Source of the DNA: Candidatus Pelearchaeum maunauluense | GTDB taxonomy: Archaea; Thermoproteota; Nitrososphaeria_A; Caldarchaeales; Caldarchaeaceae | Length of the DNA: 64,000 nt | Direction: 5' to 3' | Assembly (NCBI GenBank): GCA_030059675.1 | Contig: JANVYQ010000003.1 | Span: 99,547-163,546, forward strand | Part shown: positions 1 through 64,000 of the stretch, in pieces | How the letters are laid out: each line of letters starts with the position of its first letter | Numbering within the stretch: position 1 is the stretch's first letter | Program-made: the position numbers and the translations under genes | Notes under the pieces: model-generated | Database searches by the model: none | What the model was told of the DNA's origin: nothing | What the model saw: the letters and a program-made list of their open reading frames with translations, nothing else

Positions 1-903
1 GCCTAAGAAGGGGACATTCATGCTCTTAGCCACTGCTTTAGCGCCACCGCTTCCAAAGATGCCAGTACGCTTATGGCAGTGCGGGCACTCAAAGTAGCTC
101 ATGTTCTCAACAACTCCTATTATTGGAATGCCAAGCTTGGAGAACATCCGCAAAGCCTTCGAAGCTATAGCTACAGCCGCTTCCTGTGGTGTTGTTACTA
201 TTACGACGCCTGTCAGAGGTATAGTTTGGGCCAGCGTTAGAGGCGCGTCACCTGTACCGGGCGGTAGGTCTACGATTAGGTAGTCAAGCTCCCCCCACTC
301 GGCGTCGGTCAGCAGTTGTTTGACCGCCCCGGCCACCAACGGGCCACGCCATATAACTGGAGAATCATCCTGAACAAAAAGGCCGAGAGACATCACCTTA
401 ACGTTAAGAAATGTAGTGGCTGGTATAACCTTCCCAGTAGGCGACCTGTCAGGGAGGTTGGTAATCTTGATTATCTTTGGTATCGTTGGTCCGTATATAT
501 CGGCGTCTAGTAAGCCTACTTTTGCTCCTGTCCCGGCCAGCGCGAGAGCTAGGTTCACGGCTACAGTAGATTTTCCTACACCACCCTTGCCGCTTGCTAT
601 TGCTACGACGTTCTTGATGTTGGTGAATAGGTCTTCTGGGGATATGGGCCGGGCAGACCATACGCGCGCTGTAACCTTCATATCAACGTCGCTCACACCT
701 GGTATGCTGGCAACTGCTTGTCGTGCTTCGCGTTCAATCTGAGCGTTGAATGGACATGCTGGGGTTGTGAGTTCTAGAGTAAAGCTGACCCTTCCGCCTT
801 CAACTTTCACATCCTTAATCATGCCGAGAGACACGATATCCCGCCCAAGCTCAGGGTCTACGACCCTCTTCAGCGATTGTATAACGTCCTTTTCACTGGG
901 CAA
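1..903 (-). CDS. Mrp/Nbp35-type Fe-S cluster carrier ATPase (3' end cut by window)
   Basis: P-loop ATPase that carries or inserts iron-sulfur clusters in the cytoplasm (ApbC/Nbp35/Mrp family). Reading the minus strand gives an N-terminal DUF59/MIP18-like domain (about residues 1-80, with the typical VVDPELGRDIV stretch), a deviant Walker A GKGGVGKST near residue 105, and a C-terminal CPHC pair near residue 270, the cluster-binding CxxC of this family. The first codon is probably TTG at 901-903, because the in-frame GTG just upstream runs straight into a stop, and a GTGGGAT purine stretch precedes the TTG. The last few dozen residues lie outside the window. The complex I, haem oxidase and other Fe-S users nearby would need such a carrier. 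Family assignment is secure; the exact start is less so. Confidence 0.9.
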   Translation of the reverse strand, partial: MPSEKDVIQSLKRVVDPELGRDIVSLGMIKDVKVEGGRVSFTLELTTPACPFNAQIEREARQAVASIPGVSDVDMKVTARVWSARPISPEDLFTNIKNVVAIASGKGGVGKSTVAVNLALALAGTGAKVGLLDADIYGPTIPKIIKITNLPDRSPTGKVIPATTFLNVKVMSLGLFVQDDSPVIWRGPLVAGAVKQLLTDAEWGELDYLIVDLPPGTGDAPLTLAQTIPLTGVVIVTTPQEAAVAIASKALRMFSKLGIPIIGVVENMSYFECPHCHKRTGIFGSGGAKAVAKSMNVPFLG

Positions 904-975
904 ATTTTATCCCACTAACGATTTCTATGCGGGGTTAGTATTTTAGCGTTATCGGCCTAAAAGATGATGGATAGC

Positions 976-2571
976 TTAGGCTCTTAAGCCCAGTTCTGTT
1001 GACTTTTGATATGTTCCGAATACTTGTCTCAGTGTATCGGAAATCTCTCCCAGCGTAGCTCGTGCCTTGACGCACTCTAGTATAGGCGGTACTAGATTAT
1101 CCTCGCTTTCTGCACTCTCCTTAAGCCGCGTTAAAGATTTCTTAACTTCGCTCAAGTCGCGTGAATTCCTAAATTGCTTTAAGCGTTCTACCTGTATCTT
1201 CTCAAGCTCAGGGTCTACCTTCATCAAGTCAATACGTGGAATCTCTTCACTCTTGAACATATTAACACCTATGATTATCCTCTCACCTTCCTCAACCTCG
1301 CGTTGGAACAAGTATGCGGAATCGCTGATTTCGTTAATCATTCTCGTTATAGCCTGCTCCAGTGGAAGCTTTCGCAGCTCCTCCAGAAGCTTCCAAGCCC
1401 TATTCTCAACCTCATCTGTTAATGCCTCCACGTAGTATGAGCCAGCGAGGGGGTCTACTGTTGCTGGTATATTAGTTTCATACGCTATTATCTGCTGTAT
1501 TCTCAGCGCCAGCTTGGCTGATAGCTCTGTAGGTATAGCTAGTGCCTCGTCGTACGCGTTTGTATGGAGAGATTGTGTTCCTCCAAGTATTGCGGAGAGA
1601 GCTTGCAGCGTTACGCGTGTAATGTTATTCATAGGCTCTATCGCTGTGAGAGAAGCTCCAGATGTCTGCGTGTGGAATTTAAGCATCATGGACTCGCGTT
1701 TTTTAGCACCATACCATTCGCGCATTATCGTTGCCCAGATTCTGCGCGCTGCTCTAAACTTGGCTATCTCCTCAAAAAAGTCCATACCTGCTACGAAGAA
1801 GAAAGAGAGCGTAGGGGCAAACGCGTCAATATCCAACCCACGCTCAAGAGCGCGCTCAACATATACACATGCATTATAGAATGTGAATGCGAGTTCCTGA
1901 ACCGCTGTTGCACCTGCTTCGCGTATGTGGTAGCCGCTTATACTTATGGGGTGAAACTTCGGGACATTTCTAGAAGTGTATTCTATTATATCCACAGCTA
2001 GGCGTAGTGAGGGTTCTGGTGGGTAGATGAAGGTATTACGTGCTATAAACTCCTTTAATATATCATTCTGGACGGTTCCTCTCAACTGTTCTGGTTTTAT
2101 CCCGTGTCTGGCCGCTTCTGCTATGTAGAAGGATAATAGTATTGCCGCCGTCGAGTTTATGGTCATGGATGTGCTTACCTTATCCAGTGGTATTCCATCC
2201 ATTAGGCGGGACATGTCGTCGATTGTTGATATTGCAACACCTACTTTGCCCACCTCACCAGCGACGCGTGGGTGGTCTGAGTCATAGCCCATCTGTGTAG
2301 GTAGGTCAAATGCTACGCTAAGCCCAGTCTGGCCTTGCGATAAGAGGAATCTGAATCTCCTGTTTGTTTCTTCGGCGCTACCGAAGCCTGAGTACTGCCG
2401 CATGGTCCAGAGTCGCTGCCTATACATCAGGGGATATATCCCGCGTGTGAATGGATACTCTCCAGGAAGGCCTAGTTTTTCTGTTAAATTGCGGTCTTTA
2501 ATGTCCTCCTCGGTATAGAGAGGCTTTATATCAATACCTGACTCGGTTTTCCAGCTTTTCCTACCCTGCAT
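976..2571 (-). CDS. mcmA1: Methylmalonyl-CoA mutase, large (catalytic) subunit
   Basis: Catalyses the B12-dependent interconversion of methylmalonyl-CoA and succinyl-CoA. The 531 residues cover only the TIM-barrel substrate-binding half; the roughly 130-residue B12-binding domain is absent, as in archaea that encode it as a separate small subunit, which is not in this window. The RQYSGFG segment (residues 58-64) matches the conserved active-site region with its tyrosine, and a GYHIREAGAT stretch near residue 210 carries the conserved active-site histidine. The gene lies just upstream (minus strand) of the Mrp gene and just after meaB, its usual partner, so the two are probably co-transcribed. 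Roles could be odd-chain/propionate metabolism or a 3-hydroxypropionate/4-hydroxybutyrate-type carbon cycle; the sequence alone does not decide. Confidence 0.95.
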   Translation of the reverse strand: MQGRKSWKTESGIDIKPLYTEEDIKDRNLTEKLGLPGEYPFTRGIYPLMYRQRLWTMRQYSGFGSAEETNRRFRFLLSQGQTGLSVAFDLPTQMGYDSDHPRVAGEVGKVGVAISTIDDMSRLMDGIPLDKVSTSMTINSTAAILLSFYIAEAARHGIKPEQLRGTVQNDILKEFIARNTFIYPPEPSLRLAVDIIEYTSRNVPKFHPISISGYHIREAGATAVQELAFTFYNACVYVERALERGLDIDAFAPTLSFFFVAGMDFFEEIAKFRAARRIWATIMREWYGAKKRESMMLKFHTQTSGASLTAIEPMNNITRVTLQALSAILGGTQSLHTNAYDEALAIPTELSAKLALRIQQIIAYETNIPATVDPLAGSYYVEALTDEVENRAWKLLEELRKLPLEQAITRMINEISDSAYLFQREVEEGERIIIGVNMFKSEEIPRIDLMKVDPELEKIQVERLKQFRNSRDLSEVKKSLTRLKESAESEDNLVPPILECVKARATLGEISDTLRQVFGTYQKSTELGLRA

Positions 2572-2609
2572 AGGTTACCAACTCTAGAACAATTATAACC
2601 CTAATAGTC

Positions 2610-3545
2610 TTAAACCTTTAACTCATGTCTTAAGCGCTGGGCAATCTCGTGAGCCGCTGCTTCAATAGTTATCTCACGCTCCAATATCATATCAACGTAT
2701 TTCCGCATCTCTTTATTGGAATCTATTAACTCAGTTATCTGTGGTGTTAGATGCTTTATGACCGCAAAAGCCAGCGCGTCTTCTATACGTTTTCTTCGTC
2801 TCTGGCTTGTTGAATCTTGTTTTCCCCGCAATTCTAATATTTTCTCGGCAAGCTCGCGCACACCTTCGCCTGTTAGCGCTGATGTCTTGAGTATCTTGAT
2901 ATTGTTAGGTAATGTGTTTCTGAGTATGTTTATGGTGGCTTCTGCGCCAGGTATGTCGGATTTATTCACTACCACTATGTCTGCAATCTCCAGTATGCCC
3001 GCTTTAAGGCTCTGAATCTCGTCCCCAGTTTGAGGCATCACGACGAGCATAACAACATCAGCTATTCGCGCAACCTCCACATCACTCTGACCAGCGCCTA
3101 CAGTTTCTATCATTATGACATCTTTCCCAGAGGCCTCAAGAAGTTTCGCAGCGCCCTCGGCGGCTTCTGAAAGACCCCCAATCCCCCCTCTACTAGCCAT
3201 ACTTCTTATGAATATCCTATCAACCAGCGCTGCGTCAATCATTCTAAGCCTATCGCCCAGAACAGCCCCACCCGTGAAAGGGCTTGTAGGGTCTATCGCA
3301 AGTATCCCAATATCAAGACCTCGTTCAGCGAAATCTAGGGCAAGCCGTCCAAGTAGTGTGCTCTTGCCCGCTCCAGGAGCTCCTGTAACACCTATAATAA
3401 GCGCTTTTCTATCTCTCTTCGGTAGCTGTGCCAAGAAAGCCCTAGCAGCAGCGCTGTCGGATTCAATCAACGTTATCGCCCGCGCTATTGCCCGTCTATC
3501 ACCTGAGATAACGCCTCTAACATACTCGTCTACGTTCAAGGACAC
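2610..3545 (-). CDS. meaB: MeaB/ArgK-type GTPase, chaperone of methylmalonyl-CoA mutase
   Basis: G3E-family GTPase that protects and reloads B12 on methylmalonyl-CoA mutase. The 311 residues include Walker A GAPGAGKST (55-63), a DPTSPFTGGAVLGDR stretch typical of MeaB, an ETVGAGQSDVE segment and an NKSD guanine-specificity motif near 195. Length is normal. It sits 38 bases upstream of the mutase gene on the same strand. In bacteria this family was once called ArgK, an arginine/ornithine transport kinase; the mutase next door makes that reading unlikely here. Confidence 0.94.
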   Translation of the reverse strand: MSLNVDEYVRGVISGDRRAIARAITLIESDSAAARAFLAQLPKRDRKALIIGVTGAPGAGKSTLLGRLALDFAERGLDIGILAIDPTSPFTGGAVLGDRLRMIDAALVDRIFIRSMASRGGIGGLSEAAEGAAKLLEASGKDVIMIETVGAGQSDVEVARIADVVMLVVMPQTGDEIQSLKAGILEIADIVVVNKSDIPGAEATINILRNTLPNNIKILKTSALTGEGVRELAEKILELRGKQDSTSQRRRKRIEDALAFAVIKHLTPQITELIDSNKEMRKYVDMILEREITIEAAAHEIAQRLRHELKV

Positions 3546-3582
3546 TCCAACTCTCCCATAAGGCTGGTTATTAATTAGGGTT

Positions 3583-4095
3583 TTAAGGCTCCAACTCTAT
3601 GAGGAGCTGCCCCTTCGCAACGCTTTGGCCTGGTTTGATATGTATCTTCTTCACAATACCTCTGTGAGGAGCGCCTATCATTATTTCGGTCTTCATCGAT
3701 TCCAACACCGCTAGCGGCTGGCCTGCATCTATAACAGCGCCCTCATCAACCATTAATTTGATAACCTTCCCTGGAAAAGGACATGTAATTACGCCATGCT
3801 GAGCCTGCTCTACTGCGGCTCGCCGTGTTGCTGAATATGGTCGTAAAAGCTCAGCCCTATAAGCTATTCCGCCTAACCAAAGGGTAATTAAATCACTACC
3901 AGACCGCTCAACCGCAAATGAGAGACTCCTATCATCACTAGTTTTAAGAACAATCTCATCCTCATCCCTACTGACCAACATCACCTCAATCTTTTCCCCA
4001 TTAATACTAATTACCAGCCTGCCCTCATACTCTTCTGCGACAACAGTAACCCTACGTCCATCCAGCGTGAAGCTGATTCTCCTAGATAAGGTCAT
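3583..4095 (-). CDS. Biotin carboxyl carrier protein of acetyl/propionyl-CoA carboxylase
   Basis: Carries biotin between the carboxylase and carboxyltransferase sites of an acyl-CoA carboxylase. The 170 residues end in a biotinyl domain (about 100-170) with the ESMKTEI motif, so the biotinylated lysine should be K135; the classical AMKM is replaced by SMKT, as often seen in archaeal and pyruvate-carboxylase-like carriers. The N-terminal 90 residues are a beta-rich BT-like domain probably used to dock the partner. The start overlaps the 3' end of the biotin carboxylase gene by 14 bases, implying translational coupling. The carboxyltransferase (PccB/AccD) is not in the window. Confidence 0.93.
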   Translation of the reverse strand: MTLSRRISFTLDGRRVTVVAEEYEGRLVISINGEKIEVMLVSRDEDEIVLKTSDDRSLSFAVERSGSDLITLWLGGIAYRAELLRPYSATRRAAVEQAQHGVITCPFPGKVIKLMVDEGAVIDAGQPLAVLESMKTEIMIGAPHRGIVKKIHIKPGQSVAKGQLLIELEP

Positions 4096-5605
4096 AATAT
4101 CTAGTACCCACTATACGTCGCCGTTCTCTAGTCTGTTCATGGCGTGTTGGGTGTTGCATGTTGTTGCGGAAATATGCCGCGGCAGCGGCTATAGCATAGA
4201 GTTGGATTGAATTCTTCTCCTCTTCAACCTGCTTCTTAACCTTCTCCAAGATTCTCCGCCGCTCTATGAAGTCTGTATCAAGTTTTCCTGCTATGAAGTC
4301 CCCGTCCTCTAAAACAGCTTTGTGGAGAGGCGCTGTGGTAGCTATTCCTTCTATGCGCATCTCGTTAAGCGCGCGAAGACATCTTACACGAGCCTCCTCA
4401 AAAGAACCACCCCAGCAGATTAGCTTAGCTATTAGAGAATCGTAAAATGCGGAGAGCTCCATCCCCTCATACAACGCGGTATCAACACGCACTCCAGGGC
4501 CGTTGGGTATGTGTAGCCGTATAACACGGCCTGTTGAGGGAGCAAAATCACTAAGAGGGTCTTCCGCGTTAATCCTACACTCTATAGCAGCGCCGATGGG
4601 ATGTATTTCGTCTTGGGAGAAGGGAAGCGTCTCCCCACCTGCTAGGAGTATCTGCTGCTTCACTATATCAATCCCTGTACGCATCTCTGTTACTGGATGC
4701 TCTACTTGCAGCCTGGCATTAACCTCAATAAAGTATAGCCTCTTCCTCTCATCTAGGAGAAACTCAATAGTTCCCGCGTTCATGTAGTTTATAGCCCGCG
4801 CAGCTGCTACAGCTGCTTCGCCCATAGTAGACCTTAATTCCTCATCCAACGCTGGCGAGGGAGAAATCTCGACGAGCTTCTGAAAACGGCGCTGTATGCT
4901 GCATTCCCGTTCATGTAAATGAACCACCTCTCCACTGCTGTCAGCGAGTATTTGGAACTCTATATGCCTGGCAGGCTTTATTATCTTCTCAACGTATAGC
5001 GCTGTGCGTCCAAAGGCTGTACCAGCCTCCGCTGCCGCTATGCTGTACGCCTGTTTAAGCTCCTCTGGGTTATTTACTATGCGTATTCCCCTCCCGCCGC
5101 CACCGTAAACTGCTTTAAGCATAACTGGATATCCAACCTTATCAGCGAAGCTTAACGCGTCCTCAAGCTCTACAGGCTTATCAACGCCTGGAACTGTTGG
5201 AACGCCCGCACTGGCAACCACCCTCCTACACTCAACCTTGTTCCCAGCAAGTTCAAGAGTGCGGCTGCTGGGACCTATGAAGATAATCCCCTCCTCCTCA
5301 CAGCGTTTAGCGAATAATGGATTCTCGGACAAGAAACCATAGCCAGGATGCACTGCGTCAACGCCGCTTAAACGTGCCACCTCGATAATCTTCTCAATAT
5401 TCAGATAACTCTCAGATGGCTCTGAGCCGCCCAAGGGGTAGGCGCGGTCAGATAACCTGACGGGAAGGCTGCCTGCATCAACGTCGGAATATACTGTTAC
5501 TGGCTTTATACCAAGCTCTCGGCATGCGCGGATTATCCTAAGAGCTATCTCGCCCCTATTCGCTATAAGCACCTTCCTAATCTCTCGCATCTCTTGCTCT
5601 AGCAC
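4082..5605 (-). CDS. accC: Biotin carboxylase subunit of acetyl/propionyl-CoA carboxylase
   Basis: ATP-grasp enzyme that carboxylates carrier-bound biotin using bicarbonate. The 507 residues start with the KVLIANRGEIALRII signature (11-25), carry the glycine-rich ATP loop GGGGRGI (168-174) and the catalytic EVNARLQVEHPVTE block near 295. Length is typical of a separate AccC. The start at 5605 gives ten extra residues before the signature; an in-frame ATG five codons in is also possible. Together with the carrier, MeaB and the mutase it forms a four-gene module that would convert propionyl-CoA to succinyl-CoA via methylmalonyl-CoA, apart from the carboxyltransferase, epimerase and B12 subunit encoded elsewhere. 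In archaea the same carboxylase often also accepts acetyl-CoA. Confidence 0.95.
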   Translation of the reverse strand: MLEQEMREIRKVLIANRGEIALRIIRACRELGIKPVTVYSDVDAGSLPVRLSDRAYPLGGSEPSESYLNIEKIIEVARLSGVDAVHPGYGFLSENPLFAKRCEEEGIIFIGPSSRTLELAGNKVECRRVVASAGVPTVPGVDKPVELEDALSFADKVGYPVMLKAVYGGGGRGIRIVNNPEELKQAYSIAAAEAGTAFGRTALYVEKIIKPARHIEFQILADSSGEVVHLHERECSIQRRFQKLVEISPSPALDEELRSTMGEAAVAAARAINYMNAGTIEFLLDERKRLYFIEVNARLQVEHPVTEMRTGIDIVKQQILLAGGETLPFSQDEIHPIGAAIECRINAEDPLSDFAPSTGRVIRLHIPNGPGVRVDTALYEGMELSAFYDSLIAKLICWGGSFEEARVRCLRALNEMRIEGIATTAPLHKAVLEDGDFIAGKLDTDFIERRRILEKVKKQVEEEKNSIQLYAIAAAAAYFRNNMQHPTRHEQTRERRRIVGTRYYDLI

Positions 5606-5623
5606 AATAGAAGGGCTGTATAT

Positions 5624-5875
5624 TTAGCTGACTTCCAGCTGGTTCCGCAGCTTCATAAGGAGATAGCGCCGATAAATCCTAGGCCCTATGGCCGCGTTTA
5701 GTATAGCTAGGGCTTGTATGGTTCCATGCGTGAGTGCGAAGACTAGTAGGGACTGCTTAAGAATTACAAGTGTTATTATCCCAGTTACAAATATGAATGC
5801 ATGGACAAGTATGGCTAGAACCACCGCGTTGGTTTGGTAGCGCTTAACCGCGTCTTCAATCTGGCTAAGTGTCAT
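5624..5875 (-). CDS. Small two-helix membrane protein, unknown function
   Basis: An 83-residue protein with a short charged N-terminus, two hydrophobic segments (about 17-40 and 44-62) and a basic C-terminus (RIYRRYLLMKLRNQ). I do not recognise the family. It lies between the oxidase operon and the biotin carboxylase gene on the same strand, 18 bases before accC and 50 bases after the CtaG-like gene, so it may belong to either transcription unit. A role as a small oxidase-associated subunit is possible from position only. The ORF has an ATG start and the hydrophobicity profile of a real protein. Confidence 0.6.
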   Translation of the reverse strand: MTLSQIEDAVKRYQTNAVVLAILVHAFIFVTGIITLVILKQSLLVFALTHGTIQALAILNAAIGPRIYRRYLLMKLRNQLEVS

Positions 5876-5925
5876 AGCCTAACACCGTTAGGTGATAATG
5901 TTAGTTTTTGATAAGTTTTTCGCGG

Positions 5926-6642
5926 CTAGCGCCTTTGCTCAATCACAACACCCTGACCACGTGATATGAGCGTATGCACAAGATACCCTACTGCGGCGAA
6001 GTCCATCAAAGGCGCGGCAACCAGCGTTATTATCCCCGCGTCGTGATGCTGGCTGAGTGGATACAGCTTGTAGACGTAGTCGCTTACCTGAGACAGGTAA
6101 AGACCAGCCCACAGCATGACTTTCCCAAAAGCTATAGCTATAACCGCCCTACGCGGCGGTGATAACTGCTTAACACTCAGATAGACGAGCCCGCCCAAAA
6201 TCATAAAGCTAATATGCATAACCTCGTGCAGCAAGCCGTCAAGCGTGCCATTCACGAAGATGTCGGGAATATGCCAGTATCCCAGTATAGCGGCAGCACC
6301 GGCCAGCCCTGGAATACCAGACCAATTCAGCTTTTTATTAAGAACGAGAAAACGCGTGTAAAACGCCCTCAGCATGCTAACGCGCGGCGACTGTCGGGGA
6401 GACGTGAGAATAAGCTGCATGATATCTTCGGATAGTGAGAGGATTAGAAAGCCTGAAGAGGCGAAGAGAAAATGCTGAACCATCATGTGAAATATGAAGT
6501 TTGTTATCTCCAGCTCATCTATCCCTGGGAATGTGTATAGGAATATGAAGACCGCTGATACGTATGCTGATTTATAAAAAATATGCAATAGTTTCTTTGT
6601 GTGTTGTCGCTGGGCTGCTCTAGCCATGACGCTGTGCTTCAA
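5926..6642 (-). CDS. DUF1404/CtaG-like membrane protein of the haem-copper oxidase operon
   Basis: A 238-residue integral membrane protein with about six to seven hydrophobic helices. An HMMVQHFLF motif near residue 50 resembles the HMxQH motif of CtaG (caa3-type oxidase copper delivery) and the archaeal DUF1404 family. Further histidines (HEVMH near 138-142) fall at helix ends where metal ligation is plausible. The start overlaps the last 23 bases of coxA, so the two are translated together. A role in copper insertion or as an accessory subunit of the oxidase is inference from the motif and context. No catalytic assignment can be made. Confidence 0.68.
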   Translation of the reverse strand: MKHSVMARAAQRQHTKKLLHIFYKSAYVSAVFIFLYTFPGIDELEITNFIFHMMVQHFLFASSGFLILSLSEDIMQLILTSPRQSPRVSMLRAFYTRFLVLNKKLNWSGIPGLAGAAAILGYWHIPDIFVNGTLDGLLHEVMHISFMILGGLVYLSVKQLSPPRRAVIAIAFGKVMLWAGLYLSQVSDYVYKLYPLSQHHDAGIITLVAAPLMDFAAVGYLVHTLISRGQGVVIEQRR

Positions 6643-8176
6643 CCTCGTTCATCGCCTCGCCCATAAAGTCGGGCATGCCATTCTTAGCCGCGTCCCATGG
6701 GTCTGGGCTTGCCGCTGGCCCCTTCTTCCAGCTAATCAGCAAGTTAAGCAGGAAGATTATAGTCCCCACGCCTATCAATATTGCGCCGAACGTGGCTATA
6801 GCGTGAAGTCCTTGGAACTCTGGCAGATACTCATAGTAGCGTCTCGGCATGCCGAGTAGCCCTAGTGCGAGCATGGGTATGTATAGCAAGTACTGTCCTA
6901 CGTTGGCGCTTATGAAATGAACCTTGCCCAAGGTCTCGCTGTACATTCTCTTGGTGAAGTGTGGGAAGTAGTAGTAGGTCGCTGCGAAGGCGGCTTGGCT
7001 TATTGCGCCAAAGAGAATAAGGTGGAAGTGGCCGACAACAAAGTATGTGTCCTGTAGATGGAAGTCAACGGGTATCCCCGCCTGGAATACGCCTGTTATC
7101 CCACCTACTATGAATGTGCCTATGAAGCTCAGCGTGAAGAGTGTGGGAGTGTTAAACCTTATTTTACCTCCATACAAAGTGGCCTCCCAGTTAATCACCT
7201 TTATCCCAGAGGGTATAGCTACAGCCATAGTCATTAACATGAAAGGCGCCAACGCATTTATTGACATGCCAGTCGTGAACATGTGGTGCGCCCATACTCC
7301 GAAGCCGAGGACGCCTATGAGGACTGTTGAGTATGCTATTGCCTTATAGCCGTATATTGGTCGTTTTACAAGTCTTGGTAATATCTCGGAGATAATTCCC
7401 ATGGCTGGGAGGACCAGTATATAGACCTCTGGGTGTCCGAAGAACCAGAATAGGTGTTGCCAGAGTATCGGGTCTCCCCCACCTTCAGGTATGTAGAACT
7501 GGGTGCCGAAGTTTCTATCTAGTAGTAGTAGTGTGAGGCCGAATGCTAGTACTGGGACAGCTAAGATTATGATGAATGCCGTAACTGCTATAGACCAGAC
7601 GAAGAGGGGCATGTTGCTGAAGTTTATCCCGGGTCTGCGTAGACGCCATATTGTTACTATGAAGTTTAGGGAGCCGATTATGGATGATGTCCCTACTATG
7701 TGCAGGCTTAGTATCCACATATCCACGCCTATGTCGGGCTGGATTACGGTTAGCGGGGCGTAGCCTGTCCAGCCTATGTTGGGCCAGCCTATAAGGAGTA
7801 GAGCGGCCGCAACTGGCAGAAGCCAGAAGCTCAGGGCGTTTAGCTTCGGGTAGTATAGGTCTGGAGCGCCTATCATCTTTGGAACCATGTAGTTAGCGAA
7901 TCCGAAGAACACTGGGGTTGCCCAGAAGAATATCATTAACGTACCATGAACGGTGAAGAGGCTGTTGTAGAAGTTTGCGTCAACAACGTTTCCTTCTGGT
8001 GTAGCGAGTTCCCAGCGCATCCATAGGGCGAAGAGGCCGCCTACTATGAGGAAGATGTAGGAGAACGCGAAGTACAGCATTCCTATCTCCGTATGATGCG
8101 TGGTGGTGAGTATTCTCCGCAGACTCTTATACCAAGGTGTGTGCTGTTTCTCAACACGCGATTGAGTTACGGTCAT
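6620..8176 (-). CDS. coxA: Haem-copper oxygen reductase subunit I (A-type)
   Basis: Catalytic subunit that reduces O2 to water and pumps protons in the cytoplasmic membrane. The 518 residues span about 12 helices. Visible ligands are H77 (low-spin haem), H248 and cross-linked Y252 in HPEVY, H297-H298 (CuB), and H383/H385 in VGHFHL (high-spin and low-spin haems). E250 inside HPEVY marks an A1-type D-channel, and K326 in SGIKVINW fits the K-channel lysine. GAPDLYYPKLNALSFW provides the D-channel entry aspartate. It follows coxB by 21 bases and overlaps the CtaG-like gene. No subunit III gene occurs in the window. Confidence 0.97.
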   Translation of the reverse strand: MTVTQSRVEKQHTPWYKSLRRILTTTHHTEIGMLYFAFSYIFLIVGGLFALWMRWELATPEGNVVDANFYNSLFTVHGTLMIFFWATPVFFGFANYMVPKMIGAPDLYYPKLNALSFWLLPVAAALLLIGWPNIGWTGYAPLTVIQPDIGVDMWILSLHIVGTSSIIGSLNFIVTIWRLRRPGINFSNMPLFVWSIAVTAFIIILAVPVLAFGLTLLLLDRNFGTQFYIPEGGGDPILWQHLFWFFGHPEVYILVLPAMGIISEILPRLVKRPIYGYKAIAYSTVLIGVLGFGVWAHHMFTTGMSINALAPFMLMTMAVAIPSGIKVINWEATLYGGKIRFNTPTLFTLSFIGTFIVGGITGVFQAGIPVDFHLQDTYFVVGHFHLILFGAISQAAFAATYYYFPHFTKRMYSETLGKVHFISANVGQYLLYIPMLALGLLGMPRRYYEYLPEFQGLHAIATFGAILIGVGTIIFLLNLLISWKKGPAASPDPWDAAKNGMPDFMGEAMNEVEAQRHG

Positions 8177-8197
8177 TATATCATCACCACCTCATTA

Positions 8198-8614
8198 TTA
8201 TTCTACTATGAGCATAGCGCGCATGTTGGAATGGCCTGAGCCACAGAACTCAGCGCACTGGATAACATACTCACCAGGCTTCATGGGCGTGAAGGTTAAC
8301 ACGTTAACTCGTCCAGGGACTACGTCTCTCTTAATACCAAAATCTTTTAAGTAAAAACTATGTATTACATCTTCGCTTATCAGCTCCAGCTTAACCGTCT
8401 GTCCTGCTCTAATGTGGAGTTCGGCTGAGCGTGTTCCGTCAGGGTATATGAATTCCCACGCGAACTGCCTAGCCCTTACTTCAATAGTTATGTCAGCCTC
8501 CTGCGCCTGTGCTTCAAATTGGCTGGCAGTGAACCAAGATGCTATCCCTATATAGGCGAATAGTATTGCTGCTCCAATTATTGTTCCCCACTCCACGTAT
8601 CTAACACTTGTCAT
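8198..8614 (-). CDS. coxB: Haem-copper oxidase subunit II (CuA protein)
   Basis: Accepts electrons through its binuclear CuA centre on the outside of the membrane. The 138 residues have one N-terminal helix (10-30) and a cupredoxin domain. The CuA ligands are all present: H85, then C120, E122, C124, H128 and M131 in CAEFCGSGHSNM. The short single-helix form resembles archaeal and ba3-like subunits rather than the two-helix mitochondrial type. The 5' end overlaps the stop of the preceding 80-residue membrane gene by four bases (ATGA), so that two-helix protein may supply the missing membrane part. Confidence 0.96.
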   Translation of the reverse strand: MTSVRYVEWGTIIGAAILFAYIGIASWFTASQFEAQAQEADITIEVRARQFAWEFIYPDGTRSAELHIRAGQTVKLELISEDVIHSFYLKDFGIKRDVVPGRVNVLTFTPMKPGEYVIQCAEFCGSGHSNMRAMLIVE

Positions 8615-8853
8615 CCTCCATCAACCCCCCTTTCTCGGAACTTTATGCTCATCCAGATTAGCGAGCCTAGGAATATCGCTCCAACGGCCGAGCCTGAGAT
8701 GTAGATGAACTGGTAAAGCTGGTTTATCCGCACAGTCTCGCGTGAGAGCGGCTCAAAGAGCTGTCCAAAGTTGCCCAGAGCTAGTAGAGCGGCGAAAAGG
8801 GTTATGATTATCCCGGCCCAGGCAACGTAATCTCCCGCCGAGAGTTTTTCCAT
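8611..8853 (-). CDS. Small two-helix membrane protein of the oxidase operon
   Basis: An 80-residue protein with two hydrophobic segments (about 10-30 and 46-68) and a charged C-terminus (KFRERGVDGG). It overlaps the coxB start by four bases, the tightest coupling in this operon, which argues for a structural subunit of the oxidase. I do not recognise a named family. It could stand in for the second helix of subunit II or for a subunit IV-type polypeptide; both are inference from position. Confidence 0.72.
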   Translation of the reverse strand: MEKLSAGDYVAWAGIIITLFAALLALGNFGQLFEPLSRETVRINQLYQFIYISGSAVGAIFLGSLIWMSIKFRERGVDGG

Positions 8854-8925
8854 ATTTTCACCTAATCTGTTAGGTTAAAATCGGGCTTTCTCACTATTTA
8901 GAGTTTATTATTACTTACAAAAATG

Positions 8926-9354
8926 TTATTTCAACTGTATTAGGTAGAGCGCTGTCCCCAGATAGAAGCCAAAAACCAACAGCGCTACGCCCATGTGTGT
9001 TGTTACTAAGAGGGGGTGGAGTAGGCTGAAGATTACCTGGGCTCCTACGAAGAAGACCTGAACGGTTATCGCTACCAAGCCAGCTAGAGCCAGCTTCTTA
9101 GCAGGCTTAAGCTCCTCCTCTCTCCTACTTCTGAGCACCAGCGAGGTTGTAACGGCTAGAATAAAGCTCAGCATAGCAAACCCGCGGTGGAGAAACTCCA
9201 CCAGAATCCCGAAGCTGGTTATCTCGGGGCAGAGAGGCCAGTCTGGACAAGCCAAACCAGCACCAATCTTACTCACATACGTGCCTACGAGCATGGTGGA
9301 GTATATCACAATTACTGTAATGAATGAGAGGAGCTTCACATGCTTCGGCACCAT
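8926..9354 (-). CDS. ctaA: Half-size haem A synthase (CtaA/Cox15 family)
   Basis: Converts haem O to haem A for the oxidase. The 142 residues hold only four membrane helices, half the usual eight-helix CtaA. The GLACPDWPLC segment (33-42) with C36 and C42 is diagnostic. Conserved E53 and H56 in EFLHR and two further histidines, H113 and H120, match one haem-binding four-helix bundle. Half-size forms are known in some archaea and would have to act as homodimers. It is the first gene of the oxidase operon on the minus strand, 72 bases before the 80-residue membrane gene. Haem O synthase (CtaB) is not seen here. Confidence 0.85.
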   Translation of the reverse strand: MVPKHVKLLSFITVIVIYSTMLVGTYVSKIGAGLACPDWPLCPEITSFGILVEFLHRGFAMLSFILAVTTSLVLRSRREEELKPAKKLALAGLVAITVQVFFVGAQVIFSLLHPLLVTTHMGVALLVFGFYLGTALYLIQLK

Positions 9355-9427
9355 GTAATACCATCCTCATCCTTATTAGAGATGGGTTGGTACTTTCGCC
9401 TAATAGATTTTATTATCAATTGAACTC

Positions 9428-10321
9428 TCAGCTAAAGCTGGGCTCCACCTCCCTGGTGAAGATTTTCATGTCTTCTATGATTTTGTCAGTTTGTTTATCA
9501 CCGAAGTTAAGCACAAAATAAGAAGCTCCAGCATCCGCGTATGGTGAGAGCTGCTCTATTACTTGCTGGGGCACGCCACTCAGCATGACTCTCTTAATAC
9601 CTGTGGGGGCAATGGTCTCGCGGGGAGATTTTCCTGAAAGGTCTACCGAGAACCGTCCAGAAACTACGAACCCCCCGTGATTTGATGATTGCACCAACTT
9701 CATCCTGTCATGGAACTCGTCAAGTGGTATTCCTGAAAAGTGCCAGCCATCAGCTAGGCTTAATGCGCGTCTAACTGCTGCACGCGAATGGCCCCCTAGC
9801 CATATCGGCGGGCCATCAGGCTGTATTGGCCTGGGGTCAAATATTGCGCTCTCTATTTTGTGATATTTTCCGATGAATGTGGGGGTGCGGCTTGACCATA
9901 GAGTTTTGAGTAGTTTAAGCTGTTCGCTGAACAGATCTCCCCGGCCTCTAAATGACGCTCCTAAGTTTCTAAACTCCTCCTCAGCCCATCCTACTGCGAA
10001 GCCAGCTATTAGGCGGCCGCCGCTGAGGTTATCAAGCGTCGCAAGCTCCTTGGCAGTTATCACAGCGTTGCGCATGGGTAGTACTATTATTGAGGTTCCA
10101 AGCCTTACCTGCTGGGTTATCGCAGCAACGTAAGCGAGTGTAATGAGGGGTTCGTATATTCTGCCGTAGGGGTAGCTTAGGTTGCGGGGCATTAGTATGT
10201 GGTCGGTAACCCATATTGAGTCGTAGCCCAGCTCTTCGGCTGCTCTCGCTATTTTCCCGATGCTCTCCCTGCTGGAGTTTTTACCGAAGTTGGGTAGGCA
10301 TACGCCGAACTTAACCCTCAA
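9428..10321 (-). CDS. LLM-class flavin/F420-dependent oxidoreductase
   Basis: TIM-barrel oxidoreductase of the luciferase-like family, probably using coenzyme F420 or FMN. The 297 residues begin with the typical MRVKFGVCLPNFG strand, followed by an EELGYDSIWVTDHIL block (34-47) and the GRLIAGFAVGWAEEEFRNLG segment near 105 that is characteristic of F420-dependent members. The substrate cannot be read from sequence. It stands alone between the oxidase operon and the thiamine genes on the same strand. F420-dependent reductases are common in this archaeal group. Confidence 0.85.
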   Translation of the reverse strand: MRVKFGVCLPNFGKNSSRESIGKIARAAEELGYDSIWVTDHILMPRNLSYPYGRIYEPLITLAYVAAITQQVRLGTSIIVLPMRNAVITAKELATLDNLSGGRLIAGFAVGWAEEEFRNLGASFRGRGDLFSEQLKLLKTLWSSRTPTFIGKYHKIESAIFDPRPIQPDGPPIWLGGHSRAAVRRALSLADGWHFSGIPLDEFHDRMKLVQSSNHGGFVVSGRFSVDLSGKSPRETIAPTGIKRVMLSGVPQQVIEQLSPYADAGASYFVLNFGDKQTDKIIEDMKIFTREVEPSFS

Positions 10322-10343
10322 GGCTCATACTCACCAACGCTAT

Positions 10344-11714
10344 TCAACCTTTGCCAGACGACACCTTTTCGGCCAGTCTTAGAACCTTCCTAGCAACATC
10401 AATAGCATCGTTTCCTATAATCAGCATCATGGGCTCCTTCCCAACATCCCCGTCGTGATAAATCACGTCAGGCACGCCTCCATACGCTTTGATAGCCTCC
10501 TCAACACCCCAGGGAATCGTCATGCCCTCAACATCCTTTATCTCGGGAGGCTCTTTACGCCTGTCATAGCTTGATATGGAGTAGCCAAGCTTAATAGCGG
10601 CGTTTAGTATCTCGTCGTTTTTCTTGATGTTGATTGCGCTACGCATGGATTTGCTGTACTTCATTATTGTTAGTACGGCGCTGGCTACGTGGCGTGAAGC
10701 GCCGAAGCGAGGCTCCGATACAGCGCTGACCCTATTACCAATCTTGACAATACGCCCAGGGATTGCCGCCACATCATCATAGCCCTTGGCATCATCAATA
10801 GCCATGGCTAGGTTCATCTGAGACTCGGGGACGAGGAGATGAATGTTCGGGTCTGCCGTTATTAGTTCAAGAGCCTCCTGCATAGTAAGTAGGGTTCTAA
10901 ACCTCCTGGCGTCCTGTAAAACAGTCGCCATCGGGTTAACGGGGCCATGTCCAGAGCCTATGGCGAGGCCGTTCCTAATTGCCTGCGTGACGAATGTCTT
11001 GGCTTCTTTTACCGCCTCGCTTACGCTAAGCCCCTTGGCGAGGCCAGCGGCTATGGCCGAGGCGAAGACACAGCCAGTTCCATGTGTATTCTTCGTATCT
11101 ATGCGCGGTGCTTCAAAATAGTAGAACTTCTCCGCATGGTAAAGCACGTCAACCACATTCCTGCTCGCTAGATGGCCTCCCTTCACCACCGCGGCCCTGG
11201 CTCCTCTATCCACCAGCATCTTCGCAGCGCGCTTCTGGTCATCTAGCGTCTTTATCTTAACGCCTGTCAGCGCCTCCGCCTCGGCTGCGTTGGGCGTTAC
11301 AACGCGGGCGAGAGGTATTAGCTTGGTGAGTAAAATCTCTATAGCGTCTTCGCGAATTAGCCTGGCGCCGCTCTTAGCTACCGCTACAGGGTCAACCACT
11401 ATGGGCGCGTCTATTGATGAAAGCTCGTCTGCTACAGCCTCTATAATATCCGGGGTGTGTAGCATCCCTGTCTTAATTGCGTCAACTCCTATATCCTCAA
11501 CCACAACCCGTATCTGCTCACGTATTATCTCGGCTGGAATATCTTGTATAGCCGTAACCTTGGCTGTGTTCTGTGCTGTTATTGAGGTTATGGCGGTCAT
11601 CCCGTGAACTCCAAATGCTGCGAATGTCTTAAGGTCTGCTTGTATCCCTGCGCCGCCTCCTGAGTCTGAGCCAGCTATGGTTAGAGCGCGCGGTATTTTC
11701 AAACCCTGCACCAC
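10344..11714 (-). CDS. thiD: ThiD-ThiN fusion: HMP(-P) kinase / thiamine-phosphate synthase
   Basis: Bifunctional thiamine enzyme of 456 residues. Residues 1 to about 265 are the phosphomethylpyrimidine kinase ThiD ([16 protein letters not shown] near 14-30 and the [14 protein letters not shown] anion-hole block near 206-220). Residues about 285-450 are the archaeal ThiN domain, which replaces ThiE in coupling pyrimidine and thiazole phosphates ([13 protein letters not shown] near 339). This fusion is widespread in archaea. It is the third gene of a minus-strand run thiW, ATPase, thiD-thiN, and no thiE is present. The start at 11714 is a short distance before [15 protein letters not shown]; an internal start at KIPRAL is possible. 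Confidence 0.93.
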
Positions 11715-11750
11715 CCTTCCCGCTCACCTAATAAACCAATAGGCCGATGA

Positions 11751-12320
11751 TTAAAGCATGACAACCCTGTCCATGTGATGTTTAAGCTCTTCCACTAGAA
11801 GCTTCTCCCTAAGGCTTATTCCAGAGCCGTAGTCTTCTGCTAGGCTTGAGCCGTAGTATGCTGTGCCTATGAATGTTCGGCTGATTTTAATGATGTTTAG
11901 TAGCTCATCTAGCTCGCCTGCGTGTAGGAAGATTGTTAAGTCATTTATCGCCAGTAGTGGTCGTGGTTTTTCCATGTATTGTTTAAACAGCAGCCTGGCG
12001 TTTTCTGCGTTATGCTTAGCGTAGCGTATTACATCGTCCATGTTGCAGGCTTGTGTGCGCGGAGCGTAGACTAGGCTGGGCCTTAGGTAGGCGGCCTCGT
12101 TGGGTAGCTTGATATACTCAGTTATTGTTCCGCCTATCTTTCCCATGCGTGGAGGCGCTAGGTCTATAACAACCATGTCTCTCGCATGGCCCTCTGCCAC
12201 CAGCCGCTCTAGTAGCTCAGCCAGCGCGCGGGTTTTCCCACTACCTGCTTCGCCTATGATGAGCGTCTTTAGGCCAAGAATCTTCTCCCTATCTATTCCT
12301 GAGAAGGCCGAACCCCTCAA
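11751..12320 (-). CDS. P-loop ATPase/GTPase of unknown function inside the thiamine operon
   Basis: A 189-residue single-domain P-loop protein. Walker A GEAGSGKT lies at about residues 22-29 after a hydrophobic strand LKTLII, and a likely Walker B is the LLAIND segment near 124-129. I do not recognise the family and cannot name a substrate. The gene overlaps the 3' end of thiW by 32 bases and is followed 36 bases later by thiD-thiN, so it is translated within a thiamine operon. Energising uptake, a regulatory role or a salvage kinase are all possible; only the P-loop fold is supported. The true start may be an internal codon nearer the P-loop strand. Confidence 0.72.
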   Translation of the reverse strand: MRGSAFSGIDREKILGLKTLIIGEAGSGKTRALAELLERLVAEGHARDMVVIDLAPPRMGKIGGTITEYIKLPNEAAYLRPSLVYAPRTQACNMDDVIRYAKHNAENARLLFKQYMEKPRPLLAINDLTIFLHAGELDELLNIIKISRTFIGTAYYGSSLAEDYGSGISLREKLLVEELKHHMDRVVML

Positions 12321-12864
12321 GGCTCAGCAGCACTAGGTATCCAATTATGCTTCCTGGTATTGAGCTTGCAGCCCACCCCCAGTAGAATGTGGTGAGAGCG
12401 CCGAAGAGGCCGAGGCTCTCTATCAGTTGGGCTGATTTATGCCCTATTGCGGGCGCTACTACGAGTAGTGAGAATGTCCCTCCGATGAGAACGGTTCCCA
12501 CAGGCTCAAAGAGAGCCGCAACTAGAGCTTTTCTCCTACCTATCCACCGCCGCAGGAGGCGGTAAGCCAGGCCAACAACCACAGCCCCTGGTATCCCGCC
12601 TGGAAAAGCGAAGACGGTCCCTATACCGACTGCGTTCCTGTATATCCCGACTAGTATAGCTACCAGCGACGCCCACCAGGGACCTATCATCACACCGCCA
12701 ACCGCGTTGACGAGGTGTTGGCCTGGGAAGGCTAGGGTTCCGAAGAATGGAAAGAAGAATGTATGGGCTAGGATTATGCCCAGTCCTGTGAAGACCGTCG
12801 TGTATGCTATATTTACGGAGACGGGCTTCTTGATTTCTTTCTGGGCGCTTGCGTCTGAAGGCAT
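12289..12864 (-). CDS. thiW: ThiW-type thiamine-precursor uptake membrane protein (ECF S-component)
   Basis: Predicted substrate-binding membrane protein for a thiazole or other thiamine precursor. The 191 residues contain about five to six helices. The segment FPGQHLVNAVGGVMIGPWWA (about 47-66) and the following GIYRNAVGIGTVFAFPGG are typical of ThiW. No ECF ATPase pair or T-component is adjacent, though the next gene encodes an unusual P-loop protein. Only 48 bases separate thiW from the upstream gtrA gene and no TPP-riboswitch-like structure is visible in them. Confidence 0.85.
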   Translation of the reverse strand: MPSDASAQKEIKKPVSVNIAYTTVFTGLGIILAHTFFFPFFGTLAFPGQHLVNAVGGVMIGPWWASLVAILVGIYRNAVGIGTVFAFPGGIPGAVVVGLAYRLLRRWIGRRKALVAALFEPVGTVLIGGTFSLLVVAPAIGHKSAQLIESLGLFGALTTFYWGWAASSIPGSIIGYLVLLSLEGFGLLRNR

Positions 12865-12912
12865 GCTGTCTGGTGGGTTTTAAAGGAAAATATAACCATA
12901 GATATAAGCGGC

Positions 12913-13347
12913 TTATCGCTCAGCCCAGACCCACTTATCGCTTGTTAAGTAATTGACAAGAGTCCCAGCACCTATCGCTATGACATTAGAGAGCAGATAG
13001 TATAGGCCAGCTAGGTCGGTCAATAGGTAGAGGACTGCCAGATTGGTAATCATGCCAAGAAAACGCGAGCCATGAAACTTGAAGAGACGCACAACCCATC
13101 CATCAGATACGCGTCTATCGCCAAACGTCCATAAATCGTTCCAGTAGAAGTTGTTTATGATTGAGGCTTCTATGCTTATGACGGCCGACAGCATGTAGAA
13201 GCGCTCACCAAACACATAAGTTGTTAAAAGCCATAGAAGGCCCACATTGACGACAAGGCCTGAAAGCCCTACTCCTCCAAATCTCACCAGGCGGATTATG
13301 GGAATCTTAGCCAATATGTGATGCAGAGTATTACGCCTAGCTTTCAT
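12913..13347 (-). CDS. GtrA-family membrane protein
   Basis: A 144-residue protein with four predicted helices and the GtrA/DPMS-like pattern: LVRFGGVGLSGLVVNVGLLWLL near 20-41, NNFYWNDLWTFG near 65-76, and a closing NYLTSDKWVWAER. Family members are thought to help move lipid-linked sugars across the membrane or to assist polyprenol-phosphate glycosyltransferases. No glycosyltransferase is adjacent here; the nearest is the GT-C protein near 35 kb. It lies upstream of thiW on the same strand. Confidence 0.85.
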   Translation of the reverse strand: MKARRNTLHHILAKIPIIRLVRFGGVGLSGLVVNVGLLWLLTTYVFGERFYMLSAVISIEASIINNFYWNDLWTFGDRRVSDGWVVRLFKFHGSRFLGMITNLAVLYLLTDLAGLYYLLSNVIAIGAGTLVNYLTSDKWVWAER

Positions 13348-13408
13348 TCAACGTATCTATCTTCGTCATCTTCTAACGTGCTTAAATAATGTTTCACTAA
13401 GTCATCTA

Positions 13409-14506
13409 CTACTGGAAGAATGTTAGGCTGGTCTGCTTGGATGCGGGTTTTAGGTCAAAGAGCCTTACGCCAGCCCTACGTAGCATGAGGCTGGGCTGCT
13501 CATTTAGGAGTGCGTTAAAGAGATGTCTAACGGTATCTATCAAGAGCCGCCTATCAACTGGCTCGTTTATAGTCTTGGAGCGTGTAATCATCCGCAGGGT
13601 TGTTGATATTGCTATTATTCCAACTCCAGAGAAAGATACTCCCATACTCTCCGCTTTGTTCAAAATATCATTAATGGGATTAGATAGCTGGCGCATTATT
13701 TCTTCAACATCACGAGTGTTTTGCTTTAGGGTTATTATCCTGCTTATCTGCTTCCTCTCACGCCTCTCCGCGACCGGCTCATAATACTCGCCGCGCGCTG
13801 CCAGTTTCAAGTAGGTTGCGGTCTTCTCACCCACTAGTTGGCGGAGCTTATCCACGCTAAGCTGGGCTAGGTCTCCTATCGTCTTAACACCAAGCTCCTC
13901 CAGCTTTGTACGCAGCTTCTCGCCTACACCTGGGAGCTTCTCAACAGGTAACTCGGCTAAGAAGGAGGCTGTCTCCTCTGGCTTTACTACGCGTAGTCCA
14001 TCGGGCTTAGCTACGTCAGCAGCTATCTTGGCTACAACCTTATTACATGCTATTCCAACTGTGCATTTAAGCCCCAGCAACTCGCGTATTCTTCTCTTAA
14101 TCTCGGAACCAAGCTCCATGGCCCTAGAATAATCATAGCCAACGCGCGATGATATGTCAAGAGAAGCTTCGTCTATGCTCTCCACCTCCACGACATCGGC
14201 GAACTCGCGTAGAATCTCCATGACCTGCTCGGATATCTGGGCATACTCCTCTCGGCGCATAGGTAGGAAGACCGCATCCGTGCCCTTGAGCAGCGCTTTG
14301 GCTCGTACTATTGGTATTCCTGCCTTAACCCCGTACCTGCGGGCTATGTAGTTGGCCGAGCTTACAACACCGCTTTCCTCAGTTCTGCCTGAGTAGACGC
14401 AGACCACTACTGGTTTATCCGCTATCCCTGGGTTCTGAAGCTCCTCAATCTGGGCGAAGAAGTAGTCAAGGTCAATATGCGCTACTATCTGGTCTTTCCT
14501 CTTCAT
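13409..14506 (-). CDS. dinB: Y-family DNA polymerase IV (Dpo4/Dbh type)
   Basis: Translesion DNA polymerase. The 365 residues carry the palm motifs VAHIDLDYFFAQIEE (8-22) and ESIDEASLDIS near 103-113, which provide the catalytic acidic residues, and a helix-hairpin-helix thumb (LPGVGEKLRTKLEELGVKTIG near 183-203). The C-terminal little finger ends with SKQTSLTFFQ, a PCNA-binding PIP box (QxxLxxFF). The start overlaps the stop of the upstream Lrp-type regulator gene by four bases, implying co-expression. Confidence 0.95.
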   Translation of the reverse strand: MKRKDQIVAHIDLDYFFAQIEELQNPGIADKPVVVCVYSGRTEESGVVSSANYIARRYGVKAGIPIVRAKALLKGTDAVFLPMRREEYAQISEQVMEILREFADVVEVESIDEASLDISSRVGYDYSRAMELGSEIKRRIRELLGLKCTVGIACNKVVAKIAADVAKPDGLRVVKPEETASFLAELPVEKLPGVGEKLRTKLEELGVKTIGDLAQLSVDKLRQLVGEKTATYLKLAARGEYYEPVAERRERKQISRIITLKQNTRDVEEIMRQLSNPINDILNKAESMGVSFSGVGIIAISTTLRMITRSKTINEPVDRRLLIDTVRHLFNALLNEQPSLMLRRAGVRLFDLKPASKQTSLTFFQ

Positions 14507-14967
14507 GAGCGTTTTTTGAGCGGTATGGCGTTAGTCTCCTTAATAGTCCTGAGAACAATCCTCGTCTCAGTAGCTACCACGCCGTCCAGCTTGCCTATCT
14601 CATCCAGCAGTTTGGCCAGAGTATCCCTATCACGCGTCCTGAGCTTGACCAAGCAGTAGTAGTCTCCCGTGACGTCGTGAACCTCCTGCACCTCCTCAAG
14701 GCTAGCTAGACTCTTAAGGAGGTTGTCATACTTGCTTGGATGAGCTCTTACCGAGACGAATGCAGCCAATCCATGGCCTAGCTTCTCCTCGTTCAAAACG
14801 GCTTGAAAACGCTTTATATACCCGTTTTTAAGCAGCTTCTGGACACGCGTATAGACAGCAGCCTCGCTAATGCCCAGCTTCCTAGCCATATCCGAGTAGG
14901 AGACCCTGCCATTCTCCTGAAGCATGGCCAGTATTATCAGGTCCTTATCGTCTATGGATTGCCGCAC
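14503..14967 (-). CDS. Lrp/AsnC-family transcriptional regulator
   Basis: A 154-residue regulator with an N-terminal winged helix (about 5-60, containing NGRVSYSDMARKLGISEAAVYTR) and a C-terminal RAM domain (about 70-145) that usually senses amino acids. The start is a GTG at 14965-14967, and a TATA-like box 24-31 bases upstream suggests a leaderless transcript. It shares an operon with dinB (four-base overlap) and is divergent from the deacetylase-like gene at 15048. Regulation of DNA repair by this protein would be inference only; the effector is unknown. Confidence 0.92.
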   Translation of the reverse strand: MRQSIDDKDLIILAMLQENGRVSYSDMARKLGISEAAVYTRVQKLLKNGYIKRFQAVLNEEKLGHGLAAFVSVRAHPSKYDNLLKSLASLEEVQEVHDVTGDYYCLVKLRTRDRDTLAKLLDEIGKLDGVVATETRIVLRTIKETNAIPLKKRS

Positions 14968-14990
14968 TCCATGATAAAAGTTAGCATCGG

Positions 14991-14998
14991 TATAAAAA
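14991..14998 (-). promoter_or_regulatory. TATA box for the Lrp-dinB operon
   Basis: The minus strand reads GGTTTTTATA here, an archaeal TATA-like element centred about 27 bases before the GTG at 14967. The spacing matches a transcript that starts at or next to the start codon. Confidence 0.5.
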
Positions 14999-15047
14999 CC
15001 TGCTTATCGTTAATAAGGTCTTTTCCGTCTACTTTTTGGGAGGATAG

Positions 15048-16001
15048 GTGGTTTTGGGGGGCTTGGTTATAGTTAAAGGACCTGAGTTGCTTAGGTATAG
15101 CTTTCCAGGCAGCCATCCTCTTACGAGTTTGAGGCTTGAGCGCTTTTATGAGCGGCTTGAGCGTGAGATGGGAAACTCGCAGGCTGTGCGGTTTATCCAG
15201 CCCCGCATGGCGTCGGAGGAGGAGCTAACCCTCTTCCATACAACGCGCTATGTGGAGTATGTGAAGAAGATGTGCGAGAGGGGGTATGGGTATCTGGACT
15301 ATGGAGATACTCCAGCGTATAGGGGAGGATATGAGGCGGCGTCCTATGTTGTTGGGAGCACGCTGGAGCTGTGTAGGCTTGTTCTCAGGGGCGAGACCAA
15401 GCGCGGCTTCAACCCTATGGGAGGCCTACACCACGCGCGGCGAGACACCGCTGGAGGGTTCTGCATATTCAATGACGTGGGTGTGGCTATACACTATCTA
15501 CTAGACAAACATGGGCTCAAGCGCGTGGCCTACGTGGATATAGACGCGCATCACGGCGACGGCATATGCTATGACTTCTACAGCGATGAGCGCGTAATCT
15601 TCGCAGACATTCACCAAGACGGAAGAACACTATATCCTGGAACGGGGTTTGAGCATGAGACAGGCGAGGGAAACGCTCAAGGGCTTAAGCTTAACATACC
15701 ACTACCACCCTACGCTGGAGATGAGGAGTTTATACAGGCGTTTGGAAGGATAGAGGAGTTCTTGAACAAGCATGAGTTTGACATAATCCTCTTTCAGTGC
15801 GGTGCTGATGGGCTTATGGGAGACCCTATAACCAACCTGCAATACAGCCCCAAGGCGCATGAGCATGCCGCCAAGCGGTTGCTTGAGCTTGCGGAGCGTA
15901 AGTGTGCTGGTCGTATAATCGCGATGGGCGGCGGTGGATATAATCCTGACAACGTCGCGGCCGCTTGGATGGCTGTGGTGAAAACATTTGCAGAATACTG
16001 A
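15048..16001 (+). CDS. Histone deacetylase/acetoin-utilisation superfamily hydrolase
   Basis: Zinc amidohydrolase of the class II HDAC fold, 317 residues. The catalytic histidine pair is H128-H129 in GGLHHARRDTAGGFC. Zinc ligands are D166 and H168 in DIDAHHGDG and D254 in QCGADGLMGDP, and the GGGGYNP loop near 295 gives the transition-state tyrosine. All catalytic residues are intact. Archaeal members may deacetylate acetyl-lysine (for example on chromatin proteins such as Alba) or polyamines; the substrate is not readable. The start is a GTG preceded by GGGAGGAT; a TTG two codons later is also feasible. It overlaps the DUF99 gene by 14 bases. Confidence 0.9.
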   Translation: MVLGGLVIVKGPELLRYSFPGSHPLTSLRLERFYERLEREMGNSQAVRFIQPRMASEEELTLFHTTRYVEYVKKMCERGYGYLDYGDTPAYRGGYEAASYVVGSTLELCRLVLRGETKRGFNPMGGLHHARRDTAGGFCIFNDVGVAIHYLLDKHGLKRVAYVDIDAHHGDGICYDFYSDERVIFADIHQDGRTLYPGTGFEHETGEGNAQGLKLNIPLPPYAGDEEFIQAFGRIEEFLNKHEFDIILFQCGADGLMGDPITNLQYSPKAHEHAAKRLLELAERKCAGRIIAMGGGGYNPDNVAAAWMAVVKTFAEY

Positions 16002-16590
16002 GCATGGGAGGCCGCGGATTGGTAAGAAGGGGATTAGAGCGTTAGGCATTGCTGAGAGCTTCCATAAGAAGCTGGGAAGCAGGGCAGTTCTCGCGGCAGT
16101 AGCCATGAGGTCAGACCTAGTTGTGGATGGCATGGCGTTAGGAACATGCACGGTAGGCGGGATGGACGCGACAGACAGCATAATAACGCTATGGAAAGCG
16201 ATGGGCAGAGATGATATACAGCTAGTAATGCTCAACGGCTGCGTAATAAGCTGGTTCAACGTCATAGACCTAACGAGGCTCCACCAAGAGTTGAAGAGGC
16301 CAATAATATGCCTAACCTACGAAGAGTCTGCTGGAATAGAAAACTATTTTCGCAGATACTTCCCAGAAGACTGGGAGGAAAGGCTTAGGATACATTTGAG
16401 GAATGGTGAGCGGTGCAGCATAACACTCAAGACGGGTTTTGATGTCTTCATAAGGTCTCTAGGTATTGACGCGGATTATTCCAAGAAGGTCTTGGATAAG
16501 TTTACGCTTCATGGGAAGTATCCAGAGCCTATAAGGCTGGCTAAGATGGCTGCGCACTCGGTCTTGGAGATGCTTAGCCTAGGCGCATAG
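15988..16590 (+). CDS. DUF99 family protein (UPF0215, endonuclease V-like fold)
   Basis: A 200-residue protein of the archaeal DUF99 family, structurally related to endonuclease V but with no established activity. Diagnostic segments are GKKGIRALGIAESF near 13-26, a VDGMALGTCTVGGMDATD block near 47-64, and QLVMLNGCVISWFNVIDL near 78-95. The first ATG overlaps the upstream deacetylase-like gene by 14 bases, suggesting translational coupling. It converges with the nucleotidyltransferase gene at 16593, leaving two bases between the stops. Function remains open. Confidence 0.85.
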   Translation: MQNTEHGRPRIGKKGIRALGIAESFHKKLGSRAVLAAVAMRSDLVVDGMALGTCTVGGMDATDSIITLWKAMGRDDIQLVMLNGCVISWFNVIDLTRLHQELKRPIICLTYEESAGIENYFRRYFPEDWEERLRIHLRNGERCSITLKTGFDVFIRSLGIDADYSKKVLDKFTLHGKYPEPIRLAKMAAHSVLEMLSLGA

Positions 16591-16592
16591 TC

Positions 16593-17876
16593 TTAGAGGA
16601 GAAGCTTGCCAGCTGCTACGCCTGCTTTGGCTCTCTCTTCGCTTGTCATAGAAAAAACATGCCTTAGCATGCTCTCATACGCGGTGGTCATACCCTTCTT
16701 ACGCCTCTCCATCATCCGCCTAGCGGTTTTAATGGCCGAATCCAAGCAAAGCTCCCTGCTGCCAAATCCGATGGTCTCGCCATAGATTGTGAAGGATGGG
16801 ACATCGCGCATAACTACGCCGTACAAGTGTGAAGAGACTCCTACTCTCTTGCCGCTGAATATCAACGTACCTATAGCGGTTTTGGCGTGGTCGCCTACGA
16901 AGCAGCCCACAAACATCCTACCAGTATCAATCTCTGCATCGCCTATGCGCATCTTGATTGTGCCGTAAGTGTTCTTCAGGTCTGAGTTGATTGTCCCAGC
17001 CCCTAGATTAACCCACTCGCCAACGTATGCGTGGCCTATGTAGCCGTGGTGCCGCTTATTGGAGTATGCGTGGAAGATTGTTGCCTCTACCTCGCCCCCA
17101 ACACGGCATACATCGCCTATACTGCATCCCTCGCGTATCTGCGCTCCAAAGATGATACAGCTCCGCCCTATGAATGAGGGCCCTGAAACCCGTGAAGGCG
17201 CGTGTACATACGTCTCCCTTCCCACGTAAATCGGCCCAACGCGCGCGTCTAGTATTGTTCCAGACTCAATAAACGCGTCTCGTGCTACGTAGATGTTTCC
17301 CGCATCGCCGTATATCTTTACCCCATCATCTACATCGCCTTCCCACTCGCCGCCTTTAAACTCCTCGGCAACCAGCTTTCCGTTCATCTCAAAGAGCTCC
17401 CACGGGTATGTGAGGAGACACCCTTCATCAATCGTAAGCTTCTTACCTACTCGCTCAATTATGAGGCGGCTTACGTCGTGGCCGCTTGTTAGCGCTTTTC
17501 TCATCAGCTCATCCTCAAAACTCTCCTCGCCTAAATGTGCTGCAACTACTCTATCGTTGCTGATTACCGCTATCCCCTTCTCGCTTAGTTTTCTAAAGAT
17601 TTTATCTGGCAAGTTATTTGGAAGCAGAAGACCATTAACCAGAAGGGTTGAGTCATCTATCCTGTCAAAATTATTTACTCTATTTCCATATTTCTCTACT
17701 TGTATAGGTTTTAGATACTCGCGGCAGAATAGGAGAATGTCTCCCTCATGTTCTATCTTCTTCTCTATCTTCTGTATTATAGGGGATGTTCCTATGAAGA
17801 GCTCGTAGGTAGGTCTTGTGAGTGTTAGTGGTGAGAAGTTTGTTATTGTCTCGTCTTCAAAGATTGCAAGTCTCAT
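16593..17876 (-). CDS. GlmU-like protein: degenerate nucleotidyltransferase plus left-handed beta-helix
   Basis: A 427-residue protein of the NTP_transf_4/LbH class. Residues 1-180 resemble a sugar nucleotidyltransferase N-domain (MRLAIFEDETITNFSPLTLTRPTYEL) but lack the GxGxR nucleotide loop seen in the neighbouring gene. Residues about 190-370 form a hexapeptide-repeat helix (GPIYVGRETYVHAP, GPSFIGRSCIIFGA, and a GHAYVGEWVNLGAGTINSDL acyltransferase-like loop). It probably acts on sugar phosphates alongside the next gene. The nucleotidyl-transfer activity of the N-domain is uncertain. It is 56 bases downstream of the second nucleotidyltransferase gene on the same strand. Confidence 0.8.
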   Translation of the reverse strand: MRLAIFEDETITNFSPLTLTRPTYELFIGTSPIIQKIEKKIEHEGDILLFCREYLKPIQVEKYGNRVNNFDRIDDSTLLVNGLLLPNNLPDKIFRKLSEKGIAVISNDRVVAAHLGEESFEDELMRKALTSGHDVSRLIIERVGKKLTIDEGCLLTYPWELFEMNGKLVAEEFKGGEWEGDVDDGVKIYGDAGNIYVARDAFIESGTILDARVGPIYVGRETYVHAPSRVSGPSFIGRSCIIFGAQIREGCSIGDVCRVGGEVEATIFHAYSNKRHHGYIGHAYVGEWVNLGAGTINSDLKNTYGTIKMRIGDAEIDTGRMFVGCFVGDHAKTAIGTLIFSGKRVGVSSHLYGVVMRDVPSFTIYGETIGFGSRELCLDSAIKTARRMMERRKKGMTTAYESMLRHVFSMTSEERAKAGVAAGKLLL

Positions 17877-17932
17877 CTGTCCAGCACCCTTTATATGAGG
17901 AGGTTTGTAGGTTTTCAGCCTGTTGGCTGGAT

Positions 17933-18982
17933 TTAAATCCTTGAAGAGAGCCGCGTGTGGGGGGCTATGGTCATTTGAGGCAATTCCGCGCCGTTGAGCC
18001 TTAGTCCCGCGCCTATGTGCGCTCCCTCCCCAACTATAACGCTCCGCAGGCTAGCGCCATCATCTATAACAACATCCTCCAACACTATGGAGGACTCTAT
18101 AACAACGTTAGCTCCTATCCTAACGTTATCACCTATGAATGATGGTCCTATAACTGTTGAGCCGCTGCCTATGCGTGTCCCTTCACCTATGATGCAGGGG
18201 CCCGCTAGTTTGGTATCCTTACCCATGTAACATGGCCGCTTAAGGCTTACTTTACTTCCCAGCCTGCGTGTTAGGAAATAGGCGTTGGCCTGGAGGTAGC
18301 TTGGTGGGCTTCCCACATCAAACCACCAATCCCCAGAATCCACATAAACCCCTATCCTCCTGCCGCTTTCAGCCATTATGTTAAGCGCGTCAGTAAGCTC
18401 ATACTCCCCGCGCGGAGATGGCTTCAGACTCTTAACCACATCTAAGGTCTCAGATGGAAGTATATAGACACCGCTATTGACTGGGCCGCTTTCACCCGCC
18501 TTCTCTAGGATGCGCTCCAGAATGTTATTGCTGGCTCGTATTATGCCGAAACGCTGGCCTGAGTCAACCCTAACACCCATGAGTGAGCCATCGTATTTGC
18601 CGCTTCTATGAAATTCAATAAGCCGCTCCAGAGCTTCTGGCGTGAGTGTTATATCCCCATAAACTACCAGGAACTCCCTGACGTCGCTTAGATATTCTGA
18701 AGCAGCCGCCAACGCGTGGCCTGTTCCCAGAGTCTTCTCTTGATGGATAAACCTAATGTCAAGGTCTTTAGCCCTCTCGCCCACCAGAGCCATAACCTTC
18801 TCGGAGAGGTAGTTTATGATTATTCCAACCTCCCTCACTCCTGCGTGGCGTAGGGCGTCAAGCACCATGAGTATAACTGGTCTTCCAGCTACTGGGAGGA
18901 GAGGCTTAGACCTAGTATCGCTAAGCGGCCTTATGCGCTTGCCCAGGCCTGCCGCGAAGACAACAGCCTTCAAAGCCATCAC
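17933..18982 (-). CDS. Sugar-1-phosphate nucleotidylyltransferase with C-terminal left-handed beta-helix
   Basis: RmlA/GlmU-type enzyme that couples a sugar-1-phosphate to a nucleotide. The 349 residues start with FAAGLGKRIRPLSDTRSKPLLP (9-30), the intact nucleotide-binding signature, followed by a GDITLTP metal-binding Asp motif near 110. Residues about 235-349 carry hexapeptide repeats (GEGTRIGSGSTVIGPSFIGDNVRIG). The product may be dTDP-glucose or UDP-GlcNAc type; archaeal bifunctional GlmU enzymes have this architecture. It precedes the GlmU-like gene on the same strand, and the pair likely serves surface glycan or cell-envelope precursor synthesis. Confidence 0.87.
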   Translation of the reverse strand: MMALKAVVFAAGLGKRIRPLSDTRSKPLLPVAGRPVILMVLDALRHAGVREVGIIINYLSEKVMALVGERAKDLDIRFIHQEKTLGTGHALAAASEYLSDVREFLVVYGDITLTPEALERLIEFHRSGKYDGSLMGVRVDSGQRFGIIRASNNILERILEKAGESGPVNSGVYILPSETLDVVKSLKPSPRGEYELTDALNIMAESGRRIGVYVDSGDWWFDVGSPPSYLQANAYFLTRRLGSKVSLKRPCYMGKDTKLAGPCIIGEGTRIGSGSTVIGPSFIGDNVRIGANVVIESSIVLEDVVIDDGASLRSVIVGEGAHIGAGLRLNGAELPQMTIAPHTRLSSRI

Positions 18983-19053
18983 ATCTAAAAGGAGGCCTTA
19001 ACCGCTAACCTACTAATCTTCCCCAGCATATTAACCATGTCAGTAGAAGCGGC

Positions 19054-20079
19054 ATGACTCTCATATTCGTCGGCCTCGGTTTAGGCGTCCCACCTCACCT
19101 GACTCTTGAAGCCCTAGAGGTAATACGGTCAGCCGACAGGCTCATCCTAGATTCTTATACCAGCATAATCCCCGACGCTCTCATACAGTTCATCAAGAGG
19201 GAAGCGGGAGATAGGTTGAGAATAGCTGAGCGCAGCCTGCTGGAGGAGAGAAGCGGTGAAGTCTTGGAAGAAGCCTCACGCGGGGAAGTCGCCATACTAG
19301 TGCCAGGAGACCCCTTCATAGCCACAACCCACCAATCTCTAAAAACCGAGGCGCTAAAACGAAAAATCAAAGTGAGGGTTGTTCATGGTCTATCCATCTT
19401 CACAGCAGCAATAAGCGCTTCAGGCCTTCACATATACAAGTTCGGGAGAACAGCAACAATACCGAAGACCAACAACGTTAAGCTCATGTCGCAGCCATAC
19501 AACGTGCTGGCCGAAAACCTATCACGGGGTCTTCATACACTCTTCCTCCTAGACACGGCCGAAGGGGGAGTTAGCGTCGGCGAAGCCCTAAACCTACTAC
19601 TCAGCGCCGAGGAAGAGTTTGGCAGGGGAGTAGTGAGGAGAGACTCACTGGTGATAGCGCTCAGCCGCGTGGGTTATGGAGATTCTAGAACAGTAGCTGG
19701 AAGCATAAGCTCGGTAGCAAACCTAATACCCCAACAACCACCCCATACACTAATCTTCCCAGGAGAACTACACTTCACAGAAAAAGAAGCCGTAAAGGCC
19801 TACTCAATAGACGCTGAGCTAGTAGAGAGACACACCCCATCCGATTACGTTAAGGAGAGAATAGAGCGATACGTGGGAAAATGCAGACGCGTAATAGATA
19901 CGGTTATTGAACAGAGAGCAGCAGACAAGGATTTCATATCCTACGTAGAGGCATACGTAGAGGATAGCCAGCGCTTCATGATGGCGGGAGACTATACAAA
20001 CGCTCTCCTAGCAATAGGCTATGCCGAGGGGTTGCTGGATGCTCTCAAGCTCCTGGGGAGGGCGAGGTTTGAATGGTGA
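19054..20079 (+). CDS. dphB: Diphthine synthase with fused C-terminal DUF357 domain
   Basis: Methyltransferase that trimethylates the modified histidine of EF-2 during diphthamide synthesis. Residues 1 to about 255 match archaeal DphB: LIFVGLGLGVPPHLTLEALE at the start, VPGDPFIATTHQSL near 86, and VHGLSIFTAAISASGLHIYKFG near 111-132. Normal DphB is about 260 residues. The remaining 80 residues (FISYVEAYVEDSQRFMMAGD, then NALLAIGYAEGLLDALKLLG) are a DUF357 domain, which many archaea encode as a separate small protein. It overlaps ribL by seven bases, so the fusion is translated with FAD synthase. The role of DUF357 is unknown. Confidence 0.9.
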   Translation: MTLIFVGLGLGVPPHLTLEALEVIRSADRLILDSYTSIIPDALIQFIKREAGDRLRIAERSLLEERSGEVLEEASRGEVAILVPGDPFIATTHQSLKTEALKRKIKVRVVHGLSIFTAAISASGLHIYKFGRTATIPKTNNVKLMSQPYNVLAENLSRGLHTLFLLDTAEGGVSVGEALNLLLSAEEEFGRGVVRRDSLVIALSRVGYGDSRTVAGSISSVANLIPQQPPHTLIFPGELHFTEKEAVKAYSIDAELVERHTPSDYVKERIERYVGKCRRVIDTVIEQRAADKDFISYVEAYVEDSQRFMMAGDYTNALLAIGYAEGLLDALKLLGRARFEW

Positions 20080-20531
20080 AGAAGAGAAAAACAATACTCA
20101 CCACAGGCGCATTTGACATAATACACCCAGGCCACGTAAGCATGCTCTGGGCTGCAAAAAAGCTGGGAGGAAGAAACGCAAGACTAGTCGTAGTAATTGC
20201 AAGAAACGAGACGGTGAAAAGAAACAAAAACCGCGAACCAGTCTTCGACGAGAAGCTCAGAAGAGCAATAGTCGAGAACCTAAAACCAGTTGATAAAGCA
20301 ATACTCGGCTTCAAGCCCTTCTCATTCGAGAAGGTAATCAAGAAGATCAAACCAGACATGGTCGTGTTCGGCTACGACCAGACAGAGCTCAGGAAGAGCT
20401 TCGAGAAATTCTGTAAGGATAGGGGGTTAAAGATTAGGGTTGTGACTGTTAGGAAGTTTGGAGGAAGGGGAATAAATAGCAGTAGTGATGTTTTCAAGCG
20501 TATTCTTGAGATGGGCAGGCGGGCTAGGTAA
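20073..20531 (+). CDS. ribL: Archaeal FAD synthase RibL
   Basis: Cytidylyltransferase-fold enzyme that adenylates FMN to FAD. The 152 residues show TTGAFDIIHPGHVSML (10-25) with the HxGH nucleotide motif and the RibL-type VVFGYDQTE and GRGINSSSDVFKRI (the closing SSS-type motif). Length is normal. It overlaps the dphB-DUF357 gene by seven bases at its start, and its stop overlaps the 3' end of the converging ribK gene by eight bases, so both archaeal flavin-cofactor enzymes meet tail to tail. Confidence 0.92.
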   Translation: MVKKRKTILTTGAFDIIHPGHVSMLWAAKKLGGRNARLVVVIARNETVKRNKNREPVFDEKLRRAIVENLKPVDKAILGFKPFSFEKVIKKIKPDMVVFGYDQTELRKSFEKFCKDRGLKIRVVTVRKFGGRGINSSSDVFKRILEMGRRAR

Positions 20532-21258
20532 CAGGAGGCTGTGCTGGAGCTTTTGTTTTTGTGAAGTTTTCAAAGAAGGTGGATGGAGGTATAACAACCG
20601 TTAGCTTAACCTTATCCCCGTCTTTGAGGCCGAGCTTACCACGTAGATAAGGCTCTGCAATAACCTCCAGTACAGAGTTATCGTACTGCGTCCTCTCCAC
20701 AAACAGTATAGCGACATCCTCAGTATCGTTCAGCACGGCTTTAATCGCCTTAGCGCCTCCGTATGTGCGCTTCTCATCCCTAAACCCATGTATCTCAATA
20801 GGCGCCAGACGCTGCAACAGGTGGCGGTTCTCTATAGAGTCGCGCGAAAGTAAGCTAATGTTCAGCGTGCCTGGATAGGCCTTGAAGCCCAGCTTCTCCT
20901 CTATCTGCTTCGCATAGCCAGGAAGGCTTATGTAGTAAGCCCCCTCGCCCAGGCCTGTGAATACCCTGCCCTCAAGCGTGATATTTACAGGCCTCTCAAA
21001 AATCGCCTTTAGAGAGAGGTAAACCTCCCTTAGCTGGGATAGTCCCTTCTCGGTTATCTTAACGTAGCTGGTTCTGCCTACTATCCGCCTCTCTATGAAT
21101 CCCTCCTTCTCCAGCTGTATGAGCAGCCTTGATGCAGACTGCTGTGAGGTTCCGAGATATTTTGAGAGCATGGGGGTTGTCATCTTCAGACTATTGGTGA
21201 ACGCGTCCCGCTCAGCTAGAAAGATTAGAACCCGCTCTTTAAAGGAAAGCAGCTGCAT
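20524..21258 (-). CDS. ribK: CTP-dependent riboflavin kinase with N-terminal winged helix
   Basis: Archaeal RibK phosphorylates riboflavin with CTP. The 244 residues contain an N-terminal winged-helix domain (about 1-85, with MTTPMLSKYLGTSQQSASRLL) fused to the kinase (about 90-230; LEGRVFTGLGEGAYYISLPG near 95 and KLGFKAYPGTLNISLL near 117). The HTH-RibK fusion is known in archaea and the HTH part is thought to be a flavin-responsive regulator (RbkR-type). It converges on ribL, suggesting it may control flavin genes; that is inference. Confidence 0.92.
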   Translation of the reverse strand: MQLLSFKERVLIFLAERDAFTNSLKMTTPMLSKYLGTSQQSASRLLIQLEKEGFIERRIVGRTSYVKITEKGLSQLREVYLSLKAIFERPVNITLEGRVFTGLGEGAYYISLPGYAKQIEEKLGFKAYPGTLNISLLSRDSIENRHLLQRLAPIEIHGFRDEKRTYGGAKAIKAVLNDTEDVAILFVERTQYDNSVLEVIAEPYLRGKLGLKDGDKVKLTVVIPPSTFFENFTKTKAPAQPPVT

Positions 21259-21357
21259 CCCCCTTAGAAGTTATGGTACGCGCCCCAGCTTTTAAGGTTG
21301 AAACGCCCATTACGATTTATAAAACCAACGAATCAGAAGGGGAAGGATTGGAAAACA

Positions 21358-21963
21358 TCAAACGGTTAATGTCTCGTTTATTTTAAGCCCCTCACTCGTG
21401 TATAGGAGGATATCTATACCATTACCGCTCCCAGCGTCGCGCGCTATTGAGGAGCGTATGGCCTTCACCGCCAAGTTATAGAGCTCCTCAGATGTCATAT
21501 CCTTCTTATACTCGTTCTCAATAACGCCTACCGCTATCTCTGCGCCTGTTCCAACAACAGCGTAGTCGTCCTCTATTATTGAGCCTAGTGGGTCTAGAAC
21601 TATTACATGCGTCCCCTTATCATCAAGCCCGCCTACTATCGTCTCGGTGAAGTATGGGAAGAAGCGGCTGCTGAAGAGTTGCCAGGAAAGTAGCTTAGCT
21701 ACTGTCTGCACGGATGGCTCTGTCCTGTTCTCAATCCTGTATAGGTTTACTATGGCGGTGGCCTCCTTAACTAGGTTCTGCATGTCAGCCACAACGCCTG
21801 CGCATGCTGCTCCTATCTTCTTGCTGACTGGGAAGACCTTCCTAGCTGATTTGGACAGAACAAAATAACCATATGCGAACCTCTTTTCAGATGCTAGGAC
21901 TACGCTATCCTTCCCAGCTATCCCGACCGTAGTAGCCCCTGGGAGGAAGATTGGCTGCGACAA
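21358..21963 (-). CDS. psmB: Proteasome beta subunit, predicted non-catalytic (Thr1 replaced by Ala)
   Basis: 20S proteasome beta subunit, 201 residues, TTG start at 21961-21963. After an eight-residue leader and glycine, active beta subunits begin TTTVG; here the sequence is ATTVGI, so the position of the nucleophile Thr1 is alanine (residue 10). With that register E17, R19, K33, D166 and S169 are kept, but the S129 equivalent is also alanine (VGTGAEIA). The leader is therefore probably not removed and the subunit inactive. Some crenarchaea have a second, structural beta subunit of this sort. An active partner must be encoded elsewhere. The start faces rtcA across a short divergent region. 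Confidence 0.88.
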   Translation of the reverse strand: MSQPIFLPGATTVGIAGKDSVVLASEKRFAYGYFVLSKSARKVFPVSKKIGAACAGVVADMQNLVKEATAIVNLYRIENRTEPSVQTVAKLLSWQLFSSRFFPYFTETIVGGLDDKGTHVIVLDPLGSIIEDDYAVVGTGAEIAVGVIENEYKKDMTSEELYNLAVKAIRSSIARDAGSGNGIDILLYTSEGLKINETLTV

Positions 21964-22027
21964 GGTTCTGTTCCACCTGCTCGCGGTTATCGTCGTTAAC
22001 GCCCTACTTAACCTTAATCCCTTGACA

Positions 22028-22036
22028 TGCTTAAAT
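22028..22036 (+). promoter_or_regulatory. TATA-like box for rtcA
   Basis: GCTTAAATG lies 30-38 bases before the ATG at 22066, the usual archaeal distance for a transcript with little or no leader. It also argues against the upstream ATG at 22027 as the rtcA start, because the box would then fall inside the coding region. Confidence 0.4.
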
Positions 22037-22065
22037 GGTCTGGTTTATGTAGCTGGCTGTTGGGG

Positions 22066-23157
22066 ATGGCTCCGAGGGTTCTCTCGGTTGACGGCTCTAT
22101 AGGCGAGGGGGGTGGGCAGGTTCTTCGCGTGGCCGTGGCGCTGGCCGCGGTCTTGGGATGCCAGCTTAGGGTGTTTAACATAAGAGCGCGCCGCAGCCCT
22201 CCTGGACTTAGGGCGCAGCACCTAACAGCGGTAAAGGCTGTCGCATCCCTCGCCGACGGGCGCGTAGAGGGCCTGAAAGTAGGCTCAACCCAAATCTCTT
22301 TTGAGCCAGGTGAGCTGAGTGGGGGTAGGATGGAGTTTGACGCGGGTACCGCTGGTAGTACGACGCTAATACTCCAGTCTCTCATGCCTGTCATGGCGTT
22401 TGCTGGCTCGCCTGTTGATGTTGTTTTGAGGGGCGGGACCAACAACCCCATGGCCCCTCCCTACGAGTATCTTGAAAACGTCCTCCTTCCCGTGCTTCGT
22501 GAAATGGGGTTTGACGCCACACTTAAGCTGCATAGGCGCGGCTTCTACCCTAGGGGCCAAGGAGTAATCTCGGCCCACTCAAAGCCCGTGGATGTTCTTA
22601 AGCCAGTGAAGCTGGTTGGGAAGGCGCGCGTGGTGAAGATCACGGGTCTGAGCTATAGCTGTAGGCTGCCTGAGCACATAACTCAGCGTATGGCGCGTTC
22701 CGCTGAGCAGCTGTTAAAGCGGAACGGCTACGATGATGTGAGCATAGCTACTGAGGCCTTAACGCCTGAGAACCCGCGGTGCGCGCCAGACCCTGGAACG
22801 GGGATTATACTATTCGCTCACACGGATTTGGGTACTTTGCTGGCCGTGGATAAGCTGGGTGAGCGCGGCGTTCCCGCTGAGCGTGTGGGTGAGGAGGCTG
22901 CGCGCGGTCTCATGGAGGAGATGCAAGCAAGGGCGCCTGTTGATAGCCATCTGGGGGACCAGTTGGTTGTTTGGACCGCCCTTGCCGCTGGTGAGTCTGA
23001 GTATGAGGTGAGCCGTATAACAAGCCACACGCTTACTAGCGTTGAGGTTTGCAGACAGCTTACTGGGGCTGTTTTCGAGGTTGATGGAAGGCTGGGTGAG
23101 CGTGGCCTGGTTAGGTGTAGGGGAATAGGGCTGAGGAGAGGGGCAGCGTCTGACTAG
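22066..23157 (+). CDS. rtcA: RNA 3'-terminal phosphate cyclase
   Basis: Converts RNA 3' phosphates to 2',3'-cyclic phosphates using ATP. The protein has the opening VDGSIGEGGGQVLRVAVALA (8-27), the GGTNNP and APPYEYLENVLLP block near 124, and the catalytic histidine in ITSHTLTSVEV near 325, preceded by HLGDQLVVW. Length (363 residues) is normal. I take the ATG at 22066 (MAPRVLSVDG) as start: it has TTGGGG just before it and a TATA-like element 30-38 bases upstream. The in-frame ATG at 22027 would add 13 unconserved residues. Confidence 0.93.
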   Translation: MAPRVLSVDGSIGEGGGQVLRVAVALAAVLGCQLRVFNIRARRSPPGLRAQHLTAVKAVASLADGRVEGLKVGSTQISFEPGELSGGRMEFDAGTAGSTTLILQSLMPVMAFAGSPVDVVLRGGTNNPMAPPYEYLENVLLPVLREMGFDATLKLHRRGFYPRGQGVISAHSKPVDVLKPVKLVGKARVVKITGLSYSCRLPEHITQRMARSAEQLLKRNGYDDVSIATEALTPENPRCAPDPGTGIILFAHTDLGTLLAVDKLGERGVPAERVGEEAARGLMEEMQARAPVDSHLGDQLVVWTALAAGESEYEVSRITSHTLTSVEVCRQLTGAVFEVDGRLGERGLVRCRGIGLRRGAASD

Positions 23158-23177
23158 CTTTTCTGGCCATGGATAAC

Positions 23178-23187
23178 ATCTTTAAAC
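23178..23187 (+). promoter_or_regulatory. TATA-like box for nadM
   Basis: The ATCTTTAAAC stretch is an archaeal TATA-like element 34-43 bases before the proposed ATC start at 23221, so a transcript would begin roughly ten bases upstream of that codon. It supports initiation before the conserved active-site region rather than at the internal GTG 23284. Confidence 0.4.
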
Positions 23188-23220
23188 TACCCTTTACGCG
23201 GCACGGCTGGGGGCTCGCCT

Positions 23221-23757
23221 ATCACGAGCAGGGGTCTATTTATAGGGCGTTTCCAACCGTTCCACCTAGGGCATCTGGAGGCAGTGAAGTATATCCTCTC
23301 TAGGGAGGATGAAGTTATTATAGGTGTGGGGAGTGCGCAGTATAGCCATACGTTTGAAAATCCCCTAACGGCTGGTGAGAGGATTGAGGTGATTTATAGG
23401 ACTCTCAAGGCTTCTGGCGTGGATTTGGGGAGGTGCTTCATCACGCCCATACCAGACCTGGGAGAGCATATGCTCTGGGTTTCTAGGGTTCGCTCTTTCT
23501 GCCCTCCTTTTCAGACGGTCTATAGCAACAATCCGCTCGTTGCGCGGCTCTTCAGCGAGGCGGGCTACCAGATAAGGCCTGTTCCCCTGTTTGAGCGGGA
23601 GAAATATATGGCGACTGAGATAAGGAAGAAAATAGCCAAAGGCGACGATTGGCGTAGCTTAGTTCATCCAGCTGCTTATGAGTATCTGGTGAGTATAGGT
23701 CTGAGTGAGAGGATTAGATACATACTTGCTGACGACCGCTCGAGCGGGGGAGGATGA
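23221..23757 (+). CDS. nadM: Nicotinamide-nucleotide adenylyltransferase (NadM) with no ATG/GTG/TTG start
   Basis: Makes NAD from NMN and ATP. The conserved N-terminus xTSRGLFIGRFQPFHLGHLE, with the HxGH active site, is encoded from 23221, followed by IIGVGSAQYSHTFENPLTAGERIE. No ATG, GTG or TTG exists in frame between the rtcA stop (23157) and this block; the codon where family members have Met is ATC (23221-23223), with GGGGG eight bases upstream and a TATA-like box at 23178. The first ordinary start, GTG 23284, would delete the active site. So either ATC initiates or a base is mis-called. The 3' end overlaps the convergent SAM hydrolase gene by 44 bases. The 178-residue length is normal. 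Confidence 0.88.
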   Translation: MTSRGLFIGRFQPFHLGHLEAVKYILSREDEVIIGVGSAQYSHTFENPLTAGERIEVIYRTLKASGVDLGRCFITPIPDLGEHMLWVSRVRSFCPPFQTVYSNNPLVARLFSEAGYQIRPVPLFEREKYMATEIRKKIAKGDDWRSLVHPAAYEYLVSIGLSERIRYILADDRSSGGG

Positions 23758-24538
23758 GCCTAATCTTATCGCCTGACCTGACACGATATTTATGCGCTGC
23801 ATTCCCCATGTTTATCGCGAGCTCAAGGTAGCCTGTGCCGCCTATCACTAGGGCGGGCTTTCCGCGCTCCACGTAGCCGTATGATGGGACGAATGGGGCG
23901 GTAATTCCCTTTCCCTTGATGAGAATCTTAGCCCTTTTATTCTTCATGGAAATCTCGCTGTGGTGGATGTTTGTTATTATGTTTCCGAACTTATCAACCC
24001 TGAGAACAACAGCTCTTATCTCATTCCCATTATACTCTGGCTTTGGTATCTCAATCCTGGCGTACTCAAATGTCCGTCTAGCGAAGCTTTCTATGTCCTC
24101 GCCCTTGACTATCCTTCCAGCAACCTCCGCAAATACATCCCTACCATGAAACGTTTCAGAGAACCGCGCTGGCAGCTTTGATGAATCTATCCACCACGCT
24201 TCTATAATCTCCTCAGACGAGGCCGCGGGATACATTACCCCCGTATCAGGCCCTATGAAGACGTTCCCACGTTTAGTGATGAAGACTATTCCCCTCCTCT
24301 CAGTGCCTACCTTCGGGTCTACAACGCAGATGAAGATTGTATTCTCTGGGAAGCTTTTGGCGGCTTCCTTTAGTAGAAACGCAGCCTCAAACTCGTTGAA
24401 GCTCTCAACCTCATGAGTTATATCCACCAGCTGCACATCCCTTCTGTGGCGTAGTATGACCGCCTTAAGCTCGCTCACATAGGTATCGCGATAACCGTAG
24501 TCGGTCATCAAGGCTATTATAGGCCGCTCCATAGCCAT
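23714..24538 (-). CDS. SAM hydrolase (adenosine-forming), DUF62 family
   Basis: S-adenosylmethionine hydroxide adenosyltransferase, which cleaves SAM to adenosine and methionine; related to fluorinase and chlorinase. The 274 residues open with PIIALMTDYGYRDTYVSELKAV (5-26) with the conserved Asp, followed by VDITHEVESFN near 38, VVDPKVGTERRGI near 72 and FIGPDTGVM near 93. There is no sign of the halogenase insertion loop. The last 15 codons overlap nadM on the other strand, and the start is divergent from pth2. Confidence 0.88.
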   Translation of the reverse strand: MAMERPIIALMTDYGYRDTYVSELKAVILRHRRDVQLVDITHEVESFNEFEAAFLLKEAAKSFPENTIFICVVDPKVGTERRGIVFITKRGNVFIGPDTGVMYPAASSEEIIEAWWIDSSKLPARFSETFHGRDVFAEVAGRIVKGEDIESFARRTFEYARIEIPKPEYNGNEIRAVVLRVDKFGNIITNIHHSEISMKNKRAKILIKGKGITAPFVPSYGYVERGKPALVIGGTGYLELAINMGNAAHKYRVRSGDKIRLILPRSSGRQQVCI

Positions 24539-24615
24539 CTCCGAGTCTTGATAAAAGCCCTATGAATAAAGCTAGTGGTATGCTTTTATGGAGAGGCTCA
24601 TAGGGGTAGGGAGCC

Positions 24616-24969
24616 TTGGGGCTTAAGCAGTGTATCGTCATACGTCGGGACCTTAGGATGAGTGTGGGCAAGACCGCTGCCCAGGCTGCTCATGCATCGG
24701 TGTCGGCGCTTGAAGAGGCTAGGCGGACGCGGCCTGAGTGGGTTAGGCTATGGCTTGCGGAAGGGCAGAAAAAGATAGTCCTAAAGGCCGATACAGCTGA
24801 GGAGATTAAGGAATTGGCGCAACTATGCGATGTGCGCGGAATCCCCTACAGCGTTGTCCAAGACGCTGGACTTACAGAACTACCGCCTGGAACTATAACA
24901 GCTTTAGGCATAGGGCCAGCCCCAGAAGAGATTCTTGAACCAATAACTGGGAAGCTTAAGCTCCTCTAG
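24616..24969 (+). CDS. pth2: Peptidyl-tRNA hydrolase Pth2
   Basis: Archaeal/eukaryotic type peptidyl-tRNA hydrolase that recycles stalled tRNAs. The 117 residues carry the family blocks QCIVIRRDLRMSVGKTAAQAAHASV (5-29, catalytic K/H region), GQKKIVLKADTAEEI near 50-64, and DAGLTELPPGTITALGIGPAP near 83-103. The TTG at 24616 is the start, with GGGAG six bases earlier; the upstream ATG frame ends in TAA at once. truD starts ten bases after the stop. Confidence 0.93.
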   Translation: MGLKQCIVIRRDLRMSVGKTAAQAAHASVSALEEARRTRPEWVRLWLAEGQKKIVLKADTAEEIKELAQLCDVRGIPYSVVQDAGLTELPPGTITALGIGPAPEEILEPITGKLKLL

Positions 24970-24979
24970 TGAGGACTGC

Positions 24980-26350
24980 ATGATGATAAGCGGCGAAGAT
25001 GTGGAGCGTATATGCGGGATAGAAGCATACGCAACCAAGGCAGAGGGAATAGGTGGGGTATTGAAACATAAGCCTGAAGACTTCGTGGTGTGGGAGCATT
25101 TGGTTAATGGGCTTGATGCGCGGGAAGAATTTGAAAAACCAGCACCTAGGCCCATCACATCACCTTACGCGCTCTATGCTGCTAGAAAGAAGAACCTAGA
25201 AACCCTCGCAGCCATAAAACTACTAGCAGAGCATCTAGACGTGAAAATATCCCACATAGGTGCATGCGGTATCAAGGATAGGCGCTCCATATCCTACATG
25301 TTCCTCTCGGCACCCACGCGTAAGGTTGTGCAGAGCATAGATGTATGTTTTGGCGAGAAAGAGTTTGAGGTAAAGCTAGTCAGAGGCGTGGCAAGGCCGT
25401 TAAGCTCCAGATGGCTGGTGGCAAACTCCTTTGATATAGTAATATCACATACAAGCATGAGGGATGACGCTCTCATGGAAGCCTTCTCGCGCATTCTCAG
25501 CGAGCTTGGCGGGGCTTTTCCCAACTTCTTCGGCCACCAACGCTTCGGGATAACCAGGCCAATCACACACCTAGTAGGAAAAGCAATACTCCACGGGGAT
25601 TATGAGCTTGCCGTGAGGACGCTTCTCTTCCTCTCAACCCGGATAGAAATGGGCTATAACAGGGAGAGAAGAGTAGCCGCATACCAGAAATGGGGAAGAG
25701 GCGAGATAGCGGAATTCTTCAAACCCAACCTAAGGTATGAGTACATAGTTGCGCGGCACCTAGACCTGCACGGCGGAGATTATCTGGGTGCTCTCAGGAG
25801 ACTTCCGCTAAGGCTGAAGAAACTCTTCATACACGCTTACGCATCCTACATATTCAACAAAGCTCTATCAAGAATGCTTAAGGAGGGCGTAATGCTCAAC
25901 GAGCCTGAGGCCGGCGATATCGTGGGGAGGCTAGACCGTAACGGGCTCCTGGCTGGCAGGGTCTTCCAAGTGCATGCTGGAAACCTGGCAGCGTGTAGGA
26001 GGTACGCTTCTAAAGGCGAGCTTGGGGTCTTCTTACCAGTCGTGGGTTATAGGACTATTATTCCACGGAGCGGGAAGGGCGAGATTGTACGGGAGGTGCT
26101 GGAGGAAGAGGGTCTGGAGCTGAGCTTATTCGCGTGCCCTTCCATGCCAGAGGCGCGCACGCCAGGGGAGTATAGAACGCCGCTAACACACTTCACTGGC
26201 ATGGAATACCAGCCAACAGGCTATGGTGTTAGGGTTAGATTCACACTCCCACGCGGAAGTTATGCGACGATGCTACTTCGGGAATTCATGAAGCCAGATT
26301 CGGCGCTGGCGTATAGTGGAAGAGTTAAGAGCAAGAGCATAGGGGTATAG
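24980..26350 (+). CDS. truD: tRNA pseudouridine synthase TruD
   Basis: Forms pseudouridine 13 in tRNA. The 456 residues contain the catalytic aspartate D100 in GACGIKDRRSIS, the NFFGHQRFG motif near 176, and a long TRUD insertion domain (about 190-350). The archaeal length is normal. The start has two adjacent ATGs (24981 and 24984 region); the exact one is unimportant. It follows pth2 by ten bases and precedes the rhomboid gene by six, so the three are probably one transcript. Confidence 0.94.
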   Translation: MMISGEDVERICGIEAYATKAEGIGGVLKHKPEDFVVWEHLVNGLDAREEFEKPAPRPITSPYALYAARKKNLETLAAIKLLAEHLDVKISHIGACGIKDRRSISYMFLSAPTRKVVQSIDVCFGEKEFEVKLVRGVARPLSSRWLVANSFDIVISHTSMRDDALMEAFSRILSELGGAFPNFFGHQRFGITRPITHLVGKAILHGDYELAVRTLLFLSTRIEMGYNRERRVAAYQKWGRGEIAEFFKPNLRYEYIVARHLDLHGGDYLGALRRLPLRLKKLFIHAYASYIFNKALSRMLKEGVMLNEPEAGDIVGRLDRNGLLAGRVFQVHAGNLAACRRYASKGELGVFLPVVGYRTIIPRSGKGEIVREVLEEEGLELSLFACPSMPEARTPGEYRTPLTHFTGMEYQPTGYGVRVRFTLPRGSYATMLLREFMKPDSALAYSGRVKSKSIGV

Positions 26351-26356
26351 CGGAAA

Positions 26357-27067
26357 ATGTATGTACAGGAGAGGCCAGGCTCACCCGCGACCTATGTCAT
26401 AATAGCTGCCAACGTAATAATATGGCTCATCACAGCTCTCATAACAGCATCAGCGGGGAGAATGTACCTATGGATACTGTATAACTTCGGCGCAGTCCCC
26501 ATATTGATAGTTAATGGAATAAACCTACACTCCCTAATCACTCATATGTTTCTCCACGACACCTCCAGCATCTGGCACATATTCCTCAACATGTACATGC
26601 TTTTTCTGTTTGGGCGTGATGTGGAGCAGACTTTGGGGACTTTCCGTTTCCTCTTGGTGTATTTTCTAAGCGGCTTGGGAGGCTCGTTCCTCCACATCTT
26701 CTACTTCACCTCCTTCTTCCCCACACCATCTACGACGGAGGAGCTGGTTAGATGTTTCCAGCTATCGCAGCCGCCTTGTGTCCCGTCTATAGGGGCTTCT
26801 GGAGCCATCTTTGGCCTAATGGCAACCTACGCGGTGCTCTACCCCTTCAGACGACTCTTCCTGCTATGGGGCTTCTTCCTACCTATAGCGGCTCCAGCGA
26901 TAGCTGTAATACTCGTCTTGGCGCTTATACAGACGCTCTTCATGCTGGCGACGCCTTTCAGCTCAATAGCCTACACAGCCCACGTGGGAGGCTTCATAAC
27001 AGGGCTGGCGCTGGCGCTCCTCTTCAGGGCTACACACCTACGGCGGAGAATATACTGGGAATGGTAG
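26357..27067 (+). CDS. Rhomboid-family intramembrane serine protease
   Basis: Six- to seven-helix membrane protease, 236 residues. Catalytic S148 is in GASGAIFGL and H209 in YTAHVGGF; N78 in HIFLNMY corresponds to the oxyanion-stabilising asparagine region, and a WHIFLNMYMLFLFGRDVEQTLG block follows. An insertion with two cysteines (CFQLSQPPC, about 133-141) lies in the loop before the serine helix, possibly a disulfide outside the membrane. It forms the end of the pth2-truD-rhomboid run. Substrates cannot be predicted. Confidence 0.92.
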   Translation: MYVQERPGSPATYVIIAANVIIWLITALITASAGRMYLWILYNFGAVPILIVNGINLHSLITHMFLHDTSSIWHIFLNMYMLFLFGRDVEQTLGTFRFLLVYFLSGLGGSFLHIFYFTSFFPTPSTTEELVRCFQLSQPPCVPSIGASGAIFGLMATYAVLYPFRRLFLLWGFFLPIAAPAIAVILVLALIQTLFMLATPFSSIAYTAHVGGFITGLALALLFRATHLRRRIYWEW

Positions 27068-27140
27068 TCCAAAAATAGATTAAAATAGCCTGCATTACTT
27101 CAGTGAGCAGGCTCCAAAACCCAGTAGAGAGTGGATAACC

Positions 27141-27800
27141 ATGCTGTCCAGCCATTCATGCTCATTCTACGCAGGGCATAAAAAGACAGGCATCTTCAGC
27201 CTCCACCTAACCACATCCAAAAACATAGTGGAGATGGTGGAGGAGGAGCGCGTCCCAGAGGAGGATGTTAAGAAAGTCCTAAAGAAATACGGGGTTGGTA
27301 GATTCTATAAACAAGAGACGAAAAACGGCATAAGCTACTTCACATACAAGTTCAAGAACTGGTCCCTCATAAGGTACTTGGTTAATTGGGGTAGGATGTC
27401 GTCGCTCTTCCCAGTACATCTAACAACCGCGTGCTGTAGCGTTGAGTTTGCTGCAACTCACTCGCCCCGCTACGACCCAGAGAGGTTCGGCTGGCTTCCA
27501 GCGACAGGCTCTCTGAGGCAATCAGACGTCCTAGTTGTAGAGGGCACGGTAACCTCTAAGATGGCGCAGCGCGTCAGGCTCATCTACGACCAGATGCCAG
27601 AGCCCAAGTGGGTAATGGCCATGGGAGCGTGTGCCATCTCAGGGGGGCTATATGCCAAGGATTCATACAACGTGATACAGGGGATAGATGATATAGTCCC
27701 CGTGGATGTGTATATCCCTGGATGCCCACCAAGGCCTGAGACACTCTTCCAGGGAATACTTCTCCTACGCGAGAAGATTCTCTATAGTAAGGCTATATAG
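27141..27800 (+). CDS. nuoB: NADH dehydrogenase-like complex I subunit NuoB (N2 cluster)
   Basis: Carries the terminal 4Fe-4S cluster N2 of complex I. C98-C99 (TTACCSVEF), C164 (MGACAISGG) and C195 (PGCPPRPE) supply all four ligands. The 219-residue ORF has about 80 residues before the core. The first 30 look unlike any family sequence, so an internal ATG at 27234 (MVEEERVPEED) is the more likely start. A TATA-like GATTAAAATA lies near 27077. nuoC follows after 13 bases. In archaea this module may take electrons from ferredoxin or F420H2 rather than NADH; no NuoEFG genes are here. Confidence 0.93.
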   Translation: MLSSHSCSFYAGHKKTGIFSLHLTTSKNIVEMVEEERVPEEDVKKVLKKYGVGRFYKQETKNGISYFTYKFKNWSLIRYLVNWGRMSSLFPVHLTTACCSVEFAATHSPRYDPERFGWLPATGSLRQSDVLVVEGTVTSKMAQRVRLIYDQMPEPKWVMAMGACAISGGLYAKDSYNVIQGIDDIVPVDVYIPGCPPRPETLFQGILLLREKILYSKAI

Positions 27801-27813
27801 GAGGTGAGTTAAG

Positions 27814-28305
27814 TTGGCTGAAACCGACCAGCTTACACAAATCGTAGAGAGCGTCAAGCAGAGATTCGGCGACGCGATTAAGGAGGTTATATACGAGCCC
27901 AAGAAAGCAGTAAAGATAGTCATAGACCAGCAGACATTCCGCGATGTGGCTCTCTACCTACGGGACAATCATGGAATAGACCACGTAAAGGCAATTACAG
28001 GAGTTGACCTCATAAAGCTACCTAAGAAAGAGGAGAAGATAGAAGTTATCTACCAGCTCGGCTCGTACTCTAGAGAAGAGCTCAGGAGATATGTTTTGAA
28101 TATCTCAACAAAGCTTGATAGGTCTTCTCCTGAGATGGATTCCCTATATGATGTATGGCCTAGCTGCGAGTATCATGAGCGGGAGACCTATGAGATGCTT
28201 GGTGTGGTCTTTAGAGGTCATCCAAACTTGCAGCGTCTCCTTCTTCCAGAGTTCTGGGCTGACAAGCCTCCCCTAAGGAAGGATTATAACGTCCCAGGAC
28301 GCTAA
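27814..28305 (+). CDS. nuoC: Complex I subunit NuoC
   Basis: 30-kDa subunit of the complex I connecting arm, 163 residues. The core signature CEYHERETYEMLGVVFRGHPNLQRLLLPE lies near 121-149, and the end NVPGR is short of the KDY-type extension. The start is TTG at 27814 with a strong AGGAGGTGAG ribosome site. The last four bases overlap the oppositely oriented membrane gene that separates nuoC from nuoD. Confidence 0.93.
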   Translation: MAETDQLTQIVESVKQRFGDAIKEVIYEPKKAVKIVIDQQTFRDVALYLRDNHGIDHVKAITGVDLIKLPKKEEKIEVIYQLGSYSREELRRYVLNISTKLDRSSPEMDSLYDVWPSCEYHERETYEMLGVVFRGHPNLQRLLLPEFWADKPPLRKDYNVPGR

Positions 28306-29132
28306 GCTACTGCCGACGAATATAGCGGTGTTCTGGATATTATTGAGAGCGCTACCCACTGAATCAGTAGTGTCGCTACTAGGAGAATGGTTGATAAGGT
28401 TAGGATGAAGTTGAAGAACGCTGTTCCTATCCCCAATACCACCACCGTCGGCGCTATGTATGCTAGTATCAGCCCCATGGCTGGGCTTGTAAGACAGGTC
28501 GGGCAAAGGACTGCGAGGCCAGCCAAAGGGCCTGGGAGCGCGGCTGCTATCTTCTGCTTTAATACTAGAAGAGATATGAAGGCCGCCATCAAAAACCCGC
28601 CTACGAGTGAGAGAGCCAGCGCCGCGCTAAGTATGTAAGGCCTCAGCACAACGCCAAAGAAGCACGCTGGAGACCATACCAGCACAGGCCCATATCCCAC
28701 GCTACTCTCAACTATCAGAAAACGCGGCTCAAGGCCGCCACTAATATCAACCACAATCATGCCTTGCAGGTAGCCGTATGCGGCGAAGTATAGGACGCTC
28801 AACACAATCCATAATTTCCTAAATGTCGCGTTCTGAGCCAGCGTCCTTAAGTTGCTGAAGTTTGGGGAGAAGAGTCTGGCAAATCTGCCAACATTAGTTG
28901 TGCTGTTGCTGGTTATTAGATTTCTGAGGAATACGTAGATGAATGGTATGGAGATGTTTATCCAAACTAATGGTGCTAGCGTTGGGGGCCAGTCGTATAT
29001 GAGTGAGGTTGTAAGGTCGCGCATAAGCCCCAGAAGCTCAAAATACAAGAGAAGCAGGACTATGAGGGTGATCTCTAGAGATAGTCTGCCGCTCCCAGCG
29101 CGACGCATAACCAACCCTCTATATGGCTTCAA
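28302..29132 (-). CDS. Seven-helix membrane protein inserted between nuoC and nuoD on the opposite strand
   Basis: A 276-residue polytopic protein with about seven hydrophobic segments. The only striking motif is a CPTC pair (LAVLCPTCLTSPAMGL near 207-222) inside a hydrophobic region, plus SPACFFGVVLRP near 153-164. I do not recognise a characterised family. The gene runs against the nuo genes, overlaps nuoC by four bases at its 3' end, and its start faces nuoD 79 bases away. CPTC pairs can bind metal or act in thiol exchange, which would fit a metal-handling or redox role next to respiratory genes, but this is speculative. Confidence 0.75.
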   Translation of the reverse strand: MKPYRGLVMRRAGSGRLSLEITLIVLLLLYFELLGLMRDLTTSLIYDWPPTLAPLVWINISIPFIYVFLRNLITSNSTTNVGRFARLFSPNFSNLRTLAQNATFRKLWIVLSVLYFAAYGYLQGMIVVDISGGLEPRFLIVESSVGYGPVLVWSPACFFGVVLRPYILSAALALSLVGGFLMAAFISLLVLKQKIAAALPGPLAGLAVLCPTCLTSPAMGLILAYIAPTVVVLGIGTAFFNFILTLSTILLVATLLIQWVALSIISRTPLYSSAVA

Positions 29133-29211
29133 CTATGAACGGATAGAGAAAAGCCTTACCCAATAAGTCAGTGCATGGTTTGTGTTTATTACTTGGGGAT
29201 TCTAGAAAACC

Positions 29212-30474
29212 ATGGCGTATAACGCCTGGGGAGCGTGTGGCGGCTTGGTAGTCCGGAAGGAGGAAGAGGTAAAGACTGTAGAGGTTTACGACACAGGTGA
29301 GGCTCCTCTCACATTTAGCTACGGCCCACAACACCCTGGGACGGGCCACTTCAGAATGATTGTAACAGTTAGCGGTGATACCTTGATAGACGCCCAGCCA
29401 GACCCTGGGTTCGTCCACCGCGGCGAGGAAAAGATGTGCGAGTATAAGACCTGGATTACGAACATCCCGCATATTGAGAGGCCTGTAATTCTGGACTCGG
29501 CTGGGATACAGTATCCATATGTCCTTGCTGTTGAGAAGCTGATGGGTGTTGAGCCGCCTGAGAGGGCCAAGTATCTTAGGACTATAATGGCCGAGCTTAA
29601 TAGGATTGGAAGCCACCTCTACTGGTTTGCTCTGTACGGTGTCTTCCTAGGCCACGCCACCATGTTCCTCTGGTGCTTCGGAGACAGGGAGTACCTAGTT
29701 GACCTAGTGTCGCTCATTGGGGGGCAGAGAATAACCCACGCATACTTCGTCCCAGGCGGCGTGAGGAACGACGCACCAGCCCACGTGCCCATGGGGCTTG
29801 TTAGAGAATTCAGAAGATACTACAGAATGGTTACTGGCAAAGACCTGCCAGAGAAGCAGCAATCAACGGAGTTTAAGAAATACGCCCACGCTGTCTGCGA
29901 GTTCTTCCTAGAGAGGCTTAACGACTATTGGGATATGTTCTTCAACAATGAGCTATTCATACAGAGAACCAAGGATGTCGGGGTTCTAAGCGAGTATGAT
30001 GCTATAAGGCTGGGCGTTGTTGGGACTACGCTCAGAGCATCAGGAATAAGGTCTGATACCCGTATAGATGACCCATATGACGCTTATCCCTATCTGAAGT
30101 TTGAAATCCCGACTGGGACGCGGGGAGACTGTTATGACAGGGCTATTGTCGGGTTTAGGGAGATGCAGGAGAGCGCGAAGATAATCATGCAGGCGTTGGA
30201 GCAGATGCCTGATGGGCCTGTGAAGAATAAGCAGCACCCGATAAATATCCGCGTACCCGCTGGAGAGGCGGTAGCCCGCGCAGAAGCAGCGCGCGGCGAG
30301 ATGCTCTTCTACATCAGAAGCGATGGGAGCGACAGGCCTTACAGGGTTAAGATAAGCCCACCATCATTCAGGCTCATACCAGCCATAGCCCACCTACTAC
30401 GCGGAACGCAGATAGCGCATATACCACCCATATACTGGTCGCTAAACTACTGGCCCGTAGAAGCAGACAGATAA
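29212..30474 (+). CDS. nuoD: Complex I subunit NuoD (49-kDa subunit)
   Basis: Quinone-site subunit of complex I, related to the large subunit of NiFe hydrogenase, 420 residues. Signature blocks are FSYGPQHPGTGHFRM near 36-50 (the His of the quinone site), DPGFVHRGEEKMCEYKTW near 66-83, and a C-terminal AHLLRGTQIAHIPPIYWSLN. It lacks the NiFe-binding cysteines. The N-terminal 20 residues vary; an internal start is possible. It is split from nuoB-nuoC by the antisense membrane gene. The next genes (HAD, PolB) are unrelated, so nuoA, H, I, J, K, L, M and N must be elsewhere. Confidence 0.95.
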   Translation: MAYNAWGACGGLVVRKEEEVKTVEVYDTGEAPLTFSYGPQHPGTGHFRMIVTVSGDTLIDAQPDPGFVHRGEEKMCEYKTWITNIPHIERPVILDSAGIQYPYVLAVEKLMGVEPPERAKYLRTIMAELNRIGSHLYWFALYGVFLGHATMFLWCFGDREYLVDLVSLIGGQRITHAYFVPGGVRNDAPAHVPMGLVREFRRYYRMVTGKDLPEKQQSTEFKKYAHAVCEFFLERLNDYWDMFFNNELFIQRTKDVGVLSEYDAIRLGVVGTTLRASGIRSDTRIDDPYDAYPYLKFEIPTGTRGDCYDRAIVGFREMQESAKIIMQALEQMPDGPVKNKQHPINIRVPAGEAVARAEAARGEMLFYIRSDGSDRPYRVKISPPSFRLIPAIAHLLRGTQIAHIPPIYWSLNYWPVEADR

Positions 30475-30476
30475 TC

Positions 30477-31165
30477 ATGAAGGTCGTCTCACTAGACTTT
30501 GGGGGCACGCTGGCCTACGAGCCTAGGGAGGAGTATCTCACCTACCACCAGCTACTAGCCAGCATGGGGTACAGGCTGAAGCAGGAAGACGTTAGGAAAG
30601 CATATGAGAAGACAATTGCATACTTTAAGGAAGGTGGTATATTTGGAAAGCGAGTATGGGATGGGTCATTACATCTAGAGTTTATCACACTACTATGTAG
30701 AGATCTAATGATTGATAACGCTGAGGTAGCAGCGCGTAGGTTGCATGAGCTTTTCCATACGAGCTTGACGTGAGGAAGTTTGACGACGTGGATAGGACTT
30801 TGAATGCTGTGAAAGAATATGGAGCCAGGCTTATAATCATATCCAACATAGCATCCGAGATGTGGCTGAGAATCTACCTGAACAGGCTGGGAATTGCTGG
30901 CTATTTTGATTATCTAGTTGCCTCAGGCTCGGTTGGTTTTGAAAAGCCTGACACCAGAGTATTCAGACATGCGGCAAGCCTAGTTGGAGTAGAGCCGCAG
31001 GGCATAATGCATGTTGGAGACTCGTATGAGCATGATTACCTAGGAGCACAAGCGGCTGGCTTCTTCCCAGTTCTAGTGGATAGATATGGGAGGAATATGG
31101 ATAAGAACTGTAGGAAGATAGATAAATTATACGAGCTGGTTGATTTTCTACAAGAAGCTCTCTAA
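30477..31165 (+). pseudogene. HAD-superfamily hydrolase broken by a one-base frameshift
   Basis: Two overlapping reading frames together make one normal HAD hydrolase of about 229 residues. Frame 1 (30477-30773) has the N-terminal LDFGGTL motif. Frame 2 (from about 30752 to 31165) has motif II IIISNIA, the motif III lysine in FEKPD and the motif IV HVGDSYEHDYLGAQAAG. The shift falls at the TTTT run 30751-30754; one extra T would give HELFPYELDVRKFDD in a single frame. It may be a real lesion, a sequencing error in a homopolymer or slippage. Motif I has Gly in place of the second Asp, a common variant. It begins two bases after the nuoD stop. Confidence 0.8.
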
Positions 31166-33664
31166 GCTACTCACACCTATTATGCTGTCAAACTCTATCT
31201 CCAGCGGGTCTAGTATCTGCTCAAATGTTGAGCGCATATAATCTATGTATTTATCAACATCTATGTTCTCAAGCCTAGCGAACTGCACGGGCGCCACGCC
31301 GTCCTTGTCCTTTGTCTTCACGTAGCTAATAATGTCCCCAGCGACTACCTTGATATTATTCTGTTGCAGCTTCCTGGCCGCCTTGACGTGGGGTGGTGTG
31401 GTCTTCTCATAGCGTTCAGGCGTCTTTGAGAGCATGACGCGGAAAGCGAGCTGCTCTATTTCCAGCTCCCTGTTCTTAAGCTTCCTATACCATGTGGAGA
31501 TAGCATTCCTGATGTTGGCCTTAACCCTCTCCAAGTCCTCTTCATTCTTAACCTTTGAGAGCTGCCGCAGAACGTCGTCAAACGCCTCCTTTATGAAGAC
31601 GGGAATATTGCGCTTCTTACCTGTTAAGCCCTTAACATCTACTACGCCTTTATCGGTAACGCCTAGGTAGTTCTTCTTTCTGCGGCTGAAGACAACATAG
31701 ACGTATGTCTTGTCAAACTCTAGGTCTAGGTTGAATTTGCTCTTAGCCCATCTTACTACTTCTTCTATAAGCTCTGGCCTGTCCGTCTTTAGGAATATTG
31801 AGTCCGTGTCACCATATATGACTTGTATTCCCAGAGCTTTTGCTTTCTCTATGGCTTGCTTGAAGACGTATCGCCCAACAGCTGCTACGCCCTCCGCTAC
31901 TGGCGGACAGTATAGTGGGAACTCCTCAAAGCCGAAGACACCATAGCTGGCGTTGAGAAAGACTTTGAGAGCACGCTGGACTACGCCATACCAGCTACGC
32001 TGCTCAGAGTCAAGACTCTTATCGCCAGCTTTCACCTTATACCAGCCAACCCTAATATCCCTGAGAGAGCCTATGATGAGACTCTGAATACCGCGCTTCT
32101 TCTTGCATACCCAGTGGTCTGTCTCAGGGATTAGGTTATCCTTACACTCCTCATGGGGGCAGCGTACAGTCTCGTAGCTTAGGTTGGCCTCCTTTAGTAC
32201 TGATGGGTAGAGGGAGGCGAAGTCAAGCACTATGACTCCAAAATGGATTCCAGGTATGGGGTCAACTACTATGGCGCCACGGTATTTCTTCCCGTCAATA
32301 ACAGCTTTTGTTGATACCTGTCCCTTGACTTGTAGGAGGTCTTCCTTGCGTGGTATTATCCAATTCATGCGGCGGTGCTCCCAATATAGTAGGTTCTTTA
32401 TCCAGCCCGATACCCCATGCCTGCACACGTCCTCCATCGGTGTTCTTCCTATACGCGCTATAACCGCAATCAGTCTGAGAACAAGCCTATCATTCATAGT
32501 AATCAAGTCGTGCAGAAGCTTGGCGTCTCGGTAGCTGTATTCTGCAAGCTCAAGAGGCGTGAGCTCGGCTAGGGTTTTAGTCAGTGGAACCTTCCCCACC
32601 CCTAGGAGAGCTGTCGCCACACCCTCAAGCGTATGCTCCCTATACCTATTATCAAACGCGTAAATCTGAATTGACTTATTCATGAAGAAGCGGTATAGGT
32701 CTAGGTGTATCCCAGCCCTGAGCGTGGCGCCCTCGCGACCCAATATTATTGGTATCTTCTCCCTCTCGATACCCAGCTTCTCGCCCCGGTTCTTGAGATA
32801 AGGCAGGTCAAAGTCATCGCCATTAAACGTAACTATTATGGGGTACTTCTCGATTATCTCAAAGCAACGCCTAAGCATAGCCTGCTCATTATCAAAATAC
32901 TCTATCCTGAACTCTGTTGGGCTTTTCTCATTTTGCTGAGCCTTACCCAATAAGAGGACTAGGTTAAGGCCGTCTGAGCTTGCCAGAGATATTGCCGCTA
33001 CCCTATCCTCTGGATGGCTTGGAGACGGGACGCGCGTCGCTGATTCCCCTGTAATCTCGATGTCGAGAGCTATGAATTCTATCTTGGGTTGCTCAGCCTC
33101 AAGTATCTTTAACCACTTACGCAGCTCTTCCGCCTCTTGCTCACCAACCGACCTGAAGAAACGCTTTAGAATCTCATCAACTATGTTATCATCTGCTAAC
33201 TCTGGAGTTAATGTGCCGTCATCGTCTGCCGCGTATATGAGGGAGGGTATGAGCTGGTTATCGAAGAGGTAGTTTAGGTGGTATGGTATGTCAGCTTCCC
33301 AGCAGTCTATCTGCTCTCGTATGGATTTCTTCGAGCCGCCAACGGCAAGAGGGTCGCTGGCAATTATCTTTGTCATGGTTATCTTTTCATCGCTTATAGC
33401 GTCATATTTCTCAACAGTCTCGAAAGCCACAGCCCCAGCTTGCTTTAGCGCCTCGTTATTCTCAAGCCTCTCCAACGGTATGTTGGTGAAGCAGTACGGC
33501 TTATGATCGGTGTTGTCATACCATAGTATAACCTCACCAGCCTTGGTGTCGAGTAGCTTAAGGTATGCTTTCCCCTTTTGGCCATCGTAGGCGCAACCAA
33601 GTAGGAAGAGCCGTTTCTTGGGCTTCGGCCTCTCTACAGCTTCAAACAAGGAGAGCTGTGGCAT
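31148..33664 (-). CDS. polB: Family B DNA polymerase
   Basis: Replicative-type DNA polymerase of 838 residues with 3'-5' exonuclease. ExoI is LDIEI near 198, ExoII VTFNGDDFDLPYLKN near 278, ExoIII YSYRDAKLLHDL near 382. Polymerase motif A is DFASLYPSV near 481 and motif C YGDTDSIF near 617. Four cysteine/histidine residues just after motif A (CPHEEC, then VCKKK) look like a small zinc-binding insertion. The 3' end overlaps the end of the HAD gene by 18 bases. No split or intein is present. The short C-terminus has no evident PIP box. Confidence 0.95.
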   Translation of the reverse strand: MPQLSLFEAVERPKPKKRLFLLGCAYDGQKGKAYLKLLDTKAGEVILWYDNTDHKPYCFTNIPLERLENNEALKQAGAVAFETVEKYDAISDEKITMTKIIASDPLAVGGSKKSIREQIDCWEADIPYHLNYLFDNQLIPSLIYAADDDGTLTPELADDNIVDEILKRFFRSVGEQEAEELRKWLKILEAEQPKIEFIALDIEITGESATRVPSPSHPEDRVAAISLASSDGLNLVLLLGKAQQNEKSPTEFRIEYFDNEQAMLRRCFEIIEKYPIIVTFNGDDFDLPYLKNRGEKLGIEREKIPIILGREGATLRAGIHLDLYRFFMNKSIQIYAFDNRYREHTLEGVATALLGVGKVPLTKTLAELTPLELAEYSYRDAKLLHDLITMNDRLVLRLIAVIARIGRTPMEDVCRHGVSGWIKNLLYWEHRRMNWIIPRKEDLLQVKGQVSTKAVIDGKKYRGAIVVDPIPGIHFGVIVLDFASLYPSVLKEANLSYETVRCPHEECKDNLIPETDHWVCKKKRGIQSLIIGSLRDIRVGWYKVKAGDKSLDSEQRSWYGVVQRALKVFLNASYGVFGFEEFPLYCPPVAEGVAAVGRYVFKQAIEKAKALGIQVIYGDTDSIFLKTDRPELIEEVVRWAKSKFNLDLEFDKTYVYVVFSRRKKNYLGVTDKGVVDVKGLTGKKRNIPVFIKEAFDDVLRQLSKVKNEEDLERVKANIRNAISTWYRKLKNRELEIEQLAFRVMLSKTPERYEKTTPPHVKAARKLQQNNIKVVAGDIISYVKTKDKDGVAPVQFARLENIDVDKYIDYMRSTFEQILDPLEIEFDSIIGVSSLESFL

Positions 33665-33715
33665 AGCTTAGGGACGCCCCTACTAGCTTTCTATTAGGCA
33701 TCGGATAAATAAGTC

Positions 33716-34603
33716 TTAACGCTTAGACTCTATAGCAGTTATACACTCCACTAGTACTCGTGTAGCCTGGGCCGCGGTTAGGCCGTTATCGTAGATTGAG
33801 CACACCTCCATTATGTCTAAGCCGACAATCGTGGGGGAGCATACCGCGTGGAGAAGCTCTACCAAATCGTAAGGGGTTATCCCATTTGGCTCAGGATTTC
33901 CGACGCTTGGAGCGTATGCGGGGTCTAAAACATCAATATCCACAGACACATACGCGGGTCTGCCACCAGCAAATACCCTTATTCTACTTAACACCTGGTC
34001 TAGATTGTCGTGAATCTGCTTGGAGGTATAGTATGTTATTCCAAGCTCTCTAGCGGTTTTTAGCTCGTCGTAATCATATCCCCTCACACCAACTACAGCA
34101 ACCTTAAGCTTTCGCTTCTCCAATAAACGCCTCAGATAGGTTGCATGATTCATTCTAGTTCCCAAATAATTATCGCGTAGGTCGAAATGAGCGTCGAAAA
34201 CTATTAACACGCCCTCAACATCTCTAAAGCACGCCATAACCGCTGGCATCGTGAAAGTATGCTCGCCACCAACCATTAGTGGTGTCTTGCCTAGTCGTCG
34301 TATGTCTTTCACAACTCTAAAAACGCGCTTTAGCATAGCAGCTAGACTATAGGTAAATCTCACATCCCCAGCGTCGTGTAGCCTCACACTCCTAGCATCA
34401 AACTCCAGATTAACACTGTTGGACTCTAAATTGGAGCTGAATTTACGAAGCATCTCAGGCCCATAACGCGAGCATGCTCTGAAACTTGATGTTAGGTCAT
34501 ACGGGACGCCGAAGGCCACGTATTTGGCCTCGTCAAGACTATACTCCAAACCTAGAAAAGTCTCTGAGCGTCTCAGATACTGTTTTAGGGCATCTCCATG
34601 CAT
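33716..34603 (-). CDS. speB: Agmatinase/arginase-family ureohydrolase
   Basis: Binuclear manganese enzyme that removes urea from agmatine or a related guanidino compound. The 295 residues contain metal-binding blocks GGEHTF near 114, DAHFDLRDN near 138 and DIDVLDPAYAPSVGNPEP near 217-234. The archaeal length is normal. In archaea agmatinase makes putrescine for polyamines. A second family member is encoded at 44362-45357 with distinct motifs, so the two probably differ in substrate. The start faces the GT-C gene across a shared AT-rich promoter region. Confidence 0.88.
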   Translation of the reverse strand: MHGDALKQYLRRSETFLGLEYSLDEAKYVAFGVPYDLTSSFRACSRYGPEMLRKFSSNLESNSVNLEFDARSVRLHDAGDVRFTYSLAAMLKRVFRVVKDIRRLGKTPLMVGGEHTFTMPAVMACFRDVEGVLIVFDAHFDLRDNYLGTRMNHATYLRRLLEKRKLKVAVVGVRGYDYDELKTARELGITYYTSKQIHDNLDQVLSRIRVFAGGRPAYVSVDIDVLDPAYAPSVGNPEPNGITPYDLVELLHAVCSPTIVGLDIMEVCSIYDNGLTAAQATRVLVECITAIESKR

Positions 34604-34629
34604 TTGTCGCGTGATGTTTCCAAATATTC

Positions 34630-34640
34630 TTTAAATACAT
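34630..34640. promoter_or_regulatory. Bidirectional TATA-like element between speB and the GT-C gene
   Basis: The sequence CTTTAAATACA reads as a TATA-like box on both strands. On the minus strand it is 27-37 bases before the speB start at 34603; on the plus strand it is about 50 bases before the GT-C start. Confidence 0.4.
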
Positions 34641-34682
34641 TTTCCGCCGTTATGTTTAACGCATTTTGAAGAAGAGGGGCGT

Positions 34683-36932
34683 TTGGGAATGGAGCGATAT
34701 CTATGGATAGCCGCCGCGTTTGGACTCATAATTAGACTCGCCCTAGCCCCCTTCTTCGGCCATGCGTGGGATATGTATATCTGGATAGTCAGCGGAGAGC
34801 TGGTAGTAAATGAAGGAGTGAATATCTATCAGCTAAAAGATTTAACAGATTTCCCATGGGGGTTCTACGCATACCCGCCTGCATGGCTCTACTGGCTGAG
34901 CCTAGCAGCCTGGTTAAACACATTCTTCAATAATCTTAACATCTACGTAATGATAATAAAGCTACCAATCATACTTGCCGATGTTGCTATAGCCTTTATA
35001 CTATATAGGATAAGTAGGATACTAAGCCTTCCAGAGCGTTGGTCTCGTTTAGCACCGCTCATATGGCTCCTCAATCCCGTGACAATATTCATAACCGCTG
35101 TCTGGGGGATGTTTGACTCCCTAGCGGTGTTGACCACGATGGCCGCGCTTTACTACGCTCTCATAGGGCGTGAAAGGAGGACTGGGATTCTCCTAGGCCT
35201 AGGTACGGCTATCAAACTCTATCCGGCGCTCCTCATAATACCAGTATCAGCATATCTGCTCAAAGTGAAAAAAGCAAAGCCAGCCCGCGTCTTCTACGAC
35301 ATAACTCTACTAGCAACAATAACAGGGGTAGCGCTAAGCCTACCCTACCTAATCGACCCCCTCTCATTCATAAGTAAATTACTATACCACTTCAGGAATG
35401 TGGGTCAATTTACTTACTGGACGGGAATATCAATAATAATGAACCCCATCTTCATCACTATAATATCCAACACAGCATTCGTGGCGCTTTTCATCATAGC
35501 ATTAACCAAAATGTTAAGGCTAAACACAAACAACAGCATGAAGCTTATCAACTTAATTACCATATCGCTGCTCGTTTTTCTATCTGTTTCATCCAAGGTA
35601 AATGTTCAATATACTCTTTGGGTATTGCCTTTCCTTCTCCTCATCATGCCCACCATGAATAGCCGTGAGGCTCGGATAAACTTCTACCTCCTAATAGTTG
35701 CTGCGATTATGTTCATTACAGCAACGATACTCATACCAGGAATGTATAGTCTATCAAATCTAGGAACGCTCTCGCTGGGCTACGAGCAGCAGACAAGCGG
35801 GTTCATAGGCCCTCTCCTTATTACGTCAGCCCTTCTGGGTGGAACGAGATACGTCGGCCTCATGCTGGAATTCCTCTCCGTAAAGCTAAGAAACATATGG
35901 AACATAAACCGCCTATCCATAATCACGCTCCTCATAATATTCGCACTCTTCCTAAGCCTCTTCCCAACAGGAAGGGGAGTTGAACTGCCCTACCTAGATG
36001 TCCGTGTGGCTGTTCCAGAGAGCGTAGAATCCATATTCGGACTCCAAGAAGGCTTTGACATAGACTCCTTCACCATGCTCTACAACGTAACCCACATAGT
36101 AATACCCATGGGGCCTGATGTAGTCAATACCTATGTTAGGGGGAACTATGACATGGATGTCTCGCGGAACTTTAGGTTCAGGCTTGGGATAGACTCATGG
36201 AGCCTCGCAGACCTCAAAAATCTAGTTGATACGCTCCACGCCAGGGGGTATAGGGTTCTTCTGGGAATATACCTACGCTCATATTATCACTCAATGTACT
36301 TCGGGATACAGGGATATAACTCAACATGGCTTGTAGCGTCGTATGGAAAACTAGCAGACCAGATGGGGAACATCTACTTCCAAGAAAGTATGCAAATAGA
36401 AGGACGGAACATAACCTATGCCGAGTTCTTCGCAGCGAAGTCCCGCGAATTGATAAGCGACCTTAGGTTTGATGGAGTTTATCTCATGGGAGTCAATTGG
36501 CAGTCTGGTTATAGGGTTTGGGAGAGCGTCAAGACGCTGGTCAACGCAATGAATAAAGAGGGAATTACTGTTTTTGTAGAGATAGACCCACTCAGCGTTG
36601 ATGAGAATTATCTGTCAAACGTCTCCCTTGCTGCCGATTTTATGGTAGTTAAAACCGACCCATGGGTTAGGAATCTAAGAAACGCCTTGATAGGCAACTT
36701 TACTGTTGAGCAGTTTAAGGAGATGTTGGAGTATGTTGTTGAGGTCTCTGGGAGTGGTAAGGCTCGCGTGCTTTTTGGAATCTATGCTATTGACTTCACC
36801 GAGGGGTGGCTTACGCCCGCGGTTGAGCTTCAAGTTCAGGTTAATGAGTTCGCCTCTGTAAATGGGGTTTATGGATACGCGATATACCACACAAACAGAT
36901 TCCTCCCATATAGGATAACAGTAACACGTTAG
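34683..36932 (+). CDS. GT-C type membrane glycosyltransferase with large C-terminal extracytoplasmic domain
   Basis: A 749-residue protein. The first 430 residues hold about ten to eleven helices, with an early loop containing HAWDMYIW (26-33) and PPAWLYW, the pattern of DUF2029/PIG-M-like polyprenol-phosphate mannosyltransferases, whose acidic pair in the first loop is catalytic. Residues about 435-749 lie outside the membrane and look like an alpha/beta barrel (YRVLLGIYLRSYYHS, FDGVYLMGVNWQSG, RVLFGIYAIDFTEGW), resembling glycoside-hydrolase-like domains. Start TTG 34683 or ATG 34689. Transfer of a sugar to a surface glycan is likely; the C-terminal role is a guess. Confidence 0.75.
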   Translation: MGMERYLWIAAAFGLIIRLALAPFFGHAWDMYIWIVSGELVVNEGVNIYQLKDLTDFPWGFYAYPPAWLYWLSLAAWLNTFFNNLNIYVMIIKLPIILADVAIAFILYRISRILSLPERWSRLAPLIWLLNPVTIFITAVWGMFDSLAVLTTMAALYYALIGRERRTGILLGLGTAIKLYPALLIIPVSAYLLKVKKAKPARVFYDITLLATITGVALSLPYLIDPLSFISKLLYHFRNVGQFTYWTGISIIMNPIFITIISNTAFVALFIIALTKMLRLNTNNSMKLINLITISLLVFLSVSSKVNVQYTLWVLPFLLLIMPTMNSREARINFYLLIVAAIMFITATILIPGMYSLSNLGTLSLGYEQQTSGFIGPLLITSALLGGTRYVGLMLEFLSVKLRNIWNINRLSIITLLIIFALFLSLFPTGRGVELPYLDVRVAVPESVESIFGLQEGFDIDSFTMLYNVTHIVIPMGPDVVNTYVRGNYDMDVSRNFRFRLGIDSWSLADLKNLVDTLHARGYRVLLGIYLRSYYHSMYFGIQGYNSTWLVASYGKLADQMGNIYFQESMQIEGRNITYAEFFAAKSRELISDLRFDGVYLMGVNWQSGYRVWESVKTLVNAMNKEGITVFVEIDPLSVDENYLSNVSLAADFMVVKTDPWVRNLRNALIGNFTVEQFKEMLEYVVEVSGSGKARVLFGIYAIDFTEGWLTPAVELQVQVNEFASVNGVYGYAIYHTNRFLPYRITVTR

Positions 36933-37388
36933 CTACTCTTCGGGTATTCTGCGCCATTTGGGGACTTGCGGATATGCGCGGCCATCACGGCCCATGACCC
37001 CAGTTCCCATGCAGAAACCATGATACCTCGCTACTACAAACTTTCCTGATGTTTTTTGTCTAGCCTCCACTGGGGCAGCCATCATCCAGCGTACAGCGTC
37101 ATCTCTATCAAGCTCTAGCGTGTTCTTTAGCTGTTGGCATAGGTAGTGGCTCCCTTCTATTGAGAGAGTCAATCCCCATTTTCTATACTTGGCAACATAG
37201 AGGCCTATGCTATCAACTTTCTTCAGAATGCTTGCTAGCTGGAGTGTCTCAGGTGTAGTAGCCCTCACGCGCCCCTCGCCTGATATTATCAGTTCATAGC
37301 TGCTGAAGAAATCAGATACCCCATAAGTTCTGTTGGCTTCGTGCTCTATCTGCCGCCTAAGCTCGCCATCTACCCGTCTAATCTTCAC
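36933..37388 (-). CDS. PUA-domain RNA-binding protein (NIP7/NSUN-associated)
   Basis: A 151-residue protein with a small N-terminal alpha/beta part (1-70) and a PUA-like domain (about 75-145: GLTLSIEGSHYLCQQL and GKFVVARYHGFCMGTGVMGRDG). Similar proteins are encoded next to, or fused with, NSUN cytosine methylases in archaea. Its start codon shares a base with the stop of the NSUN gene just upstream, so it is probably translated as a subunit or targeting partner of that enzyme. The exact RNA is unknown. Confidence 0.8.
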   Translation of the reverse strand: MKIRRVDGELRRQIEHEANRTYGVSDFFSSYELIISGEGRVRATTPETLQLASILKKVDSIGLYVAKYRKWGLTLSIEGSHYLCQQLKNTLELDRDDAVRWMMAAPVEARQKTSGKFVVARYHGFCMGTGVMGRDGRAYPQVPKWRRIPEE

Positions 37389-38377
37389 TAAGCCTCACCA
37401 TGGTCTTGTTTTACTATTTTGGCGAAGAAGAACCCCTCAGCCCCGCTATCGTATGGGTATATCCTAATGCATCTACCAATGTCTGGATGGAATGTTATGC
37501 CCCTCCACTCCTCCACTGGCTTTGTTGTTTTTATCCCCTCGACGTTTATGTTTTCCAGCTTTGCGTTTTCGCGCTTCTCCAATAGCTCAGAAACCACTGC
37601 CTCATTCTCAAGCGGGTGCAGCGTGCATGTGGAGTAAATCATCTTACCGCCTGGTTTTAGGGCGTCAAATCCCGACAAAAGCAACCCTAGCTGTAGTCGG
37701 CTTATCCTCTCACTTATCCTCTCGCTCCAACGTCTAGCCACGCCCCAGTCCTTGGATATTATGCCCAGCGAGCTGCACGGCGCGTCTACCAACACTCTAT
37801 CAAACGTGGATGGATAGCGTTTTCCGAAGATTCTCCCATCGCGTAATGTTATGATGGAGTTTATGACGCCGAACTTCTGCATGTTGGATGCGAGTGCTTT
37901 AACTCTATCGACAGATATGTCGTTGGCCACTATGACCCCACTCGCTTGCAGGAGCTGTGCTATGTGTGTTGATTTACTTCCAGGAGCTGCGCAGAGGTCT
38001 AGCACATGGTTTCCAGGCTCCACATCCAGCAGTTCGGCGGCAAGCATAGATACTGGACCCTGGAAATATACAAGGCCTAGCATGTGCCAGATACTCTCGG
38101 CTAAGTTTTCTTCACCAGAAACGTAATACCCATAATGGGTCCATGGAATCTTTTCAAGCAGGTAGCCATCTTCGCGGAGAAGTGATAAGCATTTCTCCAT
38201 GTTGGTTTTGAGTGTGTTTATGCGGATTGAGGATGGGAGAGGCCTACTGTAAGCATCTATTAGTGAATTCAAGTCTATGTCGGGTAGCTCACGGAGAAAT
38301 GCTAAGAGCTGTTCTGATAATGTTATTCTACGCTGCTCCAACGCTATTTGAACACCTCTCCAGTTTTGAGCGACCAC
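37388..38377 (-). CDS. NSUN-family RNA cytosine-C5 methyltransferase
   Basis: SAM-dependent methylase of the NOL1/NOP2/Sun family acting on tRNA or rRNA. The 329 residues include the SAM motif VLDLCAAPGSKSTH near 124, motif IV DAPCSSLG near 197 with the release cysteine and motif VI STCTLHPLENE near 247 with the nucleophilic cysteine. Both catalytic cysteines are present. A PUA-like partner gene follows immediately, and ogg2 overlaps the start by 34 bases, placing the gene in a five-gene minus-strand operon. Confidence 0.92.
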   Translation of the reverse strand: MVAQNWRGVQIALEQRRITLSEQLLAFLRELPDIDLNSLIDAYSRPLPSSIRINTLKTNMEKCLSLLREDGYLLEKIPWTHYGYYVSGEENLAESIWHMLGLVYFQGPVSMLAAELLDVEPGNHVLDLCAAPGSKSTHIAQLLQASGVIVANDISVDRVKALASNMQKFGVINSIITLRDGRIFGKRYPSTFDRVLVDAPCSSLGIISKDWGVARRWSERISERISRLQLGLLLSGFDALKPGGKMIYSTCTLHPLENEAVVSELLEKRENAKLENINVEGIKTTKPVEEWRGITFHPDIGRCIRIYPYDSGAEGFFFAKIVKQDHGEA

Positions 38378-38982
38378 ATCACTAGGTCAAGTGAATCGGA
38401 TGGAATACCTAGCTTATGCGCGGTCTTCATGAAAATACTCTCCAGCTCAAGATAACGCTTCTTACTTATGCTCCGCGGAATCTCGCGTATAGCCCCCAAT
38501 TCAAGTAGGTTACGTAGTATGTGTCTATCTATTATGGCCAGCTTGCTGTAGCCTATGTTTCTTAGGAAATGGCTGGCCTCTTTCATACCTAGTCCCCTTA
38601 TGGAGCTTACGAGAAGCTCTCTCGCTTCATAGGCGTTTAACGGGTTGTTTAAGATTATTTTCCGTATCTCTCCTATTTTTTCACGGGCCAGAATTATGTT
38701 ATGAGCCTTTGTCCTGTGGAATCTAACACCAGCCTCTCTCAGGGCGCGTGAAATCTCTTCCTCACCACCATTCCTGAGTAAGCCCGTCTCTTTGAGGTGG
38801 GTTATCGCCCTATCCGCAGCCCTCGCCCTAGTCTGCGGAGTACATATACAGAAACAAAGCTCCGCAAATATCTCCCATATATCCTGATTCCTAACACGCT
38901 TAAACGCGTTAAGCCTGGCAATAATCTCGCCACGCTTGGCTGTATACGCTCTACGTATCTCTTCTGCTTTTCTCTTATTCAT
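38344..38982 (-). CDS. ogg: 8-oxoguanine DNA glycosylase/lyase, Ogg2 type
   Basis: Base-excision repair enzyme that removes 8-oxoguanine. The 212 residues form the compact Ogg2 fold with helix-hairpin-helix SSIRGLGMKEASHFLRNIG (126-144), catalytic K134 and D152 (AIIDRHIL). It ends in a lysine (GEVFK), as in archaeal Ogg2 proteins, whose C-terminal lysine contacts the damaged base. The start lies 17 bases after the herA stop, and the 3' end overlaps the NSUN gene by 34 bases. Confidence 0.92.
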   Translation of the reverse strand: MNKRKAEEIRRAYTAKRGEIIARLNAFKRVRNQDIWEIFAELCFCICTPQTRARAADRAITHLKETGLLRNGGEEEISRALREAGVRFHRTKAHNIILAREKIGEIRKIILNNPLNAYEARELLVSSIRGLGMKEASHFLRNIGYSKLAIIDRHILRNLLELGAIREIPRSISKKRYLELESIFMKTAHKLGIPSDSLDLVMWSLKTGEVFK

Positions 38983-38999
38983 CCACCGTTTAAGGTAGC

Positions 39000-40454
39000 T
39001 TAATGCCTATTTATGGTCTTGAAGAAAAGCCTGGTCTGGCCTAATGTCTGAAGCTCGCTCTCACGCACACTTAGGACTACTGGTATGTCAGATACCATCC
39101 TACCCACGAGGAGGCAGTGACGCGGAGGAAGGCCGCGTCCTAGGCTTTTAACAGACTCGCCATCTATCCTAGAAGCGCGGGCAATCCTCTCAAGGTCCGA
39201 CTCATTAGCGAAGTTGAAGAGGAAGAAGTTGTCAGCCTGCCTATACACCGATTCGGGAATAGTATCTGGCTGGTTGGTGACGAAGATTGGGAATAAGCCG
39301 AGGTGGCGCATCCGCGTTACGATGTCTTCCCAGTAGGTCTCTCTAAGGTATAGGTGTGCCTCCTCAGCCAGTAGGAAGAGCGGCGTTATAGCTTCCTGGC
39401 GTAGCATGTTGGAGAGGCTACTCAGCAGATACTCAACCACAAGCCTTCGTGTCGTCGGGAGCAGGTTAAGGAGATTCACCACAACTAGATTACCGCCGGG
39501 CTTGGGCTGGAGAAGGTCCCGCAGTTCTGTAGGCTCCCTATCATCAACAACAAACCCGCTTGCCTCAATTGAGTTGATGCGCGAAACTAGAGCTTCTCGT
39601 ACAGACTCATTCATAGATATTCTAGATAGAGTTTGGATTAGTGTGTTAAGGGTAACTTCTCCCTCCCCCCGCTCAACTATGTGCCACACCCGTGAAAACT
39701 CTCTACAACTCGTGGGCGGGGTTTGGTAAACATGCTCCAGCACATCCATGAAGCAGCGCAGCCCCATCATGCTGGGCGAGGTAGTGAAATTAACACCAGG
39801 CTCAAGAACTGTCATGCTCCCTGCTAATACGCTAAGCCCTCCATCTTTTCTCCTACCCAAGTGGATATACTCCCCATTAACATCTAAAACAAGCACGGTA
39901 GCTCCATTAGTTACCAGCCCCTCTACCAGCAGCTTAGCCATATGCGATTTACCGCTCTCCTTCTTCCCAGTTATTATGGTGAGCTGTCCGTCTAGAGATT
40001 CTACTGGAATATGGAACGGGTGTCCACCGACTTTTCCGAGCAGGATTAGCCGCTCACCCTCTTGCCGCGAGATTATATGGAAATACTCCCTGCCTATTCT
40101 CTCTATATCAGCCGAGAACCTGTTGGGAAGCCACGCGCTGTTAGTAAGTAGCTTGCCATCCAATACTACGCCCCTTATCTTGGCTGTTACCAGCCTTATC
40201 TCACGTATCAAGAGGCTTAGCGAGGTTATGTTATAGGGGTCAAAGAGTTTCTTGCCATTAGCCTCTTCGGCTGATATGTCCCGCATTATGTCTTCGGCGA
40301 CTCCTGGAACGTCTGCGTAGCAGACGTCTATCACCTGCAAGAGTAGCGCCAGCTCTCCGTCGCGCGCCACTAGGTAGTCGCCTATGCTGAAGTCTATCTC
40401 ATCAGGCTTGCAGAGTATCTCCAGCGTATCCTTATGCTTCTGAAGTATTCTCAT
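39000..40454 (-). CDS. herA: HerA-type DNA translocase/helicase
   Basis: Hexameric FtsK/VirB4-related ATPase that works with NurA in DNA end resection. The 484 residues have an N-terminal beta-rich HAS-barrel-like domain (1-130), Walker A GKKESGKSH near 163-171, a Walker B-like LFLLAEEAHLYL near 364-375, and an arginine-finger region towards the C-terminus. nurA starts 10 bases upstream on the same strand. Rad50 and Mre11, the other usual partners, are not in the window. Confidence 0.88.
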   Translation of the reverse strand: MRILQKHKDTLEILCKPDEIDFSIGDYLVARDGELALLLQVIDVCYADVPGVAEDIMRDISAEEANGKKLFDPYNITSLSLLIREIRLVTAKIRGVVLDGKLLTNSAWLPNRFSADIERIGREYFHIISRQEGERLILLGKVGGHPFHIPVESLDGQLTIITGKKESGKSHMAKLLVEGLVTNGATVLVLDVNGEYIHLGRRKDGGLSVLAGSMTVLEPGVNFTTSPSMMGLRCFMDVLEHVYQTPPTSCREFSRVWHIVERGEGEVTLNTLIQTLSRISMNESVREALVSRINSIEASGFVVDDREPTELRDLLQPKPGGNLVVVNLLNLLPTTRRLVVEYLLSSLSNMLRQEAITPLFLLAEEAHLYLRETYWEDIVTRMRHLGLFPIFVTNQPDTIPESVYRQADNFFLFNFANESDLERIARASRIDGESVKSLGRGLPPRHCLLVGRMVSDIPVVLSVRESELQTLGQTRLFFKTINRH

Positions 40455-40463
40455 ATCCCACGC

Positions 40464-41510
40464 TCAGCTCGCATCAAGCGGTGAGAAGAGAGCCTGCCTC
40501 ACGTCGGGTATGTTAATTATCCTAGAGCCAGTGAGGTTTTCCAAACCTACTTGCAACCCAAGTATATCGGTCTTGTTGAAGGTGGCGTATTGGTGGGCTA
40601 GGATTAGTGTTTCTGGATAGCCGTAAACTAGGCTATCGCTGGCTAGTAGGTCTTCAACCGCTCTATACGGCTCATCACAATCCCGCGCTGCTACATCAAC
40701 CCTATATGGGAACAAGCATCGGGAGAGATGCGCCACATATATCTCGCCTAGCTGATAATGTCCAGGTCTGAGCCTAAGAGCGTCCTTGAAGCATACTAGA
40801 TAGGGCGGCTTACTGCCATTAAGCAGGTTTGTTATCTTAACACCCATGTATCGTAGTTTGCTGGACTTGGCGAAGGCAACAACTCCTATACCGTTCTGCT
40901 GCGCCACCTGTATAACCATTCGTACAGCTCTGAGTGGGCTATCTATGGGCCCAGCGGTCAGTGAGCCGTCTATTAGTAGGATTCCCCCATCAAGCTGTGA
41001 AGCTGCGTAGAGCTGTAGCATCTTCTCAAAGAGGCTGGCCACGACGCTATGCGCCATTTCCAGCCTAGGCGTTGCATGGCCTTGTAAGCCGAGGGAGCTT
41101 GTGAGTGTCTTCATGATTAGGGGTAGGGTTTGTTTGGAGAGTTGGTAGATGATGGGGCCGAATATCTCAAGCTCCACCGTGCTTAGAACACGTTTTACAA
41201 CCACGCCGCGCAGCGCCCAGATGCTTCCATTCACGCCTTCAGCTAGCTTGACTGTTGAGGTATCAACCGCTATTACGCGGCGCGGCTCCTCAGATACCTT
41301 GAGAGGTATCGGCTTAAGCCCATCAAGACTTAGGTGAGGCTCCAGCTCCTCTTCTTCGGGCTCAATCAACGTTTCTGGGGCTATTAACTCGCCCCCACCA
41401 AGCCCACCAGCCATAGCTGGGCTGAGCCGCGAAAATGCTTTAAGGAGCTGTTCAAGTTGATTATGATGGTATGGTTGGTGGGCAAGTTGGGTTTGCATCA
41501 TCAGCCCCAC
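40464..41510 (-). CDS. nurA: NurA-type 5'-3' nuclease
   Basis: Manganese-dependent nuclease that partners HerA. The 348 residues carry the NurA-domain motif VIAVDTSTVKLAEGVNG (79-95) with catalytic D83, and LLIDGSLTAGP near 176-186 with a second acidic ligand. The first 60 residues are low-complexity with acidic and glutamine/histidine stretches, so an internal start is possible. It heads the operon nurA-herA-ogg2-NSUN-PUA and is divergent from a winged-helix gene at 41575. Confidence 0.85.
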   Translation of the reverse strand: MGLMMQTQLAHQPYHHNQLEQLLKAFSRLSPAMAGGLGGGELIAPETLIEPEEEELEPHLSLDGLKPIPLKVSEEPRRVIAVDTSTVKLAEGVNGSIWALRGVVVKRVLSTVELEIFGPIIYQLSKQTLPLIMKTLTSSLGLQGHATPRLEMAHSVVASLFEKMLQLYAASQLDGGILLIDGSLTAGPIDSPLRAVRMVIQVAQQNGIGVVAFAKSSKLRYMGVKITNLLNGSKPPYLVCFKDALRLRPGHYQLGEIYVAHLSRCLFPYRVDVAARDCDEPYRAVEDLLASDSLVYGYPETLILAHQYATFNKTDILGLQVGLENLTGSRIINIPDVRQALFSPLDAS

Positions 41511-41539
41511 TCTCCTGGCTTATTGGTGGTATTGTATTG

Positions 41540-41548
41540 AATATAAAT
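41540..41548 (+). promoter_or_regulatory. TATA box for the winged-helix gene at 41575
   Basis: AATATAAAT lies 27-35 bases before the ATG at 41575, the spacing expected for a near-leaderless archaeal transcript. The same 64-base gap must also hold the divergent nurA promoter. Confidence 0.5.
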
Positions 41549-41574
41549 GTTGTGCATGATGGTCAAGATTTAAC

Positions 41575-42006
41575 ATGAACAGCACAATAAAAGTAAGAAT
41601 AACCATAGGAAACACCACCGTAGAGGTGGAAGCACCGCCAGACCAGTTAGAAGAAGCTGTGAGAAATGTGGTCGCAGCCATCAAGGCTGCTGGAATAGCC
41701 GCGCAGAGCGAGCAGCCCCAGCTTATTCCAGAGAGAAAAGAACAACGAGCCGTGACTTGCAGGCGTATTGTTGAAGAGCTCCTCGGCGAGGGTTGGTTCT
41801 CAAAGCCTAGAAGCCTGGGCGAGGTTGCATCGGAGCTGGCGCGCCGCGGTTTTAGCTACGACAGGACAGCTATAGCGCATGTCTTGCTAGACATGGTTAG
41901 AGAGGGGCTTATGAGACGCGAGGGGGAGGCTAGGAGCTATCTCTACATAGAGTCCAGCCGTGAGAAAAACACACAGCACGACACTCAGGGCACAGCTTTG
42001 GAGTGA
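41575..42006 (+). CDS. Winged-helix protein A of a three-gene paralogous cluster
   Basis: A 143-residue protein with an N-terminal beta/alpha module (KVRITIGNTTVEVEAPPDQLEEAV, the leading part at 6-25, then a helix to about 45), a proline-rich linker and a C-terminal winged helix (about 60-130; RRIVEELLGEG, LGEVASELARRGFSYDRTAI). The N-terminal pattern, a short strand pair followed by a helix, recurs in the two genes on the opposite strand. I do not recognise a named family. It is divergent from nurA and converges with protein B, overlapping it by 22 bases. DNA binding is likely from the winged helix; the sensing role of the N-terminus is unknown. Confidence 0.72.
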   Translation: MNSTIKVRITIGNTTVEVEAPPDQLEEAVRNVVAAIKAAGIAAQSEQPQLIPERKEQRAVTCRRIVEELLGEGWFSKPRSLGEVASELARRGFSYDRTAIAHVLLDMVREGLMRREGEARSYLYIESSREKNTQHDTQGTALE

Positions 42007-42494
42007 AGCTCCACAAGAGATTTCAAGCCTAAAGTCGTTATTGTGTAGTCGCCCCTATCAAGCCTCCTGATAAGCCCCTTCTGCAAAAGCTCGCTCAGCC
42101 TTCCTGAAATCGTCTTCTCAGGCTTCCCTATTGCTGCCTGTATCTCAGAAGCCGACGCCGTGGGGCTGTCTTTCAGACCAAGCGCGTGCTCAATATAGCG
42201 CTTGGCTAGGAAGAGGACGACCGCGTCAGCCGTGGGAAGGGAGCTGAGCGGCTTCAGGAAGAAGACTCCCTCATCAGGATTGTATGATATTAAGCTGGAG
42301 AGACGGTCAAGCAGCTCCTGTAGGTCTGTAGAGTAGGTTATCCGCGATGCTAGGGAGTATGAGGGTATGTTCTTCTCTAGGAATCTTATCACGCTAGCGT
42401 AGACCTCTGCTGGATTACCTTCAAACTCTGCCCGTAGGTCTTTATAGCTTATGCTCACGCGCAACTTATCCTCTGCCATCTCACTTCTCCTCAA
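41985..42494 (-). CDS. Winged-helix protein B of the paralogous cluster
   Basis: A 169-residue protein with the same plan as its neighbours: an N-terminal strand pair and helix (LRVSISYKDLRAEFEGNPAE, then VYASVIRFLEKNI), a central helical region (50-110) and a C-terminal winged helix (about 113-165; SASEIQAAIGKPEKTISGRLSELLQKGLIRR split across two helices and a wing). It overlaps protein C by 14 bases and protein A by 22 bases tail to tail. The similarity to protein C (FEGNPAEVYASV versus FSGDYETVWRSV) indicates tandem duplication. No named family recognised. Confidence 0.72.
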   Translation of the reverse strand: MRRSEMAEDKLRVSISYKDLRAEFEGNPAEVYASVIRFLEKNIPSYSLASRITYSTDLQELLDRLSSLISYNPDEGVFFLKPLSSLPTADAVVLFLAKRYIEHALGLKDSPTASASEIQAAIGKPEKTISGRLSELLQKGLIRRLDRGDYTITTLGLKSLVELHSKAVP

Positions 42495-42942
42495 TTAGCT
42501 TCATAAGCGCCGCCGTAAAGACATATCTCCCCTCATCAACTCGGCGGACAAGCCCAGCCTTCCACATCTCGCCCAGCCTGTTGGCAGCGTTCTTCTCGCT
42601 CAGCCGCGTGGCCGAGGCGACCTGCTTGGGGGTCATAGCATCACTCTCAAGCAAGCCTAGCCTATGACCGACAAAAGCGCCAGCAAGACAGAGCGCTATC
42701 TTCCGCTTGGTCTCGGTGTCCTCCAACACAGAAACATTACCACCCTCAACCAACACACGGCCAGCTATCCTCTCAGCCAAGCTAGTAACGTCATGCGCTC
42801 CTGTAAGACGTTGTAAAAGATTGACAGGACCTAGAACCTCTGAGAAGTATCTATTTACGCTTCTCCAGACTGTCTCATAGTCGCCTGAGAACTCCGCCAC
42901 CGTGTCGCCGTGCTTAATATGGACTGTGATGTTCTCCACCAT
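42481..42942 (-). CDS. Winged-helix protein C of the paralogous cluster
   Basis: A 153-residue protein paralogous to protein B: strand pair and helix (ITVHIKHGDTVAEFSGDYET at 5-24, then VWRSVNRYFSEVLG), a middle helical region including FVGHRLGLLESDAM near 90, and a winged helix (TPKQVASATRLSEKNAANRL) to the end. The stop overlaps the start of protein B by 14 bases, so the pair is co-translated. It is divergent from a small membrane protein gene. Length and layout suggest a sensor-regulator, but ligand and target are unknown. Confidence 0.72.
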   Translation of the reverse strand: MVENITVHIKHGDTVAEFSGDYETVWRSVNRYFSEVLGPVNLLQRLTGAHDVTSLAERIAGRVLVEGGNVSVLEDTETKRKIALCLAGAFVGHRLGLLESDAMTPKQVASATRLSEKNAANRLGEMWKAGLVRRVDEGRYVFTAALMKLIEEK

Positions 42943-42998
42943 ATTCCAGCATCCCCTGCCTGAATGCTGCTAATCAAAAGACCTAAAGCCCCGAGTTA

Positions 42999-43008
42999 AG
43001 TTTATAGG
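42999..43008 (+). promoter_or_regulatory. TATA box for the membrane protein gene at 43033
   Basis: AGTTTATAGG lies 25-34 bases before the ATG at 43033, a typical archaeal promoter position for a leaderless or short-leader mRNA. The 90-base intergenic space is shared with the divergent winged-helix gene C. Confidence 0.5.
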
Positions 43009-43032
43009 CAGCAAAACACATCAACCCCAGCT

Positions 43033-43305
43033 ATGAACCGCGACCAAGCGCTGGGTGTAATAATACTCCTCGCCAGTATAGCTGGGATACTAATATATGG
43101 ATGGATAGTCTTCCTCACGGAATTCTGGCAAATCATACTCAAGCTCACAGCATTCGTAGCAGTAGCGGGAATACTTGGAATACTAGCATGGATAGGCTAC
43201 ACGCTGGCAACAACACCACCACCCAAACCAATAGAAGAGATTGAAAAGGAACTAGAAGAAGAACTAAAGAAAACAGAGCAACAACAAGAAAAACAAGAAC
43301 AATAA
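43033..43305 (+). CDS. Small two-helix membrane protein with charged coiled-coil tail
   Basis: A 90-residue protein with two hydrophobic helices (about 5-28 and 33-58) followed by a proline spacer (TTPPPKPIEEIEK) and a Glu/Lys/Gln-rich tail likely to form a coiled coil. I do not recognise it. It has a good TATA box and starts divergently from the winged-helix pair, so it could be a membrane partner or target of those regulators; that is a positional guess. The following 60 bases to the pseudogene hold no other gene. Confidence 0.7.
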   Translation: MNRDQALGVIILLASIAGILIYGWIVFLTEFWQIILKLTAFVAVAGILGILAWIGYTLATTPPPKPIEEIEKELEEELKKTEQQQEKQEQ

Positions 43306-43362
43306 CCACAATAAGGTATTAACTTTACAATCCTATAAATTAGGGCGTTGTGCAAGAAGGAT

Positions 43363-43770
43363 TCATCTAAGCCTGTGAATCATAATTAAGAAATAAATAA
43401 TGCCTACTGCAATAATGAAGCCTGAAGCTGGAGTAAAAGCTACATCAATATTAAAAACACCATTCATCGTGAATCCTACTATTCTCTAGATGTTACCAAC
43501 TGATATCAGGTATGCGGGCGTTATGCTAAGCCCCCTGTAAGGCATGCGGCGTGATAAGAGTCCTGGCATTAAGATTGGGGCGTAAGCCGTTATTATATGC
43601 GCTATGAAGCCGACTGCTAATGCGTGTATAAACGCATCTCTAAAAGCTAGGTAGAGTCTTGGCATGAACGGCATCAGCATGCCAAAGATAAGCGAGGCCA
43701 TAAGCCAAGCAAAGGCAAGTCTAGAAACAGACGCGAAGTATAGATACCTAGTTCTGTCCCTCTCGTTCAT
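43363..43770 (-). pseudogene. Four-helix membrane protein gene interrupted by an in-frame TAG
   Basis: Frame from 43770 encodes three helices with a DAFIHALAVGFIAHIITAYA stretch and PILMPGLLSRRMPYRGLS, recalling the (D..xH..GF..aPIxLP) pattern of NnrS- and haem-copper-associated membrane proteins. It meets TAG at 43486-43488 after SVGNI. The same frame continues for 40 codons with a fourth helix (ASGFIIAVGIIYFLIMIH) to TGA at 43363-43365, so the gene is whole except for one stop, probably from TGG (Trp). It may be a recent pseudogene, a sequencing error or a readthrough. Base composition is AT-richer than the flanks. Function is not known. Confidence 0.65.
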
Positions 43771-43795
43771 GACTTGGAATTGACGAGACGACGTA

Positions 43796-43936
43796 TCAAT
43801 CCTCTGATCCTACACCTTTGTTAATCTTTTTGGCTGTTTTATGCGCATCGATAATATTCCAAATCCATACAATAAGGTACATGGGTATTCCAATAATGCC
43901 GAGAATCAAAAGTGCAAAAATAATTGCTAGTGCCAA
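43796..43936 (-). pseudogene. TM2-like small membrane protein, N-terminally truncated remnant
   Basis: On the minus strand an open stretch encodes a hydrophobic helix (LALAIIFALLILGIIGIPMY) followed by LIVWIWNIIDAHKTAKKINKG and a stop at 43796-43798. This matches the C-terminal half of archaeal TM2-type proteins. The first helix and its usual PGLGQxYNG loop are missing: upstream codons run into unrelated sequence and a stop, and only a TTG at 43934-43936 without a ribosome site could start it. It abuts the start of the ORF at 43961 on the other strand. It was too short for ordinary ORF calling and I read it directly. Confidence 0.55.
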
Positions 43937-43960
43937 GAAAAGAACGAGGAGGTTGACTGA

Positions 43961-44419
43961 ATGTTTAGTAAGGCTGAGAGGGATTATCTTTACTCACTTA
44001 AAAGCGGTAAAACACGTAAATGGAGTAAGAAATATGAGGAGATCCTAAGGTACAGAATAAGGAAGAAAGTCAAGATGGCACTTAAGGATCTCGAACTAGC
44101 TTTGGACATGATAGGACAGGATTCACTACTAAAAGCAGTAGAGCTACTACAGAAAATTGTAGAACTCCATGGGAACAGCGAGTTTATAGCGCGGCTTTAC
44201 GAAAAGAAGGGGCTGCAAATGGGCGCTAGGAGAGGTTTATGCGGGGGGTGGGATTTGAACCCACGAACCCCTTCGGGACAGGGTCCTAAGCCCTGCGCCG
44301 CTGGTCTTCCCAGCTTTTGGCTGGGTTATTTGGCCAGGCTTGGCAACCCCCGCCCCTCTTATCATGCTATACCATGGTCTGTTCTTAAAGATTTATGCTT
44401 ATGTCTGGCATGTATGTAG
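43961..44419 (+). CDS. Basic helical protein whose frame runs into antisense tRNA-Leu (probably 3'-truncated)
   Basis: An ATG with a strong GAGGAGGT ribosome site opens a 152-codon frame. Residues 1-90 look genuine: charged helices MFSKAERDYLYSLKSG, YRIRKKVKMALKDLELALD and KAVELLQKIVELHG, similar to small archaeal proteins of unknown role. From about residue 93 (44240 on) the frame translates the complement of tRNA-Leu, and the rest is not protein-like. The gene has probably lost its own 3' end to a rearrangement at the tRNA border. No function can be given. Confidence 0.5.
   Translation: MFSKAERDYLYSLKSGKTRKWSKKYEEILRYRIRKKVKMALKDLELALDMIGQDSLLKAVELLQKIVELHGNSEFIARLYEKKGLQMGARRGLCGGWDLNPRTPSGQGPKPCAAGLPSFWLGYLARLGNPRPSYHAIPWSVLKDLCLCLACM
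44240..44353 (-). tRNA. tRNA-Leu(TAG) with a ~29-base D-loop insertion
   Basis: Minus strand: acceptor GCGGGGG/CCCCCGC, D-stem GCC/GGC, anticodon stem CAGGG/CCCTG with loop CTTAGGA (anticodon TAG, Leu), long variable arm TCCCGAAGGGGTTC, T-arm GTGGG/CCCAC, discriminator A. No CCA is encoded. A mature tRNA-Leu would be about 85 bases; here about 29 extra bases (44300-44328) lie in the D-loop, containing a perfect CCCAGC/GCTGGG hairpin. This looks like an intron at a non-canonical place, although I could not fit a strict bulge-helix-bulge. It begins eight bases downstream of the arginase-family gene on the same strand. Confidence 0.88.
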
Positions 44420-45357
44420 TGGTTCGCCAGCTCTGCCGCGAGTTTGGTCGTTTGGTCTTGCTGGTCGTTGGGTGGTGAGACCTCCATTATATCTAGCCAG
44501 CGGGCATTCAGCGACGATGCAAAGCTGTAAATCATGTATATCGCCTCCCAGGAGCTCATACCGCCTGGAGATGGGTGGTCTGTGCCAGGGGCGTAGGCCT
44601 GGTCAAGCGCGTCTATGTCAAAAGTAATGTAAATAGACTCAACTCCCTTCATCCATCTTACAATTTCGCGCGTAGTTTGTTCAAGTCCCTTAGTACGTAA
44701 GTCCCATACAGTTATGTAGCGTATCCCCATGTTCTTCACGTGCTCTATGTAATGACGCGAGTATAGAGAGCCGCGTATCCCAATCTGAACCACATTAACG
44801 CCTTTTAACACGTTTTCGTCAAGCAGCCGTCGTAACCAAAAGCCGCTATGCTGTCCCCACCCAGTTCTTGTATCGTGATGAGCATCAAACTGGATGAGCC
44901 CTACATCACCACCGCTGGCTCTTTTAGCGGCTCTTATCAGCTCATAAGTAAGAGAGTGGTCTCCGCCAAAGGTTAGAACATTCTCAGCGCTTCTGAAGAC
45001 TTTATCAGCAACCTCGGCTAAACGTCTCATAGTTTCGTGAAAATCAACGATATTCACCTCCACATCACCACAATCATAGACACCTTCTATAATCTCGCTA
45101 TCATGCTCAACCAAGTAATTGGTCTTTGAGTAGAGGTATTCCCTTATTCTTGATGGAGCGTATCTAGACCCCCTGCGATGCGATACAGTACCCCCATCAA
45201 ACGGCACGCCGAGAATAGCCAGCCATACCCCACCCTCACCATCCCAACGCCTCACCACATCACCCAACCAACGCACATTAGGGTCCGGGAAGAACCTATA
45301 GCCACCTAGACGAGGTTCAGAGAGATACCTCCGCGACATGACAAGCAAAACCCCCAA
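44362..45357 (-). CDS. Second arginase/agmatinase-family ureohydrolase
   Basis: A 331-residue paralogue of the speB product with complete metal sites: GGDHSL near 128, DAHHDTRTGWGQHSG near 152 and FDIDALDQAYAPGTDHPSPGG near 245. It differs from the first copy (GGDH against GGEH, DAHHD against DAHFD, and EVSPPND near the end), so a different guanidino substrate, such as guanidinobutyrate, arginine or formiminoglutamate, is plausible. Start choice: MGVLLVM precedes MSRRYL; the second Met may be used. tRNA-Leu follows eight bases after the stop. Confidence 0.87.
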   Translation of the reverse strand: MGVLLVMSRRYLSEPRLGGYRFFPDPNVRWLGDVVRRWDGEGGVWLAILGVPFDGGTVSHRRGSRYAPSRIREYLYSKTNYLVEHDSEIIEGVYDCGDVEVNIVDFHETMRRLAEVADKVFRSAENVLTFGGDHSLTYELIRAAKRASGGDVGLIQFDAHHDTRTGWGQHSGFWLRRLLDENVLKGVNVVQIGIRGSLYSRHYIEHVKNMGIRYITVWDLRTKGLEQTTREIVRWMKGVESIYITFDIDALDQAYAPGTDHPSPGGMSSWEAIYMIYSFASSLNARWLDIMEVSPPNDQQDQTTKLAAELANHYIHARHKHKSLRTDHGIA

Positions 45358-45396
45358 ACACAGGATTTAAACACCGCAAGGCCCATACACTAATCA

Positions 45397-45407
45397 AGTT
45401 TATAAAC
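45397..45407 (+). promoter_or_regulatory. TATA box of initiator tRNA-Met
   Basis: AGTTTATAAAC lies 34-44 bases upstream of the tRNA at 45441. This gives a transcription start about ten to fifteen bases before the mature 5' end, usual for archaeal tRNA genes. Confidence 0.6.
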
Positions 45408-45440
45408 ACGCACAAACAAACAGTATAATAAGGAGGGTTC

Positions 45441-45518
45441 AGCGGGGTAGGGTAGCCAGGTTAACCCGCCGGGCTCATAACCCGGAGATCCCTCGTTCAA
45501 ATCGAGGCCCCGCTACCA
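45441..45518 (+). tRNA. Initiator tRNA-Met (CAT), CCA encoded
   Basis: Acceptor AGCGGGG/CCCCGCT with the A1-U72 pair typical of archaeal initiators, D-arm GGTAGCCAGGTTAACC, anticodon stem CCGGG/CCCGG with three G-C pairs next to the loop CTCATAA (anticodon CAT), variable AGATC, T-arm CCTCG/CGAGG, discriminator A and an encoded CCA (45516-45518). There is no intron. A TATA box lies at 45397 and a T-rich stretch with an inverted repeat follows. Confidence 0.95.
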
Positions 45519-45523
45519 CCCTC

Positions 45524-45552
45524 CATTAATCATTATATTTTCTTGATTAATG
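45524..45552. terminator. Perfect 9-bp inverted repeat around a T-rich loop
   Basis: CATTAATCA (45524-45532) and TGATTAATG (45544-45552) are exact inverted copies with TTATATTTTCT between. It lies six bases after the tRNA-Met CCA and eight before the next gene. The T-rich run could end tRNA transcription; the symmetric arms could equally be an operator for the gene at 45560. Confidence 0.5.
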
Positions 45553-45559
45553 CACCATA

Positions 45560-46129
45560 TTGGTTGTTTATGTTTCTTTATCCATGGCAGTATTAGCGCA
45601 TGGTCGTGGTTTTCTAATACCGCGGACGTGGGCTGGCCCTGGTGAGGAGACTCTCTATGCCATACACGTAACAGCCGAGAAGGCTGGAGTAGCCAGCTTC
45701 AGACTAATGGTTCCTGAGGGATTTAGAATATCGTTGGATGATGTGATAAGGAAATGGGATTGTGAGTGCTTTACAGACGAGCAGGGATTTGTTAAAGCAT
45801 TAAACTATGCTATATCAATACCGAAAAATGAATACGTGGAATTTGACATCTTTACCGCCAAGAATCCAGACAAACCAGGTAAGTATAGGTGGATTCTAAT
45901 AGTAACGTACGCGGATGGAAGTAAAGAAATTTTTGAACAAGACCTATGGATAGCAGGTGCGGGAAATAATCTCCAAACTCAGCTAAACATTATTATGATT
46001 TTACTGATTCTACTTCTTGTTGGTGTGGTAGGAGTTCTTACTTTTATTTTAAGAAGACGTAAAGAAAAAATATATGATAAAAACGGCATACATGGCAAAT
46101 TGTTAAATACCCGCAAGAAAATAACTTAG
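45560..46129 (+). CDS. Secreted, C-terminally membrane-anchored beta-rich protein (YcnI/DUF1775-like?)
   Basis: A 189-residue protein with an N-terminal signal-like segment (VVYVSLSMAVLAHG), a beta-rich extracytoplasmic domain (about 15-135) and one C-terminal helix (IIMILLILLLVGVVGVLTFI near 144-163) followed by a basic tail. The pattern HVTAEKAGVASFRLMVPEGFRI resembles DUF1775/YcnI copper-associated domains, but the match is weak and the family call is tentative. TTG 45560 or ATG 45584 could be the start; a TAA lies just upstream in frame. Codon use is AT-richer than the flanking core genes. Confidence 0.55.
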   Translation: MVVYVSLSMAVLAHGRGFLIPRTWAGPGEETLYAIHVTAEKAGVASFRLMVPEGFRISLDDVIRKWDCECFTDEQGFVKALNYAISIPKNEYVEFDIFTAKNPDKPGKYRWILIVTYADGSKEIFEQDLWIAGAGNNLQTQLNIIMILLILLLVGVVGVLTFILRRRKEKIYDKNGIHGKLLNTRKKIT

Positions 46130-46138
46130 GCTTAGAAT

Positions 46139-46696
46139 ATGAGCAAGTATGCACGATTATCGGTTGAACTCCAAACCATGCTACGGTTGGAGAAACCGCC
46201 AATAGCTATATCATTTAGCCCCCAAGCCAAACAAGGTCTAAAGGAGAGTAAAGATACCGTCCCTTCCAGCTGCACTTTTTGGGCTAAAGCACTCAGCGAG
46301 ACATTCTACACAACACGCGGACAACATCTAAACTGTAGTATAGGCTCCGTTACGCATGGTATTAAGAAACCTGACGAAGTAATGCCCGAATGTGGATGCG
46401 GTGATGTTGAGATGCTCATTAATGCTGGTTGGATTACCCGCGATTCAATTACAAGACTTCCACAAATGCCTATGAATGAGGGAACCATATCCTATGGTCC
46501 TTCAGCTCACGCTCCCTTTGACCCTGATGTGGTTTTAGTCTTCTGTAACGCGGAGCAGGCTATGTTTATTGTTGAAGCTGTGGATTCTCATAAGACTATG
46601 GGAAAGCCCACATGCGCGGCTATACCAGAATCCTATAACAATAATACACTCGTTGTGAGTCTTGGATGCACGGCGAGTAGGCTTGGTAGTGGCTGA
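46139..46696 (+). CDS. DUF169 protein, C-terminally truncated
   Basis: DUF169 proteins are about 230-250 residues with conserved cysteines and unknown function. The 185 residues here keep the family blocks EKPPIAISFS near 18, SSCTFWAKAL near 42, HLNCSIGSVTHG near 61 and GKPTCAAIPE near 155, and end at LGCTASRLGSG with TGA. Two frames on, GVSIQNDEL followed by TAA resembles the next piece of the family but also stops. About 50 residues are absent, replaced by the start of the aminotransferase gene. It may be a decaying gene. Confidence 0.75.
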   Translation: MSKYARLSVELQTMLRLEKPPIAISFSPQAKQGLKESKDTVPSSCTFWAKALSETFYTTRGQHLNCSIGSVTHGIKKPDEVMPECGCGDVEMLINAGWITRDSITRLPQMPMNEGTISYGPSAHAPFDPDVVLVFCNAEQAMFIVEAVDSHKTMGKPTCAAIPESYNNNTLVVSLGCTASRLGSG

Positions 46697-46715
46697 GGAG
46701 TATCAATCCAAAACG

Positions 46716-47999
46716 ATGAACTCTAAACGGTTGTATGAGAGGGCGCGGCGCTATCTCCCAGGAGGAGTTACGTACGCTGTTAAGTATTGGGAGCCGTATC
46801 CGGTGTATGCTAAGAAGGCTAAGGGGAGTAGGATATGGGATGTTGATGGTAACGAGTATGTTGATTTTTGGATGGGGCACTTCGCTATAATAATGGGCCA
46901 TGCCTATGGGCCTGTTTTAGACGCCGCGCGTGAGCAGATAGAGCTTGGCGCGCATCTGGGGTATTGTCACGAGTGGGAGATTGAGCATGCGCGGATTATT
47001 TCTGAGATGTCTCCCTGCGTTGAGCTCTTCAGAGCTACGAATAGTGGGACAGAAGCCAACATGTATGCCGTACGTTTAGCGCGAGCTTACACCAAGCGTA
47101 GCAAGATTGGGAAGTTTGAGGGAAACTGGCATGGCGGGTATGATGCGCTTCATAAGGCTGTCAACCCTCCACTTGATAAGCCGCCCTCACTTGGGTTGAC
47201 CGAAAGTACGCTGAACGACACTATAGCTCTGCCGTATAATGATATTGATGGTGTGAGGAGGATAGCCAAGAAGGAGTCGTTGGCGTGTATTGTTATTGAG
47301 CCTATAATGGGTGCTGGAGGATTCATACCTGCGGAGAGAGAGTTTCTAAGGGGCTTACGCGAGCTGTGTGATGATGAGGGAATACTGCTAATCTTTGATG
47401 AAGTTATAACAGGCTTTAGACTCGCGCGGGGAGGTGCGCAAGAATACTATGGGGTTATTCCAGACTTGGCGGTTTTTGGCAAGACGATAGGCGGTGGGGT
47501 CTTTCCTGCTGGAGGGTTTGGCGGTAGAGCGGAGATAATGGAGCTGCTAGACCATACTAAGGGAAGAAAACCCTATGAGAATGTTTTCCATGGAGGAACA
47601 TACGCGGGGAATCCCCTCTCAACCAGAGCTGGCTATGTGGTGCTATCGGAGCTCAAGAAGGGTGAGGTTTATCCGAAGATAGACGGGCTGGGAGAGAAAG
47701 CCCGTTCAGGCCTTAGGGAAATCTTCGCGAGATACGGAATAACAGCCCACGTAACTGGGGTTGGCTCAGTCTTTGGAATACACTTCACACAAGAGAAACC
47801 ACGCGACATTAGGACAGCTACACAAACTAGGGATGTGGAACGCTGTAAACGCTTCTTCCGACATCTTATATCAAACGGAATACTGTTCCTAAAGCCCGAC
47901 AAGCCTGTCTTCTCCATCTCAGCCGCGCACTCCGACGAAGATATAGAGAAGCTTCTAAGCCTTGTTGAGGATTTCGCCAGAAGAGAGGCTAAACAATGA
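46716..47999 (+). CDS. hemL: Class III aminotransferase, glutamate-1-semialdehyde aminomutase-like
   Basis: PLP enzyme of 427 residues. The ATG at 46716 gives MNSKRLYERARRYLPGGV, the usual opening; the frame is open 18 codons further upstream, overlapping the truncated DUF169 gene. Motifs: FRATNSGTEANMYAVRLARA near 106, EPIMGAGGFIPA near 200, FDEVITGFRLARGG near 226 and the PLP lysine in FGKTIGGGVFPAGGFGG near 257. The overall pattern is HemL-like, which would give 5-aminolevulinate for the haem of the oxidase, but other amino-acid aminomutases share it. The symbol is tentative. Confidence 0.75.
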   Translation: MNSKRLYERARRYLPGGVTYAVKYWEPYPVYAKKAKGSRIWDVDGNEYVDFWMGHFAIIMGHAYGPVLDAAREQIELGAHLGYCHEWEIEHARIISEMSPCVELFRATNSGTEANMYAVRLARAYTKRSKIGKFEGNWHGGYDALHKAVNPPLDKPPSLGLTESTLNDTIALPYNDIDGVRRIAKKESLACIVIEPIMGAGGFIPAEREFLRGLRELCDDEGILLIFDEVITGFRLARGGAQEYYGVIPDLAVFGKTIGGGVFPAGGFGGRAEIMELLDHTKGRKPYENVFHGGTYAGNPLSTRAGYVVLSELKKGEVYPKIDGLGEKARSGLREIFARYGITAHVTGVGSVFGIHFTQEKPRDIRTATQTRDVERCKRFFRHLISNGILFLKPDKPVFSISAAHSDEDIEKLLSLVEDFARREAKQ

Positions 48000-48047
48000 A
48001 AGGTATCATGTATTAATTGATGATGTAAGAGTATCTCTAGTCGGTTC

Positions 48048-49418
48048 ATGAGGGTGAAGCTAGCCGCGACCATAGGGCCAGCCTCGGCGTCTGATGAGGT
48101 TGTGGAGAAGCTAATTTTAGAGGGCTGCCGTATCTTTAGGATAAACTTCAGCCATGGTAGCCCTGAGCTTTGGCGTGGCTGGGCTAGGAGAATCCGTGAG
48201 ATAGCAGGTAGGTTGGGTATTGAGGTGGCGTTGCTCGGAGACCTTAAAGGCCCCTCTATAAGGCTTGGTGTTCTTCCGAAGCCGATACGCCTAACCGCGG
48301 GTGAGGAGGTGAGTTTTGCGAGAAACCCGCAGAATGAGCGTGAAATCCCGCTACCAGAGCAGCGTGTCTTCCAGCAACTAGCCGCTGGAGACATGATAGT
48401 AACCGACGACGGCTGCGCTCTGCTACAGGTTCTTGAAGTTAAGGAAGATAGTGCCCGCGTAAGGGCTCTTACCGAGCTTGTGCTCTCCTCCCGTAAATCC
48501 ATAGTAATACGTGGGAAGGAATTCCCAGTAGAGGAGCTATCCAGCGAGGATGTTGAAGCCCTGAAAATAGCTGTTGAGGAGGATTTTGACCTGCTCGGCA
48601 TGAGCTTCGTGAGTAGAGCACGCGACCTGACCCTCATGCGGGAGAAGATTAACGAGCTCGGCGGTGAGCTTGAGATTATAGCCAAGATAGAGACCCCCTC
48701 TGCCGTCGCTAACATAAGCGAGATAGTAAATGCCGCAGACGCCGTGCTAATAGCGCGTGGAGACTTGGGAATGTATTTCTCACTTGAGGAGGTTCCGAAG
48801 CTACAGAACAAGATAACACAGGCTAGTTTAGCTGTTGGGAAGCCTGTTATGGTTGCGACTCAGCTACTGGGCTCTATGGTTAACGCGCCAGTTCCAACTA
48901 GGAGTGAGGTTGTTGATGTGGTGAATAGCGTTAGGGAGGGCGTTGATGTTCTATTATTAACGGGCGAGACTGCCGTAGGAAAGTATCCTGTTGAGGCTAT
49001 ACGGTGGCTTCGTAGGATTGTGGAGGGCTATGAAAGTGAGGTGGCTAGGCAGGAGTATAAGTTGGATAGTGTGCTGGGTGATAGGTTCGCGATGGGTGTT
49101 GTATCCCTTGCCGAAAGCCTAGACGCGACACTCGCGGTATATACAAAGTCTGGAAGCATGGCGCGTAGAATCTCACGCTTCAGACCAAAAACACGCGTAT
49201 ATGCAGCTACTCCCTCAAAGAAGGCTCTACGCAAGCTAAACATTCTATGGGGAATACAGCCAATACCCGTTGATTCTCAGGAATACGGAGACGGACTTAA
49301 CGAGCTTGAGGACAAGCTTGTTAAGCTGGGCTTAGTAAGTAAGGGCGAGACGCTGGTTCTTACGTATGGTCTTATAGATGAGCCATTTCACATAGTTAAA
49401 ATTATACAGATAGCATGA
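48048..49418 (+). CDS. pyk: Pyruvate kinase
   Basis: Final glycolytic enzyme, phosphoenolpyruvate to pyruvate with ATP gain. The 456 residues carry KLAATIGPAS (4-13), INFSHG near 31, a GDLKGPSIRLG block near 65, the IIAKIETPSAVANI catalytic lysine-glutamate segment near 205 and MVATQLLGSMV near 266 (MVATQML-like). Archaeal length is normal. Pyruvate kinase is missing from ammonia-oxidising thaumarchaea, so its presence bears on the likely lineage. It stands alone, 48 bases after the aminotransferase gene. Confidence 0.95.
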   Translation: MRVKLAATIGPASASDEVVEKLILEGCRIFRINFSHGSPELWRGWARRIREIAGRLGIEVALLGDLKGPSIRLGVLPKPIRLTAGEEVSFARNPQNEREIPLPEQRVFQQLAAGDMIVTDDGCALLQVLEVKEDSARVRALTELVLSSRKSIVIRGKEFPVEELSSEDVEALKIAVEEDFDLLGMSFVSRARDLTLMREKINELGGELEIIAKIETPSAVANISEIVNAADAVLIARGDLGMYFSLEEVPKLQNKITQASLAVGKPVMVATQLLGSMVNAPVPTRSEVVDVVNSVREGVDVLLLTGETAVGKYPVEAIRWLRRIVEGYESEVARQEYKLDSVLGDRFAMGVVSLAESLDATLAVYTKSGSMARRISRFRPKTRVYAATPSKKALRKLNILWGIQPIPVDSQEYGDGLNELEDKLVKLGLVSKGETLVLTYGLIDEPFHIVKIIQIA

Positions 49419-49429
49419 GATGAATCTGG

Positions 49430-50883
49430 TTGGCTAGTCGAGCTGAGAGAAAAACTAGAGGGAGGCCATCGCGGGTATTAGCGGTATTAATCCTAGCTTA
49501 GCTCTTCGCATTCTCCTTCCTAATCTATCTAATAATCATTGGACCATCTGCTCAACGTTCAGAGATGTTTGTAATAAGTGGGCCAATAATGGGCTTCAGC
49601 CCATACGTTGTGGAGTATGAGCTCCCCATACCTAACTCTGGGCCTATGGGTATAGTGGTTGATGATAGGGGAGTAGTGTGGGTAGCTGCTGCTAACGCTA
49701 CTTCTCTCATAAGCTTTGACCCTGTGGAGAATGTTTTTAGACGCTATAAGATACCCATGAACCAGACTGGGACAATAATTGGATGATTGACATAGACCCT
49801 AGCGGTAGGCTCTGGTTTCCCAGCACCTCTGATAATTCCGTCCGGAGCTTTGAGCCCAGAAGTGGAGAATTTACGCGCTATGAGCTTCCTTCACGCAACG
49901 CTTTTCCGCTACAACTGGATATAGATGACGCTGGGCGCGTGTGGGTTGCTGAGTTATCTAGCGGTAAGATAGCCGTGATAGAGCCTGAGGATGGCCTGAT
50001 AAAGGAGTATACCTTACCCAAGCATGGTGAAGGCGCATTAACACCTGCGCCTGTCTCAATAGTGGTTGATAAGGATGGCGTGGTTTTGGGTTTCTGAAAG
50101 AGCTTTAGGCAGATTGTTTAAGTTTTACCCAGATGAAAAACGGTTTGAAGAGATTCAGCTCCCAGAGACTATCTTCACGCCAGTGAGCTTGGGAATAGCG
50201 CCTGATGGCTCGTTGTGGTTTACGGATTTTGAAGAGCTTATGGGAAGCGTATTCATACAGTTTGACCCATCAAGCGGCCAGTTGAAGAGGTTCTCCACAT
50301 ATCCCAAGAATGGAAATCCATCGCTCCCGCTCTCACTCTCTATAGATGATGTTGGAAATGTTTGGATTCTGGAACAGGCTGGGAATAGAATCGCAAAATT
50401 CAGCCCCCGCCTCAACACGCTGCTTGAGTACGAGCTTCCGAGAGGAAGATTAACCTCATCACTCAACATAATACAGTTCATAGTAGCGCGGGATGGACGC
50501 GTGTGGTTTACGGAGTACTCGGAGAATAAGATAGGGTTTATAGATGCCCTAAAGACTATCCCATTCAGCGTCTCATTATCACAGAACTATGTGAAGACCA
50601 AGCCAGGAAGCGTGGTTAAGGTTGATGTGTTTATAATAGGCAAGCCGAAGACATCCGTACACTTCATGGTTTCTGGAACCCTCTCACCGTTGGGTAGGAT
50701 AATAAATGCCACAACAAGCTTTTCCCCAGCGTCATAATAGAGAAATACACACAAATAACAACGCTCACCATAGCTCTCCACGATAACATTAAACCAGGAA
50801 ACTACACCCTAACAGTAGGAGCATCAGACGGGCAAGTCATTAGCTCGGCTATACTATACCTAGAAATAAAGAACCGGAGCTGA
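49430..50883 (+). pseudogene. Beta-propeller (virginiamycin-B-lyase-like) membrane-anchored protein, degenerate
   Basis: Six or so NHL/Vgb-type propeller repeats (GIVVDDRGVVWVA, DIDPSGRLWFP, DIDDAGRVWVAEL, IAPDGSLWFTDF, SIDDVGNVWIL, VARDGRVWFTEY) spread over three frames. An N-terminal anchor helix is cut by TAG at 49499-49501 (LILA then LFAFSFLIYLIII). Frameshifts fall near 49775, near 50087 (one extra T in GGTTTTGGG) and near 50722 (one base short in TTTTCCCC). The 3' part ends in NRS and TGA at 50881. With four lesions it is a pseudogene or a poorly sequenced gene. The function would have been extracytoplasmic. Confidence 0.82.
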
Positions 50884-50887
50884 ACGA

Positions 50888-50959
50888 AGCCCCGGGCGGG
50901 ATTTGAACCCGCGGCCGCCGGCTTACGAGGCCGGCGCTCTACCGCTAAGCTACCGGGGC
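50888..50959 (-). tRNA. tRNA-Thr (CGT)
   Basis: Minus strand: acceptor GCCCCGG/CCGGGGC, D-arm GCTTAGCGGTAGAGC, anticodon stem GCCGGC/GCCGGC with loop CTCGTAA (anticodon CGT, Thr), T-arm CGCGGG/CCCGC, discriminator T. 72 bases, no intron, no encoded CCA. It begins five bases past the end of the beta-propeller pseudogene. Confidence 0.95.
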
Positions 50960-51039
50960 TGCTGCACAACTATGGTAATGGGGATATAATAGAGTTTTGC
51001 CTCACAAACATAAATTCCGCTTCACTGTTATCAGGTTGT

Positions 51040-52215
51040 ATGAGTGAAGAGCTCCCCGCTGTGGGGGAAATTCTCATCCGCGAGTTTGAGAGCATTAATG
51101 TGGACGATACTCTTACTAAGGTTGCTGGGATTTTCTCGGAGAAGGATACGCCTATAGTCGTGGTTCTTGACGGTAGCAGTGAAGGGCGTGTTTATGGGAT
51201 TTTGACGGAGAGGATACTGTTACGTCCGCATATAAACATGGCGGAAGCTAAGGCCAAGTCATTCGCGATAAAAGCGCCTAAGCTTACGTCATCCTCAAGC
51301 ATAACTGAAGCGGCGCGCCTAATGCTTGAGAACAACCTAAAAGCGCTACCAGTAATGGAGGATGGAAAACCAATAGGCATAGTTACTGTGGATAAGATAG
51401 CAGAAGCAGCTCGGTCTGTTCTCCAGAAGACTCTGGTGAGAGATGTTATGACGAAGAACCCTGTTACCGTGAAGGCTAACGATACTATAGGTAAGGCTAT
51501 ATCGTTGATGCGTGAGATGGGTATATCGCGCCTGCCTGTTGTTGAGCGGGGAGCGCTCCGCGGCATAGTAACTGTTCATGATATAGTTGAGAAGGTTATC
51601 AAGCCCCGCGAGCGTGCCACCAGAGGGGAGACTGTAGGCGAGAAGGCCAGAACTCTAAGCAACAAGGTCTCGGAGATAATGTCAAAGCCTGTCATAACAG
51701 CGTCGCCGCGCGAGCCTGTTATAAAAGCGCTGCAAAAGATGAGCCGCAACGACGTCTCCTGTCTTGTCGTAGTTGATAACGGCTCCGTGGAGGGAATAAT
51801 AACAATGATGGATGTGCTTGAGCCGATAGCGCGGCTAGCAACAAGACAGGAGCAGGGAATATCCATACAAGTATCATACAAGATGGAGCATGTAGATTTT
51901 GATGATAAAGACAGGGTTATGGCTATAGCGGAGCGTTTCGTCAAGCGCTTTAACGAGTCGCTGGGAAATGGTTTCCTAACGCTATACTTCAAGGAGCATA
52001 AGGAGAAGCATGGTGATATGCATCTAATACACTGTAGAGCACGTCTTAAGACGGATAAGTATCAATTTGTTGGAACTGGAGAAGCCTGGCGCGCAGACTT
52101 TGCTGCGAGATCTGCTTTGGAGCGTATAGAGAGGCAGTTCCTACTCTCGCGCAAGCTTGCCTCAAAATACCCATACGCTGACGAGCTGCTGGAGCGGCTG
52201 GCAGAATCATACTAG
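51040..52215 (+). CDS. Four-CBS-domain protein with C-terminal HPF/RaiA-like domain
   Basis: A 391-residue soluble protein. Four CBS motifs in two Bateman pairs cover about 1-270 (for example ILTERIL near 49, GIVTVDKIAEAA near 113, GIVTVHDIVEKV near 174, GIITMMDVLEP near 247). Residues 275-375 (IQVSYKMEHVDFDDKDRVMA, then a HLIHCRARLKTDKYQFVGTG strand set and ARSALERIERQFLLSRK) have the strand/helix order of ribosome hibernation factors HPF/RaiA. CBS pairs normally bind adenine nucleotides, so this could link energy state to ribosome idling. The HPF match is by eye. It stands alone between tRNA-Thr and a zinc-ribbon gene. Confidence 0.75.
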   Translation: MSEELPAVGEILIREFESINVDDTLTKVAGIFSEKDTPIVVVLDGSSEGRVYGILTERILLRPHINMAEAKAKSFAIKAPKLTSSSSITEAARLMLENNLKALPVMEDGKPIGIVTVDKIAEAARSVLQKTLVRDVMTKNPVTVKANDTIGKAISLMREMGISRLPVVERGALRGIVTVHDIVEKVIKPRERATRGETVGEKARTLSNKVSEIMSKPVITASPREPVIKALQKMSRNDVSCLVVVDNGSVEGIITMMDVLEPIARLATRQEQGISIQVSYKMEHVDFDDKDRVMAIAERFVKRFNESLGNGFLTLYFKEHKEKHGDMHLIHCRARLKTDKYQFVGTGEAWRADFAARSALERIERQFLLSRKLASKYPYADELLERLAESY

Positions 52216-52385
52216 TCGCTAGACTCCCTAGATAATCTCTCATACTCCTCAACGCTCATTTCAATTATGAAAGGCCCAACATAGCCGCAGCCGCCGCACC
52301 TATACAGCATACCCAGAAAACCGCCCAGATGAAGGCTTAGATTCACGCCCTTACACTGGGGGCATACCTGAAGCTTACCACCCAT
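52212..52385 (-). CDS. Small zinc-ribbon protein
   Basis: A 57-residue protein with two CxxC knuckles, VCPQCKG near 7-13 and YRCGGCGYVG near 29-38, and an acidic tail. The ORF is open further upstream, but that part is antisense to tRNA-Arg, so I place the start at ATG 52385. The stop overlaps the CBS-HPF gene by four bases tail to tail. A nucleic-acid or protein-binding adaptor is the usual role of such domains. Confidence 0.75.
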   Translation of the reverse strand: MGGKLQVCPQCKGVNLSLHLGGFLGMLYRCGGCGYVGPFIIEMSVEEYERLSRESSD

Positions 52386-52431
52386 CCAACAACCCACAAA
52401 CACGACTCCTGATATATAGTTTATTGATACG

Positions 52432-52552
52432 CGGGCCCGGTGGGACTTGAACCCACGACCTCCGGCTGTCTTCCCACCTTTTTCTCTGCCTAGGAGGCCC
52501 GAAGGCTTGCGCATGCCCTTCGGCGCCCTCGTCCATTCTAGGCTACGGGCCC
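52432..52552 (-). tRNA. tRNA-Arg (CCT) with two insertions
   Basis: Minus strand: acceptor GGGCCCG/CGGGCCC, D-stem GCCT/GGGC, T-arm GTGGG/CCCAC, discriminator G. Restoring a normal anticodon arm (CCGGC, CTCCTAA, GCCGG; anticodon CCT) needs removal of two segments: about 22 bases at 52499-52520 between positions 29 and 30, which contain most of a CCGAAGG/CCTTCGG hairpin, and about 23 bases at 52468-52490 at the canonical 37/38 site. Mature length is then 76. The acceptor equals that of tRNA-Arg(TCT) at 57525. Intron borders are inferred from the cloverleaf. Confidence 0.9.
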
Positions 52553-52658
52553 CTTGGTTTCTATCTAGAACGAGCATAAAAGCATATGATATGAAGGTGT
52601 TACGTGGGCATATCGCTGATAGTTCTCCCAGTGTCTTCGGCCAGCAAGCCTTTTAGAG

Positions 52659-53228
52659 GTGTGTATAGCGTTTTGCCGTGTGCTTAATAAGCGTGGGAGG
52701 AGTCTGGAGAGGCGTCTTGACGAGGTTGTAGCCCAGCTCAAGATACATAACGATAAACTAAGTGCGCGCACAAGCTACATGTCATCGCGAGCGCGCAGCC
52801 TGTTTGAGCTCTCGCTAAGAGCCAAGGAAGAAAAGGATGAAGAACGCGCCATGCTCTACGCGAAGGAGCTCAGCGAGCTTAAACGCGTGCTATACACCAT
52901 GCTAAGAAGCCAGGCATCACTGGAGGGAATAATCCTACATCTAGAAACCGTGAGGGACCTCAATTCTGTCAGGAAATCCGTGAAACCAATACATGAAGTT
53001 CTGAGCCGGGTTCAGGAAGACGTTAAGGGAGCGGTTCCAGAAGTTGCCCACGAGCTCCTAAAAACACACTTGATACTTGATGATATTATGATTGAGATAG
53101 GCGTCTCATCAGACAGTAGCTACTCATACACCGCCGTTGATCACGATGCACAAGAAATACTCAATAAAGCCAGCGAAATAGCTGCGCAGCGCATGAAGAA
53201 GATTATGCCAAATGTTTCAAACGAGTAA
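52659..53228 (+). CDS. cdvB: ESCRT-III/Snf7-like protein (CdvB family)
   Basis: Archaeal cell-division or membrane-remodelling filament protein. The 189 residues are mostly helical and show the Snf7 pattern: a basic first helix (LNKRGRSLERRLDEVVAQL), DEERAMLYAKELSELKRVLYTML near 58-81, LEGIILHLETVRDL near 87-100, and VPEVAHELLKTHLILDDIM near 126-144. It has no C-terminal winged helix or clear MIM motif, so it may be a paralogue of the main CdvB. Start GTG 52659, or GTG 52680. CdvA and the CdvC ATPase are not in the window; CDC48 near 61 kb is a different AAA protein. Confidence 0.82.
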   Translation: MCIAFCRVLNKRGRSLERRLDEVVAQLKIHNDKLSARTSYMSSRARSLFELSLRAKEEKDEERAMLYAKELSELKRVLYTMLRSQASLEGIILHLETVRDLNSVRKSVKPIHEVLSRVQEDVKGAVPEVAHELLKTHLILDDIMIEIGVSSDSSYSYTAVDHDAQEILNKASEIAAQRMKKIMPNVSNE

Positions 53229-53265
53229 AAATAATGTTTAATAAAACGACCTACCATACATAATT

Positions 53266-53739
53266 ATGAGAGGAAAAATGTCCTTCTCGTCTTTTAAGAA
53301 GATTCTAGTTCCTGTTGATGGTTCTGAGTTTTCTGGAAAGGCTGTCCGTGTAGCTGTTGAGCTTGCTAAGCGATATGATGGAAGTATCACGCTTCTCCAC
53401 GTGATTAGCGCTCCCAGCTCTTATCTGGTAGCAGTCCCAGCAGCGGGTGCTACCGTGGAGTTTGTCGAGGAATACTATGCTCAAGCAAAGAAGAGAGCCG
53501 AGGAGTGGATGGGTAAGTATGTGGCTGAGCTGGAGTCGCTGGGGGTAAAAGCCAGTAGCGTGGTGTTGGAAGGAGCTTCTTCAGTTGTAGAAGCAATAAC
53601 AAACTACGCTGAGAACGAGAAGTTCGACCTAATAATTATTGGAACCAGGGGGCTCAGTGGGTTTAAACGCCTCCTAGTTGGGAGTGTTGCAAGCGGAGTA
53701 GTAAGCCACGCGCGCTGCTCCGTCCTGGTGGTAAAATAA
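53266..53739 (+). CDS. Universal stress protein (UspA family)
   Basis: A 157-residue ATP-binding stress protein. Opening KKILVPVDGSEFSGKAV near 11-27, the nucleotide motif GTRGLSGFKRLLVGSVASGVV near 129-149 (Gx2Gx9G(S/T) form) and a closing SVLVVK. It stands alone; an AT-rich region precedes it. ATP-binding residues are present, but the physiological role of most archaeal Usp proteins is open. Confidence 0.9.
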   Translation: MRGKMSFSSFKKILVPVDGSEFSGKAVRVAVELAKRYDGSITLLHVISAPSSYLVAVPAAGATVEFVEEYYAQAKKRAEEWMGKYVAELESLGVKASSVVLEGASSVVEAITNYAENEKFDLIIIGTRGLSGFKRLLVGSVASGVVSHARCSVLVVK

Positions 53740-53786
53740 ACCAGCAATAATCCCCTCTCCTTATTTTTGATGAAGTAAAACTAGGA

Positions 53787-53796
53787 CTTAAATATG
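53787..53796 (+). promoter_or_regulatory. TATA box for leuS
   Basis: CTTAAATATG lies 23-32 bases before the TTG start at 53819, consistent with a leaderless transcript for the leucyl-tRNA synthetase operon. Confidence 0.45.
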
Positions 53797-53818
53797 TGCT
53801 AAAAGCACTTATAAAGCG

Positions 53819-56797
53819 TTGAGCAAAAACATCACCAAAGCCAGCATGGAAGAGTGGGTAAGTAAGGGTTTTGAGCTGGGCTCAAAGCAGAGGCTATCAA
53901 GCCCCCGCGAAATTGAAGTTAAATGGCTTAATAAGTGGAAAGCCGCCGCCATATTTCAAGCAGAACCACAGAAAGACAAGCCAAAATTCTTCATATGCGT
54001 CCCGTACTCGTATCAGAATGGTCCTCTTCATCTAGGTCATGGATTCACATTCACGCGCGGTGATGTGATAGCGCGCTTTAAGCGGATGCAAGGCTATAAT
54101 GTCCTATTCCCCTGGTCATGGCACTGGACAGGAGAAGCAGTAGCAGGGACGAGTGAGCGCCTTAAGAGAGGCGACGAGTCAGTAATCAAGATGCTTAAAG
54201 AGATTGACGGCGTGCCAGAGGAGCTCATACCATTCTTCCAAGAACCCGCCTTCATCTGCTCATACTACACAGCGGAAAACCGCCAGGTAGTAGATTTGAT
54301 GGGATGGTCTGTTGATTGGCGGCGGGAATTCTACACAACAGACCTCCACCCATACTATAGTAGGTTCATAACATGGCAGTATGAGGTGCTTAGGCGTAAT
54401 GGGTATGTGATTAAGGGTAAGCATCCCGTCGTCTGGTGTCCATCATGCCAGAGCGCGACGGGAGACCATGACCGCCTCTCGGGAGAGGGCGTATTTCCCG
54501 AAGAATTCACGCTAGTCTTCTTTGATGCGGGGGATTTCAGACTGGCCGCAGCCACGTTAAGGCCTGAGACGATATTCGGCGCTACTAACGTATGGATAAA
54601 CCCTGAAGCGAAATACGTGGTTGTTAGATGGGATGGGAAGAAGGTTCTCATAAGCGATAAAGCCTACGAGAAGCTACGCGAGCAGAAGGGTGAAATCTCG
54701 CCAGTGGAGGAGTTGGAGGGGAGGAAGCTAATCGGAGCTAAGTGCAGGGTCCCGCTAACGGGTGCTGAGATACTCATACTCCCAGCCAGCTTCGTCGACC
54801 CAGCTATAGGAAGTGGCGTGGTGTATAGCGTCCCCGCACACGCTCCATACGACTACGCCGCCCTCCGCGACCTCTGGAGAGCACCAGAGGGTCTGGCCCC
54901 CTATGGAATAGACGCCAAAGCCATCAGAGCTATAAAGCCCATCGCGATAATCGAGACTCCAGGCTTCGGCGAACTGCCAGCGGTAGAGGTTGTGGAGAAG
55001 CTGGGAATAATAGACCAGCGCGACGAGAAGCTGGGAGAAGCAACTAAAGAGGTGTATTCAAGAGAGTTTCACAGCGGAGTCTTGAAGGAGAACTGCGGCG
55101 ATTACAAAGGGATGAGAGTAAGCGAGGCACGTGAAGCAGTGCGCCAGAAGCTAATTAACATGGGAGAAGGCGACACGATGTATGACCTACCTGAAAAAGT
55201 AGTGTGCAGGTCTGGGGATGAATGTATAGTCAAGATAGTGGAAGACCAGTGGTTCTTAAACTACTCGCGCGGGGACTGGAAGGAGAGGGTCAGGAAAATA
55301 ATAAAGGAAATGAACATATATCCAGAGGAGGCGCGGCAGTGGTTTCTAAACGTTGTCGACTGGCTACGCGACTGGGCATGCACTCGTAAAACTGGGCTTG
55401 GAACACCACTCCCCTGGGATAGGTCTTGGATAGTGGAGACGTTGAGCGACTCAACTATATACCCAGCGCTATACACGATTAGCAAATACCTGAATAACGA
55501 TCCAGTCTTACAAAGCAAGGTTAGTACCGAGATTTTGGATTATGTCTTTCTGGGTAGAGGGTCGGCGGAGGAGCTGGCGAGGAAGAGTGGGATTGACGCT
55601 GGGGTATTGAGAGCTATGCGCGACGAGTTTCTATACTGGTATCCAGTTGATATGCGCATATCAGCCAAAGAACTGGTCCCCAACCACCTAACATTCTATC
55701 TATTCCACCACTCAGCCATATTTGACGAGGAAAGATGGCCGCGGGGAATTGGCGTTAATGGCATGATCAGCATAGAAGGAATGAAGATGTCAAAGAGTAA
55801 GGGAAACATCATCCCCCTCAAGGTTGCGGTGGCAAGACATGGCGCGGACGTAACGCGATGCACGCTCCTATTGGGCGCTGAGGACTTGGATGACCCAGAC
55901 TGGTGGGAGAAGAATGCTATTGAGATTGGTAAAGATTTGCATAATATTCTCTCACTTATGAGGGAGTCGGCCAACGCTCCGCGCGAAGCTCTAGACGCGG
56001 ATTCATGGCTTCTCTCACGCCTCCAACTAAGGATAGCACGCATAACCCGGGCTTTAGAGAAACTAAAGACACGAACGGCATGCAACGAGGTAATCTACGG
56101 CATGCTTAATGACTTTAGATGGTATATGCGGCGTAATGGGGGACGCTTAGGCTCGGCCGCTAGAGTATATGCTGAGACTTGGGCAAGGCTCCTAGCACCC
56201 TTCGCACCCTACACTGCGGAGGAGGGATGGAGCATACTAGGCGGGGAGGGATACGTCTCCCTAGCAGAGTGGCCCAAATACAGACCAGAGAACATAGACA
56301 TACAGAAGCTACTGAAGGAGGAAATTATACGCGACCTGCGTGATGATATTTATGAGATAATAAAGGTTACGGAGAAGAAGCCCAGCAAGATAACGCTGTA
56401 CGTTGCCGCTGAGTGGAAGAATAGGCTCGCGGCGTTGGTGATAGACGGTGATGGGATAAACCAGAGGAATAGGGGTCAGATTATCAAGAAGGCCGTCGTG
56501 GAAATCCCTGAAAGGAAGGGGGAAATTCCCACATTAGTGCCCAAGCTTGCCGACGTGCTGAGAAGAGTTCAGGAATACTCAAACCAGATATGCAAAGAGA
56601 TTGAAGTGGAATCCGATTCTAAATATATCTCAGCACTCCTACGCGAAGAACGCTCAATATGCATGGACGTTGCAGTACTGCTTGAGAATGAGCTTGGGGC
56701 TAAGACTATTGTAATACCTGAGGAGGAGGCGCGGGAAGACCCCATGGGCAAGGCTCGTAACGCTCTGCCATTCAGGCCTGGAATATATGTTGAGTGA
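53819..56797 (+). CDS. leuS: Leucyl-tRNA synthetase
   Basis: Class Ia aminoacyl-tRNA synthetase of the archaeal/eukaryotic type, 992 residues. HIGH motif is HLGH (71-74) in NGPLHLGHGFTF, KMSKS is MKMSKSKGN near 657, an editing domain occupies about 230-480 (VWCPSCQSATGDHD near 204 precedes it), and the C-terminal region is the archaeal extension. The start is TTG at 53819, 23-32 bases after a TATA box and without a ribosome site. It overlaps the DUF434 gene by 11 bases, so both are translated together. Confidence 0.96.
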   Translation: MSKNITKASMEEWVSKGFELGSKQRLSSPREIEVKWLNKWKAAAIFQAEPQKDKPKFFICVPYSYQNGPLHLGHGFTFTRGDVIARFKRMQGYNVLFPWSWHWTGEAVAGTSERLKRGDESVIKMLKEIDGVPEELIPFFQEPAFICSYYTAENRQVVDLMGWSVDWRREFYTTDLHPYYSRFITWQYEVLRRNGYVIKGKHPVVWCPSCQSATGDHDRLSGEGVFPEEFTLVFFDAGDFRLAAATLRPETIFGATNVWINPEAKYVVVRWDGKKVLISDKAYEKLREQKGEISPVEELEGRKLIGAKCRVPLTGAEILILPASFVDPAIGSGVVYSVPAHAPYDYAALRDLWRAPEGLAPYGIDAKAIRAIKPIAIIETPGFGELPAVEVVEKLGIIDQRDEKLGEATKEVYSREFHSGVLKENCGDYKGMRVSEAREAVRQKLINMGEGDTMYDLPEKVVCRSGDECIVKIVEDQWFLNYSRGDWKERVRKIIKEMNIYPEEARQWFLNVVDWLRDWACTRKTGLGTPLPWDRSWIVETLSDSTIYPALYTISKYLNNDPVLQSKVSTEILDYVFLGRGSAEELARKSGIDAGVLRAMRDEFLYWYPVDMRISAKELVPNHLTFYLFHHSAIFDEERWPRGIGVNGMISIEGMKMSKSKGNIIPLKVAVARHGADVTRCTLLLGAEDLDDPDWWEKNAIEIGKDLHNILSLMRESANAPREALDADSWLLSRLQLRIARITRALEKLKTRTACNEVIYGMLNDFRWYMRRNGGRLGSAARVYAETWARLLAPFAPYTAEEGWSILGGEGYVSLAEWPKYRPENIDIQKLLKEEIIRDLRDDIYEIIKVTEKKPSKITLYVAAEWKNRLAALVIDGDGINQRNRGQIIKKAVVEIPERKGEIPTLVPKLADVLRRVQEYSNQICKEIEVESDSKYISALLREERSICMDVAVLLENELGAKTIVIPEEEAREDPMGKARNALPFRPGIYVE

Positions 56798-57443
56798 TGA
56801 GCGGCTTAAAGCTCTGCGTGAGGCCGCTCAAGACCTCCTATACCTCATGGACAGGGGATACCGAAAAGAATACGCGATAAGATTCGTCTCAGACCACTAC
56901 AGGCTACAACGATGGGAGAGGAACGTGCTCAATCGGGTAATCCACCCGACTAAATACTCGGCTGAAGCGCGAGCGAAGCTACTCCAGCCTAGTGATATTG
57001 AGGGGAAAACAATAAGCATAGACGGCTACAACGTTCTCAACACGGTTATAGCTGGAAAAAGAGGCTTACCACTCTTCGAATCAACCGATGGAATAATAAG
57101 AGACATCTCAGAGATTCACGCATCCTTCAAGCTCACAGACGAAACTCTGAAAACCGCGCTTGAGGTAATCGAAGAAACCCTACAACTAAAGCCCAAGGAC
57201 ATACAGATTTACCTGGATGCGCAGATAAGTAAGAGCGGCATACTGGCTAAGAAACTCAGAGAACAAGGCGCTGAAGTAATCCTAACAAAACATGCTGATA
57301 AAACAATACTGGCAGATACAAACATAATAGCAACCAGTGACTCAATAATCATAGAACAAAAATCAAAGATATTCGACCTGGCGGGACATATATGCAGAAA
57401 AAGAAGCCACAAAATAGTCAAGCTCCTAGAATATCATGATTAA
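56787..57443 (+). CDS. DUF434/DUF5616 protein, possible PIN/NYN-like nuclease
   Basis: A 218-residue archaeal protein. Residues 1-60 form the helical DUF434 part (LREAAQDLLYLMDRGYRKEYAIRFVSDHY), and residues 65-215 the DUF5616 domain (TISIDGYNVLNTV near 75-87 with an acidic residue after a strand, IYLDAQISKSG near 139, ATSDSIIIE near 185). The DGYN motif and spaced Asp residues resemble PIN/NYN nucleases. That activity is inferred, not shown. It overlaps leuS by 11 bases, and tRNA-Arg(TCT) follows 81 bases later. Confidence 0.82.
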   Translation: MLSDERLKALREAAQDLLYLMDRGYRKEYAIRFVSDHYRLQRWERNVLNRVIHPTKYSAEARAKLLQPSDIEGKTISIDGYNVLNTVIAGKRGLPLFESTDGIIRDISEIHASFKLTDETLKTALEVIEETLQLKPKDIQIYLDAQISKSGILAKKLREQGAEVILTKHADKTILADTNIIATSDSIIIEQKSKIFDLAGHICRKRSHKIVKLLEYHD

Positions 57444-57524
57444 CATTTAAAACATGCTCTCAACAAACTGTTCTAACAATATAATACGAAGCATAATCTC
57501 AATACTGTGCAGCGCACCGGGGTT

Positions 57525-57599
57525 GGGCCCGTAGCGCAGGATGGACAGCGCACCGGCCTTCTAAGCCGGGGGTCGGGAGTTCAAGTCTCCCCGGGCCCG
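57525..57599 (+). tRNA. tRNA-Arg (TCT)
   Basis: Acceptor GGGCCCG/CGGGCCC, D-arm GCGCAGGATGGACAGCGC, anticodon stem CCGGC/GCCGG with loop CTTCTAA (anticodon TCT, Arg), T-arm GGGAG/CTCCC, discriminator G, no CCA encoded. 75 bases without intron. An eleven-base stretch CAGCGCACCGG just before the gene (57510-57520) is repeated inside it (57546-57556). Confidence 0.95.
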
Positions 57600-57606
57600 C
57601 GGGAGA

Positions 57607-57630
57607 ATTTTTATTATTTTATTTTTTGTT
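57607..57630 (+). terminator. T-rich terminator after tRNA-Arg(TCT)
   Basis: Directly downstream of the tRNA the plus strand reads AATTTTTATTATTTTATTTTTTG, with several runs of four to six T residues, the usual archaeal intrinsic termination signal. No hairpin is needed. Confidence 0.6.
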
Positions 57631-57645
57631 GACAGTTGTTATGTT

Positions 57646-58155
57646 GTGGTTTTCCATGGCTGTGGTGGGGTTGTTTTGAGGGTTATTTTTCTCGCGTTTG
57701 TTGCTGGTTTGGTGTTGGGGTTGTTTGTGGGTTATGTTTTTCTTGATGAGGAGGCTCGTGAGGGTTTTGGAGGCGGTGAATATGGGTTTGTCATGGTTGG
57801 TGATGTTTTAGTTCGTGTTGAGATTGCTGACACTCCTGAAGAGCGTATTAGGGGGTTGTCTGGTCGGGAGTCGCTTAAACCTGGCTGGGGTATGCTCTTC
57901 ATCTTCCCGCAAGAGGGAATCTATTCCTTCTGGATGTATGGTATGCGCTTCTCCCTCGACATAATATGGATTGACGAAGATGGGTATGTGGTGTATGTTG
58001 TTGAGAAAGCCCCACCCTGCAAAGAGGATGGGGAATGCCCCAGCTACACGCCTGATGAAGAGGCGTTGTATGTCTTGGAAGTCGCGGCGGGCTTCGTGGA
58101 GGATAACAACGTAAGGGAGGGACAGAGAATAAGAATATTCCTGCCAGCGGTATAG
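57646..58155 (+). CDS. DUF192 family protein with N-terminal membrane anchor
   Basis: A 169-residue protein with one N-terminal helix (about 12-30) and a DUF192 domain (about 55-167; ERIRGLSGRESLKPGWGMLFIF, PQEGIYSFWMYGMRFSLDIIWI and YVLEVAAGFVEDN). DUF192 proteins are small beta-barrel proteins of unknown role exported in archaea and bacteria. The start is not certain: GTG 57646 or a TTG about 30 bases later. The 5' region is very T- and G-rich. Confidence 0.82.
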   Translation: MVFHGCGGVVLRVIFLAFVAGLVLGLFVGYVFLDEEAREGFGGGEYGFVMVGDVLVRVEIADTPEERIRGLSGRESLKPGWGMLFIFPQEGIYSFWMYGMRFSLDIIWIDEDGYVVYVVEKAPPCKEDGECPSYTPDEEALYVLEVAAGFVEDNNVREGQRIRIFLPAV

Positions 58156-58172
58156 AGGTTGCGTAAATATAT

Positions 58173-59237
58173 GTGGTTGCCTCGTCTCTGATATATGTTG
58201 GCGGCTTGCCATCTGTAAAGGCTCCCAAGGTGCTGGCCGAGCAGCTCATTAAGGAGCTGGAGAAGTCTGGCATACTGGATAGGGGTAGGGTGATTAGGAG
58301 AGAAGGCGAGCATGTGTTCATCCCCGTTGTGAGCACCGCTGGCTTGAAGCTTCCCGAAGAATGCCATGTAGTTCATGTTGAGAATCCACCAGCGGAGAGA
58401 AGGTCGCGTAGCGTGGTTGATGCTCTACGAGATAAGGTGGATGCGGAGCTGTTAAAGAGGATTCCACGTTCATTCGACATTATAGGTGATGTTGCAGTGA
58501 TAAACGAGCTTGACGCGGAGCAGCGGGTTCTTGAAGCTATTGGGCAAGCCATAATGGAGGTTCATAAGAACGTTAGGCTTGTACTGGCTAAGTCTTCTCC
58601 ATTAGCGGGGGAGGAGCGGGTGGGTGGTTATAGGGTGGTGGCCGGCGTAGGCGGGGCTGAGACAACACACCGCGAGTCGGGCTGCGTCTACAAGCTGGAC
58701 ATAACGCGGGTATTTTTCTCGCCGAGATTATCTGGAGAAAGGCTTCGCGTGGCTACTCAAGTGCGCAGCGACGAGCAAGTGGTGGATATGTTCGCTGGTG
58801 TGGGGCCTTTCTCCATACTCATCGCAAAGAAAACCCCCTCCTGTAGGGTCGTCGCAGTTGAGAAGAACGAATCAGCATATAGATACCTGTGTGAAAACAT
58901 ACGGCTCAACAAGGTTGGTGATAGGGTTACTCCACTTCTCGGAGACGTTAGAAACCACGTAAGCGCGCTCAGGGGGCTGGCTGATAGGGTTATAATGAAC
59001 CTACCCCACCAGTCGCAGGACTTTCTCGGCGATGCCCTGCAAATACTGAAAAAAGAGGGATTAATACACTTCTACACAATAGCCCAACGCGACGACCAAA
59101 GTGATGCGGAGAGAAGAGTATCTTCAGTATTATCTGCACTGGATGTGGATTATGGTTTCCTCTTTAGTCGGGCTGTTAAGGAGGTCTCACCATCAAAGGT
59201 GATGATGGTCTTTGATATTCGTGTTGTTAAGGGCTGA
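58173..59237 (+). CDS. trm5: tRNA (guanine37-N1)-methyltransferase Trm5
   Basis: Methylates G37 next to the anticodon to prevent frameshifts. The 354 residues have an N-terminal D1-like domain (KAPKVLAEQLIKELEKSGIL near 17-36), RVFFSPRLSGERLRV near 175-189, the SAM motif DMFAGVGPFSILIAKKT near 201-217, and the NLPHQS catalytic-like motif near 271-276. Start GTG 58173, or TTG 58206 (LPSVKAPK), which fits the family better; a TATA-like TAAATATA lies near 58164. FEN1 follows 44 bases later. Confidence 0.92.
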   Translation: MVASSLIYVGGLPSVKAPKVLAEQLIKELEKSGILDRGRVIRREGEHVFIPVVSTAGLKLPEECHVVHVENPPAERRSRSVVDALRDKVDAELLKRIPRSFDIIGDVAVINELDAEQRVLEAIGQAIMEVHKNVRLVLAKSSPLAGEERVGGYRVVAGVGGAETTHRESGCVYKLDITRVFFSPRLSGERLRVATQVRSDEQVVDMFAGVGPFSILIAKKTPSCRVVAVEKNESAYRYLCENIRLNKVGDRVTPLLGDVRNHVSALRGLADRVIMNLPHQSQDFLGDALQILKKEGLIHFYTIAQRDDQSDAERRVSSVLSALDVDYGFLFSRAVKEVSPSKVMMVFDIRVVKG

Positions 59238-59281
59238 ACTCTTATATAACCCGCTCACATATCAAGATATGCTGGTGACAG

Positions 59282-60319
59282 ATGGGGGTTAAGATAGGCG
59301 ATATAATCCCTCCCGAGGCTGTTGAGAAGACGACGCTCAAGGGGCTCGGGGGGAAGTCGATAGCGCTTGACGCCTACAACATGCTATACCAGTTCCTATC
59401 TACGATACGTGGCCCTGATGGTAGGCCGCTTATGGATAGGCGCGGCCGCGTTACTAGTCATTTGAGCGGCTTATTCTTCAGGACGGTAAACCTCTTGGAG
59501 GCGGGTATTAAGCCTGTGTATGTCTTTGACGGTAGGCCGCCTGAGATGAAGAGGGCTACTATTGAGCGTAGGGTTGAGGCCCGTGAGGAGGCTCGTAAGC
59601 TGTATGAGCGTGCTTTGAGTGAGGGGGAGCTTGAGGAGGCTCGTAAGTATGCTCAACGCGCCGCTACGCTTGAGGAGTATATGGTGGAGAGCGCTATACA
59701 GCTCTTGGAGGCTATGCACATCCCCTACGTCAAAGCCCCCTCCGAGGGCGAGGCGCAAGCAGCATACATGGCAGCCCGCGGCGATGTCTTCGCCTCAGGC
59801 TCCCAAGACATGGACTCACTCCTCTTCGGCTCACCCCGCCTAGTGCGAAACCTATCGATAGTGGGGAGGCGTAAGCTCCCTGGGAGAAACGAGTACGTCG
59901 AGGTAGAGCCTGAGATTATCTACCTAGACAAGCTGCTAAGCTCTCTCGGAATAACGCGGGAGCAACTTATAGACATCGGCCTCTTCATCGGGACTGACTA
60001 CTCTCCCCAGGTTAGGGGAGTGGGTCCAAAGAGCGCGCTACGCCACATAAAGCAGTATGGCTCAATAGAGAAGGCCTGCCAGGCTCTCGGAATTAGGCTG
60101 GAGTTTGACCCAGCTAAGGTAAGGGAGATTTTCCTCAAACCAAATGTTACAAGCTCTTATAGTGTTGAGTGGGGCGAGCCTGACGATAGGGATGTCATCA
60201 GTTTATTGTGTGGGGAGTTTGACTTCTCGCGCGAGCGTGTTCAGAAGGCGCTTGACGAGCTGCATAAGTCGCTTAAACAGATGCGGGAAAGAATAAGCCT
60301 TGACGCCTTCCTATCATGA
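59282..60319 (+). CDS. fen: Flap endonuclease FEN1
   Basis: Structure-specific nuclease that removes 5' flaps in replication and repair. The 345 residues carry the N-domain LDAYNMLYQFLSTI with D30, VFDGRPPEMK near 80, the SEGEAQAAYMA acidic cluster near 152-162, the SQDMDSLLFG Asp pair near 173-182, and GTDYSPQVRGVGPKSAL near 237-253 (helix-two-turn-helix). All catalytic acidic residues are present. The end RISLDAFLS is a weak PIP-like sequence. It overlaps the small winged-helix gene by six bases. Confidence 0.95.
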   Translation: MGVKIGDIIPPEAVEKTTLKGLGGKSIALDAYNMLYQFLSTIRGPDGRPLMDRRGRVTSHLSGLFFRTVNLLEAGIKPVYVFDGRPPEMKRATIERRVEAREEARKLYERALSEGELEEARKYAQRAATLEEYMVESAIQLLEAMHIPYVKAPSEGEAQAAYMAARGDVFASGSQDMDSLLFGSPRLVRNLSIVGRRKLPGRNEYVEVEPEIIYLDKLLSSLGITREQLIDIGLFIGTDYSPQVRGVGPKSALRHIKQYGSIEKACQALGIRLEFDPAKVREIFLKPNVTSSYSVEWGEPDDRDVISLLCGEFDFSRERVQKALDELHKSLKQMRERISLDAFLS

Positions 60320-60502
60320 GCTTATGAGCTCCACCACGCGACGCTCAGCATCTAGGCTGAGAACCCTCACCCTACCATGAATCTCCAACTTCATCAAGGT
60401 CTGCCTAAGCATGTCATACGATATATCAACACCCCTCTTACGCAGCTCGTCCAGTAAGTTCTGTTCTAGAGCCTTGCCGCCAACCCTCTTAAGAGCATCC
60501 AT
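60314..60502 (-). CDS. Small winged-helix-like protein
   Basis: A 62-residue helix-turn-helix-like domain (LLDELRKRGVDISYDMLRQTLMKLEIHGRVRV) ending in a short wing. The ATG at 60502 has no ribosome site. In frame, seven codons earlier, an ATA (60521-60523) follows GGTGAGGAG, and the extra residues SIYVQV fit the start of such domains, so the protein may begin at a non-standard codon there. Function is unknown. It converges with fen1. Confidence 0.6.
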   Translation of the reverse strand: MDALKRVGGKALEQNLLDELRKRGVDISYDMLRQTLMKLEIHGRVRVLSLDAERRVVELISS

Positions 60503-60588
60503 AACCTGTACGTAGATGGATATCGCTCCTCACCGTTAGAAGGTAATACTCCCTTATCTATATCCTTCGGCTTAGCTTGACGACTATA

Positions 60589-62769
60589 TTAGCCTATCAT
60601 GGTCAAGGGCTTCTCGGTGGTTCTCAGCAGTTCTCCTATACGCTCATACTCGCGGGCCATCTGTGGTGATATGCTCGGCTTAACCATATTGAGAGCCTCC
60701 TCAAAATCGGCTTTACTCACATACTCGGCATCAATATCGCGTCTTAGTGCCGAGAGGGCAGCCTCGCGGCAGAGCGACTCCAGGTCAGCGCCAGAATAGC
60801 CCTCTGTGCGCGAGGCTATCTCCTCCAGATTAACGTCATCGGTCAACGGCATCCTACGGGTGTATATCTTGAGTATGGATAGGCGGGACTTCTCATCTGG
60901 AGGCGGGACGAAGATGAGCCTGTCAAACCGCCCTGGCCTGAGAACCGCTGGGTCAAGCATATCAGGCCTGTTGGTAGCGCCTATAACTATAATGTCGGAC
61001 AGCTCCTCTATCCCATCCATCTCAGCCAAGAGCTGGCTTGAGACCCTGTTAGTTACTCCTGAGCTGTCTTCCGCCATATCCTTACGCGGCACGATGGACT
61101 CTATCTCGTCTAGGAAAACAACAGCAGGCGCTGCTTGCCGCGCTTTCCTGAATGTCTCACGGATAGCTTTCTCCGACTCCCCAACCCACTTGGAGTATAT
61201 CTCAGGCCCCTTAACAGTGATGAAGTTCGCCTCACTCTCGGTGGCTATAGCCTTCGCCAGCAGCGTCTTTCCGCATCCAGGCGGGCCATAGAGGAGAATC
61301 CCCTTCGGCGGCTTAATACCCATCTTCTCAAACTTCTCAGGATACTTGAGAGGCCACTCGATAGCCTCGATCAACCGTTGCTTAACCTCCTCAAGACCTC
61401 CTATGTCCTCCCACCTCACGGTGGGCGTCTCAACCTCGACCTCACGCAGCGCGCTGGGCGTAATCTCCTTATACGCCTCCATGAAGTCCTTCATAGTAAC
61501 CTCAAGGCTGTTAAGTATCTCAGGCGATATCTTCTCCTCGGAGAAGTCTATGCTGGGGAGTATCCGTCTTATAGCCTTCATAGCAGCCTCGCGGCAGAGG
61601 GCTGCTACATCAGCGCCGGTATAGCCGCGGGTAATCTCGCTAATCTTATCAAGGTCAACGTCCTTCGAGAGAGGCATTCCGCGTGTGTGTATCTGGAGTA
61701 TCTCGCGCCTACCCCTCTTATCTGGTATTCCTATCTCTATTTCGCGGTCGAATCTCCCAGGCCTCCTGAGGGCTGGGTCAAGAGCGTTAGGCCTGTTGGT
61801 AGCGCCTATAACTATTACAGAGCCTCTGCTCTCCAGCCCGTCCATCAGAGCGAGGAGCTGCGCCACAACACGCTTCTCAACCTCGCCAGTAACCTCGCTC
61901 CTCTTGGGAGCTATCGCGTCTATCTCGTCTATGAAGATTATACTAGGCGCCTCCTCCTCTGCCTTCCTGAAAATCTCACGCAGCCTAGCCTCGGTCTCGC
62001 CGTAGTACTTGTTCATTATCTCAGGTCCATTAATCAGGATGAAGTTAGCCTCCGCTTCTGTGGCTACCGCTTTGGCTAGCAGCGTCTTTCCGCATCCAGG
62101 CGGGCCGTAGAGAAGTACTCCCTTTGGAGGCTCTATGCCCAGCTTCTGGAATAGCTCTGGGAATCGTAGGGGTAGCTCTATCATCTCGCGGACGCGTTGA
62201 ATCTGCTCCTGGAGGCCGCCTATGTCCTCGTAGGTAACGCTTGTCCTGAGCGTCTTCTCCTGCATTACCCGCGAGTGGATTATCAGCTTCGTCTTCGGCG
62301 TTATCTTAACAATACCCGAAGGCCTGGTCTGGATTACTGCGAAGGTGAATAGGTTTCCGAAGAAGAGGACAGGCACTATATTCTTCTGGACGATGGGATA
62401 CTCTATAAGCCTGCTCTTAACAAGCTTTGTAAAATTCTCATCAGGCTTTACAGATGTGTTGAACGGTGCCATCACTACCAACTGGGCTTCCTTCACCTGT
62501 GCTTTCCTTACTATCACATAATCGTTAAGCGATACTCCTGCGTTGTTTCTGATGTATCCATCTATTCTGATTATGTCTTTATCCCTTTCATCCTCTATAT
62601 AGCCCAGCCAGAGCGTTGCTGCCGCTAACTTCTTTCCCTTAATCTCTATTATGTCTCCTGTCTGAAGCCCTGCCTCCGCGCCGACACTCCTGTCAATCCT
62701 AGCTATTCCATAACCTACATCGCGTTGTTTTGCCTCTGCGACGCGGAGACGCAGCTCCTTAACGCTCAT
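60589..62769 (-). CDS. cdc48: CDC48/p97-type AAA+ ATPase
   Basis: Two-ring unfoldase of 726 residues. An N-domain (1-180; [20 protein letters not shown] and the double-psi barrel) precedes two AAA modules. D1 Walker A GPPGCGKT is near 217, D1 Walker [11 protein letters not shown] near 276; D2 Walker A near 491, Walker [10 protein letters not shown] near 550. Arginine-finger PGRFDR sequences occur in both. It probably feeds the proteasome, whose beta subunit is encoded near 21.5 kb. A TATA box lies 25-33 bases before the ATG. Confidence 0.96.
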
Positions 62770-62792
62770 CTATCCCAGCAACTACCAACCGT

Positions 62793-62802
62793 ATAATTTA
62801 AG
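62793..62802 (-). promoter_or_regulatory. TATA box for cdc48
   Basis: The minus strand reads CGCTTAAATTATACG around here, a strong archaeal BRE/TATA arrangement centred about 28 bases before the ATG at 62769. Confidence 0.55.
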
Positions 62803-62861
62803 CGTAAAGCTCTAAACCAGATTTAGAAGTATTGACACGATGGACAAGCCTTTTAGGCCCT

Positions 62862-63131
62862 TTAGAGTATCCTGGTTATTCTCTCTATGCTTATCTCGCC
62901 CACTCCCTCTACTCCGCGTATGCGCTGCTCCAGCAGGTTAGCGTAGCCTTCTTCGTCAGGCATAGTAAAGCCTATAACTAAGGCCATCAAACCATATGCG
63001 AACTCCTCCTTCTTATATTGTCTCAGAACAACGCCAGAGGGGAGGACGTTCTGTATATCCTTTATCATCTGGTCTATATCCACCTCGTCGCTGTTGGGTA
63101 GGATGCGCATAATCACTAGAACATCGCCCAT
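62862..63131 (-). CDS. ef1b: Translation elongation factor EF-1 beta
   Basis: Guanine exchange factor for EF-1 alpha. The 89 residues match the archaeal aEF1B fold, with MGDVLVIMRILPNS at the start and a GLMALVIGFTMPDEEG segment near 47-62, a length normal for archaea. It lies downstream of the zinc-ribbon gene (18 bases) on the same strand, a common archaeal pairing, and upstream of cdc48. Confidence 0.93.
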   Translation of the reverse strand: MGDVLVIMRILPNSDEVDIDQMIKDIQNVLPSGVVLRQYKKEEFAYGLMALVIGFTMPDEEGYANLLEQRIRGVEGVGEISIERITRIL

Positions 63132-63149
63132 TTCTATACCAGCCCCCCT

Positions 63150-63329
63150 CTATGGTCCTTGAAAACCGCATGAGGGGCATATATATGGGTGGGCTAGCTC
63201 CCTGCATATTTCGCAACGCCATATCGTTGACTTGCCGCAGTTGGGGCATGGAAATGATACTGCGGGCTCGTCGGGTGCTATTGGTCTATGGCACCAACTA
63301 CAGGTGGGCAGCGTTATCTGCGAGTTCAT
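63150..63329 (-). CDS. Zinc-ribbon RNA-binding protein, 59 residues
   Basis: Found by reading the minus strand; too short for ordinary ORF calls. It has four CxxC-type pairs (CSWC, CPNC, CEIC, CPSC at about 10-13, 28-31, 39-42, 51-54) and the family ending YICPSCGFQGP. Such double zinc-ribbon proteins are conserved in archaea and commonly sit directly before the EF-1 beta gene, as here. Start ATG 63329; an upstream stop limits other starts. Confidence 0.85.
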   Translation of the reverse strand: MNSQITLPTCSWCHRPIAPDEPAVSFPCPNCGKSTIWRCEICRELAHPYICPSCGFQGP

Positions 63330-63372
63330 GCTTCTAACGCCTTGTTGGATGGGCTATTTAAGTTTGAAAAAA

Positions 63373-64000
63373 TTAAGACGTGATTAACGACTTTAGGAAG
63401 AGAGGAGCGAGTTTCAGGAATTCGCGTGTAGTGATTAAGCGTGTGGCGGTGGAGCCGTGGAAATCCATATCACCCATCTCCGACAACTTACGGTCTATTC
63501 CACTCTCGGAGATGAGTCTAAAGAGCATGTCAAGCTGGTTCGGCTTCAGCCTCGCTGTCAGCCGCCTCACAAGGTATATCCTACGAAGCTCCCGATACGC
63601 GTTCTTCACATAGTTGTTGAATGAATCGTCTCTAAGCGATATCTCTCTTGCCGCTGCTATGCCAGCCATGCCGCCGAAGATTACACCACCCCCAGTAGTA
63701 GCTTTCACGTGGCCAGCTACATCGCCCACAAAATACACGCGGTCGACGCGGGGATTATCCAGTGGGGGCCCGACGTATATGGCTGACGACTGAACACCAA
63801 CCACACGCGCGTTGGGGAATTCCTCTGCCATAAACTTGGAAGCCAAGTGGCGGATGTTCTTCTTGGCAGCGACGCCGACCTTCCCCAGCTCATCATCTAC
63901 CGGGACCAGATAGGCGAAGAAGTCGGGTAGGTAATGCTTGAAGAAGAGATAGACGAGCTGCCTATCCATGCCGTGCCCAGCTACTTGATACTGTATTATC
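63373..64000 (-). CDS. Geranylgeranyl reductase family protein (5' end outside window)
   Basis: FAD-dependent reductase that saturates isoprenoid chains of archaeal lipids. The frame is open to the window edge; the sequence before residue 1 of the visible Met (GMDRQL) continues with IIQYQVAGH, so the N-terminal FAD-binding half lies beyond 64000. Visible motifs are VYFVGDVAGHVKATTGGGVIFGG (the flavin-binding GD and the Gly-rich loop) and a helical C-terminus. The gene is on the minus strand and ends 44 bases before the zinc-ribbon start. Confidence 0.88.
   Translation of the reverse strand, partial: IIQYQVAGHGMDRQLVYLFFKHYLPDFFAYLVPVDDELGKVGVAAKKNIRHLASKFMAEEFPNARVVGVQSSAIYVGPPLDNPRVDRVYFVGDVAGHVKATTGGGVIFGGMAGIAAAREISLRDDSFNNYVKNAYRELRRIYLVRRLTARLKPNQLDMLFRLISESGIDRKLSEMGDMDFHGSTATRLITTREFLKLAPLFLKSLITS

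Follow-up and report, generated by a model that had tools for sequence, protein, structure and literature searches.

The window, a stretch of 64,000 nucleotides from Candidatus Pelearchaeum maunauluense, encodes at 21358..21963 on the minus strand a proteasome beta subunit with alanine in place of the catalytic threonine. This protein is very probably a non-catalytic member of mixed beta rings in a 20S proteasome, where a second beta subunit with threonine at mature position 1 (Thr1) performs the proteolysis. The earlier note on this DNA had likewise proposed a structural or regulatory ring member, the structural role being in agreement with the role reported for the Sulfolobus acidocaldarius counterpart in the accessible part of PMC4569737.

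The window subunit would fold and pack as any beta subunit, contact the alpha ring, and form part of the two inner rings. Because Ala1 leaves no nucleophile, it would be unable to cleave substrates or to remove its own short extension, and proteolysis would be carried out by the Thr1 beta subunit, encoded elsewhere in the genome and set in the same rings. The dead cleft may in addition help shape the neighboring active site. In eukaryotic structures, a neighboring beta subunit lines part of the active site's pocket, and by analogy the dead subunit may shape specificity in the particle of the window organism, an idea already raised in the earlier note.

The window gene encodes a proteasome beta subunit without Thr1

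The reading frame runs from 21963 to 21358 on the minus strand, is open throughout, and encodes 201 amino acids from a TTG start codon, which aligned with the ATG starts of relatives (e.g., L006). A domain search revealed a PF00227 match spanning the whole protein (E 6.3e-52), and the predicted structure model (pLDDT 85.4) had the proteasome beta fold, its top fold matches all being proteasome beta subunits. The gene is a true proteasome beta subunit gene of the PF00227 fold family. Against TIGR03634, the model of catalytic archaeal beta subunits, the protein scored 219.1 bits, just under the curated cut-off of 224 bits.

Residues were numbered according to the mature T. acidophilum beta subunit, position 1 being residue 10 of the window protein. 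Translation and alignment showed that the position-1 codon (21934..21936, minus strand) specifies Ala where the catalytic Thr is expected, followed by Thr2 and Thr3 (Pro-Gly-Ala-Thr-Thr). Among the residues of a catalytic beta subunit, Asp/Glu17 (here Glu, the same as in T. acidophilum), Lys33, Asp166, and Ser169 were present and Thr1 was absent; Gly47 was also kept. The alignment confirmed the change of Thr1 to Ala and the retention of Lys33 and Asp166 described in the earlier note, whereas its placement of Ala at the Ser129 position was off by two, positions 129, 130, and 131 being Thr, Gly, and Ala, respectively.

The nine residues that precede Ala1 form an N-terminal extension (21937..21963, minus strand) with Pro-Gly at its end, and this pair of residues, at -2 and -1, was observed in 31/31 rows of the window's class. 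As there is no Thr1 for self-processing, this short extension probably stays uncleaved.

A start or reading error hiding Thr1 had been named in the earlier note as grounds for abandoning its proposal, and a sequencing error, a wrong start, or a pseudogene would be in keeping with the TTG start and the TIGR03634 score below the cut-off. However, 31/31 class rows shared Ala1, Thr1 was absent from 80/80 named rows as well, and the reading frame was not only open but conserved. The relatives thus already refute such an explanation, the probability of which is close to nil. Ala1 in 31/31 class genomes likewise excluded a local mutation as its source. G001, a genome of the same genus, has a copy at 100% identity.

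A second beta subunit with Thr1 is encoded in the same genome

The source genome (G000; 1.79 Mb, 94% complete) contains three PF00227 genes, namely those of an alpha subunit (contig C9), an intact beta subunit (C10), and the window Ala1 beta subunit. The intact beta subunit, at G000:C10:28514-29059, has Gly followed by Thr-Thr-Thr, together with Asp17, Lys33, and Ser129. The genome search therefore found the second beta subunit with an intact Thr-Thr-Thr that the earlier note had called for. A non-Thr1 beta subunit beside an intact second one in the same genome is one of the features of an inert beta subunit of the Saci0662 type. This kind is already known from S. acidocaldarius, and the window protein adds another member.

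In S. acidocaldarius (Anjum et al. 2015), the alpha/Saci0662 particle assembled in an inactive form and became active when the second beta subunit (Saci0909) was added, according to the accessible part of PMC4569737. The same part of that paper reports that the tagged active beta subunit co-purified with alpha only when Saci0662 was present; therefore, the active subunit needs the dead one. The alpha/Saci0662 barrel does not need the active subunit for its stability (PMC4569737, accessible part; PDB 6z46), as would be expected if cells contained two separate particles, one an inactive alpha/dead-beta barrel with a decoy, storage, or regulatory function, the other an active alpha/Thr1-beta barrel. 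The failure of the active subunit to co-purify with alpha in the absence of Saci0662 (PMC4569737, accessible part) argues against such an active barrel, and we consider this arrangement improbable. By analogy with this one Sulfolobus species, we infer mixed rings in the window organism, and a particle with fewer than 14 active sites.

Among relatives in the family, L299 (G005), L300 (G002), L301 (G003), and partly L302 (G007) showed an extra adjacent pair of alpha-like and beta-like genes. The beta-like gene of this pair reads Met/Val-Thr-Thr-Ile-Val-Gly, has nearly no propeptide, and retains a complete active-site frame; the pair therefore perhaps encodes a second proteasome-like particle. 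This extra pair was not found in the window genome.

The loss of Thr1 is conserved across the phylum

Ala1 was found in 31/31 genomes read in the window's class (seven further class genomes were found outside this count). Outside the class, 70 of the 102 phylum genomes found were read, such that every listed family code was represented, and position 1 was Ala in 58, Gly in 9, Ser in 3, and Thr in 0; six of the nine Gly rows have a gap at position 1 in the larger alignment, Gly being given by the smaller alignment and the residue count. The second beta subunit had Thr1 in 29/29 rows. Among the best 80 of 530 confirmed named records, which overlap in part with the genomes counted in the phylum, position 1 was Ala in 77 and Gly in 3, and those closest to the window protein, from Caldarchaeum, Calditenuaceae, Wolframiiraptor, and Geocrenenecus, place its organism in the Aigarchaeota group.

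Thr2, Lys33, Gly47, Gly130, and Asp166 were invariant in 101 phylum rows. Judging from these alignments, the active-site frame of the dead beta subunit is under strong selection despite its lost nucleophile. Since such conservation is unexpected in a purely structural part, the presence of Lys33, Gly47, and Asp166 in 101/101 rows could point to a further role beyond structure.

The invariance of Thr2, which extended to the 80 named rows, and the retention of Lys33, Asp166, and Gly47 would also suit a subunit that is active after all, its neighbor trimming it such that Thr2 is exposed as a new nucleophile. Activity through the next Thr was indeed the route by which the earlier note considered that its reading could fail. 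However, Thr2 was equally invariant in the active beta subunits (29/29), and its conservation therefore needs no catalytic reason; moreover, position 2 was often not Thr in the dead rows of Asgard archaea described below (Thr in 22/31). The accessible part of PMC4569737 reports equivalent Thr residues in both S. acidocaldarius beta subunits, and that Saci0662 shortened to its Thr assembled yet was inactive. In our alignment, Ala1-Thr2 was read in a row that matches the 6z46 chain at 98.9% identity across 179 residues, and hence the Thr exposed in that experiment was probably Thr2. The alignment thus suggests why Saci0662 is inactive, in that its noted Thr probably lies at position 2 and position 1 is Ala in this near-identical row. 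Given the inactive shortened protein, catalysis by Thr2 is highly improbable, and we retain a non-catalytic role for the window subunit.

The unfoldase is probably of the Cdc48 type

No PAN was detected over the curated cut-off in G000, while 4/14 control genomes passed, and PAN was accordingly ruled out as the unfoldase. Three genes of the genome encode Cdc48-type proteins, each with a pair of AAA domains, and one of these genes lies in the window (60589-62769, minus strand). Because no PAN passed the cut-off, the unfoldase is probably one of these three proteins. Inspection by eye did not reveal on any of them a hydrophobic-Tyr-X tail. The earlier note had placed the beta gene near CDC48; the Cdc48-type gene of the window is approximately 38.6 kb away, and local linkage was rejected on account of this distance.

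The genes around the beta gene (window 19054-24969) encode Dph5-like, RibL-like, CTP-dependent riboflavin kinase, RtcA, NadM-like, SAM-HAT, and Pth2 proteins. Such neighbors recur beside the dead beta genes of related archaea, with RibK in 18/18 class loci and NadM in 27/62 other loci. The neighborhood consists of metabolic or RNA genes and provided no functional lead. At L309 561-2469 (G000:C16) of the genome, a gene for a single-AAA protein of 371 aa, which by eye resembles Vps4, adjoins an opposite-strand gene for a 266-aa coiled protein, possibly its ESCRT-III/CdvB partner.

Dead and active beta subunits also coexist in Asgard archaea

One named match, L167, was labelled Asgard, and we examined 39 genomes from its phylum. 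Arf-like GTPases were present in 30/39 of these genomes and 0/14 controls, and the phylum therefore fits Asgard. The genomes contain 84 beta places, of which 82 entered the main alignment count; the last two, read separately, both had Ala1, and one of them, L311, contains an internal stop. One or more beta subunits of each kind, Thr1 and non-Thr1, were found in 33/39 genomes, and the remaining 6 had a single beta subunit, with Thr1 each time. Hence, wherever an Asgard genome had two or more beta matches, a dead subunit was among them. Position 1 of the 33 non-Thr1 rows was Ala in 30, Ser in 2, and Gly in 1. Two Asgard beta subunits with Ser1, L289 (G147) and L292 (G156), also lacked Lys33 and Ser169, which in terms of sequence is a further step of active-site decay.

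Literature searches yielded no paper stating a phylum-wide loss of Thr1 in the window's phylum and none on dead beta subunits in Asgard archaea; this is weak evidence, as subscription papers were mostly beyond reach. According to the accessible part of one recent review (PMC13022661), archaeal beta rings typically contain a single kind of beta subunit, with 14 peptidase sites, and a single kind is likewise given as typical in that of a second recent review (PMC12650242). The genomes read in the window's phylum and the 33/39 Asgard genomes that have two or more beta subunits suggest that this description does not fit them; in their particles, a conserved dead partner probably accompanies a reduced number of active sites.

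Origin of the dead beta subunits

The main tree was built from an alignment stripped of position 3, of everything before it, and of the remaining catalytic positions, and after removal of twelve odd or near-duplicate rows, including L289 and L287; the trees took in only part of the rows read in the counts. Archaeal Thr1 beta subunits and eukaryotic beta1, beta2, and beta5 formed one clade (support 99/99), outside which fell the dead rows of both archaeal phyla and of eukaryotes, the window protein and the Saci0662-like row L079 among them. The Asgard beta subunits grouped with those of Thermoproteota, dead with dead and active with active. The main tree and an earlier one placed active and dead subunits on opposite sides, and a third tree, in which human beta2 was absent, placed beta6 at the dead/active border with weak support (73/89). 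Because the dead side of the main tree was not one well-supported clade, a single origin of the archaeal dead beta subunits is likely rather than certain.

Profiles of the archaeal dead and active beta subunits correctly sorted archaeal rows in 60/60 leave-one-out trials. For eukaryotic beta1, beta2, and beta5, the score on the active profile exceeded that on the dead profile by 16 to 23 bits. The difference between the dead and active profiles was +21.2 (human) and +1.4 (yeast) for beta3, +7.9 and +9.5 for beta6, and +7.0 and -6.4 for beta7, while beta4 favored the active profile (-5.9 and -13.8). Constraining the eukaryotic rows to one clade was not rejected with 14 rows (p 0.233), nor with 10 rows, beta4 and beta7 being left out (p 0.598); in the latter test, the tree with a single eukaryotic clade was slightly better. 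As a single eukaryotic clade was not rejected, we make no claim of common descent for eukaryotic and archaeal dead beta subunits. It is conceivable, at somewhat less than even probability, that the split between cutting and non-cutting subunits predates eukaryotes, that the ancestor of Thermoproteota and Asgard archaea had a mixed ring of dead (Ala1) and active subunits, and that at least beta3 and beta6 descend from the dead one and did not arise by separate losses. If the eukaryotic dead subunits do share the archaeal origin, the mixed ring was inherited, not invented.

Comparison with known proteasomes

By sequence and by fold, the nearest solved structure to the window protein was the Saci0613/Saci0662 particle (PDB 6z46). 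Saci0662 was 45% identical to the window model in the fold search, and both genomes have an intact second beta subunit. Saci0662 is inert by itself in vitro, whereas the window subunit is likened to it from its sequence and predicted model. The extensions differ, being Phe-Leu-Pro-Gly in the window protein and Glu-Glu-Leu-Pro in the Sulfolobus-like row, and S. acidocaldarius has PAN (PMC4569737, accessible part), in contrast to the window genome, where no PAN passed the cut-off.

Eukaryotic beta3 (PSMB3) and beta6 (PSMB1) resemble the window subunit in lacking Thr1, and Lys33 is kept in beta3 and in human and yeast beta6. In the fold search, the highest-ranking chains from outside the archaea were mouse and bovine beta3 (ranks 11-12, 26% identity). 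Eukaryotes have seven different beta subunits per ring, compared to the two proposed for the window organism. Pyrococcus furiosus, with PsmB1 and PsmB2, has one alpha and two beta subunits, the same set as the window genome, and its beta1 is needed for particle rebuilding (PMC3605417, accessible part). Both P. furiosus beta subunits carry the Thr, which was mutated to Ala by the authors to abolish activity (PMC3605417, accessible part), unlike the natural Ala1 of the window subunit.

Follow-up and report, generated by a model that had tools for sequence, protein, structure and literature searches.

What does a protein do that joins CBS domains to a tail resembling ribosome hibernation factors? 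The question is raised by one gene in the 64,000-nucleotide stretch of the Candidatus Pelearchaeum maunauluense genome that was analysed here (the window). A first-pass annotation, made from the letters of the DNA, had read it as nucleotide-sensing CBS modules placed on a ribosome-silencing domain, and had proposed that this would give a direct energy-to-translation switch. Domain architecture, predicted fold and sequence orthology lead us to identify the 391-aa product, with a probability of about 0.93, as the archaeal ribosome hibernation factor HibA, a family described in April 2026 (PMC13324472). Since HibA has already been described in that work, the fusion of CBS and HPF/RaiA-like domains is known and the present copy is an ordinary addition to the family. 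The features of the gene are collected in Table 1.

Table 1. Features of the hibA-like gene in window coordinates. Contig coordinates of the CBS domains were converted by placing the start of the window at contig position 99547.
Feature	Window position	Strand	Contig position	Description
hibA-like gene	51040..52215	+		ATG start, 391 aa; four-CBS module and HPF/RaiA-like domain; full-length match to P. abyssi HibA
CBS domain 1	51061..51225	+	150607-150771	PF00571; weakest of the four, 27.9 bits
CBS domain 2	51280..51411	+	150826-150957	PF00571
CBS domain 3	51436..51597	+	150982-151143	PF00571
Loop equivalent to the HibA PTC loop	51607..51660	+		Residues 190-207, RERATRGETVGEKARTLS; gapless against 9sr9_H 190-207
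CBS domain 4	51667..51828	+	151213-151374	PF00571
HPF/RaiA-like domain	51856..52212	+		Residues 273-391; fold model, Foldseek, tail match to HibA

The reading frame is kept in relatives at 48-96% identity, which shows that it did not arise by chance. In an alignment of 20 of these sequences, 19% of the positions are invariant in the tail versus 12% in the CBS part; this is a real gene whose tail is under constraint. The closest named relative, with 96% identity, is the protein of Candidatus Pelearchaeum sp. (L031), a name that also appears in a paper on Caldarchaeales of Hawai'i and Chile; the named loci beyond L031-L033 are mostly other CBS proteins.

As the first-pass annotation had proposed, the front of the protein consists of two Bateman pairs: a Pfam search found PF00571 (CBS) four times, always over the cut-off (E=4.4e-50), at residues ~8-62, 81-124, 133-186 and 210-263. 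T-x-x-D motifs end both CBS3 (TVHD, 178-181) and CBS4 (TMMD, 255-258), and across 20 relatives D181, G252 and D258 do not vary. By analogy with P. abyssi HibA, adenylates are probably bound where CBS3 and CBS4 meet. Within the loop that separates CBS3 from CBS4, residues 195-204 form the internal stretch of lowest confidence in the full-length AlphaFold2 model, as expected for an exposed loop, and G196, G200 and E201 are invariant in the 20 aligned sequences.

Pfam and NCBIfam put a name to the CBS part only. No Pfam family scored above cut-off over the tail, and PF02482 (Ribosomal_S30AE) gave no match to the protein itself; weak, sub-cut-off matches of AcrIC5 and Rad51 on the tail were rejected as chance. 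PF02482 matched 6 of 15 relatives weakly (best E 0.0019), and these matches are an independent, if faint, link in sequence to bacterial HPF. The full-length AlphaFold2 model (mean pLDDT 78, pTM 0.60) was built on an alignment of four sequences, so the packing of the CBS module against the tail is uncertain. In this model the tail runs as strand 274-281, helix 287-308, strands 311-324, 327-338 and 342-349 and helix 352-376, and the same order was obtained in a tail-only model. The HPF/RaiA order that the first-pass annotation had given for residues 275-375 is thus recovered, by elements spanning 274-376. Helix 1 (FDDKDRVMAIAERFVKRFNESL), instead, had been described as basic and is not net basic, since it carries five K/R and five D/E residues.

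A Foldseek search with the full-length model returned mostly CBS modules, AMPK gamma among them, and was uninformative on the tail; for this reason the tail was modelled by itself, without an alignment (pLDDT 81.7, pTM 0.74). When this model was compared with the PDB, as the first-pass annotation had suggested, ranks 1-31 were occupied without exception by ribosome factors of the HPF/RaiA/protein Y type, whose sources include plastids, mycobacteria, Listeria, Thermus and Vibrio. The best match had E 4.3e-6 and probability 1.00, and TM values reached 0.68 on the query; dsRNA-binding domains entered the list from rank 32 onward. The outcome of this check supports the annotation's reading of the tail.

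The name of the protein came from a phmmer search against PDB chains, in which 9sr9_H, a chain labelled 'Dehydrogenase', aligned over residues 8-387 with E=2.7e-61. The entry 9SR9 is the P. abyssi HibA-ATP structure, while 9SRA-9SRF and 9T7H are HibA complexes (PMC13324472). The tail by itself matched the same chain (E=5.8e-12), as did a profile built from 15 tails (E=7.5e-16), and the alignment of the tail with P. abyssi HibA is nearly gapless, also across the hairpin that lies between the two long strands. 9SR9 was absent among the fold-search matches listed, so the identity with HibA rests on sequence.

The closest known system is HibA of Pyrococcus abyssi (UniProt Q9UYR4; PDB 9SR9-9SRF, 9T7H) and of Thermococcus barophilus (PMC13324472). 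The present protein resembles P. abyssi HibA in length (391 vs 392 aa), in its four CBS domains, in the HPF/RaiA-like C-terminal domain and in the loop, which occupies identical positions; it differs in belonging to another archaeal order and in its divergent sequence, for example in the tail hairpin, where the strongly conserved KEHKEKHG..HLIHCRAR stands against RRFNEKFRG..HLYQARMR in P. abyssi. Both CBS module and tail also match 9L96 chain a (entries 9l96, 9l98, 9l9c and 9l9v), a 406-aa 'CBS domain-containing protein', with E=5.1e-39; judging from this match, it is a probable further HibA, whose structure was solved earlier and given a generic name. A literature search found no paper on 9L96 or on SriA. 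Bacterial and plastid HPF, RaiA and protein Y (PF02482) have the fold in common with the tail, with 8-19% identity in structural alignments; they lack the CBS module and, unlike bacterial HPF/RaiA, the present protein does not reach the PF02482 gathering score.

HibA has been studied in P. abyssi and T. barophilus, and its HPF/RaiA domain is described as carrying two insertions specific to archaea (PMC13324472). In P. abyssi, the C-terminal domain occupies the mRNA/tRNA channel of the 30S, the N-terminal four-CBS module (residues 1-269) is seen in three positions on the 50S, and loop 190-207 extends into the peptidyl-transferase centre; moreover, HibA inhibits translation in extracts (PMC13324472). 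Deletion of HibA in T. barophilus lowered stationary-phase 70S by ~60% and doubled the lag before regrowth, from 2 h to 4 h (PMC13324472). From these experiments we infer that the present protein, too, binds ribosomes and nucleotides, inhibits translation and protects the ribosome: it would plug the mRNA channel and the tRNA sites of idle ribosomes, which would block translation, and would hold the 70S together, protecting it until growth restarts.

Other CBS proteins have been solved on archaeal ribosomes, namely Dri of Pyrobaculum calidifontis (9E6Q, 9E7F) and M. acetivorans SriA-D (9ZNF, 9ZNG, 9ZNI), and the chains of Dri (9e6q_3, 9e7f) and SriA-D match the CBS module here in sequence and in fold, so that one might think of a hibernation factor of the standalone-CBS or Dri type. 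This we regard as barely credible: Dri, made of two CBS modules, and SriA-D are CBS-only, with no HPF/RaiA tail described and a much weaker sequence match, whereas the present protein is one four-CBS module followed by an HPF tail, which refutes a Dri-type identity. The CBS module searched alone against the PDB chains also found HibA first, at 3.2e-43 versus 9e-15 for Dri 9e6q_3 and, by best match only, it would belong to the HibA clade and not to the Dri or CM families. It is also very improbable that the protein regulates a non-ribosomal target (an enzyme, a transporter or transcription, like HhpR) with its HPF-like tail turned to a different RNA or protein partner. In favour of such a role, CBS modules recur in many settings, dsRNA-binding domains are found further down the fold-search list, and P. 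abyssi HibA has been recovered in pull-downs together with proteins of DNA recombination and replication (PMC13324472); however, HPF/RaiA outranked every dsRNA-binding domain, and full length, loop and tail all match a protein seen on ribosomes.

Given HibA, it can be asked whether AMP and ATP directly gate its binding to the ribosome, as an energy-to-translation switch would require. The four CBS domains, with the T-x-x-D motifs closing CBS3 and CBS4, speak in favour, as does the affinity of the isolated P. abyssi CBS module for nucleotides (Kd of 12 µM for AMP, 65 µM for ADP and 113 µM for ATP; PMC13324472). On the reconstituted P. abyssi 70S, however, neither AMP nor ATP clearly altered the binding or the conformational distribution of HibA, in an equilibrium test without mRNA and tRNA that is for this reason not final: the conformational classes were unchanged by AMP, and ATP gave one extra, weakly populated state (PMC13324472). 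The authors of that work saw no clear nucleotide effect on ribosome binding and left a regulatory role possible. We consider direct gating unlikely, and we would give slightly less credit to the idea that, in this order, the CBS module is a true adenylate gate, setting how tightly HibA binds the ribosome when mRNA and tRNA compete for it, with an effect missed by the equilibrium test. Thus, of the original interpretation, the CBS module with a ribosome-silencing domain is borne out by the sequence, by the predicted fold and by its homology with solved HibA-ribosome complexes; the direct switch, in view of the P. abyssi results, is possible but unsupported.

A single protein of the genome matches HibA from end to end, and a PF02482 search of the genome gave no match. 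The genome also encodes one homologue of SBDS, an occasional partner of HibA on idle ribosomes, and this speaks for the identification. Across the order, the HPF tail occurs in 23 of the 44 sampled genomes and in 10 of 14 genera, and HibA is present in all the members of its own family (8/8). Neither HibA nor the HPF-like tail was found in the well-covered genera g5, g6 and g7 (G008-G013, G015-G020, G024, G025), and a tail-profile search of the 44 genomes found no standalone HPF-like protein in relatives without HibA. With about half of the sampled genomes devoid of it, the gene is not essential within the order. In G006, G035 and G037 the frames are shorter, apparently because of a contig end or of breaks in the frame.

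Three neighbouring features were also observed. A short, zinc-ribbon-like CxxC protein is encoded at 52212-52577 (minus strand), where it has a 4-base overlap with the end of hibA. Its C-terminal part adjoins hibA throughout the family, and the first third of the ORF may be non-coding. At 49783-50737 (plus strand), two overlapping ORFs are the halves of one Vgb_lyase-like beta-propeller, separated by a frameshift at about 50090. The halves adjoin in a single reading frame in L031, and the frameshift is either a sequencing error or the mark of a pseudogene. Finally, a 189-aa protein (52659-53228, plus strand), directly before a Usp gene, gave a sub-cut-off match to Snf7 (ESCRT-III; E 0.001) and is possibly a CdvB-like division protein.

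With HibA identified here, the range of an archaeal hibernation factor already established by experiment reaches an archaeon close to Candidatus Pelearchaeum, and within one order the presence of the factor is seen to be patchy.
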